Shown here piece by piece: positions 1-28,887 of a DNA stretch of 28,887 nt; position 1 is the stretch's first letter; each line of letters starts with the position of its first letter. The stretch spans positions 1 through 28,887 of the IMG/VR virus record IMGVR_UViG_3300032288_002427; one strand, 5' to 3'. The DNA is from a virus. The translations under genes and the position numbers were made by a program. Under the pieces are notes generated by a model, which saw nothing but the letters and a program-made list of their open reading frames with translations, did not search any database and had not been told where the DNA came from.

Positions 1-1
1 G

Positions 2-205
2 GCAAGAAAGGGCGCGTTTCTCGTCAGGCATTTCTCGTCTAACGCCCCCGGCGCGTTTGCAAAGCCAAATGGCGACCCCACCAACCGTGCGCTGGGCGCT
101 GCCCGCTGGGGCGAGCCGATCCCCAAGAACGACAAGGATCGCGCCGCGCTCTACCAGAAGGGCAAGCGCATGCTAGAGGCGTATCAGAAGGCGAACAAGA
201 AGTGA
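2..205 (+). CDS. C-terminal end of an unidentified phage protein (5'-truncated)
   Basis: An open frame enters from the left edge and ends in TGA at 203-205, giving the last 67 residues (start ARKGAFLV, end AYQKANKK). The visible part holds a conserved-looking stretch, APGAFAKPNGDPT, then ALGAARWGEPIP and a lysine-rich helical tail. I do not recognise the family. Lying immediately before membrane and lysis genes, it is probably the last gene of the tail/structural module, but that is inferred from position only. The next gene starts inside its stop codon (GTGA overlap), so the two are translationally coupled. Confidence 0.7.
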   Translation, partial: ARKGAFLVRHFSSNAPGAFAKPNGDPTNRALGAARWGEPIPKNDKDRAALYQKGKRMLEAYQKANKK

Positions 206-450
206 CGCAGCGAGACATAGAAGTGCTTCACGCCCGACTTGAGGAAGCGCACAAGACGATGGAGCACGCTAAGGAGCAGCTAGACCGCATTGAGGAATTG
301 GCATCAGCGACTAATGGTCGCGTCCGCGAATTGGAGTTGTGGCGAGCACGATGGCAGGGTGCTGCTACTGCAACTCGCTTTGCATGGCTTCTCGCTGGCG
401 GCGCAGTAACGGCTATCATCATCGACATCGTCCGCAACTTCGGAGGATGA
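202..450 (+). CDS. Coiled-coil plus single membrane helix protein, XhlA-like / putative lysis protein
   Basis: This is an 82-residue protein starting with GTG in a 4-nt overlap with the gene before. Residues 1-45 are charged and heptad-like (RLEEAHKTMEHAKEQLDRIEEL). Residues 58-77 form one hydrophobic helix (FAWLLAGGAVTAIIIDIV) near the C-terminus. A soluble coiled coil followed by one C-terminal membrane anchor is the layout of XhlA-type holin-associated proteins, and the gene lies about 1.5 kb ahead of the endolysin. A role in membrane-linked lysis is therefore reasonable but unproven. A tail-associated membrane protein is the main alternative. Confidence 0.7.
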   Translation: MTQRDIEVLHARLEEAHKTMEHAKEQLDRIEELASATNGRVRELELWRARWQGAATATRFAWLLAGGAVTAIIIDIVRNFGG

Positions 451-454
451 AAAC

Positions 455-682
455 ATGGGCCTGCTTGATGAAATCGTTGCCGAGCAAGATGAGGCTCGGT
501 GCAAGTTCGCAAGGATCCTTGATGAATTGGATCCAGATGATCGTGCAGGTCTTGAGCAGGCTCTTGCCCGGCCCGACATCACCAAGATCAGCATCGTTAA
601 CGTCCTGACTCGCAAGGGCCACTCCGTGGACCGCGACACCATGTCGCGCCATCTAAGAGGCAAGTGTGTCTGCTTCCGATGA
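455..682 (+). CDS. Small helical protein of unknown function
   Basis: A 75-residue protein with a good start context (GGAGGATGAAAACATG). It is acidic in its first half (EIVAEQDEARCKFARILDELDPDD). The second half, ITKISIVNVLTRKGHSVDRDTMSRHLRG, looks like a helix-turn-helix or winged-helix fragment. It overlaps the following phosphoesterase gene by 17 nt, which argues for co-expression. A DNA-binding role is a guess from the C-terminal pattern; no family is recognised. Confidence 0.7.
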   Translation: MGLLDEIVAEQDEARCKFARILDELDPDDRAGLEQALARPDITKISIVNVLTRKGHSVDRDTMSRHLRGKCVCFR

Positions 683-1685
683 ATTCAGCGCAGAGCAGCG
701 CGTTGCGGAGTTGGAGCAAACAGCCCGGCGACTGCAGCGTCAGCTTGCACAGGCAAAGGCAAAGACCGCCGACCTCATCGCTGCCGTCTATGAGGCCGCC
801 CACGACGCCGCGATGGTCTCGGGCATTCCTAGCCCGGTCGCTGCTCCGAAAGCAGACCGCCGCAAGGGCGGAGAGACAGCGCTTCTCCACATGACCGATA
901 CTCACGTTGGAGCGGTTACGCCGACGTTCAACACGGAGATTGCTCACAAGCGCATCCGTGAGACGGTCGCCAAGACCGTGAGCCTTTCCGAGATCCAGCG
1001 AGCGGATCATCCCGTCAACGAGTGCGTCCTTATGCTTGGCGGGGACCACATCGAACAGACCGCTCAATTTGCAAACCAAGCGTGGGGCGTCGACTCCACC
1101 ACCTTTGCACAGGTGTTCAACGCTGCCTCGTATCTGCAGGAGGCCGTCCTCACCCTGCTTGCCAACTTCCAGAAGGTCAGGATCTATTCCGTTCCCGGCA
1201 ACCACGGTCGTGTTGGGAAGGGGAAGGGACGCGCAAGCGTGGAGTACGAGTCCGCAACCAACTGGGACTCAATCCTGTTTCAGATCATGCGCGACCAACT
1301 CAAGGAGCAAGATCGGCTTGAGTGGAACGAGTCCGGTGAGTGGTACGAGATCGTTCGGATCGGTGAATACCGAGCGCTGCTCCATCATGGCGACACCATC
1401 CGTGGCTTTGGCGGGAACATCCCGGCCTATGGCATCCTGCGTAAGCACCTGTCGTGGAGCGCCGGGGTGATGCCAGAGTTCCGCGATGCATACCTCGGCC
1501 ACTTCCACATCCCCATGTCGCTGCCACTGGCAAATGGCCTTGGCAGAGTGTTTGTCACTCCGTCGCTCGTCAGCGACAGTTCGTATGCAAAGGAATGGGT
1601 CGCCAGCACCAGTGTCCCCGCGCAGCGCCTTCACTTCATTCACCCCACGCGAGGCGTGACTGGAGAGTTCCTCCTGTGGGTTTGA
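666..1685 (+). CDS. Calcineurin-like metallophosphoesterase
   Basis: A 339-residue protein starting at GTG 666, just downstream of an AAGAGG. The first ~45 residues are a coiled coil. The rest carries the ordered metal-binding motifs of the calcineurin-like superfamily: DTH at 78-80, GGDH at 125-128, GNHG at 178-181, HHGD at 240-243 and GHFH at 278-281. It should hydrolyse a phosphodiester or phosphomonoester using two metal ions; the substrate cannot be told. Many phages carry such an enzyme, and DNA- or nucleotide-directed activities are known in the superfamily (MRE11/SbcD, MPPED-like). It lies between a small unknown gene and the lysis genes and is overlapped at both ends. Confidence 0.92.
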   Translation: MSASDEFSAEQRVAELEQTARRLQRQLAQAKAKTADLIAAVYEAAHDAAMVSGIPSPVAAPKADRRKGGETALLHMTDTHVGAVTPTFNTEIAHKRIRETVAKTVSLSEIQRADHPVNECVLMLGGDHIEQTAQFANQAWGVDSTTFAQVFNAASYLQEAVLTLLANFQKVRIYSVPGNHGRVGKGKGRASVEYESATNWDSILFQIMRDQLKEQDRLEWNESGEWYEIVRIGEYRALLHHGDTIRGFGGNIPAYGILRKHLSWSAGVMPEFRDAYLGHFHIPMSLPLANGLGRVFVTPSLVSDSSYAKEWVASTSVPAQRLHFIHPTRGVTGEFLLWV

Positions 1686-1951
1686 CGCCAGATGAAGTGG
1701 TGCAGGCGGAGAACCTGTGGCCCGCCGTTGCAGCACAGCTTCCGAGCGCTATTCGCACTGCCCAAGCGCTGATCCTTCGACCGCCTGATGACCTTGTACG
1801 ATCACTTCCGATTCGTTACGAGATGGGCGAGAAGTTGTATAAGCGAAATTTCGTCCATTGGTCCGAGGAGCAGTTCGACCAAGAAATCGCGTGCGAGATT
1901 GCAGATGTTTTCCTGTACCTCGCGCTCAAGCGAGTGATGTACGGAGGGTGA
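1676..1951 (+). CDS. Small helical protein, faintly MazG-like
   Basis: GTG 1676 is chosen as start because GGAG lies 8-10 nt upstream, whereas TTG 1682 lacks a placed ribosome site. The product is 91 residues and overlaps the phosphoesterase by 10 nt. It is mainly helical and ends in EQFDQEIACEIADVFLYLALKRV, which resembles the ExxE/ExxD metal-binding helices of MazG/dUTPase-type pyrophosphatases. The match is short and the usual second motif is not clear, so the function should be treated as unknown. It runs into the endolysin gene one base later. Confidence 0.75.
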   Translation: MGLTPDEVVQAENLWPAVAAQLPSAIRTAQALILRPPDDLVRSLPIRYEMGEKLYKRNFVHWSEEQFDQEIACEIADVFLYLALKRVMYGG

Positions 1952-1952
1952 G

Positions 1953-2717
1953 ATGACGCCGGGTGAGAAGGTCGCAGCAAGGGCTCAACGCTATGCGGGC
2001 GTCGAAGAGAACCCTCTCGGCAGCAATTCGGGCAAGCCGTACCCCGAGAAGTGGCAGGCAAAGTGGGGGATGGGCACCGGCTGGCCGTGGTGCGGAGCCT
2101 ACGCGGACGCGATGTATGACGAAGCGGGCGTTGACGACGACAACATCGGACACCCCTCCACGGCTGTGATGTACGAGCGGGCAAAGTCCCGTCCCGGATC
2201 CATCGTTGCGCGGGCAATCCCCGGCGCGTTCATCCTGTGGCCCGGTACCCACGTCGGCATCGTCGTCCGTGACCTTGGCAACAACACCGCGCTGTGCATT
2301 GAGGGCAACTCGGGCGATGGAGTGCGCTACCGCACGCGGGCCTACGGCCCCGGCACCGGTGCAGTCATCGTTGCGCCGGAAGCCGTGAGGCTTGGTCATA
2401 AGCCGTCCGCTCCCGAACGCGATTACTTCCTCGGAGACGACAATGCCAAGCCGCGCATCGTTGGACCGTGGCGTACCCGCGAGAAGCGAGAGAAGGCGCT
2501 CTCCGGCGTCAAGGCGCACGTCCGTCGCTTTCGCTCCGGTGGGAAGTTCTACGCCGAGGTTGGTACGCCGAAGGTGTACGGCCCGTGGGCAAAGGCAAAG
2601 CAGCGTGACGAGGCCCGCAAGATTTTGGAGGACCGTCTTGGCAGGCGGCTCCGTCCGTTCTCGCGTCCGACGAAGGGCGCACCCGCTCAAGCCGATGACC
2701 TCGGCAAGACCACTTAA
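1953..2717 (+). CDS. Endolysin with N-terminal CHAP domain
   Basis: A 254-residue protein. Residues 5-130 fit a CHAP (cysteine/histidine amidohydrolase/peptidase) domain: catalytic Cys47 in WPWCGAY, His100 in WPGTHVGIV, and polar residues of IEGNS at 116-120. It should cleave amide bonds of host peptidoglycan at the end of infection. The C-terminal ~120 residues are basic and contain two similar blocks, VGPWRTREKREKAL and YGPWAKAKQRDEAR, which may be a repeated wall-binding unit. There is no signal peptide, so release depends on a holin. The putative holin gene follows 10 nt downstream. Confidence 0.9.
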   Translation: MTPGEKVAARAQRYAGVEENPLGSNSGKPYPEKWQAKWGMGTGWPWCGAYADAMYDEAGVDDDNIGHPSTAVMYERAKSRPGSIVARAIPGAFILWPGTHVGIVVRDLGNNTALCIEGNSGDGVRYRTRAYGPGTGAVIVAPEAVRLGHKPSAPERDYFLGDDNAKPRIVGPWRTREKREKALSGVKAHVRRFRSGGKFYAEVGTPKVYGPWAKAKQRDEARKILEDRLGRRLRPFSRPTKGAPAQADDLGKTT

Positions 2718-2727
2718 AGGAGATTCG

Positions 2728-2976
2728 TTGCAGGCAGTTCCGTGGGGCAAGGCATCGTGGATTGGTCTGATCGGCGCGTGCGCTGCTGCGCTCGCTCCCA
2801 TCTTTTCCTCGCTGCCGACAACGTGGGGCGCGACCATCGCTGCGGTGCTCGCTGGGATTACCGTGATCGGTCGACAGCTTCAGGCCGTCGTGCTTGGTCC
2901 GGTGGATCCGCTGGTTCTCGTTGACGAGGAGCCGGTCGTGCCTGACGACTTTCCCGAGGCTGACCCCTCTCAGTAA
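2728..2976 (+). CDS. Holin, two transmembrane helices
   Basis: An 82-residue protein from TTG 2728, with AAAGGAG 8 nt upstream. Two hydrophobic segments are seen, about residues 9-27 (WIGLIGACAAALAPIFSSL) and 31-50 (TWGATIAAVLAGITVIG), followed by an acidic tail (DEEPVVPDDFPEADPSQ). Size, topology and position directly after the endolysin fit a phage holin that opens the inner membrane for the CHAP enzyme. The assignment rests on topology and context, not on a sequence family. Confidence 0.85.
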   Translation: MQAVPWGKASWIGLIGACAAALAPIFSSLPTTWGATIAAVLAGITVIGRQLQAVVLGPVDPLVLVDEEPVVPDDFPEADPSQ

Positions 2977-3164
2977 TGAGGTGTCGGGCATGCAAACAGG
3001 ACGGAGCAAGGGTTCGCCGTAACCTTGTCCTGTGTTCGACATGCCATAGACGGCTAGAGGCATCGATCAAGAGTTGGCGATACACGCTGGAACGCGATCT
3101 TGCGATCATGGTCGCCTTCGACGCATACTGCGCTTCTCGTGACGAGCGCACCGCCATTAAATAA
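2976..3164 (+). CDS. Small zinc-ribbon protein
   Basis: A 62-residue protein whose ATG overlaps the stop of the holin (TAATG). It has CRACKQDG at 3-10 and CSTCHRR at 20-26, a CxxC...CxxC pair 14 residues apart, followed by a basic helical tail. This is a single zinc-binding knuckle. The role is unknown; nucleic-acid binding is typical of such folds. It is the last gene of the lysis operon and is followed by a hairpin. Confidence 0.75.
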   Translation: MRCRACKQDGARVRRNLVLCSTCHRRLEASIKSWRYTLERDLAIMVAFDAYCASRDERTAIK

Positions 3165-3183
3165 TTGACGGCTGTCGATTCTC

Positions 3184-3208
3184 TGTGTGTGTTGTTTCTA
3201 CACACACA
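3184..3208 (+). terminator. Hairpin after the lysis operon
   Basis: TGTGTGTGT and ACACACACA pair as a 9-bp stem around a 7-nt loop, 20 nt after the last lysis gene. There is no clear T-run after it, so intrinsic termination is plausible but not certain. The next gene begins a new transcription unit. Confidence 0.5.
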
Positions 3209-3273
3209 CTCTCTCTCCATCCCAATTATAAAATAGCCTACCGATTAGGTGAAGTCAAGGGCTGCGGCAGAAC

Positions 3274-3320
3274 CTTTACAATCGCTTGCCCATTGACTTT
3301 CGCTTGCAATCCGGTAGCCT
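3274..3320 (+). promoter_or_regulatory. Promoter for the first early regulator, with inverted TTGTAAAG box
   Basis: TTGACT at 3293-3298, a 16-nt spacer and TAGCCT at 3315-3320 make a sigma70-like promoter. Upstream, CTTTACAA at 3274-3281 is the reverse complement of the TTGTAAAG box found before most early operons. CTTGC at 3285 and CTTGCAA at 3303 are further copies in inverted orientation. The first gene downstream (3370) encodes a winged-helix protein, so autoregulation is possible. Confidence 0.55.
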
Positions 3321-3369
3321 TCCTAGAACAAGTCACCATGAGGGAGACTTCGGAACTCAAGGAGAGAGT

Positions 3370-3819
3370 ATGGAAACGCTTGTTGAGAGCCTCGTTGGCG
3401 ATGCCACCGGGCTGCTGGATCGTAAGCAGGAAGCCGAGCGTGTGTACGAGCAGGCGCGTGCTGAGGTTGAGCGTGCGCAGATCACTCTGTCCCGAGCGCG
3501 AGCGGACATGAACGAGGCACGCACGCTCCGCGCCGAGGCCCGCAAGGAGTGGCATGAGACTGTTCGTGCCAGCCGCAAGCCGCGTCAGAAGAACATCGTC
3601 CGTCGTGTCCTTGCCTCGCTGAAGGGTTACGACACTGGAGCGACCCGCAAGGAGATCATCCAGTTGACGGGCATCGACCCCACCAGCGTCAGCACCACCC
3701 TGACGCGCTGCAAGAAGGCCGGGTTCGTCGTCCGTGACGGCGAGGACTTCAGCGGCCTGTGGGTGATCACCAAGGCGGGATGGGAGTGGCTGGACAGCGA
3801 TGCTCCGATGCCGCAGTAG
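3370..3819 (+). CDS. Coiled-coil winged-helix regulator
   Basis: ATG 3370 follows AAGGAGAGAGT, and the 149-residue product has two parts. Residues 8-70 are a long charged coiled coil (ERVYEQARAEVERAQITLSRARADMNEARTL region). Residues 78-145 form a MarR-like winged helix: ATRKEIIQLTGIDPTSVSTTL (helix-turn-helix), then TRCKKAGFVVRDG and LWVITKAGWEWL (wing). It is the first gene of the early region, behind a promoter that carries copies of the shared TTGYAAG box. It is therefore a leading candidate for the factor that reads those boxes; this link is inference. Confidence 0.8.
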   Translation: METLVESLVGDATGLLDRKQEAERVYEQARAEVERAQITLSRARADMNEARTLRAEARKEWHETVRASRKPRQKNIVRRVLASLKGYDTGATRKEIIQLTGIDPTSVSTTLTRCKKAGFVVRDGEDFSGLWVITKAGWEWLDSDAPMPQ

Positions 3820-3825
3820 CAACGA

Positions 3826-3859
3826 TGCGGGCGGGGGAAATGTAAAGCCTCCGCCCGCA
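3826..3859 (+). terminator. Strong hairpin after the regulator gene
   Basis: TGCGGGCGG (3826-3834) pairs with CCGCCCGCA (3851-3859), a 9-bp GC stem 7 nt after the stop codon of the gene at 3370. The 16-nt loop contains the TGTAAAG box of the next promoter. No T-run follows. Confidence 0.5.
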
Positions 3860-3903
3860 CGCTTGCATCTACTCCGCCATTGAGTAGTGTGTCTATTGCA
3901 AGC
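3841..3903 (+). promoter_or_regulatory. Early promoter of the shared TTGTAAAG family
   Basis: TGTAAAG 3841-3847, then 15 nt, then -35 TTGCAT 3863-3868, a 16-nt spacer, -10 TAGTGT 3885-3890, and TTGCAAGC at 3896-3903. It serves the gene starting at 3925. Confidence 0.7.
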
Positions 3904-3924
3904 AGTCACCACGGAAGGAGAGAG

Positions 3925-4104
3925 ATGACACTGAAAGAAGCCCAGCACGCCGCAGACAAGGCTTGGGCCGAGTCGGTGGCCAACCCCTCTCCCGCTACAC
4001 GCGCCGCAAGCCGCGCCGCATTTGAGACGCTGGTCGCGGTACAGCACGTCACACCATCATGGCTGGAGTGGAGGGGATCGCCCGACACCCAGCCTCGTCA
4101 CTAG
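3925..4104 (+). CDS. Small hypothetical protein
   Basis: A 59-residue protein with start AAGGAGAGAGATG. It is an alanine-rich helical protein (KEAQHAADKAWAESVAN, AASRAAFETLVAVQ) with no recognised domain. It is the first gene of a rightward cluster running to about 5609 behind the 3841 promoter. Confidence 0.7.
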   Translation: MTLKEAQHAADKAWAESVANPSPATRAASRAAFETLVAVQHVTPSWLEWRGSPDTQPRH

Positions 4105-4113
4105 GAGAGAGAC

Positions 4114-4317
4114 ATGACCCCTACCACCTACACCGTTACCCTGACTGTCGACGTTCCGATCTACGGCACCGGCCCCAGCCCCGAGGACTACCTCAAGGCA
4201 GTCATGGCGCAGGGCGCAGCCGAGGAGATCGCCATGTACGACGAGGACGACTTCGACATGCTTTGCAGCCACATCGCAGCAGGCAAGATCAAGGTCTCCT
4301 ACAAGGAGGCAAAGTGA
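4114..4317 (+). CDS. Small acidic hypothetical protein
   Basis: A 67-residue protein with start AGGAGAGAGACATG. It begins with a beta-like stretch (TYTVTLTVDVPIYG) and continues acidic and helical (AAEEIAMYDEDDFDML). The N-terminal pattern resembles small two-strand/helix proteins common in phages; no function is recognised. The next gene starts inside its last codons (GTGA overlap). Confidence 0.75.
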   Translation: MTPTTYTVTLTVDVPIYGTGPSPEDYLKAVMAQGAAEEIAMYDEDDFDMLCSHIAAGKIKVSYKEAK

Positions 4318-4520
4318 TCCCCGCTATCGACAAGAAGGGAAACACGGTCGGCTGGCTCCGCCAGAGCGGCAGCAAGTGGATCGGCTACATGACTAAGGAC
4401 GATGCGCTTGCCAATCGCTACCCGGTGGGCTTTGGATCGCAGGAGGATGCGTTGCACGGCATCAGCCAGATCCTTTCCGAGATTCGCGCCGAGCACGCCT
4501 TTGAGAGAAGGTACGCATGA
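4314..4520 (+). CDS. Small hypothetical protein
   Basis: A 68-residue protein from GTG 4314, with AAGGAGG 4 nt upstream and a 4-nt overlap with the gene before. It has a GWLRQSGSKWIGYMTKDDAL beta-hairpin-like part and a helical C-terminus. No family is recognised. Confidence 0.7.
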   Translation: MIPAIDKKGNTVGWLRQSGSKWIGYMTKDDALANRYPVGFGSQEDALHGISQILSEIRAEHAFERRYA

Positions 4521-4542
4521 TCCTTGGTGGTGTTGAACGCTG

Positions 4543-4800
4543 ATGTTCTGGAACAGAGTCCTTAGTTGGGATGGATCGCGTGCCCGCTACCAGTCAAACA
4601 AGGACGGGCGCTGGTACACGATTGAGCAGGACGACTTGGGCGTTTGGGTGCTGCGCGTCAGCGTTGCTCATGGCTGTCCCGGCGCGGTGGAGTTCCGGCA
4701 CAAATGCTCAACCCTGAACCGGGCAAAGGAGATCGCTGAGCAAATCTCCAAACAGGAAGTTGCGCGTGGAAATGTTGTCGCCATCAGGTTTGGCAAATAG
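4543..4800 (+). CDS. Small hypothetical protein
   Basis: An 85-residue protein with repeated aromatic beta-type segments (SRARYQSNKDGRWYTIEQDD, GVWVLRVSV) and a C-terminal helix (LNRAKEIAEQISKQEV). The ribosome site is weak. The general layout is a small alpha/beta fold with no recognised function. Confidence 0.65.
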   Translation: MFWNRVLSWDGSRARYQSNKDGRWYTIEQDDLGVWVLRVSVAHGCPGAVEFRHKCSTLNRAKEIAEQISKQEVARGNVVAIRFGK

Positions 4801-4843
4801 CAGCAGGACGACCGACTACTCTTGACAAGACGGGAGGGCTACT

Positions 4844-5134
4844 TTGCCTATTAACAGCACAAGTGTCACGGTGACAACGACGACTTCTCTTCTCCTCTCT
4901 GAGTTGCGTGGTCGTCGGATGGTTGTGTTCAGCAACGAGACTGGACACAAGTTGCACGTCGGAGGCGCAGACGTTGTTGACGGAACGGGCATCCCGATTG
5001 GCACTGGCGAGAGGCTGATCGTTCAGCAGCAGCACACGAACGACGGCACGCCGGGGCAGGCATGGTACGGGCGCGTTGATTCCTCAAGCGGGCCGTGCAT
5101 CGTGACGTGGGCCATCGAAGACTCAACCGATTAG
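4844..5134 (+). CDS. Beta-rich protein, first of two tandem paralogs
   Basis: A 96-residue protein from TTG 4844, with GGGAGGG 5 nt upstream. It starts PINSTSVTV and ends VTWAIEDSTD. The next gene starts PIHSTTITF and ends VIWATEDSTD, so the two are tandem duplicates that have diverged in the middle. Both look all-beta, with a GG-rich centre (LHVGGADVVDG). Small beta-sandwich proteins of this type in phages are often virion decoration or fibre-associated, but this pair lies among early genes. The function is unknown. Confidence 0.8.
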   Translation: MPINSTSVTVTTTTSLLLSELRGRRMVVFSNETGHKLHVGGADVVDGTGIPIGTGERLIVQQQHTNDGTPGQAWYGRVDSSSGPCIVTWAIEDSTD

Positions 5135-5142
5135 GAGCAGCA

Positions 5143-5472
5143 TTGCCGATTCACAGCACGACGATCACCTTTGACGGAACTGCTCACCAGCAGATTCTCC
5201 CCGACGACAAGAGCCGTCGCTGGTACATCATCCAGAACTACTCCATGGATAACCTGATTGTTGGCGGTGCTGCTTACGACGGTGACGGTGACGGTCTGGT
5301 TCTCAACGCTCAGTACGCGGTCGGCGCTGCCGCCCCGGCCAACGGCGGAACGCTTGAGGTCAGGCAGGGACACGAGAACGACAAGACCCCTTGCCACGCG
5401 GTGCGAGGATTCGTTGAGGGTTCGGGTGGCGACGTCAAGGTCATCTGGGCAACTGAGGATTCGACGGACTAA
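5143..5472 (+). CDS. Beta-rich protein, second of two tandem paralogs
   Basis: A 109-residue protein from TTG 5143 with AGGAG upstream. It shares its N-terminal pattern and the terminal xxWAxEDSTD with the preceding gene, and has a longer middle part including DGDGDGL (a possible metal-binding loop), AAAPANGG and EVRQGHENDKTP. The preceding paralog has IVQQQHTNDGTP at the equivalent place. This supports homology along the whole length with an insertion in this copy. Confidence 0.8.
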   Translation: MPIHSTTITFDGTAHQQILPDDKSRRWYIIQNYSMDNLIVGGAAYDGDGDGLVLNAQYAVGAAAPANGGTLEVRQGHENDKTPCHAVRGFVEGSGGDVKVIWATEDSTD

Positions 5473-5609
5473 TGAACTGCCCTGCGTGCAAGTGGACAAC
5501 CGAGCACGACCATCCTCGTTGCCCCGGATGCGGACTGGATTTTCCTCCTACTCCACCGTCGCATAAACTACTTGCAACAAGTCAAGAAGTCAAGGGCTCC
5601 GCTAAGTAA
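5472..5609 (+). CDS. Tiny zinc-ribbon protein
   Basis: A 45-residue protein whose ATG overlaps the preceding stop (TAATG). It has CPACKW at 3-8 and CPGCGL at 17-22, a classic zinc-ribbon spacing, followed by a proline-rich linker and a basic tail. It is the last gene of the 3925-5609 cluster. The role is unknown. Confidence 0.65.
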   Translation: MNCPACKWTTEHDHPRCPGCGLDFPPTPPSHKLLATSQEVKGSAK

Positions 5610-5631
5610 GAAAGAAATAACCTGAAAACGC

Positions 5632-5688
5632 TTGACCTTCTTTGCCTGCCGAGGTAGGGTCTCCCTAACGCGATTGAAAAGCAATCGC
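5632..5688 (+). promoter_or_regulatory. Promoter and 5' leader hairpin for the DUF932 gene
   Basis: -35 TTGACC 5632-5637, a 17-nt spacer and -10 TAGGGT 5655-5660. Ten bases later GCGATTG (5670-5676) pairs with CAATCGC (5682-5688) around a 5-nt loop, at or near the 5' end of the transcript. This unit lacks the TTGTAAAG box. Confidence 0.7.
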
Positions 5689-5706
5689 CACCACTAGGAG
5701 AGAGAC

Positions 5707-6681
5707 ATGAGTCACGCGATTATGGATAGCGACCACGCCTTCTACGGAGGCAACAAGGCTGCTTGGCATGGCCTCGGAACGGTCATTGAGGACGACGTCG
5801 TCAGCGCCAAGGAGGCTCTGGAATACGCCCAGATGGACTGGGAGGTCGCCAAGCACCCGCTGTACGCTAACTACAACGGCGAGCGCATCAGCATCGACAA
5901 CAAGAAGGCGCTGGTACGCGAGGACACCGGCGACGTACTTTCCATTGTCGGCAACGAGTACGAGATCGTCCAGAACCGCGACGCCTTCGGATTCCTTGAC
6001 GAGATGCTTGGCGGGCCGGACATGCGATTCCACACGGCGGGCAGCCTGTACGACGGTCGCAAGGTCTGGATCCTTGCCCGGCTGGACCGCGAGATCATGA
6101 TCGGCGGCGACCCGGACGAGAAGGTCGACCCCTTCCTCGCGCTGGCTACCAGCCACGACGGCAGCATGCCGGTCAGCGTCTGGATGACGCCGGTTCGGAT
6201 CGTCTGCCAGAACACGCTCACCTACAGCCTCGGCAAGGCCGGGCGCTGCTGGAAGGGACGCCACACCCGCAACGTGATGACGCGGGCGCAGGAGGCTCGG
6301 GAGATGCTCAACCTGACCAGCGTTTACTTTGACACGCTGCAGGAGATCGGAGACGCCCTGATCACCAAGAAGCTGACCGGGGCACGCATGAACGACCTCA
6401 TCACTGCGCTGCTTCCCCTCCCCGGAGGAAAGAGCGACAGCGAGGTTGAGGAAGGACGCGGCAAGACCATCATCATGAACCGCCGCGAGGCGATCTGGGA
6501 GGCGCTGGATGCCGACGACCTTGCCAACGTCAACGACACGGCTTGGGGCTTCCTGCAGGCAGTAGGGGACTGGGACGACCACATCCGCTTCGCAAAGAAC
6601 GACGACAAGCGAGCCGACCGAGTCCTTTTCGGATCCAACGCCTACAAGCAGCGGGCGCTTGACCTTGCCCTCAACGCCTAG
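5707..6681 (+). CDS. DUF932 / phage-plasmid-like protein (TIGR03299 type)
   Basis: A 324-residue protein with start AGGAGAGAGACATG. The opening (SHAIMDSDHAFYGGNKAAWHGLG) and the block VLSIVGNEYEIVQNRDAFGFLDEM are hallmark parts of the DUF932 family found in phages and plasmids. Its biochemical role is not established. It is transcribed alone, with its own promoter and terminator, and has strong codon bias, which suggests high early expression. Confidence 0.9.
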   Translation: MSHAIMDSDHAFYGGNKAAWHGLGTVIEDDVVSAKEALEYAQMDWEVAKHPLYANYNGERISIDNKKALVREDTGDVLSIVGNEYEIVQNRDAFGFLDEMLGGPDMRFHTAGSLYDGRKVWILARLDREIMIGGDPDEKVDPFLALATSHDGSMPVSVWMTPVRIVCQNTLTYSLGKAGRCWKGRHTRNVMTRAQEAREMLNLTSVYFDTLQEIGDALITKKLTGARMNDLITALLPLPGGKSDSEVEEGRGKTIIMNRREAIWEALDADDLANVNDTAWGFLQAVGDWDDHIRFAKNDDKRADRVLFGSNAYKQRALDLALNA

Positions 6682-6689
6682 GCAGAGCC

Positions 6690-6724
6690 GGGGCGCATCC
6701 TCCGGGGTGCGCCCCTTCTCGTTC
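6690..6724 (+). terminator. Rho-independent terminator after the DUF932 gene
   Basis: GGGGCGCA (6690-6697) pairs with TGCGCCCC (6708-6715), followed by TTCTCGTT. It closes the single-gene DUF932 transcript. Confidence 0.85.
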
Positions 6725-6727
6725 CAT

Positions 6728-6792
6728 TTGTAAAGACTGTCACCGTACCCCTTGCATTACAAGACCAGCGAGGTAATCTGAACTTGTAAGCA
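6728..6792 (+). promoter_or_regulatory. Early promoter of the shared TTGTAAAG family
   Basis: TTGTAAAG 6728-6735, 16 nt, -35 TTGCAT 6752-6757, 16 nt, -10 TAATCT 6774-6779, and TTGTAAGCA 6784-6792. It serves the genes at 6812 and 6972. Confidence 0.75.
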
Positions 6793-6811
6793 AACAAAGG
6801 GAGACGAGGAC

Positions 6812-6970
6812 ATGGATTACGACTACGCAGACGACTGGAACGACTGGGCCAAGGAGCAGGAGGCGATGGATTACGAGGAGGCCGCTGAGGCCCTCGGCCT
6901 GAGCCTTCCGATGTCCTACTGCATGGCCGACCGGGTCCGCAGCCTGACCTACCAGCAGCCGGAGGCCTGA
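6812..6970 (+). CDS. Very acidic small protein
   Basis: A 52-residue protein starting with GGGAGACGAGGACATG. The first 30 residues are extremely acidic (MDYDYADDWNDWAKEQE, MDYEEAAEAL). No domain is recognised. The next gene begins two bases later and has the same MDYxD opening and acidic character, so the two may be diverged duplicates. Highly acidic early phage proteins sometimes mimic DNA; that is only a possibility here. Confidence 0.75.
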   Translation: MDYDYADDWNDWAKEQEAMDYEEAAEALGLSLPMSYCMADRVRSLTYQQPEA

Positions 6971-6971
6971 C

Positions 6972-7142
6972 ATGGACTACTACGACGGACCCTGCGGACG
7001 CGACCTCGCTGACATGGACGCCGAGGTTGAGTACGAGAACATGCAGCAGGAGTACGCCTACGAGGCTGCCTGCATGAAGTTGGGCATCCTTCCTTGGGGC
7101 AGGAGCGGCGACGGCGAGTACGCTTTCGACCAGCCAAACTGA
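6972..7142 (+). CDS. Acidic small protein
   Basis: A 56-residue protein from ATG 6972, one base after the preceding stop. It starts MDYYDGPCGRDLADMD and continues with an acidic helix (EVEYENMQQEYAYEAACM) and a short LGILPWGR segment. It is co-transcribed with the gene at 6812. No function is recognised. Confidence 0.7.
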   Translation: MDYYDGPCGRDLADMDAEVEYENMQQEYAYEAACMKLGILPWGRSGDGEYAFDQPN

Positions 7143-7148
7143 TTGCAC

Positions 7149-7177
7149 TTGACTTTCTACAAGCGGCATGCTTGTAT
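7149..7177 (+). promoter_or_regulatory. Early promoter
   Basis: -35 TTGACT 7149-7154, a 17-nt spacer and -10 TTGTAT 7172-7177, before the gene at 7204. The spacer lacks the full three-box arrangement, though TTGCAC lies just upstream at 7143. Confidence 0.55.
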
Positions 7178-7203
7178 GTGACTACACCACGAAGGAGAGA
7201 GAC

Positions 7204-7395
7204 ATGAAGGACTACATCCACTCATACGAGAAGCAGGCGGCGGACTTGATGAAGGCCTACGTCGTCCTCGCCCGCGCCTGCGGCAAGACGCAGTACCTGA
7301 TGATTGACGCCGCCGAGGCCTGCGCGGCCAAGATCGGCATCAGCGTCACGGAGGCCGAGAGCATCTACCGCGAGTACGACTGCGGGAAGGCATGA
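7204..7395 (+). CDS. Small helical protein
   Basis: A 63-residue protein with start AAGGAGAGAGACATG. It is helical throughout and ends in AEACAAKIGISVTEAESIYREY. The gene at 24753 ends in a similar pattern (LACDKVAKKHGVSFDKALAEYREW), so the two may be distant paralogs. The function is unknown. It overlaps the next gene by 4 nt. Confidence 0.75.
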   Translation: MKDYIHSYEKQAADLMKAYVVLARACGKTQYLMIDAAEACAAKIGISVTEAESIYREYDCGKA

Positions 7396-7520
7396 CCGGA
7401 GCCGCGCTTGCAATCGGCCTGACCGCCGTCGCGGTCCCCGCGATGCCGCAGTGGTACATCGTCCTTGCCGCCATCAGCGTGGCATGGGTTGGAATCAACG
7501 CGCTAAGGAGAGAGGCATGA
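7392..7520 (+). CDS. Small membrane protein
   Basis: A 42-residue protein from ATG 7392 (ATGA overlap with the preceding stop). Residues 3-17 (GAALAIGLTAVAVPA) and 21-37 (WYIVLAAISVAWVGINA) are hydrophobic, so one or two membrane helices are expected, with a basic end (RREA). It is coupled by 4-nt overlaps at both sides. An inner-membrane early protein is likely; the role is unknown. Confidence 0.7.
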   Translation: MTGAALAIGLTAVAVPAMPQWYIVLAAISVAWVGINALRREA

Positions 7521-7708
7521 ACATCGGAGACACCGTCTACTACCGCGACAAGACCGGAGCCCACTTCGGGCACTTGGTGGAGCGCGGCTACAAGTGGGCT
7601 TTCGTCCAGATGGGCGACAAGAGGAAGCGCGTCCCGGTTGAGGACGTCAAGTCATGGCCTCCGCCGAGGACCGAGGTCACGACCTCACTTGTAAAGAGAG
7701 GACGCTAG
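7517..7708 (+). CDS. Small basic protein, SH3/KOW-like
   Basis: A 63-residue protein from ATG 7517, with AAGGAGAGAGGC upstream inside the preceding gene. NIGDTVYYRDKTGAHFGHLVERGYKWAFVQMG followed by KRKRVPVEDVKSWP looks like a small beta-barrel of SH3/KOW type. The TTGTAAAG box of the next promoter lies within its last codons (SLVKRGR). Confidence 0.7.
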   Translation: MNIGDTVYYRDKTGAHFGHLVERGYKWAFVQMGDKRKRVPVEDVKSWPPPRTEVTTSLVKRGR

Positions 7709-7754
7709 AAGCTTGCATCGCAATACCAGCAGAGGTAGTGTTGTCCTGTAAGCA
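7689..7754 (+). promoter_or_regulatory. Early promoter of the shared TTGTAAAG family
   Basis: TTGTAAAG 7689-7696, 16 nt, -35 TTGCAT 7713-7718, 17 nt, -10 TAGTGT 7736-7741 and TGTAAGCA 7747-7754. The upstream box is inside the coding end of the preceding gene. Confidence 0.75.
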
Positions 7755-7773
7755 AAGCAGCAAGGAGAGAGAC

Positions 7774-7959
7774 ATGAAGGTTTCACCGCGCACCTACTAC
7801 TGGACGATTCACCACAGGGACGGGTCGACCACCAACTACAAGACGGCACTCACCACTGCGCCGAAGCAGATCGCCAAGTACCACGCTCTGCAGATCGCCC
7901 GCGCAATGGGCGGCTACGACGTCAGCCTCAAGAAGACCGTCCTTCACAAGAACGCTTAG
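7774..7959 (+). CDS. Small hypothetical protein
   Basis: A 61-residue protein with start AAGGAGAGAGACATG. It has a beta-hairpin-like start (YYWTIHHRDGSTTNYKT) and a helical, basic second half (APKQIAKYHALQIARAMGG). No family is recognised. It shares an operon with the DUF6891-like gene. Confidence 0.72.
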   Translation: MKVSPRTYYWTIHHRDGSTTNYKTALTTAPKQIAKYHALQIARAMGGYDVSLKKTVLHKNA

Positions 7960-7976
7960 AAACAAGGAGAGAGACA

Positions 7977-8375
7977 ATGCTTGAAACGCTTGAGCAGACC
8001 ACCACCACCGACGAGTACGGGGAGTGGGCCACCGACCGCGAGCGCATCAAGGGCGCGTTCAAAGAGTTGAGGAAGCGCGGCTACGCCTGCAGGATGAACT
8101 TCATGTGCTGCGGCTCCTGCGCCTCCTACGCTCTGCACGAGAAGTACGATGGCAAGGACAAGAAGGGCCACGTTTTCTACTCGCGTCAGGGCGAGGAGGC
8201 CTTCTACGAGAAGCGCGGCTACCGGCTGCGCGGCAAGTCCGACGACCTTCAGGCCAACCTCTACCTCTCATGGAGCGGCGACGGCTACGAGATCGCGGCG
8301 GTGCTCCGCAAGCACGGCTTGGTCATTGAGTGGGACGAGGACGAGGCATACTGCATAATCTGCAAGCCATCTTGA
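7977..8375 (+). CDS. DUF6891-type protein
   Basis: A 132-residue protein with start AAGGAGAGAGACAATG. The block RGYACRMNFMCCGSCASYAL, then VFYSRQGEEAFY and LYLSWSGDGYEIAAVLRKHGL, matches what I recall of the DUF6891 family, found in actinobacteria and their phages. The Cys pair (MCCGSC) may bind metal. The function is unknown. It is the last gene of its operon and is followed by about 430 bp with no + strand gene. Confidence 0.8.
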   Translation: MLETLEQTTTTDEYGEWATDRERIKGAFKELRKRGYACRMNFMCCGSCASYALHEKYDGKDKKGHVFYSRQGEEAFYEKRGYRLRGKSDDLQANLYLSWSGDGYEIAAVLRKHGLVIEWDEDEAYCIICKPS

Positions 8376-8492
8376 CAGGTACTGCGTAGCGGTTGGTCGC
8401 GCTGCGGGCCTAGTGTCTCGGGCCTGCTTCACCAAGTAACCACCGAGGATGCCGACTGCATAACTCCCTTCAGGATTGCAGAAGCGGCACTC

Positions 8493-8522
8493 AGCGGGGA
8501 CTGGCTACGGCTGGTCCCCGCT
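8493..8522. terminator. 9-bp hairpin in the 8376-8806 gap
   Basis: AGCGGGGAC (8493-8501) pairs with GTCCCCGCT (8514-8522). The hairpin lies at the 3' end of the leftward candidate gene, whose stop codon is in the loop. There is no T-run on either side, so termination is uncertain. Confidence 0.4.
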
Positions 8523-8696
8523 GCACATTGGGCATACGACCGGGATCCAGCCGATAGTGCTGCGTTCGACCAAGTACCCCTGCCCCCAGCACCATGCGCA
8601 CATCTGAGCCACCGACTGAACGAGCGCAAACCGCTGCAACGACTCGCTCCCGCGCTGGTGAGTGGCCGTCCCCTCTGGTGACCATCCAATAGGCAT
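8505..8696 (-). CDS. Candidate leftward gene: small CxxCxGxG zinc protein
   Basis: This is the only minus-strand frame in the window with a recognisable motif. Its 63 residues contain CAWCWGQG (33-40) and CPMCSG (55-60), the CxxCxGxG spacing of DnaJ-type zinc knuckles that also occurs in small phage proteins. There is no ribosome site, but TAGAAT lies 6 nt before the ATG, so a leaderless message is possible. It occupies a stretch with no + strand gene. Chance occurrence cannot be excluded. Confidence 0.42.
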   Translation of the reverse strand: MPIGWSPEGTATHQRGSESLQRFALVQSVAQMCAWCWGQGYLVERSTIGWIPVVCPMCSGDQP

Positions 8697-8722
8697 GCGC
8701 CCATTCTAATAGCCGGGCAAGA

Positions 8723-8791
8723 TGTAAAGAAGCGCGGTGATCGCTTGATGTTTGTTTTCGTTTCCCTAGTGTTGGTGGTGCAAGACCACCA
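8723..8791 (+). promoter_or_regulatory. Early promoter of the shared family with leader hairpin
   Basis: TGTAAAG 8723-8729, 15 nt, -35 TTGATG 8745-8750, 16 nt, -10 TAGTGT 8767-8772. The leader then has TGGTGGT (8773-8779), GCAAG and ACCACCA (8785-8791), a perfect 7-bp hairpin at or near the transcript start. Confidence 0.65.
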
Positions 8792-8806
8792 CGCAGGGAG
8801 AGAGAC

Positions 8807-8935
8807 ATGGACACCGAGATTCAGATTGAGGACGAGGCCACCCTCCGCAACTGGGAGGACGAGGCCGAGTGGAGCGAGCGGCAGTACGTCGACTACATCG
8901 ACTTCATCGCAGACTGCTTGAGGGAGGCAGCGTGA
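8807..8935 (+). CDS. Very acidic small protein
   Basis: A 42-residue protein with start GGGAGAGAGACATG. It is strongly acidic (MDTEIQIEDEATL, NWEDEAEWSE, YVDYIDFIADCL). No domain is recognised. It overlaps the next gene by 4 nt and ends in the latter's ribosome site (GAGGGAGGCA). Confidence 0.7.
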   Translation: MDTEIQIEDEATLRNWEDEAEWSERQYVDYIDFIADCLREAA

Positions 8936-9135
8936 ACTGGGACGAGCGTTGGTACGCAGCGACGGGAAAGAAGGTTCACCCCGTCGACCTGAGCGCAGGC
9001 CTTGAGCGCATGTACGAGTTGACGGAGGGCCGTGACCTCCTGCGCCGGGACGAAGCAACGTGGACCCTCTCCCGGATCTACCGCGCCGACGAGGACTACC
9101 TCGCATGGCTGCTTGCCGGAATTGTCGGGCCTTAG
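8932..9135 (+). CDS. Small helical protein
   Basis: A 67-residue protein from GTG 8932 with GAGGGAGG upstream. It opens NWDERWYAATGKKVHPVDL and continues with acidic/basic helices (ERMYELTEGRDLLRRDEATW). The function is unknown. It is the second gene of a two-gene operon. Confidence 0.68.
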   Translation: MNWDERWYAATGKKVHPVDLSAGLERMYELTEGRDLLRRDEATWTLSRIYRADEDYLAWLLAGIVGP

Positions 9136-9138
9136 CAA

Positions 9139-9203
9139 TTGTAAAGACTCTCCCGTAGTGCTTGCATTTGCAGAGCGTGAAGCGCATACTGTGAATGTAA
9201 GCA
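9139..9203 (+). promoter_or_regulatory. Early promoter of the shared TTGTAAAG family
   Basis: TTGTAAAG 9139-9146, 15 nt, -35 TTGCAT 9162-9167, 17 nt, -10 CATACT 9185-9190, ATGTAAGCA 9195-9203. It drives a four-gene operon from 9225. Confidence 0.78.
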
Positions 9204-9224
9204 CCACGGAGAGAGAGGCACACA

Positions 9225-9404
9225 ATGACCGAGTACCACCTTGACGCAGAATTCGCAAAGATCCTCGGAGGCTTCGACTTCGACGCCCAGAGGAACGCAG
9301 CCGCCATCGACGCGGTTGAGGCGGAACTGGACGGGAACATGGAGCGGGCCGAGCAGATCCGCGCCGAGGCCGCGCTGGAGCGCATGATCGCGAGGGCGCT
9401 GTAA
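9225..9404 (+). CDS. Small acidic helical protein
   Basis: A 59-residue protein with start GGAGAGAGAGGCACACAATG. It is almost entirely helical and acidic (AAAIDAVEAELDGNMERAEQIRAEAALERM). No domain is recognised. TAATG overlap couples it to the next gene. Confidence 0.7.
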   Translation: MTEYHLDAEFAKILGGFDFDAQRNAAAIDAVEAELDGNMERAEQIRAEAALERMIARAL

Positions 9405-9637
9405 TGAGCACCCGCTACGAGGACTTCACCGGGAGCCACAACCAGTACGCGGTAGGCGACATCATCCTCGCCTTCCACAACGGCGAGAAGCGCCGCTTTG
9501 AGATCACCGGCAAGTACGAGGACGTCAAGAACGGCGAGCCGGGCTGGGACGGGATCTGGATCGACCACCAGCCGGTAGGCCGCGAGCCGATCATGGCTTG
9601 GGGCTACGACTATCAAATCGAAGCGATCGTGGGGTAA
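9404..9637 (+). CDS. Small beta-rich protein
   Basis: A 77-residue protein from ATG 9404 (TAATG overlap). It has alternating hydrophobic strands (NQYAVGDIILAFHNGEKRRFEI and DGIWIDHQPVG), suggesting a small barrel. The function is unknown. Confidence 0.7.
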   Translation: MSTRYEDFTGSHNQYAVGDIILAFHNGEKRRFEITGKYEDVKNGEPGWDGIWIDHQPVGREPIMAWGYDYQIEAIVG

Positions 9638-9639
9638 GC

Positions 9640-9738
9640 ATGAACGACGAGCAGGCATACACGGAGTGGCTGCGAAACGCAGCGTTCACCGACATCACCG
9701 AGCGCGTCAAGGAGATGCTCGCGGAGGAGGAGGACTGA
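9640..9738 (+). CDS. Very small acidic protein
   Basis: A 32-residue protein from ATG 9640, three bases after the previous stop, ending MLAEEED. It overlaps the next gene by one base (TGATG). GGGGTAAGC precedes it, so initiation is weak and coupling likely. Codon use matches its neighbours. Confidence 0.5.
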   Translation: MNDEQAYTEWLRNAAFTDITERVKEMLAEEED

Positions 9739-10133
9739 TGGACGAGGCCCATTTGGCAAACTTGCTGTTCGACTTGGACGAGGCGATCCGCAAGGCCGAG
9801 CGTGACCTTGGAAAGCTGAAGCGTGATCGGGAAACGCTGGAACAGGAACTTGCGGAGCAAGTAGGAGTCGGCGGCGTGGTTTTCATCCACGACGGCAGCA
9901 CGATGGTGATCGTCGGGCGCGGCACTAGGGCGGTGGACAAGGAGGCCGTCGAACGGCTGAAGGATGTCCTTCCTCCTGCGTTGCAGCCGCGCAAGGTTGT
10001 CACCGTGAAGTACCCGACCGTCTCCGAGGTCGAAGGCAGCGAAATGGCTGACCAGTTGATTCGACTCAAGAGCGAGGATCGCCCGTACTCGGTGCGCTTC
10101 CGCGACGGATCGGATGTGGACTTCGGAGGGTGA
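9738..10133 (+). CDS. Coiled-coil protein of unknown function
   Basis: A 131-residue protein from ATG 9738 (GGAGGAGGAGGAC upstream). Residues 5-45 are a coiled coil (DLDEAIRKAERDLGKLKRDRETLEQEL). The C-terminal part is beta/alpha (VGGVVFIHDGSTMVIVGRGTRAV). It is the last gene of the operon starting at 9225 and sits directly before the recombination cluster. No family is recognised. Confidence 0.72.
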   Translation: MDEAHLANLLFDLDEAIRKAERDLGKLKRDRETLEQELAEQVGVGGVVFIHDGSTMVIVGRGTRAVDKEAVERLKDVLPPALQPRKVVTVKYPTVSEVEGSEMADQLIRLKSEDRPYSVRFRDGSDVDFGG

Positions 10134-10145
10134 GTAGCCTATAAT
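10117..10145 (+). promoter_or_regulatory. Promoter with consensus -10 before the recombination cluster
   Basis: TATAAT at 10140-10145 is a perfect -10. A weak -35 (TGGACT) lies 17 nt upstream. It does not carry the TTGTAAAG box, so the recombination genes may be controlled separately. Confidence 0.55.
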
Positions 10146-10176
10146 GGGCACCCATCACCAACATAAGGAGAGAGGC

Positions 10177-10842
10177 TTGAGTACTGAAATCGTTGTAAGC
10201 GAGTCGCCGGACATGATGATGCAGACGCTTGACGCGGCTGGCATCGTTTCGCAGGCATCGCAGGTAGCCGGACTGCTGACCGACATTCTTCGCGACCAGA
10301 AGTTGGTCGCCAACATTCAGGGCCGCGAGCACGTCATGGTGGAAGGCTGGACGATGCTTGCCGCCATGATGAATCACTCAGTGGGGACCACTGGAACCGA
10401 GCCGGTCACAATCAACGGGCACGCTGGCTTCCAGACTCACGCGACCGTCTACGACCGGCATGGGAATGTCGTCGGCTCGGCAGACGGTGTCTGCACGCGA
10501 GGCGAGCGTTCGTGGTCGGGGCGCGATGACTACGCGCTTGCAGGCATGGCCCAGACGCGAGCGGTCAGCAGGGCGCTCCGGCAAAGGTTCGGATTTGTGA
10601 TCCGGCTTGCCGGGTACGAGTCGACGCCTGCTGAGGAGATGGGCTACGAGCCGCCCAGCATCAGCAAGGAGCAGCAGGACGCCTTGTTCAAGATCGTCAA
10701 GGACAACAAGATCCCAGCCGAGGAGGCAAAGCGCGTGATCAAGGAAGCTGCGGGCGTCGACACCTCGTCGGACATTCCGACCGACAAGTACGAGAGTGTC
10801 ATCGACATGCTCAAGCGCGAGTTTGACGCAACGGTGGAGTAG
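10177..10842 (+). CDS. Possible single-strand annealing / recombination protein
   Basis: TTG 10177 is chosen because AAGGAGAGAGGC lies directly upstream; the product is 221 residues. Notable blocks are GREHVMVEGWTMLAAMM, ATVYDRHGNVVGSADGVCTR and DDYALAGMAQTRAVSRALRQ, then FGFVIRLAGYESTPAEEMGY. The arginine-rich AxTRAxSRALR helix followed by a G/F segment is a pattern I associate with phage annealing-type proteins, but no family motif is decisive. A RusA-like resolvase gene two genes downstream supports a recombination role. The C-terminal ~65 residues look like a separate helical domain. Confidence 0.7.
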   Translation: MSTEIVVSESPDMMMQTLDAAGIVSQASQVAGLLTDILRDQKLVANIQGREHVMVEGWTMLAAMMNHSVGTTGTEPVTINGHAGFQTHATVYDRHGNVVGSADGVCTRGERSWSGRDDYALAGMAQTRAVSRALRQRFGFVIRLAGYESTPAEEMGYEPPSISKEQQDALFKIVKDNKIPAEEAKRVIKEAAGVDTSSDIPTDKYESVIDMLKREFDATVE

Positions 10843-10848
10843 TCAGTT

Positions 10849-11058
10849 ATGCTCACGCCTGTGTATCAGGCAGGCGCAAGGATCAGGGAACTCCGACGCG
10901 GTAGGAAAATGAGCCGCGCCGAGTTGGCGGTCGCAGCAGGAGTCAGCATCACGACCATCAACCGGATTGAGCAAGGCACCCGCGTCGGGCTTCCTTCCCT
11001 TGCAGCGATCCTGTCGATACTTGACCCGGAGGCACGCCTGAGCGACTACGCAGAGTGA
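10849..11058 (+). CDS. XRE-family helix-turn-helix protein
   Basis: A 69-residue protein, essentially one Cro/CI-type domain: GARIRELRRGRKMSRAELAVAAGVSITTINRIEQGTR, then a LPSLAAILSIL helix. The recognition helix is SITTINRIEQ. It is a stand-alone repressor or activator and a second candidate for a factor acting on the early promoters. It overlaps the resolvase gene by 4 nt. Confidence 0.85.
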   Translation: MLTPVYQAGARIRELRRGRKMSRAELAVAAGVSITTINRIEQGTRVGLPSLAAILSILDPEARLSDYAE

Positions 11059-11474
11059 TCTGCGAGCGGGATACGCACTCGTTCATCCTGCGCCTGCCGG
11101 TAACCCCGGTGGGGCAGGAGCGTGCCCGTCACTCTCGGAACGGCCACACATACACTCCGGCCAAGACCCGGCAAGCGACTAATGAGATTCGTGAACTCTG
11201 GTCGCTTGCCGGGAAGCCGGTCGTTGAAGGCGAGTGGTTTTCGATCAGCATCCTCGCGCAGATCCCCAAGCCGAGGACGTCGAAACTTGCCTACCCTGCT
11301 CGCCCGGACGTCGACAACATCGCCAAGTTGGTGCTGGACGCGTTGCAGGGCTATGCCTTCCAGAATGACTCTCGCTGCTGCTCGCTGTCGGTGAGCAAGG
11401 AGTGGGGAGGCCCGTTGCTCGTCGCCAGAATAAAGTGGGGGCAGCCCGTCACCACAGCGGACTGCCCCCGGTAA
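11055..11474 (+). CDS. rusA: RusA-like Holliday junction resolvase
   Basis: A 139-residue protein from GTG 11055. It carries the RusA signature PDVDNIAKLVLDALQGYAFQNDSR, with acidic residues Asp85, Asp87, Asp95 and Asp105 and Lys91 in the expected order. RusA enzymes are homodimers that cut four-way DNA junctions and branched replication products. The N-terminal RLPVTPVGQERARHSRNGH strand region also fits. It ends the recombination operon. Confidence 0.85.
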   Translation: MICERDTHSFILRLPVTPVGQERARHSRNGHTYTPAKTRQATNEIRELWSLAGKPVVEGEWFSISILAQIPKPRTSKLAYPARPDVDNIAKLVLDALQGYAFQNDSRCCSLSVSKEWGGPLLVARIKWGQPVTTADCPR

Positions 11475-11559
11475 GCCGCCTAGAGGGAGAGAGACTGATA
11501 CCTCCGAAGCGGCGATTGCGACCGTAGCACATCAATGCTGCAGGTTTCGACTCTACGAC

Positions 11560-11645
11560 TTGTAAAGAAAGTCGACGCCCGCTTGATCAGTCCCTACCCG
11601 TGTGGCATGGTGGTATCACCCCACAATGGGGGGGGTAAGGGGGGG
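11560..11645 (+). promoter_or_regulatory. Shared-family promoter followed by a G-run leader
   Basis: TTGTAAAG 11560-11567, 15 nt, -35 TTGATC 11583-11588, 17 nt, -10 CATGGT 11606-11611. The leader then contains a CCCC/GGGG hairpin and two runs of eight G separated by TAA (about 11628-11646), before the gene at 11702. The 11475-11559 stretch before it shows only a ribosome-site-like GAGGGAGAGAGAC followed by a CTG instead of a start codon. Confidence 0.55.
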
Positions 11646-11701
11646 GCACCAACACCATCAACTCCCTTCTTTCTCTATCACCACACACACAGAGAGAGAC
11701 A

Positions 11702-12220
11702 ATGATTACTGAGAATGATGTGTCGCTGCTCGTTGATCGCATCGCTGGTATGTGGCCGGTGATGAAGAACAACGAGGAGCAAAAGCGAGCGATTGCCATG
11801 CTCATCATGGAACGCGGATCCCGGCTGAATGTTGAGGATCTGAACGAGGGCTACCGGCTGCTCGTCCTCAACGGAAAGACCTCGCGCCCAGACGGAGGCC
11901 CGGCGTTCCCGCCAGCGCCCGGTGAGATCCTCGGCTGCATCCTTGCCTCGGCATCAGCGCGGCGCACGACGCCCCGCGACGGCTCCCCGCGTAAGGTGGC
12001 TGGGAGGGTATGCCGCAAGTGCGGCTCCGCCGTCCACTACCTTCCCGGCGAGGAAACCATCCACTGCGGCTCCTGCAACACGGTGCAGATGATCGCTGGC
12101 AAGACGCAACTTTCGCCGCACGACGTTCACTCGCTGCGGCTGGAGGATCCTGACTCCTACAGCGACGAGGAAGTCGAAGCGGCGAAGCGCCGATTCAAGA
12201 TCGCAATGGGGGGGATGTGA
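11702..12220 (+). CDS. Zinc-ribbon protein with helicase-loader-like N-terminus
   Basis: A 172-residue protein with start CAGAGAGAGACAATG. Residues 1-85 are helical and end in PAFPPAPGEILG, reminiscent of the FPP segment in SPP1 G39P-type helicase-loader/inhibitor proteins. Residues 102-123 hold CRKCG and CGSC, a zinc ribbon. A replication role is inferred from the N-terminal resemblance only; no helicase gene is in the window. It overlaps the next gene by 4 nt. Confidence 0.75.
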   Translation: MITENDVSLLVDRIAGMWPVMKNNEEQKRAIAMLIMERGSRLNVEDLNEGYRLLVLNGKTSRPDGGPAFPPAPGEILGCILASASARRTTPRDGSPRKVAGRVCRKCGSAVHYLPGEETIHCGSCNTVQMIAGKTQLSPHDVHSLRLEDPDSYSDEEVEAAKRRFKIAMGGM

Positions 12221-12564
12221 CCAGCGAGGATTACGCCCGGCTGTGCTTGCGCCGACTGCGCGGCTCGCTTGACGGCGAAGGCGACGAGAAGTATGCCGAC
12301 CCCGGCTACAACCGACTGAGCGTGATGCTGATCACCCGCATCATGGGAGCAGGCGCTGACGAGTACGAGGTCGACGCCGACACTCAGTTGGTGGAGGTCA
12401 AGCCTCTCCTAGACCTGATCCGCGACATGGAGGAGGAGGTGACTGACCTCGTTGCCTACGCCGCCGTCTTTGCGGAGAGGACGCATGTTGAGATGCGCCC
12501 GCTAGTATCAACGGCCATCAAGATGATGACCATGATTCAGCAGATCAAGGACGAGTTTGAGTGA
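12217..12564 (+). CDS. Helical protein of unknown function
   Basis: A 115-residue protein from GTG 12217 (overlapping ATGTGA). It has acidic and hydrophobic helices (YNRLSVMLITRIMGAG, VKPLLDLIRDMEEEVTDLVAYAAVFAER) and a Met-rich end (AIKMMTMIQQIKDEFE). No domain is recognised. It is translationally coupled on both sides. Confidence 0.72.
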   Translation: MTSEDYARLCLRRLRGSLDGEGDEKYADPGYNRLSVMLITRIMGAGADEYEVDADTQLVEVKPLLDLIRDMEEEVTDLVAYAAVFAERTHVEMRPLVSTAIKMMTMIQQIKDEFE

Positions 12565-12851
12565 GGCGAGACTGGAAGCAGGCTAGGGCCAAGGTCGACT
12601 CGGAGGGGGAGTGCCGAGTCTGCGAGAACGGTCAAGACCTGCAAGCCGCCCACACCATCGGGCGCAAGCACGATCCGCCTACCGGGAAAGTGCGCCCTCT
12701 TGACATCGTGCCGTTGTGCGTGAAATGCCACATGGAATACGATGGCCGCAGGCTCAACCTGCTGCCCTACCTGACCGTTGAGGAACAGGCCGCTGCCGTA
12801 GAGCATGTCGGAATCATCAGCGCACTCAGGAGGCTCACGAATGAGCGATAA
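12561..12851 (+). CDS. HNH-like zinc protein
   Basis: A 96-residue protein from GTG 12561. CRVCENGQDLQAAHTIGRKHD followed by DIVPLCVKCHMEYDGRRLNLL is a small HNH layout: CxxC, AH, then LCxxCH. The usual Asn before the last zinc pair is Asp, so nuclease activity is uncertain. Such free-standing HNH proteins in phages act as homing, packaging-associated or recombination nucleases; position gives no decision here. Confidence 0.75.
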   Translation: MRRDWKQARAKVDSEGECRVCENGQDLQAAHTIGRKHDPPTGKVRPLDIVPLCVKCHMEYDGRRLNLLPYLTVEEQAAAVEHVGIISALRRLTNER

Positions 12852-13083
12852 GCCCGCCCTCGTCAAGGAGGGGGAACGCCTGCGAGACCTCTACCAAGGC
12901 GGCAAGGAATCCGACACGGTCGAAGCCGCCTTGTCGTGCTACTACGGCATCAGCGAGATTGTCCGTCAGGCCGAGGACGAGAAGGACGGCAGGATCCTCA
13001 CGTTCGCCGCTCCGCAGATCAGCGACCTTGCTGTTCGACTTGGCTGGCTGCAGGCCGACAAGAACGCTAAACCCAAATTGTAA
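12841..13083 (+). CDS. Small helical protein
   Basis: An 80-residue protein from ATG 12841 with CAGGAGG upstream, overlapping the HNH-like gene by 11 nt. It is a charged helical protein (VKEGERLRDLYQGGKESDTVEAAL) with no recognised domain. Its last codons (TTG TAA) form the TTGTAAAG box of the next promoter. Confidence 0.7.
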   Translation: MSDKPALVKEGERLRDLYQGGKESDTVEAALSCYYGISEIVRQAEDEKDGRILTFAAPQISDLAVRLGWLQADKNAKPKL

Positions 13084-13142
13084 AGATGAATCAGTATCGC
13101 TTGCATTCCAGTTTCTTTGATGGGATGCTGTGAGGGTAAGCA
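13078..13142 (+). promoter_or_regulatory. Shared-family promoter for the first structured RNA
   Basis: TTGTAAAG 13078-13085, 15 nt, -35 TTGCAT 13101-13106, 17 nt, -10 GATGCT 13124-13129, GGTAAGCA 13135-13142. No credible start codon with a ribosome site follows. Confidence 0.65.
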
Positions 13143-13446
13143 AAGCAACGGGGACTTGGAACCGCTCTGGTTTGCTTACTAAGCGCACGGGGATTCCCTG
13201 CAAGGGTCCACCGGTTCATGCAACCGCTCCGCCGAGAGCGGCATGGGTGAAACACCCCAGCATGGCCAATGCTTGGAGGCGGCATGCGTCCTAGGTGGCT
13301 GCCCGTGGCTGATGCTTACAGGGGTATGACCCGCAAGGGTTCCTCGCCCAGCGTTCGGAGCAAGTACGGGAACGCACGGAGGCACCGGAGAACCGGACAC
13401 GCTTATCGGATTGCGTGGACACGGGGCCGGTGCCTCGGCCATTCTA
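13136..13446 (+). ncRNA. Candidate structured non-coding RNA A
   Basis: Starting 7 nt after the -10, GTAAGCAAA (13136-13144) pairs with TTTGCTTAC (13171-13179) and encloses the module AACGGGGACTTGGAACCGC. More pairings follow: CCGCTC/GAGCGG (13224/13236), GGGTG-AAA-CACCC (13245-13257), and a 10-bp closing helix GAGGCACCGG/CCGGTGCCTC (13379-13388 / 13437-13446) with an inner CACGC/GCGTG hairpin. No frame here has a ribosome site or protein-like composition. The 3' end is a guess. Confidence 0.6.
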
Positions 13447-13458
13447 GAATCTGGGAAA

Positions 13459-13523
13459 TTGTAAAGATGACCGGATTGGACTTGCATCCTGTTTGGTCGC
13501 ATGGCAATCTACTTATTGCAAGG
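13459..13523 (+). promoter_or_regulatory. Shared-family promoter for the second structured RNA
   Basis: TTGTAAAG 13459-13466, 15 nt, -35 TTGCAT 13482-13487, 17 nt, -10 CAATCT 13505-13510, ATTGCAAGG 13515-13523. Again no translation start follows. Confidence 0.65.
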
Positions 13524-14056
13524 AAGGAACGGGGAGTTGGAACCGCCAAGCCTTCCGAGCAGGAGCCGGTAAACCTTCTTTGCTCAAGGTGCGCCCTAGT
13601 AAGAGTCAGGCCGGTTCTAGCAGGGGGGCCACGTCAAACCCGCCTGCAGGAAGGGCCAGCGCCCTCCAACCGCCCGACTCCAACGAGCCGCAAGGGCGGG
13701 GCCGAGAGGCGACCGGGGTAACCATGCCCGGTCTGGCGCTGACCCTCCGGCCTCGGATGCCTGACGGCTGACGGGTGCATGCAAGTCTCTTAATCCGCAA
13801 AGGTTGGCCACACAAAGTACGTCCGGCAGATCAGCCACATGGACCGAAACGCTACGAGCCGTAATCCCACCGCCGAGCGATGCATCGACCGTCAGGCTCC
13901 CGAGGAACACCGGCAGCCGCTGGAACCACCCTTGGCCTGTCCCTCCAGACGCCGCGTGCGTACTGCGAAACGTGAGTGCGAAAGGGCCAGCGGCAGCCGG
14001 TACTAACACGAATGAAAGAAAGCTGGGCAGCGGGTCGGGGCCAACTCCCCGGCCCG
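13517..14056 (+). ncRNA. Candidate structured non-coding RNA B (about 540 nt)
   Basis: GGAAGG (13522-13527) and CCTTCC (13551-13556) close a hairpin around AACGGGGAGTTGGAACCGC, the same module as in RNA A on a differently sequenced stem. Further helices: CCGCCC/GGGCGG (13670/13694), GACCGGG/CCCGGTC (13711-13717 / 13727-13733) and a 14-bp helix with one mismatch between 13910-13923 and 13987-14000. It ends in a terminator-like hairpin. Size and density of pairing recall the large phage-associated RNA classes ROOL and GOLLD; membership is not shown. Confidence 0.62.
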
Positions 14057-14065
14057 TTTGCATTT
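14031..14065 (+). terminator. Rho-independent terminator of RNA B
   Basis: CGGGTCGGGG (14031-14040) pairs with CCCCGGCCCG (14047-14056), with one G-T pair and a 6-nt loop, followed by TTTGCATTT. It separates the RNA unit from the next promoter. Confidence 0.78.
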
Positions 14066-14128
14066 GTAAAGATGCTCGCTCTCCACTTGCAATCTAGTTT
14101 GTGGACGCTAATGTAGTCCATGTAAGCA
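14064..14128 (+). promoter_or_regulatory. Early promoter of the shared TTGTAAAG family
   Basis: TTGTAAAG 14064-14071, 15 nt, -35 TTGCAA 14087-14092, 16 nt, -10 TAATGT 14109-14114, ATGTAAGCA 14120-14128. It drives the genes at 14148 and 14357. Confidence 0.78.
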
Positions 14129-14147
14129 CCACGCAAGGAGAGAGACA

Positions 14148-14330
14148 ATGACCTACGAAGAGATCCTCATCGAAGCAGCAGCCGTAAACAAGGCTTGCAA
14201 GATCAGGGACCACGAGGGAATGATCCGCCGCTTTGGACTTACGCAGATCATCAACGCGCTTCCCGAGGAGCAGCGGATTGAAGCCCACAAGACCTTGAAC
14301 CGTCGCGGCCCCGGCCTCTTTGAGAAGTAA
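14148..14330 (+). CDS. Small helical protein
   Basis: A 60-residue protein with start AAGGAGAGAGACAATG. Three short helices (YEEILIEAAAVNKACKI, EGMIRRFGLTQIINAL, EEQRIEAHKTLNRR) make up the protein. No family is recognised. Confidence 0.72.
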   Translation: MTYEEILIEAAAVNKACKIRDHEGMIRRFGLTQIINALPEEQRIEAHKTLNRRGPGLFEK

Positions 14331-14356
14331 CAAGTAGAAAGAGAGAGACAGAGAAA

Positions 14357-14761
14357 ATGATTTCCACCACAGAGATTCAGAGCGCAGAGGCACAGGCCGA
14401 GCGTTGGACTGCCGGAGCAGAGCACCGCTACCGGATCACCAAGATGCAGGGGCCATACGCGGGCGGCAGCACCAAGTGGCAGCAGAAGATGTATTGCTGG
14501 CTGCTTTCACCGCGCCAGCAGACGGAGGTTTCCCGCTCCTACAGCGCGGCGACTTGGCAGCGCAAGGCGGCAGACCTTCGGATCCTGCAGATCGCAGAGC
14601 GCCGGGCTTGGGACTCCGCAAAGTGGACGCCCAAGGGCCGCAGGCCGAACCGCGAGCGCCTTGTCCACAAGGGGAACCGCAAGGCTTGGGCCAAGGCTGA
14701 GCGCCAGAAGGTCATCGACACCTACTACCGCCCCTCGGCCAACGGCTGGACCGGGGACTGA
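14357..14761 (+). CDS. Basic, tryptophan-rich protein
   Basis: A 134-residue protein from ATG 14357, with AAAGAGAGAGACAGAG upstream. It is rich in Trp, Arg and Lys (KWQQKMYCWLLSPRQ, SYSAATWQRKAADL, KAWAKAERQKVI), suggesting nucleic-acid or ribonucleoprotein binding. No domain is recognised. It lies next to the structured-RNA region, which makes RNA binding worth testing; that link is speculative. Confidence 0.72.
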   Translation: MISTTEIQSAEAQAERWTAGAEHRYRITKMQGPYAGGSTKWQQKMYCWLLSPRQQTEVSRSYSAATWQRKAADLRILQIAERRAWDSAKWTPKGRRPNRERLVHKGNRKAWAKAERQKVIDTYYRPSANGWTGD

Positions 14762-14781
14762 GAAAGGATTGGGGGTTGGGC

Positions 14782-14810
14782 TTGACAGCCTAGCCCACAA
14801 TCGCTAGATT
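14782..14810 (+). promoter_or_regulatory. Near-consensus promoter overlapping a hairpin
   Basis: -35 TTGACA 14782-14787 (perfect), 17-nt spacer, -10 TAGATT 14805-14810. The surrounding GGGCT...AGCCC and GATTG...CAATC can pair, so the site may also end the previous transcript. It lacks the TTGTAAAG box. Confidence 0.78.
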
Positions 14811-14841
14811 CTAATTGTCACCACGACAAAGGAGAGAGACA

Positions 14842-15132
14842 ATGATTTGCGAGAAGGACGCAGGGCTTGACCTGAATGGGCACGGCCAGATGGACAACGA
14901 CCGAAACCACATCTCAACGGTTGACGGTTGCTGGCACTTCATCAACGCCGAGCACTACGACGAGACCGGCTGGTACGCGGTCAGGATCCACGACGACGAG
15001 GCCAGCGAGGTCAGCCCGGTTGAGGTTGCCGAGTACCTCTACGAGATGGGCATGATGTGGTGGAGCGGCCACGGGCTTTCCCGCCACAAGACCTTTGCCG
15101 ACGCCTACGCCTTCGCCGTAAGGGAGGGCTGA
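14842..15132 (+). CDS. Acidic hypothetical protein
   Basis: A 96-residue protein with start AAAGGAGAGAGACAATG. It has HFINAEHYDETGWYAVRIHDDEASEVSP followed by EVAEYLYEMGMMWWSGHG, an alpha/beta layout. The function is unknown. Overlap of one base couples it to the next gene (TGATG). Confidence 0.72.
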   Translation: MICEKDAGLDLNGHGQMDNDRNHISTVDGCWHFINAEHYDETGWYAVRIHDDEASEVSPVEVAEYLYEMGMMWWSGHGLSRHKTFADAYAFAVREG

Positions 15133-15413
15133 TGATCCGCCGCTTTTACTCACAGGATCCCAACCCCGCCACCGGGCTGCAGGAGAAGGTCACCGGACTG
15201 CGCGACCACGACGGGGCTTGGATCATCAACGAGATCGCCAGCACCGTCGCCGTCAACGGGTACTTCTACGACAAGCCCGGCAAGCACATCGGCACCGTGT
15301 TCAAGCGCGGGAGGGCTTGGGATGTCAAGTCAGCGCATGGCGGAAACATGCTGGACTTCCCCACGCTCTCCAGCGCGGTCCATTACCTGATCTGCTGGAA
15401 TCGCAGTTTGTAA
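15132..15413 (+). CDS. Hypothetical protein
   Basis: A 93-residue protein from ATG 15132 with GGGAGGGC upstream. It is a beta-rich centre (GAWIINEIASTVAVNGYFYD) with a basic GTVFKRGRAWDVKS segment. No family is recognised. Its end, TTG TAA, is the upstream box of the next promoter. Confidence 0.72.
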   Translation: MIRRFYSQDPNPATGLQEKVTGLRDHDGAWIINEIASTVAVNGYFYDKPGKHIGTVFKRGRAWDVKSAHGGNMLDFPTLSSAVHYLICWNRSL

Positions 15414-15472
15414 AGTCTCCATCGTACTGCTTGCATTCTCCTTTATGCTGGTGCATAATAGGGATGTAAGCA
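15408..15472 (+). promoter_or_regulatory. Early promoter of the shared TTGTAAAG family (best match)
   Basis: TTGTAAAG 15408-15415, 15 nt, -35 TTGCAT 15431-15436, 17 nt, -10 CATAAT 15454-15459, ATGTAAGCA 15464-15472. The upstream box contains the stop codon of the preceding gene. Confidence 0.82.
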
Positions 15473-15490
15473 AACGGAGGGGGAAATAAA

Positions 15491-15757
15491 ATGGACATTG
15501 AGACGATCATCATTCAGGCAAAGCGAGCCGCAGACGAGCACTACGACGCGTACTACGGCTACCAGCAGACGCCGCAGCAGAGGAACCGCTCAGGCGAGGC
15601 CATCCACCGGATCCGCAAGATCGCGGAGACCCTCCCCGCCGACCAGCGCGAGCAGGTTGAGGCCATCCTTGCCGAGGGCCGCGAGCGCGAGGCAGAGGCT
15701 AAGGCCCGCAAGCAGAAGGCCATCGACGAGTGGCGAGCCGCTCGCGAGAGCAACTAA
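15491..15757 (+). CDS. Small coiled-coil protein
   Basis: An 88-residue protein from ATG 15491 with GGAGGGGG upstream. The C-terminal half is a long charged helix (EQVEAILAEGREREAEAKARK). The N-terminal YYGYQQTPQQRN segment is polar. No family is recognised. Confidence 0.7.
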   Translation: MDIETIIIQAKRAADEHYDAYYGYQQTPQQRNRSGEAIHRIRKIAETLPADQREQVEAILAEGREREAEAKARKQKAIDEWRAARESN

Positions 15758-15783
15758 CTCACCACAGCAAACGGAGAGACAAG

Positions 15784-16002
15784 ATGAACACGACCTTCCG
15801 ATACGTTGAACAGAACGACGGCTTCATGCAGTACTGGATCGTCTTTGAGGGCCACCGCCGAGTTGGCAAGGTGCGCCGGGACGACGACAGGTACTACGCC
15901 GTCAACACCGGGCTTGGGCGCAACATCCGCCACGGCTTTGGGGCAACGATGGACGAGGCAGTACGCGAGATGCTCAAGGCCGATGCCAAGGCCCGCGTAT
16001 GA
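15784..16002 (+). CDS. Small hypothetical protein
   Basis: A 72-residue protein from ATG 15784 with GGAGAGAC upstream. It is beta-rich (MQYWIVFEGHRRVGKVRRDDDRYYAV) with a helical end. No function is recognised. It overlaps the next gene by 4 nt (ATGA). Confidence 0.7.
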   Translation: MNTTFRYVEQNDGFMQYWIVFEGHRRVGKVRRDDDRYYAVNTGLGRNIRHGFGATMDEAVREMLKADAKARV

Positions 16003-16484
16003 GCGGCCACGTCAGGGTTCGGATCAAGGGCAAGGACGTCCCGGTCGCCGCATGGGATACCGGCCCATCGACCACCAAGATGTGCGTCTGCGGCTACACC
16101 GGTCTGGACACCACCGAGGCCCGCGCAATCGCTGCGGCAATAATGGATGCCGCTGACAAGGCTGACATTGAGCAGTTAATCGACAACGAGTTTCACTTCC
16201 CTGTTCCGGCCGGGAAGGCGCTCCCGACGACCTCGCATGAAGCGGCCCACAGCATGGAGCCGATCATCAAGGACGTCCGAAAGCGCATCGCAAGTTTCAT
16301 CGCGGAGCGTCCCACCGGGGCGACCGACGATGAAATAGAGGCCGCGCTCGGCCTCAAGCACCAGACCGCATCGGCAGCACGCCGTGGTCTGGTGATCGCT
16401 GGCTTGGTCCGTGACTCCGGTCAGGTCCGCAACACCCGCAGCGGGCGCAAGGCGACCGTGTGGGTTGTCCCGAAGGCAATCTAA
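15999..16484 (+). CDS. Winged-helix DNA-binding protein
   Basis: A 161-residue protein. The N-terminal ~90 residues form an alpha/beta part with a CVCG segment and an acidic helix. Residues 95-157 are a winged helix: GATDDEIEAALGLKHQTASAARRGLVIAGLVRDSG, then RNTRSGRKATVWVV as wing. This C-terminal type is common in phage early proteins. Its DNA target is unknown; it is a third candidate regulator of the early promoters. Confidence 0.75.
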   Translation: MSGHVRVRIKGKDVPVAAWDTGPSTTKMCVCGYTGLDTTEARAIAAAIMDAADKADIEQLIDNEFHFPVPAGKALPTTSHEAAHSMEPIIKDVRKRIASFIAERPTGATDDEIEAALGLKHQTASAARRGLVIAGLVRDSGQVRNTRSGRKATVWVVPKAI

Positions 16485-16493
16485 GGAACCTCA

Positions 16494-16979
16494 TTGAGTA
16501 TCAACGCCCCCGCCGTTGTCATGGTCGCCGTCGCTGCGACGTTTGGCATCGGAGTAGCCGCGCTGTCATGCGGAAAAGCAGCAGCAGCGCCGTGCAGCAA
16601 GCACAGCGCCAGTAGCAAGGTCACCAAGCATGACTGCATGAACGAGTTAAAGCGAAAGTCCGCACGCGCCAAGATGGCGTGGCCACCGAATCCGACGCCG
16701 GAGGAAATCCGTATCCGGGTCGACAAGATCGGCGGCAAGGGAACGTGGGAGAAGGCGTGGCGGATTGCTCGCTGCGAGACCGGGGCCAATCCCCGCCACT
16801 ACCCATATGGCTCTTACATTGGCATGATGGGCATGTACCGGCAAACGTACTCATACGGGGCGAGGGCAACTTCCTACCCGTACCCGCATGTGGCAACGCC
16901 GCAGCAGCAGATCGCAGTAGCAGTCGCTTCGTGGCCGATCACCAAGGGGTGGTCAGGCTGGGGGTGTTCGTCAGCGTAA
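16494..16979 (+). CDS. Secreted Rpf-like muralytic protein
   Basis: A 161-residue protein from TTG 16494 with AAGGAA upstream. Residues 7-30 are a hydrophobic export signal ending LSCGKAAAA; the Cys could be a lipidation site. Residues 84-158 resemble the resuscitation-promoting-factor/transglycosylase-like domain: WRIARCETGANP with catalytic-type Glu95, then YIGMMGMYRQTYS, a PQQQIAVAV helix and the ending GWSGWGCSS. Rpf proteins cut actinobacterial peptidoglycan. It lies outside both the tail and lysis modules, so a role in entry or lysis is not obvious. Confidence 0.75.
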   Translation: MSINAPAVVMVAVAATFGIGVAALSCGKAAAAPCSKHSASSKVTKHDCMNELKRKSARAKMAWPPNPTPEEIRIRVDKIGGKGTWEKAWRIARCETGANPRHYPYGSYIGMMGMYRQTYSYGARATSYPYPHVATPQQQIAVAVASWPITKGWSGWGCSSA

Positions 16980-16990
16980 GGAGAGTCCCG

Positions 16991-17353
16991 GTGGCAGGAG
17001 TTCGGTGGGGTGATGACGACCTTATCCCACCGGACTCGCTGCGCCGCTGCAAGATCTGCAAGCAGCCAATTGAGCATCTTGCGCCGAACCGCGTGTGCTG
17101 TGGTCACCCGCGATGTGCAAGGGCGAACCGTGCAAGGGCGAACCGTGGGCTGCGGCCAACAAGAGCAGATCGAATAGCGCAGTCCATTTCAGAGATGCCA
17201 AAGACACCGGCACAGATCGAAGCAGAGATTCTTAGCCGCATTCGCTTTGCCGAGGCGCGAGGCGCGTCACGCCTTCAGGCGATTGAGTGGACCGCCCGCA
17301 AGATGGAAATCAGCACCGCCCAAGTCATGTCAACGTTGAACAGGAAAAGGTAG
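16991..17353 (+). CDS. Zinc-finger / helix-turn-helix small protein
   Basis: A 120-residue protein from GTG 16991 with AAGGAGAG upstream. CKICKQP (22-28) and CCGHPRC (40-46) form a zinc site, followed by a repeated ARANRARANR segment encoded by two exact 15-bp copies (17116-17145). The C-terminus (RLQAIEWTARKMEISTAQVM) looks like a helix-turn-helix. DNA binding is likely; the target is unknown. It abuts the methyltransferase gene directly. Confidence 0.7.
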   Translation: MAGVRWGDDDLIPPDSLRRCKICKQPIEHLAPNRVCCGHPRCARANRARANRGLRPTRADRIAQSISEMPKTPAQIEAEILSRIRFAEARGASRLQAIEWTARKMEISTAQVMSTLNRKR

Positions 17354-18538
17354 ATGCGGATTGCAACCCAGAAGTACGTTGAGAAGGAGATCGCAAAGCT
17401 GACTCCGCACCCACGCAATCCGCGTGAGGGCGACGTCGGTTCCATCCATGAGTCGATTGAGGTCAACGGCTTCTACGGAGCGATCATCGTTCAGAAGTCG
17501 ACGGGCTACGTTCTTGCCGGTAACCACCGCTTGCAGGCTGCCGCCTTGGCGGGCGGGACCAAGGTGCCGGTGCTTGAGGTCGACTGCGATGACGTCACGG
17601 CGGAAAAGATCCTGCTTGCCGACAACCGCACCAGCGATATCGCCACGAACAAGAACGACATCCTTGTGGAAATCCTGAAGGAGTTGGCGGAGGGGCCGGG
17701 CCTTGAGGGCACCGGCTTTGACGGCGATGACCTTGATGAACTTTTGACCGACCTCGGTGAAGCGCCAAAGCCCGAGGCCGACAGCGATCCGATGGAGCCG
17801 CCCAAGGATCCGAAGTCCAAGCCGGGCGAGGTCTATGAGTTGGGTCCGCACCGACTCATTTGCGGAGACTCAACGGGCGAGGCAATCGCAACCCTGATGG
17901 GCGACGACCGCGCAAACTGCGTCTGGACAGATCCGCCCTACGGAGTGGCATACGTTGGCAAGACCAAGGACGCGCTGACGATTGAGAACGACAACCTCAA
18001 GCCGGAAGTGCTGGAACAACTGCTGCGCGACTCGCTGGGCATGGCCTTCACCTACACCGAGGCCGGTGGAACGTGGTACGTCGCATCACCGGCTGGCGAC
18101 CTGTTCCACACCTTCGGAACCGTGCTGCACGAGTTGGGCGTATGGAGGCACACCCTGATCTGGGTCAAGGACGTCATGGTCATGGGCCGAGCTGACTACC
18201 ACTACAAGCATGAGCCGATTTTCTACGGCTGGAAAGAAGGCGCTGCTCACAGTTGGTACGCCGACCGAAAGCAGACGACCATCCTTGAGTTTGACCGGCC
18301 CAAGCGCAGCGAGCAGCACCCGACCATGAAGCCACTGGAGTTGGTCGAATACTGCCTCCGCAACAGCACGCAGCGCGGCGACATTGTCCTTGACCCGTTT
18401 GGAGGATCCGGCTCTACGCTCATGGCTGCCGACCGGATCGGACGCGAGGCGCGGCTTGTGGAGTTGGACCCCGGCTACTGCGATGTGATCCGCACGCGCT
18501 ACGCCGAGCATGCAAACCGTCCAGACCTTATGCCGTAG
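17354..18538 (+). CDS. ParB-domain / DNA methyltransferase fusion
   Basis: A 394-residue protein. Residues 1-125 form a ParB/sulfiredoxin-like domain (LTPHPRNPR, then GYVLAGNHRLQAA). A linker rich in Pro, Glu and Asp (136-160) joins a beta-class amino-methyltransferase with motif IV DPPY at 193-196 and the SAM-binding LDPFGGSGST at 346-355. It should methylate adenine N6 or cytosine N4 at a specific site; with no restriction partner visible, protection of phage DNA is the likely purpose. ParB-methyltransferase fusions are known in phages and mobile elements. Confidence 0.88.
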   Translation: MRIATQKYVEKEIAKLTPHPRNPREGDVGSIHESIEVNGFYGAIIVQKSTGYVLAGNHRLQAAALAGGTKVPVLEVDCDDVTAEKILLADNRTSDIATNKNDILVEILKELAEGPGLEGTGFDGDDLDELLTDLGEAPKPEADSDPMEPPKDPKSKPGEVYELGPHRLICGDSTGEAIATLMGDDRANCVWTDPPYGVAYVGKTKDALTIENDNLKPEVLEQLLRDSLGMAFTYTEAGGTWYVASPAGDLFHTFGTVLHELGVWRHTLIWVKDVMVMGRADYHYKHEPIFYGWKEGAAHSWYADRKQTTILEFDRPKRSEQHPTMKPLELVEYCLRNSTQRGDIVLDPFGGSGSTLMAADRIGREARLVELDPGYCDVIRTRYAEHANRPDLMP

Positions 18539-18978
18539 TGCCGTACAACGGATTCTCCGACGTCAGGATCAAGGAGGCCCGCCGCTGGTACAAGGATGTG
18601 CAGAAGGCTGGCGGTGGGCATAAGCACGTCGTGTGCATCGCATGCCTCCGCCGTGGCGGGACGGTAGCCGGGCACACTGAGGACTACTCCAAGCCGTTCG
18701 GTGAGCGCATCGGTGAGCATGCGTTGTGCTTTCCCTGCCATACAGCGGTGCATCTGCGTTTCCGTTTCCCAGATGCGTGGGACCGCTACCGCAGGAACAT
18801 CCGCCAAGGTGTGCGCTACTCAGACACGACCGACAAGCGTGCCTTTGAGATCCTGTTCCACTCCGGTGGCTACAAGCCGCACGCCGAAAACCCATCGCGC
18901 AGGATCACATGGCTGGACAGGTTGCCGATGGACGAGCCTGCACTAGTACCGGACGAAGGCGAGCAATCCTTGTTCTAA
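18538..18978 (+). CDS. HNH-like zinc protein
   Basis: A 146-residue protein from GTG 18538, inside the stop codon of the methyltransferase. VCIACLRRGGTVAGHTEDYSKP and LCFPCHTAVHLRFRFPDAWDRY give CxxC, a central His and CxxCHxxxH, the layout of HNH-like proteins often found beside phage methyltransferases. A nicking or editing function is possible. The C-terminal ~45 residues are a proline-rich acidic tail. Confidence 0.75.
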   Translation: MPYNGFSDVRIKEARRWYKDVQKAGGGHKHVVCIACLRRGGTVAGHTEDYSKPFGERIGEHALCFPCHTAVHLRFRFPDAWDRYRRNIRQGVRYSDTTDKRAFEILFHSGGYKPHAENPSRRITWLDRLPMDEPALVPDEGEQSLF

Positions 18979-18982
18979 TCGC

Positions 18983-19010
18983 TTGATGTATCCATAGGAT
19001 GTGCTATGGT
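18983..19010 (+). promoter_or_regulatory. Early promoter
   Basis: -35 TTGATG 18983-18988, 16-nt spacer and -10 TATGGT 19005-19010, before the gene at 19048. No TTGTAAAG box is placed upstream. Confidence 0.6.
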
Positions 19011-19047
19011 TATAACAAGAAGTTCACCACTAGAAAGAGAGAGGCAA

Positions 19048-19215
19048 ATGGACGAGCGCATCACGATCAGCAAGACAGAGTTGAGGCTGCTGGCAGGAAT
19101 CGCAGCCGAGCGTGCAGAGGAGATGCTGGACTACGCCGGTAGCGACCCGGTCAAGATTGACTCGGGGCTGGGGCTGAAGGGCATCGCCGCGTATTGGCTG
19201 AAGGTGGCCTCCTGA
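19048..19215 (+). CDS. Small hypothetical protein
   Basis: A 55-residue protein from ATG 19048 with AAAGAGAGAGGC upstream. It is helical (TELRLLAGIAAERAEEMLDYAG). No domain is recognised. TGATG overlap couples it to the next gene. Confidence 0.65.
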   Translation: MDERITISKTELRLLAGIAAERAEEMLDYAGSDPVKIDSGLGLKGIAAYWLKVAS

Positions 19216-19460
19216 TGTTCCGGGTCGACGTACAGACAACGTCCACCGGCAGCAGAAAGTTCAGCGAGTCGTTTTGCACATACTCGTCAAAGCAGGAAGC
19301 CTTGGAATCGGCAACCGATAATTATTCCCGCATCGCTCCGCTGCTTGCCGATGGTCAGAGGCTGCGCATCATGGTGACCAAGGTGCTGCAGGTGACCAAG
19401 GGGAACCGCATCGTCAACGAGTACGAGGAAGTCGCTCACTTCAACGCGGACATGATCTGA
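19215..19460 (+). CDS. Small hypothetical protein
   Basis: An 81-residue protein from ATG 19215. A beta-helix-beta pattern (FRVDVQTTSTGSRKFSES, helix EALESATDNYSRI, then LRIMVTKVLQVTKG) suggests a small alpha/beta fold. The function is unknown. Confidence 0.68.
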   Translation: MFRVDVQTTSTGSRKFSESFCTYSSKQEALESATDNYSRIAPLLADGQRLRIMVTKVLQVTKGNRIVNEYEEVAHFNADMI

Positions 19461-19627
19461 TGGGAAACCTTGAGGAAGCACTGCAGGAGATGGGCTTGCT
19501 CACAACCGCACACCCACACTTGACTATGCTTCCCGCAACAAGGAGGGATGATGGGACGCAGGAGCATGCTGACACCAGAACGGTCGTCCAAGATCGTCAA
19601 CGCGATCAAGGCGGGCAACTACCTTGA
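19460..19627 (+). CDS. Possible small gene overlapping the small terminase
   Basis: ATG 19460 overlaps the preceding stop (TGATG) and opens MGNLEEALQEMGLL, which looks protein-like. The frame then continues out of phase through the start of the small terminase gene to 19627 (55 residues), where the composition becomes arbitrary. It could be a real coupled short gene or only chance. Confidence 0.3.
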   Translation: MGNLEEALQEMGLLTTAHPHLTMLPATRRDDGTQEHADTRTVVQDRQRDQGGQLP

Positions 19628-19988
19628 GACCGCTGCAGCGTATGGCGGCATCACCGCAGCCGGTCTGCACAAGTGGCTGAAGCGTGGACGCGACGAGCGC
19701 GAGCGTATAGAGAACGGCGAGGATCCCAACGAGAACGAGACCAAGTACGTCGAATTCGTTGAGGCAGTAGAAAACGCACGCGCCGAAGCTGAGGTCCGTG
19801 CCGTAGCCCTGATCCAGCAGGCGGGGCAGGCAGGAACGTGGCAGGCCTCCGCGTGGTACTTGGAGCGATCCTATCCAGCGCGATGGGGGCGCCGTGAAAA
19901 GGTGGAGCACTCGGGACCGAACGGTGGGCCGATCACCTTGCAGGGGCTTGCGGACCTGATGGGCGTCAAGCGCGACGACGATGCCTGA
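19551..19988 (+). CDS. terS: Terminase small subunit
   Basis: Two ATGs follow AAGGAGGG; 19551 gives the better spacing (19548 would add one Met). The 145-residue product begins with a helix-turn-helix (ETAAAYGGITAAGLHKWLKRG), continues with a charged helix that would oligomerise (NETKYVEFVEAVENARAEAE) and has the W-rich end seen in small terminases (TWQASAWYLERSYPARWGRREK). It recognises the packaging start on phage DNA and hands it to the large subunit. A repeat-rich gap follows, which may include its binding site. Confidence 0.88.
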   Translation: MGRRSMLTPERSSKIVNAIKAGNYLETAAAYGGITAAGLHKWLKRGRDERERIENGEDPNENETKYVEFVEAVENARAEAEVRAVALIQQAGQAGTWQASAWYLERSYPARWGRREKVEHSGPNGGPITLQGLADLMGVKRDDDA

Positions 19989-20061
19989 CCGTCAACAACA
20001 CCGTACCGATAACGGTACGGACCGGCTACAGGAAATCCGCGCACGGCTGAATGCGCTGTGA
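19981..20061 (+). CDS. Possible 26-residue reading frame after the small terminase
   Basis: ATG 19981 overlaps the end of the small terminase gene and runs 26 codons (MPDRQQHRTDNGTDRLQEI, ending LNAL). There is no ribosome site of its own. A 7-bp inverted repeat lies inside it. Coding is doubtful. Confidence 0.22.
   Translation: MPDRQQHRTDNGTDRLQEIRARLNAL
20001..20020. repeat. Perfect inverted repeat after the small terminase gene
   Basis: CCGTACC (20001-20007) and GGTACGG (20014-20020) are perfectly complementary around GATAAC. There is no T-run, so an operator or RNA hairpin is as likely as a terminator. Confidence 0.7.
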
Positions 20062-20148
20062 GACTTTGCAGACTTTTCTCGCAGACTCTGCAGACTTCGC
20101 GCAGAGACTTTGGAGACTTTGTAAAGAGACTTTGCAGACATGGCCTTT
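20061..20148 (+). repeat. Four tandem 22-bp repeats
   Basis: AGAC occurs at 20061, 20070, 20083, 20092, 20105, 20114, 20127 and 20136: spacing 9, 13, 9, 13, 9, 13, 9. Each 22-bp unit reads roughly AGACTYTGCAGACTT plus a variable end; the third unit ends TTTGTAAAG. The period of two helical turns would place bound proteins on one face. Confidence 0.9.
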
Positions 20149-20400
20149 ACAATTAGGGAAGTCTGCGGAGTCTGTGTCGCAAGATGCCCTCATGTCTCAT
20201 GCTTGATGGCCGAATGTGTGCTGACTTTGTGCTCATGTCTACAATCTTAAGAGACTGCACACAGAGATTTGCAACATCTCCACACAGACTCTCCATGTCT
20301 GCACACAGACTCTCCCGCAGACTCGGTGAGACGTTTACAAATGTCTGCGGAGATTCGCGGAGACGTTTACAAAGTGTCTCGCCATGTCTCCGCATGTCTC
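20149..20400. repeat. Field of AGAC/GTCT boxes and TTTACAAA palindromes
   Basis: Downstream of the tandem array the same boxes continue on both strands. An inverted copy of the unit lies at 20160-20174 and GTCT/AGAC boxes are dense. CACACAGACTCTCC occurs twice 21 bp apart (20281, 20302). GAGACGTTTACAAA occurs twice 32 bp apart (20328, 20360), each followed by GTCT to form an imperfect palindrome centred on TTTACAAA. The frames here give no credible protein. A short hydrophobic frame begins at 20414. Confidence 0.8.
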
Positions 20401-20478
20401 ACCTGATCTCACCATGATTCTCCTTGATCTCACCATGATTCTCGGGCTGGCACTCATGACTCTCACGGCGATAATCCT

Positions 20479-21849
20479 GTGGCGACTCTAAGCCTCGCCG
20501 CTGAAATCAATGAGGCGGTGCGTAGCGACCCGGTTCGCTTTTGCACGAACGTCCTCGGCTTCCATCCGTGGAGCAAGCAGCGCGAAATCCTTGAGTCGGT
20601 GCGCGACAACCAGAGGACCGCTGTTCGCTCCTGCCACGGCTCGGGAAAGACGGCTACGGCTGCCCGCGTTGTCGCGTGGTTCCTCATGGCGTATCCCGAC
20701 AGCCGAGTGGTCACCACGGCGCCAACCTTCTCGCAGGTGCGCGACCTGCTGTGGAGCGAAATCAACGGGGCCGTGGCCCGCGCCCCGGAGGGCCTGTTCC
20801 CGGCGTGCGATGCAACGCGCCTGACCATCTCGCGTTCGTGGTTTGCAGTGGGGCTGTCGACTGACCGGCCCGAGCGCTTTCAGGGTCACCACGCCGAGAA
20901 CCTGTTGCTGGTCGTGGACGAGGCGTCCGGTGTCCATGAGGACATCTACGAAGCGGCAGAGGGATTCCTGACCTCGCCCGGTGCAAGGGTGCTGCTGATC
21001 GGAAACCCAACCCAGACCTCTGGAACCTTTTACCGAGCGTTCCATTCCGAGCGTGACCTGTACCGCACCATTCATATTTCAGCGTTCGACACGCCGAACC
21101 TTACGGACGAGGAAGTCCCAGAGGTTGCCCGCAAGAGTCTTGTTTCACCCGACTGGGTGGAGCAACGCAAGATGCAGTGGGGTGACGACTCCCCGCTCTA
21201 CGACGTGCGTGTGCTGGGCAACTTTCCACGCGAGGCCGAGGATCAGGTTATCGGCCTGCGGCAGGTGGAGGATGCACGCCGCCGCGAGGTTCCTCCCGAG
21301 CGACCGCTGGTCATCGCGTGCGACGTCGCCCGGTTCGGATCCGACGAAACGGTGATCGTTGTCCGGCGCGGAAACAACGTCCGTATCCACAAGACGTACA
21401 CTTCCCGAAGCTTGATGGAAACCGCTGGCAACATACTTGATGCCGCGAGGCAATACAACGAGCCGGGAATGAGAGTGGTTGTCGATGATGCTGGCCTTGG
21501 TGGCGGAGTGACGGACAGGCTGCGCGAGGTCGGGATCCCTGTTGATGCGTTTAATGGAGCGCATACCGCTAACGATTCTCGGCTGTATCCCAACCGCCGC
21601 AGCGAGGCGTGGTTTGCCTTCGCTGACGAAATCGACAACGTTGATCTGGATCAGGACGAGCAGCTAGCCTCTGACCTCGTTGCCCCGAAGTACGCACTGG
21701 ACTCTCAGGGACGCCGCGTCGTAGAGGCAAAGGAGAGGACGAAGCGCCGCCTTGGTCGCTCTCCTGACCGAGCCGATGCTGTTCTCATGGCGTTCGCCCC
21801 GCCGCCCAAGATGGGCGCATCGTTCGACAAGGACATCTGGAGCCTATGA
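20479..21849 (+). CDS. terL: Terminase large subunit
   Basis: A 456-residue protein from GTG 20479; no good ribosome site precedes it. ATPase part: Walker A SCHGSGKT at 51-58, Walker B LLLVVDEA at 142-149, coupling motif LIGNPTQTSGTFY at 173-185. Nuclease part: ACDVARFGSDE at 280-290, VVVDDAGLGGG at 333-343 and DRADAVLMA at 430-438 supply the metal-binding acids of an RNase H-type fold. It pumps DNA into the procapsid and cuts it. Its stop overlaps the portal start. Confidence 0.95.
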   Translation: MATLSLAAEINEAVRSDPVRFCTNVLGFHPWSKQREILESVRDNQRTAVRSCHGSGKTATAARVVAWFLMAYPDSRVVTTAPTFSQVRDLLWSEINGAVARAPEGLFPACDATRLTISRSWFAVGLSTDRPERFQGHHAENLLLVVDEASGVHEDIYEAAEGFLTSPGARVLLIGNPTQTSGTFYRAFHSERDLYRTIHISAFDTPNLTDEEVPEVARKSLVSPDWVEQRKMQWGDDSPLYDVRVLGNFPREAEDQVIGLRQVEDARRREVPPERPLVIACDVARFGSDETVIVVRRGNNVRIHKTYTSRSLMETAGNILDAARQYNEPGMRVVVDDAGLGGGVTDRLREVGIPVDAFNGAHTANDSRLYPNRRSEAWFAFADEIDNVDLDQDEQLASDLVAPKYALDSQGRRVVEAKERTKRRLGRSPDRADAVLMAFAPPPKMGASFDKDIWSL

Positions 21850-23180
21850 ACTTCGTCCCGTACAACCTGCATGAGACCAACATGGCGGACCTCGCCATCC
21901 TTGACATGCATGAGCGCGAGCAGCGCATCAAGCGGGCGTATGACGCTTACTTCATGGGTGGGCCGGACACGCTGAAGCGCCGCAAGGGTGAGATTGACGA
22001 CAACGTCAAGATCAACTACGCCCGGCTGATCGTGGACGCTGGCGTTGCAAACCTTTTCGGTTCAGAGTTGATGGTGCTTGCACCGGCTGACTCCGACCCC
22101 GCTATCCAGCAGGAAATCAACACGATCATCCGCGACAACGGTGGCGGGCTGCTGTGGCAGCGCATGGGTGTATCGGGAGCGATTGGCGGGACGGCCTACT
22201 ACCGCATCCTCATCCGCGAGGACGAAAGCATCCGCATCGTCATCGTTGACCCGTCGACCGTTGAGGTTGAGTGGGACGACCAAGACCACGAAGAGGTGAC
22301 CGGGTACATCATCACCTTCATCCCGAACTCCGGGTTGGAGTCGGTGGCTCGCCGCCACATCATTCGCAAGAGCGAGTCCGGATGGACGATCACCGAGCAG
22401 GAGGCTGTGGAGGAAGGCTGGCGCACGGTTGATGAGCAGGATTGGGAATACCCGTTTGCGCCGATGGGGCACATGCAAAACATCCCCTCCCCGCATGAGA
22501 CCTACGGCATCTCGGACCTTGAGCCGGACGTCCTTGACCTGTGCGACGGCATCAACCGAGTGGTCAGCAACATCAACCGCATCGTCCGCCTATACGCGCA
22601 TCCCCGAACGTGGGGCAAGATGATCGGGGACGCGCTCAACATGGACGCTAACCCCGGCGCGGTCATCAGGCTTGAGCACCCCGACGCCGAGTTGCACAAC
22701 CTTGAGATGAGCAGCGACCTGTCGTCGTCCATTGACCTGTACCGACGTCTGGTTCAGGCGCTGCATGAGACGACCCGGATCCCAGAGGTTGCGACCGGGA
22801 AGTTGGACAGCGCTGGTCAGCTTTCGTCGCTGGCGCTTCGCATCCTTTACGCACCGCTGCTCCAAAAGACTGCCACCAAGCGACAGACCTACGGACAGGG
22901 GATTGAGGGCCTGTTCCTTCGCGCACTTACCCTCCGGGGGTATGAGGACGTCATCGTCCAGTTGGTGTGGCCGGACCTTCTTCCGAACGACCCGGAGGCG
23001 ATGCGCAGGACCGCGCTGATCGACCAGCAACTTGGAGTCAGCCGTGCAACCGTGCTGGAGACTCTCGGGTATGACCCGGAAGTCGAAAGCGAGAACCTTC
23101 GGGCCGAGGGCGCAGCCGCGCAGGCCGCATTCAACGCCGGGGTGACCGATGGACTGGATACGCGGACTAACACGGATTGA
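21846..23180 (+). CDS. Portal protein, SPP1 gp6-like
   Basis: A 444-residue protein from ATG 21846 (4-nt overlap with the large terminase). The opening (REQRIKRAYDAYFMGGPDTLKRR, then DDNVKINYARLIVDAGVANLFG) and the clip/wing region with EVEWDDQDHEEVTGY and LDLCDGINRVVSNINRIV are typical of SPP1-type portals. Twelve copies form the ring through which DNA enters and leaves, docking the terminase and later the connector. It overlaps the MuF-like gene by 32 nt. Confidence 0.93.
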   Translation: MNFVPYNLHETNMADLAILDMHEREQRIKRAYDAYFMGGPDTLKRRKGEIDDNVKINYARLIVDAGVANLFGSELMVLAPADSDPAIQQEINTIIRDNGGGLLWQRMGVSGAIGGTAYYRILIREDESIRIVIVDPSTVEVEWDDQDHEEVTGYIITFIPNSGLESVARRHIIRKSESGWTITEQEAVEEGWRTVDEQDWEYPFAPMGHMQNIPSPHETYGISDLEPDVLDLCDGINRVVSNINRIVRLYAHPRTWGKMIGDALNMDANPGAVIRLEHPDAELHNLEMSSDLSSSIDLYRRLVQALHETTRIPEVATGKLDSAGQLSSLALRILYAPLLQKTATKRQTYGQGIEGLFLRALTLRGYEDVIVQLVWPDLLPNDPEAMRRTALIDQQLGVSRATVLETLGYDPEVESENLRAEGAAAQAAFNAGVTDGLDTRTNTD

Positions 23181-23829
23181 GCGCCGAGTAATCCGCGATC
23201 TGGAAGCGCTGCTTCCCGACGTTTCTCAGATCGTTCGCAGGGCAGTTAAAGAGTCAAGAGAATCTGACGATCCTGCGTTTGCCATCGTGGCACGCGCTCG
23301 CTCCATCTCAACGCAGGTGTCTGCTGCCTACAGGTGGAAGCCTGAGTACGACGACGCTCTTGCAGCGGCTGGGCTTGCTGCTCTTGCGTTTGGTCTCAGA
23401 GAGGGCAGGAAGCGTGTGTCCAATCAAGCGCGTCGTGTGTCGCAAGATGTGCAAGATGGGCAGCTTTTACTTGCTCAATCAAGGGTTCAACAGAGATCCG
23501 ACACACAAACGTGGGCGATCAACACAGCAGAGCAGGCTGGCAACAGAGCAGCGCGGGCCGCAATCATTGATGTGGTCGCTGGGACTGCGTTTGCAGCAGG
23601 GGCTGTCGCAGCCACCGTGAGAGGCCGCGCTCTTGTCCTCGCCCGGAACTACACAGCCGACGCAGCGCGTGACGGCTTGTTCCTTGCCTACGGCGACGTC
23701 GCGTGGGTGTGGAGGGCCGAGCCTGACGCCTGCGACATATGCGCACCGCTGGATGGAACCGAGTACCCGGCTGGCGATCCGTTTGACGCAGCCCACGTCA
23801 ACTGCCGCTGCTTTCCCGAGCCTGCCTAA
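23149..23829 (+). CDS. MuF-like minor head protein
   Basis: A 226-residue protein from ATG 23149. A helical N-terminal part leads to the MuF C-terminal signature: CDICAPLDGTEY followed by FDAAHVNCRC, with paired cysteines and His that probably bind zinc. MuF proteins sit in the head near the portal and may be injected. A mostly helical alanine-rich middle (AGNRAARAAIIDVVAGTAF) precedes the motif. It ends the first part of the head operon; an early-type promoter follows. Confidence 0.9.
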   Translation: MDWIRGLTRIERRVIRDLEALLPDVSQIVRRAVKESRESDDPAFAIVARARSISTQVSAAYRWKPEYDDALAAAGLAALAFGLREGRKRVSNQARRVSQDVQDGQLLLAQSRVQQRSDTQTWAINTAEQAGNRAARAAIIDVVAGTAFAAGAVAATVRGRALVLARNYTADAARDGLFLAYGDVAWVWRAEPDACDICAPLDGTEYPAGDPFDAAHVNCRCFPEPA

Positions 23830-23894
23830 TTGTAAAGACTGCTCCGTACTACTTGCATCCATACGCCTAGTAGAGCATTATGTGGATGTAAGCA
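23830..23894 (+). promoter_or_regulatory. Early-type promoter inside the head gene region
   Basis: TTGTAAAG 23830-23837, 15 nt, -35 TTGCAT 23853-23858, 17 nt, -10 CATTAT 23876-23881, ATGTAAGCA 23886-23894. It is identical in layout to the early-region promoters, though flanked by morphogenesis genes. Confidence 0.8.
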
Positions 23895-23915
23895 GAACGG
23901 AACGGAGGCAGGGAA

Positions 23916-24101
23916 ATGAAGCCGTACTACCGCCAGAGCCGCTACACCGGACAGACCAGCACCACCGGGCTTTCGCTGGCAAAGGGATCCAGCACCCGCG
24001 TTGAGACCCCCAAGACTTCCGCCGACGACCGCAAGGCGCTTTTCGCAAAGGCTGCCGCTACCGCCAAGCGCGAGGCGCAGTACCGCCGCAACGCAAACTA
24101 A
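23916..24101 (+). CDS. Small basic protein
   Basis: A 61-residue protein from ATG 23916 with GGAGGCAGGG upstream. It is Arg/Lys/Ser/Thr-rich (YYRQSRYTGQTSTTGLSL, AATAKREAQYRRN) and probably disordered or nucleic-acid binding. It opens the inserted early-type block between the MuF-like and scaffold genes. Confidence 0.68.
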   Translation: MKPYYRQSRYTGQTSTTGLSLAKGSSTRVETPKTSADDRKALFAKAAATAKREAQYRRNAN

Positions 24102-24130
24102 GGCAAAGCCTTCACCACAGGAGAGAGACC

Positions 24131-24430
24131 ATGAACGAGACCATTTACATTGACGAGAACGGCATGATGTTCCGCGATGACACCGCCGCAGCGGTTCGCA
24201 TCAGCGTCTACTACGTCAACGGTGACTTCCTCGGGCTTCCCGAGCAGCACCTTTCGCTGGACGCTGCCCGCGCAGCTTTCGCCGGGTACATGGCGCAGGC
24301 CGCGCTCGGCGCGGGGATCTTTGCCAACGCGGCGAAGGCCACCATCACCTTTGACAACGACGGGGGCGCGGGGCTTGCCGAGTACGAGGTATTCAGCAAC
24401 GTCACCATCGCCTACGGGAAGGAGGACTAG
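24131..24430 (+). CDS. Hypothetical protein
   Basis: A 99-residue protein with start AGGAGAGAGACCATG. An N-terminal beta part (TIYIDENGMMFRDD, AVRISVYYVNGDFLG) is followed by an alanine-rich helix and a further strand. No family is recognised. Confidence 0.7.
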   Translation: MNETIYIDENGMMFRDDTAAAVRISVYYVNGDFLGLPEQHLSLDAARAAFAGYMAQAALGAGIFANAAKATITFDNDGGAGLAEYEVFSNVTIAYGKED

Positions 24431-24439
24431 CCGGGGAAA

Positions 24440-24503
24440 TTGTAAAGGCTCGCCATACCGCTTGCATTTCTACTACTGCATGAGCATACTGTGGATGTAA
24501 GCA
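24440..24503 (+). promoter_or_regulatory. Early-type promoter inside the head gene region (second)
   Basis: TTGTAAAG 24440-24447, 14 nt, -35 TTGCAT 24462-24467, 17 nt, -10 CATACT 24485-24490, ATGTAAGCA 24495-24503. Confidence 0.8.
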
Positions 24504-24521
24504 ATAGAGGGAGCAAGGGAA

Positions 24522-24728
24522 ATGACCGCCGCAGAAATCACAAAGCTTGAGCAGACCATCAGCAGCAAGGCAAGCCCGGAGACCCGGATCAAGGCCATGA
24601 ACACGCTCCGCGCCGCCTACTGCCCCGCCCGCAAGCCCGCCGAGGCTGCGGCAGAGCCGACCAAGAGCCGCCTCGCTCCCGGCGCACTCGCCAAGACCCG
24701 CTACAACCCCACGCGCCGCTGGCGCTAG
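24522..24728 (+). CDS. Small basic protein
   Basis: A 68-residue protein from ATG 24522 with GAGGGAGCAAGGG upstream. A helical N-terminus (EITKLEQTISSKASPETRIKAM) leads to a basic, proline-rich tail ending RYNPTRRWR. No family is recognised. Confidence 0.68.
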   Translation: MTAAEITKLEQTISSKASPETRIKAMNTLRAAYCPARKPAEAAAEPTKSRLAPGALAKTRYNPTRRWR

Positions 24729-24752
24729 AGAGAGAAAGAGAGAGACAGGGAC

Positions 24753-24935
24753 ATGGACACCACCGGCTGCAAGGACATGGGCGATGAGGTCGCTCGCTAC
24801 CAGCGTGCCGCCTGCATCATGGGGTACGACGCAGATGAGGCGCTTGACCTCGCCTGCGACAAGGTCGCCAAGAAGCATGGCGTCAGTTTTGACAAGGCGC
24901 TTGCGGAGTACCGCGAGTGGATGGGGCTGGTCTAG
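24753..24935 (+). CDS. Small helical protein
   Basis: A 60-residue protein from ATG 24753 with AAAGAGAGAGACAGGG upstream. Its end, LACDKVAKKHGVSFDKALAE then YREW, resembles the end of the early protein encoded at 7204, suggesting distant paralogy. The function is unknown. Confidence 0.7.
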   Translation: MDTTGCKDMGDEVARYQRAACIMGYDADEALDLACDKVAKKHGVSFDKALAEYREWMGLV

Positions 24936-24985
24936 CCCTTACAGAAACCGATCAATTCAGGGTGGCGCGTCATGGCCAGCGCCGC

Positions 24986-24991
24986 TATAAT
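24986..24991 (+). promoter_or_regulatory. Consensus -10 before the SSB-like gene
   Basis: TATAAT at 24986-24991 lies 33 nt before the ATG at 25025. No good -35 is seen 16-18 nt upstream. The only other TATAAT noticed is before the recombination cluster (10140), which hints at a shared expression class. Confidence 0.5.
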
Positions 24992-25024
24992 GTGTGTTGA
25001 GCAAAGGAATGAGAGAGGCTCTAT

Positions 25025-25420
25025 ATGTCTACAGAGACCAAGTACCCTAAGACTTGGAAGTGGGACGATCATGGAGACATGGTCGAAGGTGTGCTCGTCG
25101 GGCTGAGGTATGCCAAGAGCAAGTTCGATGACGGGCACGTTCCTGTGCTGACGCTTCAGAGCAACGGCGAGAAGGTGAGCCTCTGGCTTCCCGGTGGACT
25201 GATGCGCCGGGTGAGCGACGAGGCTCCAAAGTACGGGGACATCCTGCGGATCCACCGAGGCGACCTTGTCCCGTTCGGGAACGAGGGGCGCACCTACCGA
25301 GCGTGGGATGTGGAGGTCATCCGCAAGGAGGGCGAGTACGCTGACTTCAGCGGTCCCGGCCTTCCCGCCGCGCAGGACGAGGAGGTCGCGTCGGCCAACG
25401 ACGCTGACATTCCTTTCTAG
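25025..25420 (+). CDS. SSB-like OB-fold protein
   Basis: A 131-residue protein. The middle is beta-rich (GVLVGLRYAKSKFDDGHVPVLTL, KVSLWLPGGLMRRV, GDILRIHRGDLVPFGNEGRTYRAWDVEVI), consistent with an OB fold. The end, an acidic linker and DADIPF, matches the conserved acidic tip of bacterial SSB proteins (D-D-I-P-F) that recruits repair and replication proteins. It probably coats single-stranded phage DNA. It sits between head genes rather than with the recombination genes. Confidence 0.72.
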   Translation: MSTETKYPKTWKWDDHGDMVEGVLVGLRYAKSKFDDGHVPVLTLQSNGEKVSLWLPGGLMRRVSDEAPKYGDILRIHRGDLVPFGNEGRTYRAWDVEVIRKEGEYADFSGPGLPAAQDEEVASANDADIPF

Positions 25421-25469
25421 CCCCGGAGGAGTACCGGGGTTGCCTCACGCCGGGCGGCTACCCGGCGTG
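25421..25469 (+). terminator. Two consecutive GC hairpins after the SSB-like gene
   Basis: CCCCGG/CCGGGG (25421-25426 / 25434-25439) and CACGCCGGG/CCCGGCGTG (25446-25454 / 25461-25469). The first starts directly after the stop codon. Neither has a T-run. Confidence 0.55.
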
Positions 25470-25632
25470 GGACAGGGGGAGGGCGTTGAGCACCAGACCG
25501 TCCGTTACCGGCTGGCAGTTCCGCCCTCCCCGCTTTGCCTTTTCAGAGTGGTCAAAGTATGCTGCGGCGCGAAGTCTTTACGATTGGAAGGCATACTTGC
25601 CTTTCCGAATACACGCCGAGAGGACCGCTAAC

Positions 25633-26364
25633 ATGAGCGACGACGCTACCGAGACTCAGGGAGCCTTGGACAGCGAGGCGTCAGGGACGCCAACCGCCAA
25701 CGCGATGGAGGAGCCTGAGACGGCCCCGGAGCCGGACACCATTGAGGTTGAGGAGGAGCCGCCTGCGGCACCGCCCACGCCTGCTCCGGATGAGATCGCA
25801 GAGGACACCCGACCGGGCTTGGAGCCGGATCGGGAGGACGACAAGCAGCCCGATAAGCCGAACGCAATCGATCGCAAGTTGACCAAGGAGAACGCATCTC
25901 TGAGGAAGCGCCTGCGCGAGGTCGAAGCGGTCCTGAAGGCGCGGGAGGAAGCTGAGTTGTCCGAGCAGGAGAGGCAGGCCCGGAGGCTTGCTGAGTTGGA
26001 GGACAAATACAGCGCGACGGAGCAGCGCCTGCGCGAGTCCGCCCTGCAACTGTCAGTTTCCTCCGAGGCAGCACGACTCAACGTGGTGGATCCCGATGCC
26101 GCCGTGAAGCTGATTGACACCTCAACGCTGGAGTACGACGAGGATCGCAATCAGTGGGACGGCATTGACGAAGCCCTTGCTGCGCTTGTTGAGGAGCGAC
26201 CGTGGCTGCTTCGCCCGGTCACGCCTGCAGCACCGAAGGAGACCTCTCCCGCTAACCCGGCCCGCAGGCGCACTCGCCTTACCCGCGAGGCGCTTGCCAA
26301 GATGACTGACGCAGAGATTGCCGCCCTCCCTTGGGATGACGTCCACTCTGCGCTGCAGTCCTAG
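25633..26364 (+). CDS. Capsid scaffolding protein
   Basis: A 243-residue protein from ATG 25633 with GAGAGGA upstream. An acidic, proline-rich N-terminus (residues 1-75) is followed by a coiled coil (KLTKENASLRKRLREVEAVLKARE) and an Arg-rich C-terminus (RRRTRLTREALAKM), the usual layout of scaffolds that bind the coat protein through a basic end. It directly precedes the major capsid gene. The frame stays open to TTG 25486, which has a strong GGGGGAGGG site; a start there would add 49 aromatic, basic residues. A possible TTGCCT-N17-TATGCT promoter within that stretch favours 25633. Confidence 0.82.
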   Translation: MSDDATETQGALDSEASGTPTANAMEEPETAPEPDTIEVEEEPPAAPPTPAPDEIAEDTRPGLEPDREDDKQPDKPNAIDRKLTKENASLRKRLREVEAVLKAREEAELSEQERQARRLAELEDKYSATEQRLRESALQLSVSSEAARLNVVDPDAAVKLIDTSTLEYDEDRNQWDGIDEALAALVEERPWLLRPVTPAAPKETSPANPARRRTRLTREALAKMTDAEIAALPWDDVHSALQS

Positions 26365-26384
26365 CAAGAAAGGGATAGCACTAC

Positions 26385-27236
26385 ATGGCTATCAACAACT
26401 TCATTCCCGCGATCTGGTCGCGTTCTCTGCTGGAGAACCTGCGGAACAACCTTGTTTACGGTCAGCCCGCCGTCATCAACCGTGAGTACGAGGGTGAGAT
26501 TCGCGGCGCTGGTTCGTCCGTGAAGATTCACAACATCGGCGCTGTCACCGTCAGTGACTACACGAAGAACACTGACCTGTCGGCTCCCGAGACGCTGAAC
26601 GATGGTGAGGTCATTCTCAACATTGACCGCGCCCGCTCGTTCAACATGCAGATTGACGACATCGATCAGGCTCAGCAGGTGCCCAAGATCATGGACGGGG
26701 CGATGCGCGAGGCTGCATACGCTCTTGCCAACGACCTTGACGCCTACCTTGCCAGCATCTACACGCAGGGCACGGCTGGCACCGGGCTTGGCACCACGGG
26801 CACTCCGATTGTGCCGACCAGCACCACGGCATACGAGTACCTTGCCGACGCCTACACCCTGCTGGACGAGGCTAACGCTCCGTCACAGGGCCGCGTTGCC
26901 ATCGTGCCGCCGTGGTTCCACGGCCTGCTCCGCAAGGATCAGCGCTTCGTGTCGTTCGGCACGCAGGAGAACCGTGGCACGCTGACCAACGGCGTCATCG
27001 GGGAGGCCGCTGGCTTCACCGTGCTGGTGAGCAACAACGTCTTCAACACGGCTGGGGCCAAGTACCGCATCATGTGTACGCACCCCGGCGCGTGGACGCT
27101 GGCGATGCAGGTTGAGAAGGTTGAGGCGTATCGCCCGCCGCTCCGCTTTGCGGACGCGGTCAAGGGTCTGAACGTCTACGGCGCGAAGGTCGTGCGCCCG
27201 ACCAACCTGATCTACATGACCGCGAGCAAGTCGTAG
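26385..27236 (+). CDS. Major capsid protein
   Basis: A 283-residue protein. The opening AINNFIPAIWSRSLLENLRNN and the blocks GSSVKIHNIGAVTVSDY and FNMQIDDIDQAQQVPKIMDG are typical of P22-type coat proteins in actinobacterial and other phages. The later GRVAIVPPWFHGLLRKDQRF block fits the same fold. It assembles with the scaffold into the procapsid. Strong codon bias and a terminator behind it fit very high expression. Confidence 0.92.
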   Translation: MAINNFIPAIWSRSLLENLRNNLVYGQPAVINREYEGEIRGAGSSVKIHNIGAVTVSDYTKNTDLSAPETLNDGEVILNIDRARSFNMQIDDIDQAQQVPKIMDGAMREAAYALANDLDAYLASIYTQGTAGTGLGTTGTPIVPTSTTAYEYLADAYTLLDEANAPSQGRVAIVPPWFHGLLRKDQRFVSFGTQENRGTLTNGVIGEAAGFTVLVSNNVFNTAGAKYRIMCTHPGAWTLAMQVEKVEAYRPPLRFADAVKGLNVYGAKVVRPTNLIYMTASKS

Positions 27237-27247
27237 GAATGAGCAAT

Positions 27248-27281
27248 GGGGGGAGGGGGCTTCCTCTCCCCCCGCTCTTTC
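27248..27281 (+). terminator. Rho-independent terminator after the major capsid gene
   Basis: GGGGGGAG (27248-27255) pairs with CTCCCCCC (27266-27273), followed by GCTCTTTCTC. It would reduce expression of the connector genes relative to the capsid protein. Confidence 0.78.
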
Positions 27282-27285
27282 TCTC

Positions 27286-27816
27286 ATGGCGAGCATCGAT
27301 GCAATCCGCGACCGGCTTCGTCTGCTGATTGACGACCCTGCTGGCGCATCACAAGAATTCACAAACGCCGAGTTGGAGGATGCGCTTGAGCGCCGCTCCG
27401 ACGAGGCGCGTTACTACCCGCTGGAGGAGCGCGAGTCCATCGCTCCCGGTGGGGTTGTCACCTATCTGACGTTCGATGCGCCGGTTGGCGACTGGGAAAC
27501 GAGTGTTGTTCTCGTTGACTCGTCGTACAACGTCCTGACACCGGCAACGAGCGACCCGGTCATTGGGCGCTGGACGTTCTCCACTGAGCCGTCCTACCCG
27601 GTGCTGATCACGGGGACGACCTACGACCTGTACGGTTCGGCTGGCGACCTGCTGCTGCAGTGGGCTACTCGCGAGTCGTGCGCCTTTGACGTAAGCGCAG
27701 ACGGCATCACCATGTCGCGCTCGCAGAAGGCCGAGATGAAGTCCGCGCAGGCGCGGGCGTATCACGCAAAGGCGCGAACGATGACGACAAACCTCGTTCG
27801 CACCGACGAGGCCTGA
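27286..27816 (+). CDS. Head-tail connector (adaptor) protein
   Basis: A 176-residue protein. It starts with a short helix set (DAIRDRLRLLIDDPAGASQEFTNAELEDAL), then beta strands, and ends with a helix (KAEMKSAQARAYHAKARTM). This order, and its place as the first gene after the capsid protein, fit the adaptor that docks below the portal (HK97 gp6/SPP1 gp15 role). Assignment is mainly by position and layout. Confidence 0.75.
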   Translation: MASIDAIRDRLRLLIDDPAGASQEFTNAELEDALERRSDEARYYPLEERESIAPGGVVTYLTFDAPVGDWETSVVLVDSSYNVLTPATSDPVIGRWTFSTEPSYPVLITGTTYDLYGSAGDLLLQWATRESCAFDVSADGITMSRSQKAEMKSAQARAYHAKARTMTTNLVRTDEA

Positions 27817-28178
27817 TGCTCTCGGCCCGCGATATTGCCTGCCTTGCAGCGGACGTCGCAACGGTGCAGCCCGACTCCATCACCCTTACTCGTGCAAGCG
27901 CAGCGTCGGATGGGCTTGGCGGGCGCACCAACACCTTCTCCACGGTGGCGACCTACGCTGCCCGCGTAGCGCCGGTCAGTACGCAGCAAGCCGAGGAGGA
28001 GGTCGGCGCACGCCTGAAGGACGGGATGTATTACCGCATCTCACTTCCGGCTGGCACCGATGTGCGCACCGCCGACCGCATCGTCTACGGCACGCTGACC
28101 CTTAGCGTTGAGGCCGTTATGTCTCCGGGGACGCTGGAAGTGGAACGCAAGGTGTTCGCGGTTCGGGCGGCGCGATGA
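27816..28178 (+). CDS. Head closure (stopper) protein
   Basis: A 120-residue protein from ATG 27816, overlapping the adaptor stop by one base. It is beta-rich (DSITLTRASAASDGLGGRTNTFSTVATYAARVAP) and ends VERKVFAVRAAR, like head-closure proteins of the SPP1 gp16 / lambda FII role. Position between adaptor and gp10-like genes supports this. Confidence 0.72.
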   Translation: MLSARDIACLAADVATVQPDSITLTRASAASDGLGGRTNTFSTVATYAARVAPVSTQQAEEEVGARLKDGMYYRISLPAGTDVRTADRIVYGTLTLSVEAVMSPGTLEVERKVFAVRAAR

Positions 28179-28507
28179 GCGTGCGCGTGATCAACAAGTT
28201 TCCGGCTGCTCTGGCAACTGTGGATGCAGCCAGATCCTCTGCGGTCACAAAGGCGACCACGCAGATCCGCGTGCATTCTCAAAAGATTGTGCCTGTCGAC
28301 ACCGGGGCGCTTCGTTCATCTGCCGAGACGAACATCGATCATGGCCCCGGAACAACGACAGGAGAAGTGTCGTACAACACCGGCTATGCCATCTACGTTG
28401 AGATGGGCACCAGCAAGATGGCCGCGCAGCCGTACCTGATCCCTGCATTCCGAACGGGCAGGCATGTGCTGATCGCTGACCTGATGCGCTGGGCAAGGTC
28501 GCTGTGA
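28175..28507 (+). CDS. HK97 gp10-like neck protein
   Basis: A 110-residue protein from ATG 28175 (4-nt overlap). The block HSQKIVPVDTGALRSSAETNI, then VSYNTGYAIYVEMGTSKMAAQPYLIPAF, is the signature of the HK97 gp10 family (PVDTGxLRxS, YAxxVExGT, AxPFLxPA). It works at the head-tail junction. Confidence 0.9.
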   Translation: MSVRVINKFPAALATVDAARSSAVTKATTQIRVHSQKIVPVDTGALRSSAETNIDHGPGTTTGEVSYNTGYAIYVEMGTSKMAAQPYLIPAFRTGRHVLIADLMRWARSL

Positions 28508-28887
28508 AAACCGTTGAGCAGATGCTTTACGCGACCCTCTCCGGCGATGCGACGCTTACGGGTCTTGCGCCTGCTGGTGTGTGGCGAGGCGTTGCGCCGT
28601 CAAACAAGGCGGTCGGAACGTGGGTAGTGTTCAACAGCATCTCAGCGGACGACATCTACACGTTCGACATTCGTGCGATGGTCGACTCGCTGTATCAGGT
28701 CAAGGCTATCGCCCCCGGCGAGTCGGCCTTGCCCGCATGGCAGGCTGCGGAGCGCATCGAAAGCTTGCTCACCGACCGCCCGCTTACAATAGCCAGCGGT
28801 TCACTTCTCATGATTCGACGTCAACAGATTGTCTCGCTGACCGAGACCGATGGCGGAGAGCAGTATCAGCATGCTGGTGGCCTTTAC
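28504..28887 (+). CDS. Tail terminator / tail completion protein (3'-truncated)
   Basis: GTG 28504 overlaps the preceding stop by 4 nt and the frame is open to the window edge (128 codons). MLYATLSGDATLTGLAP, then a strand set and the ending GGEQYQHAGGLY, resemble DUF3168/tail-terminator proteins, and the order gp10-like then terminator is standard. The stop lies outside the window, so the protein may be nearly complete. Confidence 0.78.
   Translation, partial: MKTVEQMLYATLSGDATLTGLAPAGVWRGVAPSNKAVGTWVVFNSISADDIYTFDIRAMVDSLYQVKAIAPGESALPAWQAAERIESLLTDRPLTIASGSLLMIRRQQIVSLTETDGGEQYQHAGGLY

Follow-up and report, generated by a model that had tools for sequence, protein, structure and literature searches.

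What does a phage transcribe from a stretch of its genome that holds no protein gene? This question is raised by a virus known only from environmental DNA, whose 28,887-nt record (GC 0.61), analyzed here in full as the window, carries terminase, portal, P22-like coat, RusA and HNH genes. Two gene-free transcription units separate a small gene that ends at 13083 from the next, which begins at 14148. We find that the second of these units, RNA B, appears to be a free-standing non-coding RNA gene on the plus strand (13517-14060, ~545 nt), encoding a large structured RNA recognized by its fold energy, covariation, covariance model and relatives. The preliminary description had set its boundaries at 13517-14056, within a few bases of the refined span (predicted start ~13517, end ~14057-14062).

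Promoters, terminator and coding potential

Both units are preceded by a copy of one promoter layout, in which TTGTAAAG is followed by 14 nt, CTTGCAT and, ~17 nt further, a -10 box; other copies in the window stand in front of small protein genes that have a ribosome-binding site. Seven strict copies were found in the window, against none expected. The RNA B promoter (13459-13510, +) comprises the TTGTAAAG box (13459-13466), a -35 box TTGCAT (13482-13487) and, after a 17-nt spacer, the -10 box CAATCT (13505-13510). The promoter of the upstream unit, RNA A (13078-13129, +), has its TTGTAAAG box at 13078, TTGCAT at 13101 and the -10 box GATGCT at 13124-13129. In RNA A, RNA B and both relatives of RNA B described below, the predicted start is the first base pair of the 5' hairpin, whose first base lies 7 nt past the -10 box in the three RNA B copies and 6 nt past it in RNA A. 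At its other end, RNA B finishes in an intrinsic terminator (14031-14061, +) with the 10-bp stem described earlier (14031-14040 with 14047-14056), the loop CCAACU (14041-14046) and a T-rich tail, GUUUGCAUUUG; this terminator is also present in the two relatives. Directly 3' of it, in all three phages, stands the promoter of the next gene (in the window, promoter 14064-14115 and gene 14148-14330, +). This layout of promoter and terminator supports the reading of RNA B as a discrete predicted transcript, and RNA A plus B, which span ~920 nt together, are two transcription units with separate promoters rather than one RNA.

Further copies of the repeated promoter lie at 6728, 7689, 9139, 15408, 23830 and 24440 (+) and at 3281 (-), where the minus-strand copy fits only partly. 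In front of small genes the repeated layout reads TTGTAAAG, 13-15 nt, CTTGCAT, ~28 nt, TGTAAGC, and judging by their letters the boxes resemble operator half-sites (CTTKCA, both orientations), perhaps for one phage regulator.

RNA A (13135-13447, +) is a paralogue of RNA B in its 5' hairpin, sharing only this hairpin and its loop motif, and has an otherwise different body; its 3' end is uncertain and shows no clear T-run terminator. It was not seen in either relative and is so far confined to the window.

Coding frames conserved in relatives would speak against such RNAs, as the preliminary description noted; we looked for them and found none among the ORFs of at least 45 codons compared across the four RNAs, the best matches (window and L014) jumping frame. 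ORFs are present mechanically in RNA B, for example at 13617-14063 (-, 148 aa), and none in the region had a PHROG match, in agreement with the gene-free interval described before. Codon-position GC was flat over 13269-13721 (0.61/0.61/0.62), compared with 0.63/0.47/0.77 in the protein gene at 11702-12220.

Fold of RNA B and its relatives

The fold of RNA B (13515-14062) had an energy of -251.3 kcal/mol, against -223.4 +/- 6.7 in dinucleotide shuffles (z -4.14; 0 of 100). As an equal-length coding stretch of the same phage reached z -2.36 and RNA A z -1.83, energy alone is weak evidence for a structured RNA; relatives were therefore compared, and the proof rests on comparative evidence.

Two syntenic loci of ~490 nt each were found in IMG/VR: L008, on a 29,729-nt contig, by the promoter pattern, and L014, on a 16,242-nt contig, by the 17-nt 5' motif. 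Window, L008 and L014 share the order HNH gene, small gene, RNA, promoter, small genes, and the HNH proteins of the two relatives are 68-79% identical to that of the window. The L014 RNA B (489 nt) folded with z -3.91 and that of L008 (491 nt) with z -2.56. RNA B is thus known from three loci, with RNA A as a partial paralogue, all from assembled environmental contigs.

We predicted a fold from the window RNA by itself, in its terminator state, and mapped it onto a MAFFT alignment with L014 built from sequence only; 90.1% of 293 cells were paired, a percentage biased upward because the structure derives from one of the two sequences compared. Such bias does not explain the pairs changed on both sides, which numbered 17 against 8.6 +/- 2.1 expected, a count reached by 0 of 500 shuffles and falling to 1-3 when the partner was slid. 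Missing covariation had been named beforehand as grounds for giving up a structured RNA; the covariation found is significant, and together with the fold energy it bears out the proposal of a highly structured RNA of ~540 nt. In the 5' domain, 97.1% was paired, with five double changes. An anchored-window helix test gave a Fisher value of 2.5e-6 for L014, where two overlapping windows entered the count twice, and a modest 0.014 for L008. The MAFFT comparison of window RNA B with L008 was not significant because the middle is unalignable by sequence, and the whole-alignment test was weak when started from the L014 or L008 fold. For L014 and L008, minimum-free-energy folds of the single sequences deviate partly from the shared structure and were therefore not trusted.

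At the level of single helices, all on the plus strand, the 5' hairpin H1 (13517-13561; 13517-13519 and 13522-13527 with 13559-13561 and 13551-13556) shows two double changes in L014, is kept in L008 and is rebuilt with other bases in RNA A; shuffles of the flanks gave 0.1-0.9%. H3 (13562-13618; 13562-13570 with 13610-13618) keeps 9 of 9 pairs in L014, two of them changed on both sides, four on one side and none broken, and has a counterpart in L008, GGGTCAAGG/CCTTGACCT. All eight pairs of H4 (13620-13647; 13620-13628 with 13639-13647) are kept in L014, one of them changed on both sides, and H5 (13649-13748; 13649-13663 with 13735-13748) has three pairs changed on both sides, two on one side and two broken. 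H6 (13751-13905; 13751-13767 with 13889-13905) is largely unchanged (12 of 15 pairs, with one changed on one side, one on both and one broken) and encloses H7 (13774-13780 with 13880-13886; one pair changed on both sides) and H8 (13850-13862 with 13869-13879; five pairs changed on both sides, three broken). The helix of 14 bp with one mismatch that had been reported as the strongest is present as H9 (13909-14001), one base wider on each side than claimed, with 13909-13923 and 13987-14001 forming 14 pairs around an A.A mismatch. At its position L014 (1987-2002/2027-2043) and L008 (11145-11159/11231-11244) have a helix of unrelated sequence, and since the sequence alignment does not reach H9, its conservation is positional evidence only. 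Conservation is poor in the inner branches of H5 and in parts of the region of H8. Together, these comparisons support a predicted structure in which RNA B is an array of about eight conserved helices.

A covariance model built from the first 155 nt of the window and L014 RNAs detected L008 at 59 bits (E 7.4e-13), with the match carrying its own versions of H1, H3 and H4. It also matched RNA A (13134-13219) at 18.3 bits (E 0.011; E 2.2e-5 over 501 nt), and no other locus searched, some of them chosen for the motif, exceeded 17 bits. In whole-record searches, L008 and L014 gave one copy each.

Other searches for the RNAs were broader. None of the 50,697 phage records had DNA similarity to any of the three RNAs, and a first scan for the 5' motif with AACGGGG gave no matches. 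The relaxed 17-nt motif gave six loci, including L008 and L014; the other four, without promoter or hairpin context, were attributed to chance. The same motif occurred at 39 loci in 84,980 genomes, and none of the 38 with inspected flanks (all except L064) had the promoter-plus-hairpin arrangement, so they were treated as chance. Beyond the two relatives, a wider promoter scan returned only chance loci of lower GC. None of nine further loci with HNH homologues carried the RNA motif, and no TerL relative (L002-L007) matched the model, these being short contigs that may not cover the region.

Complementarity between the 5' loop and the terminator

The loop of H1 holds an invariant motif, CGGGGAGUUGGAACCGC (13530-13546, +), and this motif, CGGGGASUUGGAACCGC, is the same in every copy of RNA B, with a single change in RNA A. 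Positions 13531-13540 of the motif are complementary to the terminator, where the partner strand of the putative helix H2, CCAACUCCCC (14041-14050, +), is their exact complement. In all three copies of RNA B, the loop's GGGGAGUUGG (GGGAGUUGGA in L008) finds an exact 10-nt complement at the same place in the terminator, which 4-6 of 2000 shuffles per copy also yielded. With the terminator closed, its loop CCAACU could still kiss AGUUGG over 6-7 bp, and with the terminator open a 10-bp clamp would form; RNAfold placed the clamp below hairpin plus terminator by 8.2 kcal/mol in the window, 3.8 in L014 and 1.4 in L008. The pairing has no covariation support because both sides are invariant. In RNA A, no complement of the loop exceeds 6 nt; its loop has ACUUG and a late hairpin (13351-13375) has CAAGU, which would be a compensated version, and this 5-nt match is likely due to chance. 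Given the exact and repeated complementarity, we consider that the 5'-3' contact of RNA B, as kissing loops or as a clamp, is probably real. Separately, the terminator of the next protein gene in L014 (2385-2420), GGGGGC-CAACGU-GCCCCC, has a loop that resembles the RNA B terminator loop.

Class membership and possible mode of action

To our knowledge, few RNAs this large have been described from phages; ROOL and GOLLD are the best studied, and both are without an assigned function. They often neighbour tRNA genes. ROOL is a phage-encoded large structured RNA without protein, with many helices and loop-loop contacts (659 nt in env-120), and GOLLD is likewise phage-encoded, large and structured, many examples having at least 800 nt and a universally conserved 3' region (PMC12286853). 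RNA B resembles ROOL in being phage-encoded, large, structured, rich in helices and protein-free, with a candidate loop-loop contact, and shares the first three traits with GOLLD. Unlike either, it has no Rfam match and no tRNA neighbours; it is ~490-548 nt long, shorter than the ROOL example and much shorter than many GOLLD RNAs, has no demonstrated homology to ROOL in sequence or helix plan, and is most conserved in the 5' hairpin and terminator rather than in a 3' region.

The search of Rfam 15 that the preliminary description had proposed, which included ROOL, GOLLD and OLE, gave no match at gathering score in the window, L008 or L014, and at E up to 5 the three members returned only unrelated chance matches. 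Intron and ribozyme models of Rfam did not match, and ARAGORN found no tRNA genes in the window, L008, L014, L035 or L003. No described class that matches was found in a literature search covering few subscription papers. ROOL/GOLLD membership therefore fails, as both the Rfam test and the tRNA neighbours are negative, and the resemblance in kind stands; of the earlier reading, the large phage RNA with a terminator and the alternative of a new class hold, and membership does not. RNA B thus very probably founds a new class of structured non-coding RNA. That it is instead a member of ROOL or GOLLD too divergent for the Rfam models would fit its phage context, size class, intricate fold and possible kissing loops (PMC12286853), but the absence of any match up to E 5 in three members, of a tRNA island and of any demonstrated common helix plan had already disfavored this, and we regard it as scarcely credible.

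As a whole, the reading that we favor, with some reserve, is that RNA B represents a new class of large structured phage non-coding RNA that acts in trans and is akin to ROOL and GOLLD without belonging to them. RNA B appears to be laid out as its own unit, with the same phage promoter as the genes around it, a predicted start at the 5' hairpin and an intrinsic terminator, and a single phage regulator would control it together with its neighbours. Once the transcript is released, its 5' loop may pair with the terminator loop through a 6-7 bp kissing contact, extended to as many as 10 bp when the terminator opens, which would close RNA B or join copies. The stable RNA could then serve as a trans-acting scaffold or sequestering particle, by analogy with proposals for ROOL and GOLLD. 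On this analogy, a trans-acting structural RNA seems somewhat more plausible than not, and a cis-regulatory leader less so; since all three phages have a separate promoter immediately after the terminator, a free-standing RNA is likely and a leader unlikely.

Such a leader would be an attenuator, in which the 5' motif and the upstream terminator arm compete for CCAACUCCCC, so that an unpaired 5' motif prevents termination and allows read-through to 14148. The two mutually exclusive states, with similar computed energies in the relatives, and the exact and conserved 10-nt complement fit this scheme. The downstream gene's own promoter, present in all three phages, speaks against it, as does the ~450-nt body between motif and terminator, a distance unusually long for an attenuator; we consider it improbable. 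Only a slim chance attaches to a base-pairing regulatory or decoy RNA, in which exposed stretches of RNA A and RNA B would pair with early-mRNA leaders or ribosome-binding sites, or a loop would capture a host RNA-binding factor. By inspection, mRNA leaders GUAAGCAAAC at ~6786 and ~15466 have their complement in the 3' strand of the hairpin of RNA A (GUUUGCUUAC), but this arises because RNA A shares the same leader, the complementary stretches are buried in stable hairpins, and in RNA B the corresponding sequence varies from one relative to another. In parABS mycobacteriophages, non-coding RNAs serve as origins: a transcribed non-coding region, from which 400-497 bp were deleted in Alma and LadyBird, is required for prophage replication, and its RNA lies immediately upstream of parA, running the other way (PMC7157519). 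An RNA-based replication element of this kind would match RNA B in being a transcribed non-coding phage region of a few hundred bases, with actinobacteriophages as the possible setting, in similar size and in adjoining DNA-metabolism genes (RusA-like, 11055-11474; HNH, 12561-12851; a PD-(D/E)XK nuclease in L014). It is nonetheless improbable, as the orientation differs, the phage collection held nothing similar at the DNA level, and no parAB cassette was recognized among the window proteins scanned (a subset of ORFs, on a contig that may be incomplete), parA being absent from them and the ParB-like domain at 17354 being fused to a DNA methyltransferase.

Returning to the trans-acting structural RNA, assembly of RNA B into an RNA-only multimer is doubtful, with the complementary 5' loop and terminator loop as a candidate intermolecular contact. 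A fuller version, drawn by analogy, is unlikely: an unrelated further class of protein-free self-assembling phage RNA, in which the 5' loop would kiss the terminator loop of the next copy to give closed multimers like those of ROOL and GOLLD, RNA A perhaps serving as another type of subunit. If RNA B is an unrelated class in another phage lineage, large protein-free RNAs would have evolved more than once in phages. With its compact form and conserved 5'-3' loop complementarity, it offers a new, shorter system for testing multimer formation and function.

The phage itself has no close relative in the phage collection (best TerL 39% identity, best coat 56%), and that several related genes occur mostly in actinobacteriophages is only a hint to the host. 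The ParB-like domain lies at 17354-18538, where the fusion partner is an N6/N4 DNA methyltransferase; at the corresponding place L008 (13607-14203) and L014 (4756-5331) have, by inspection, a ParB-like protein without the methyltransferase part. At 20090-20200, shortly before the terminase gene (20479), AGACTTTGCAGACTT-like repeats cluster on both strands and are perhaps a packaging or regulatory site.
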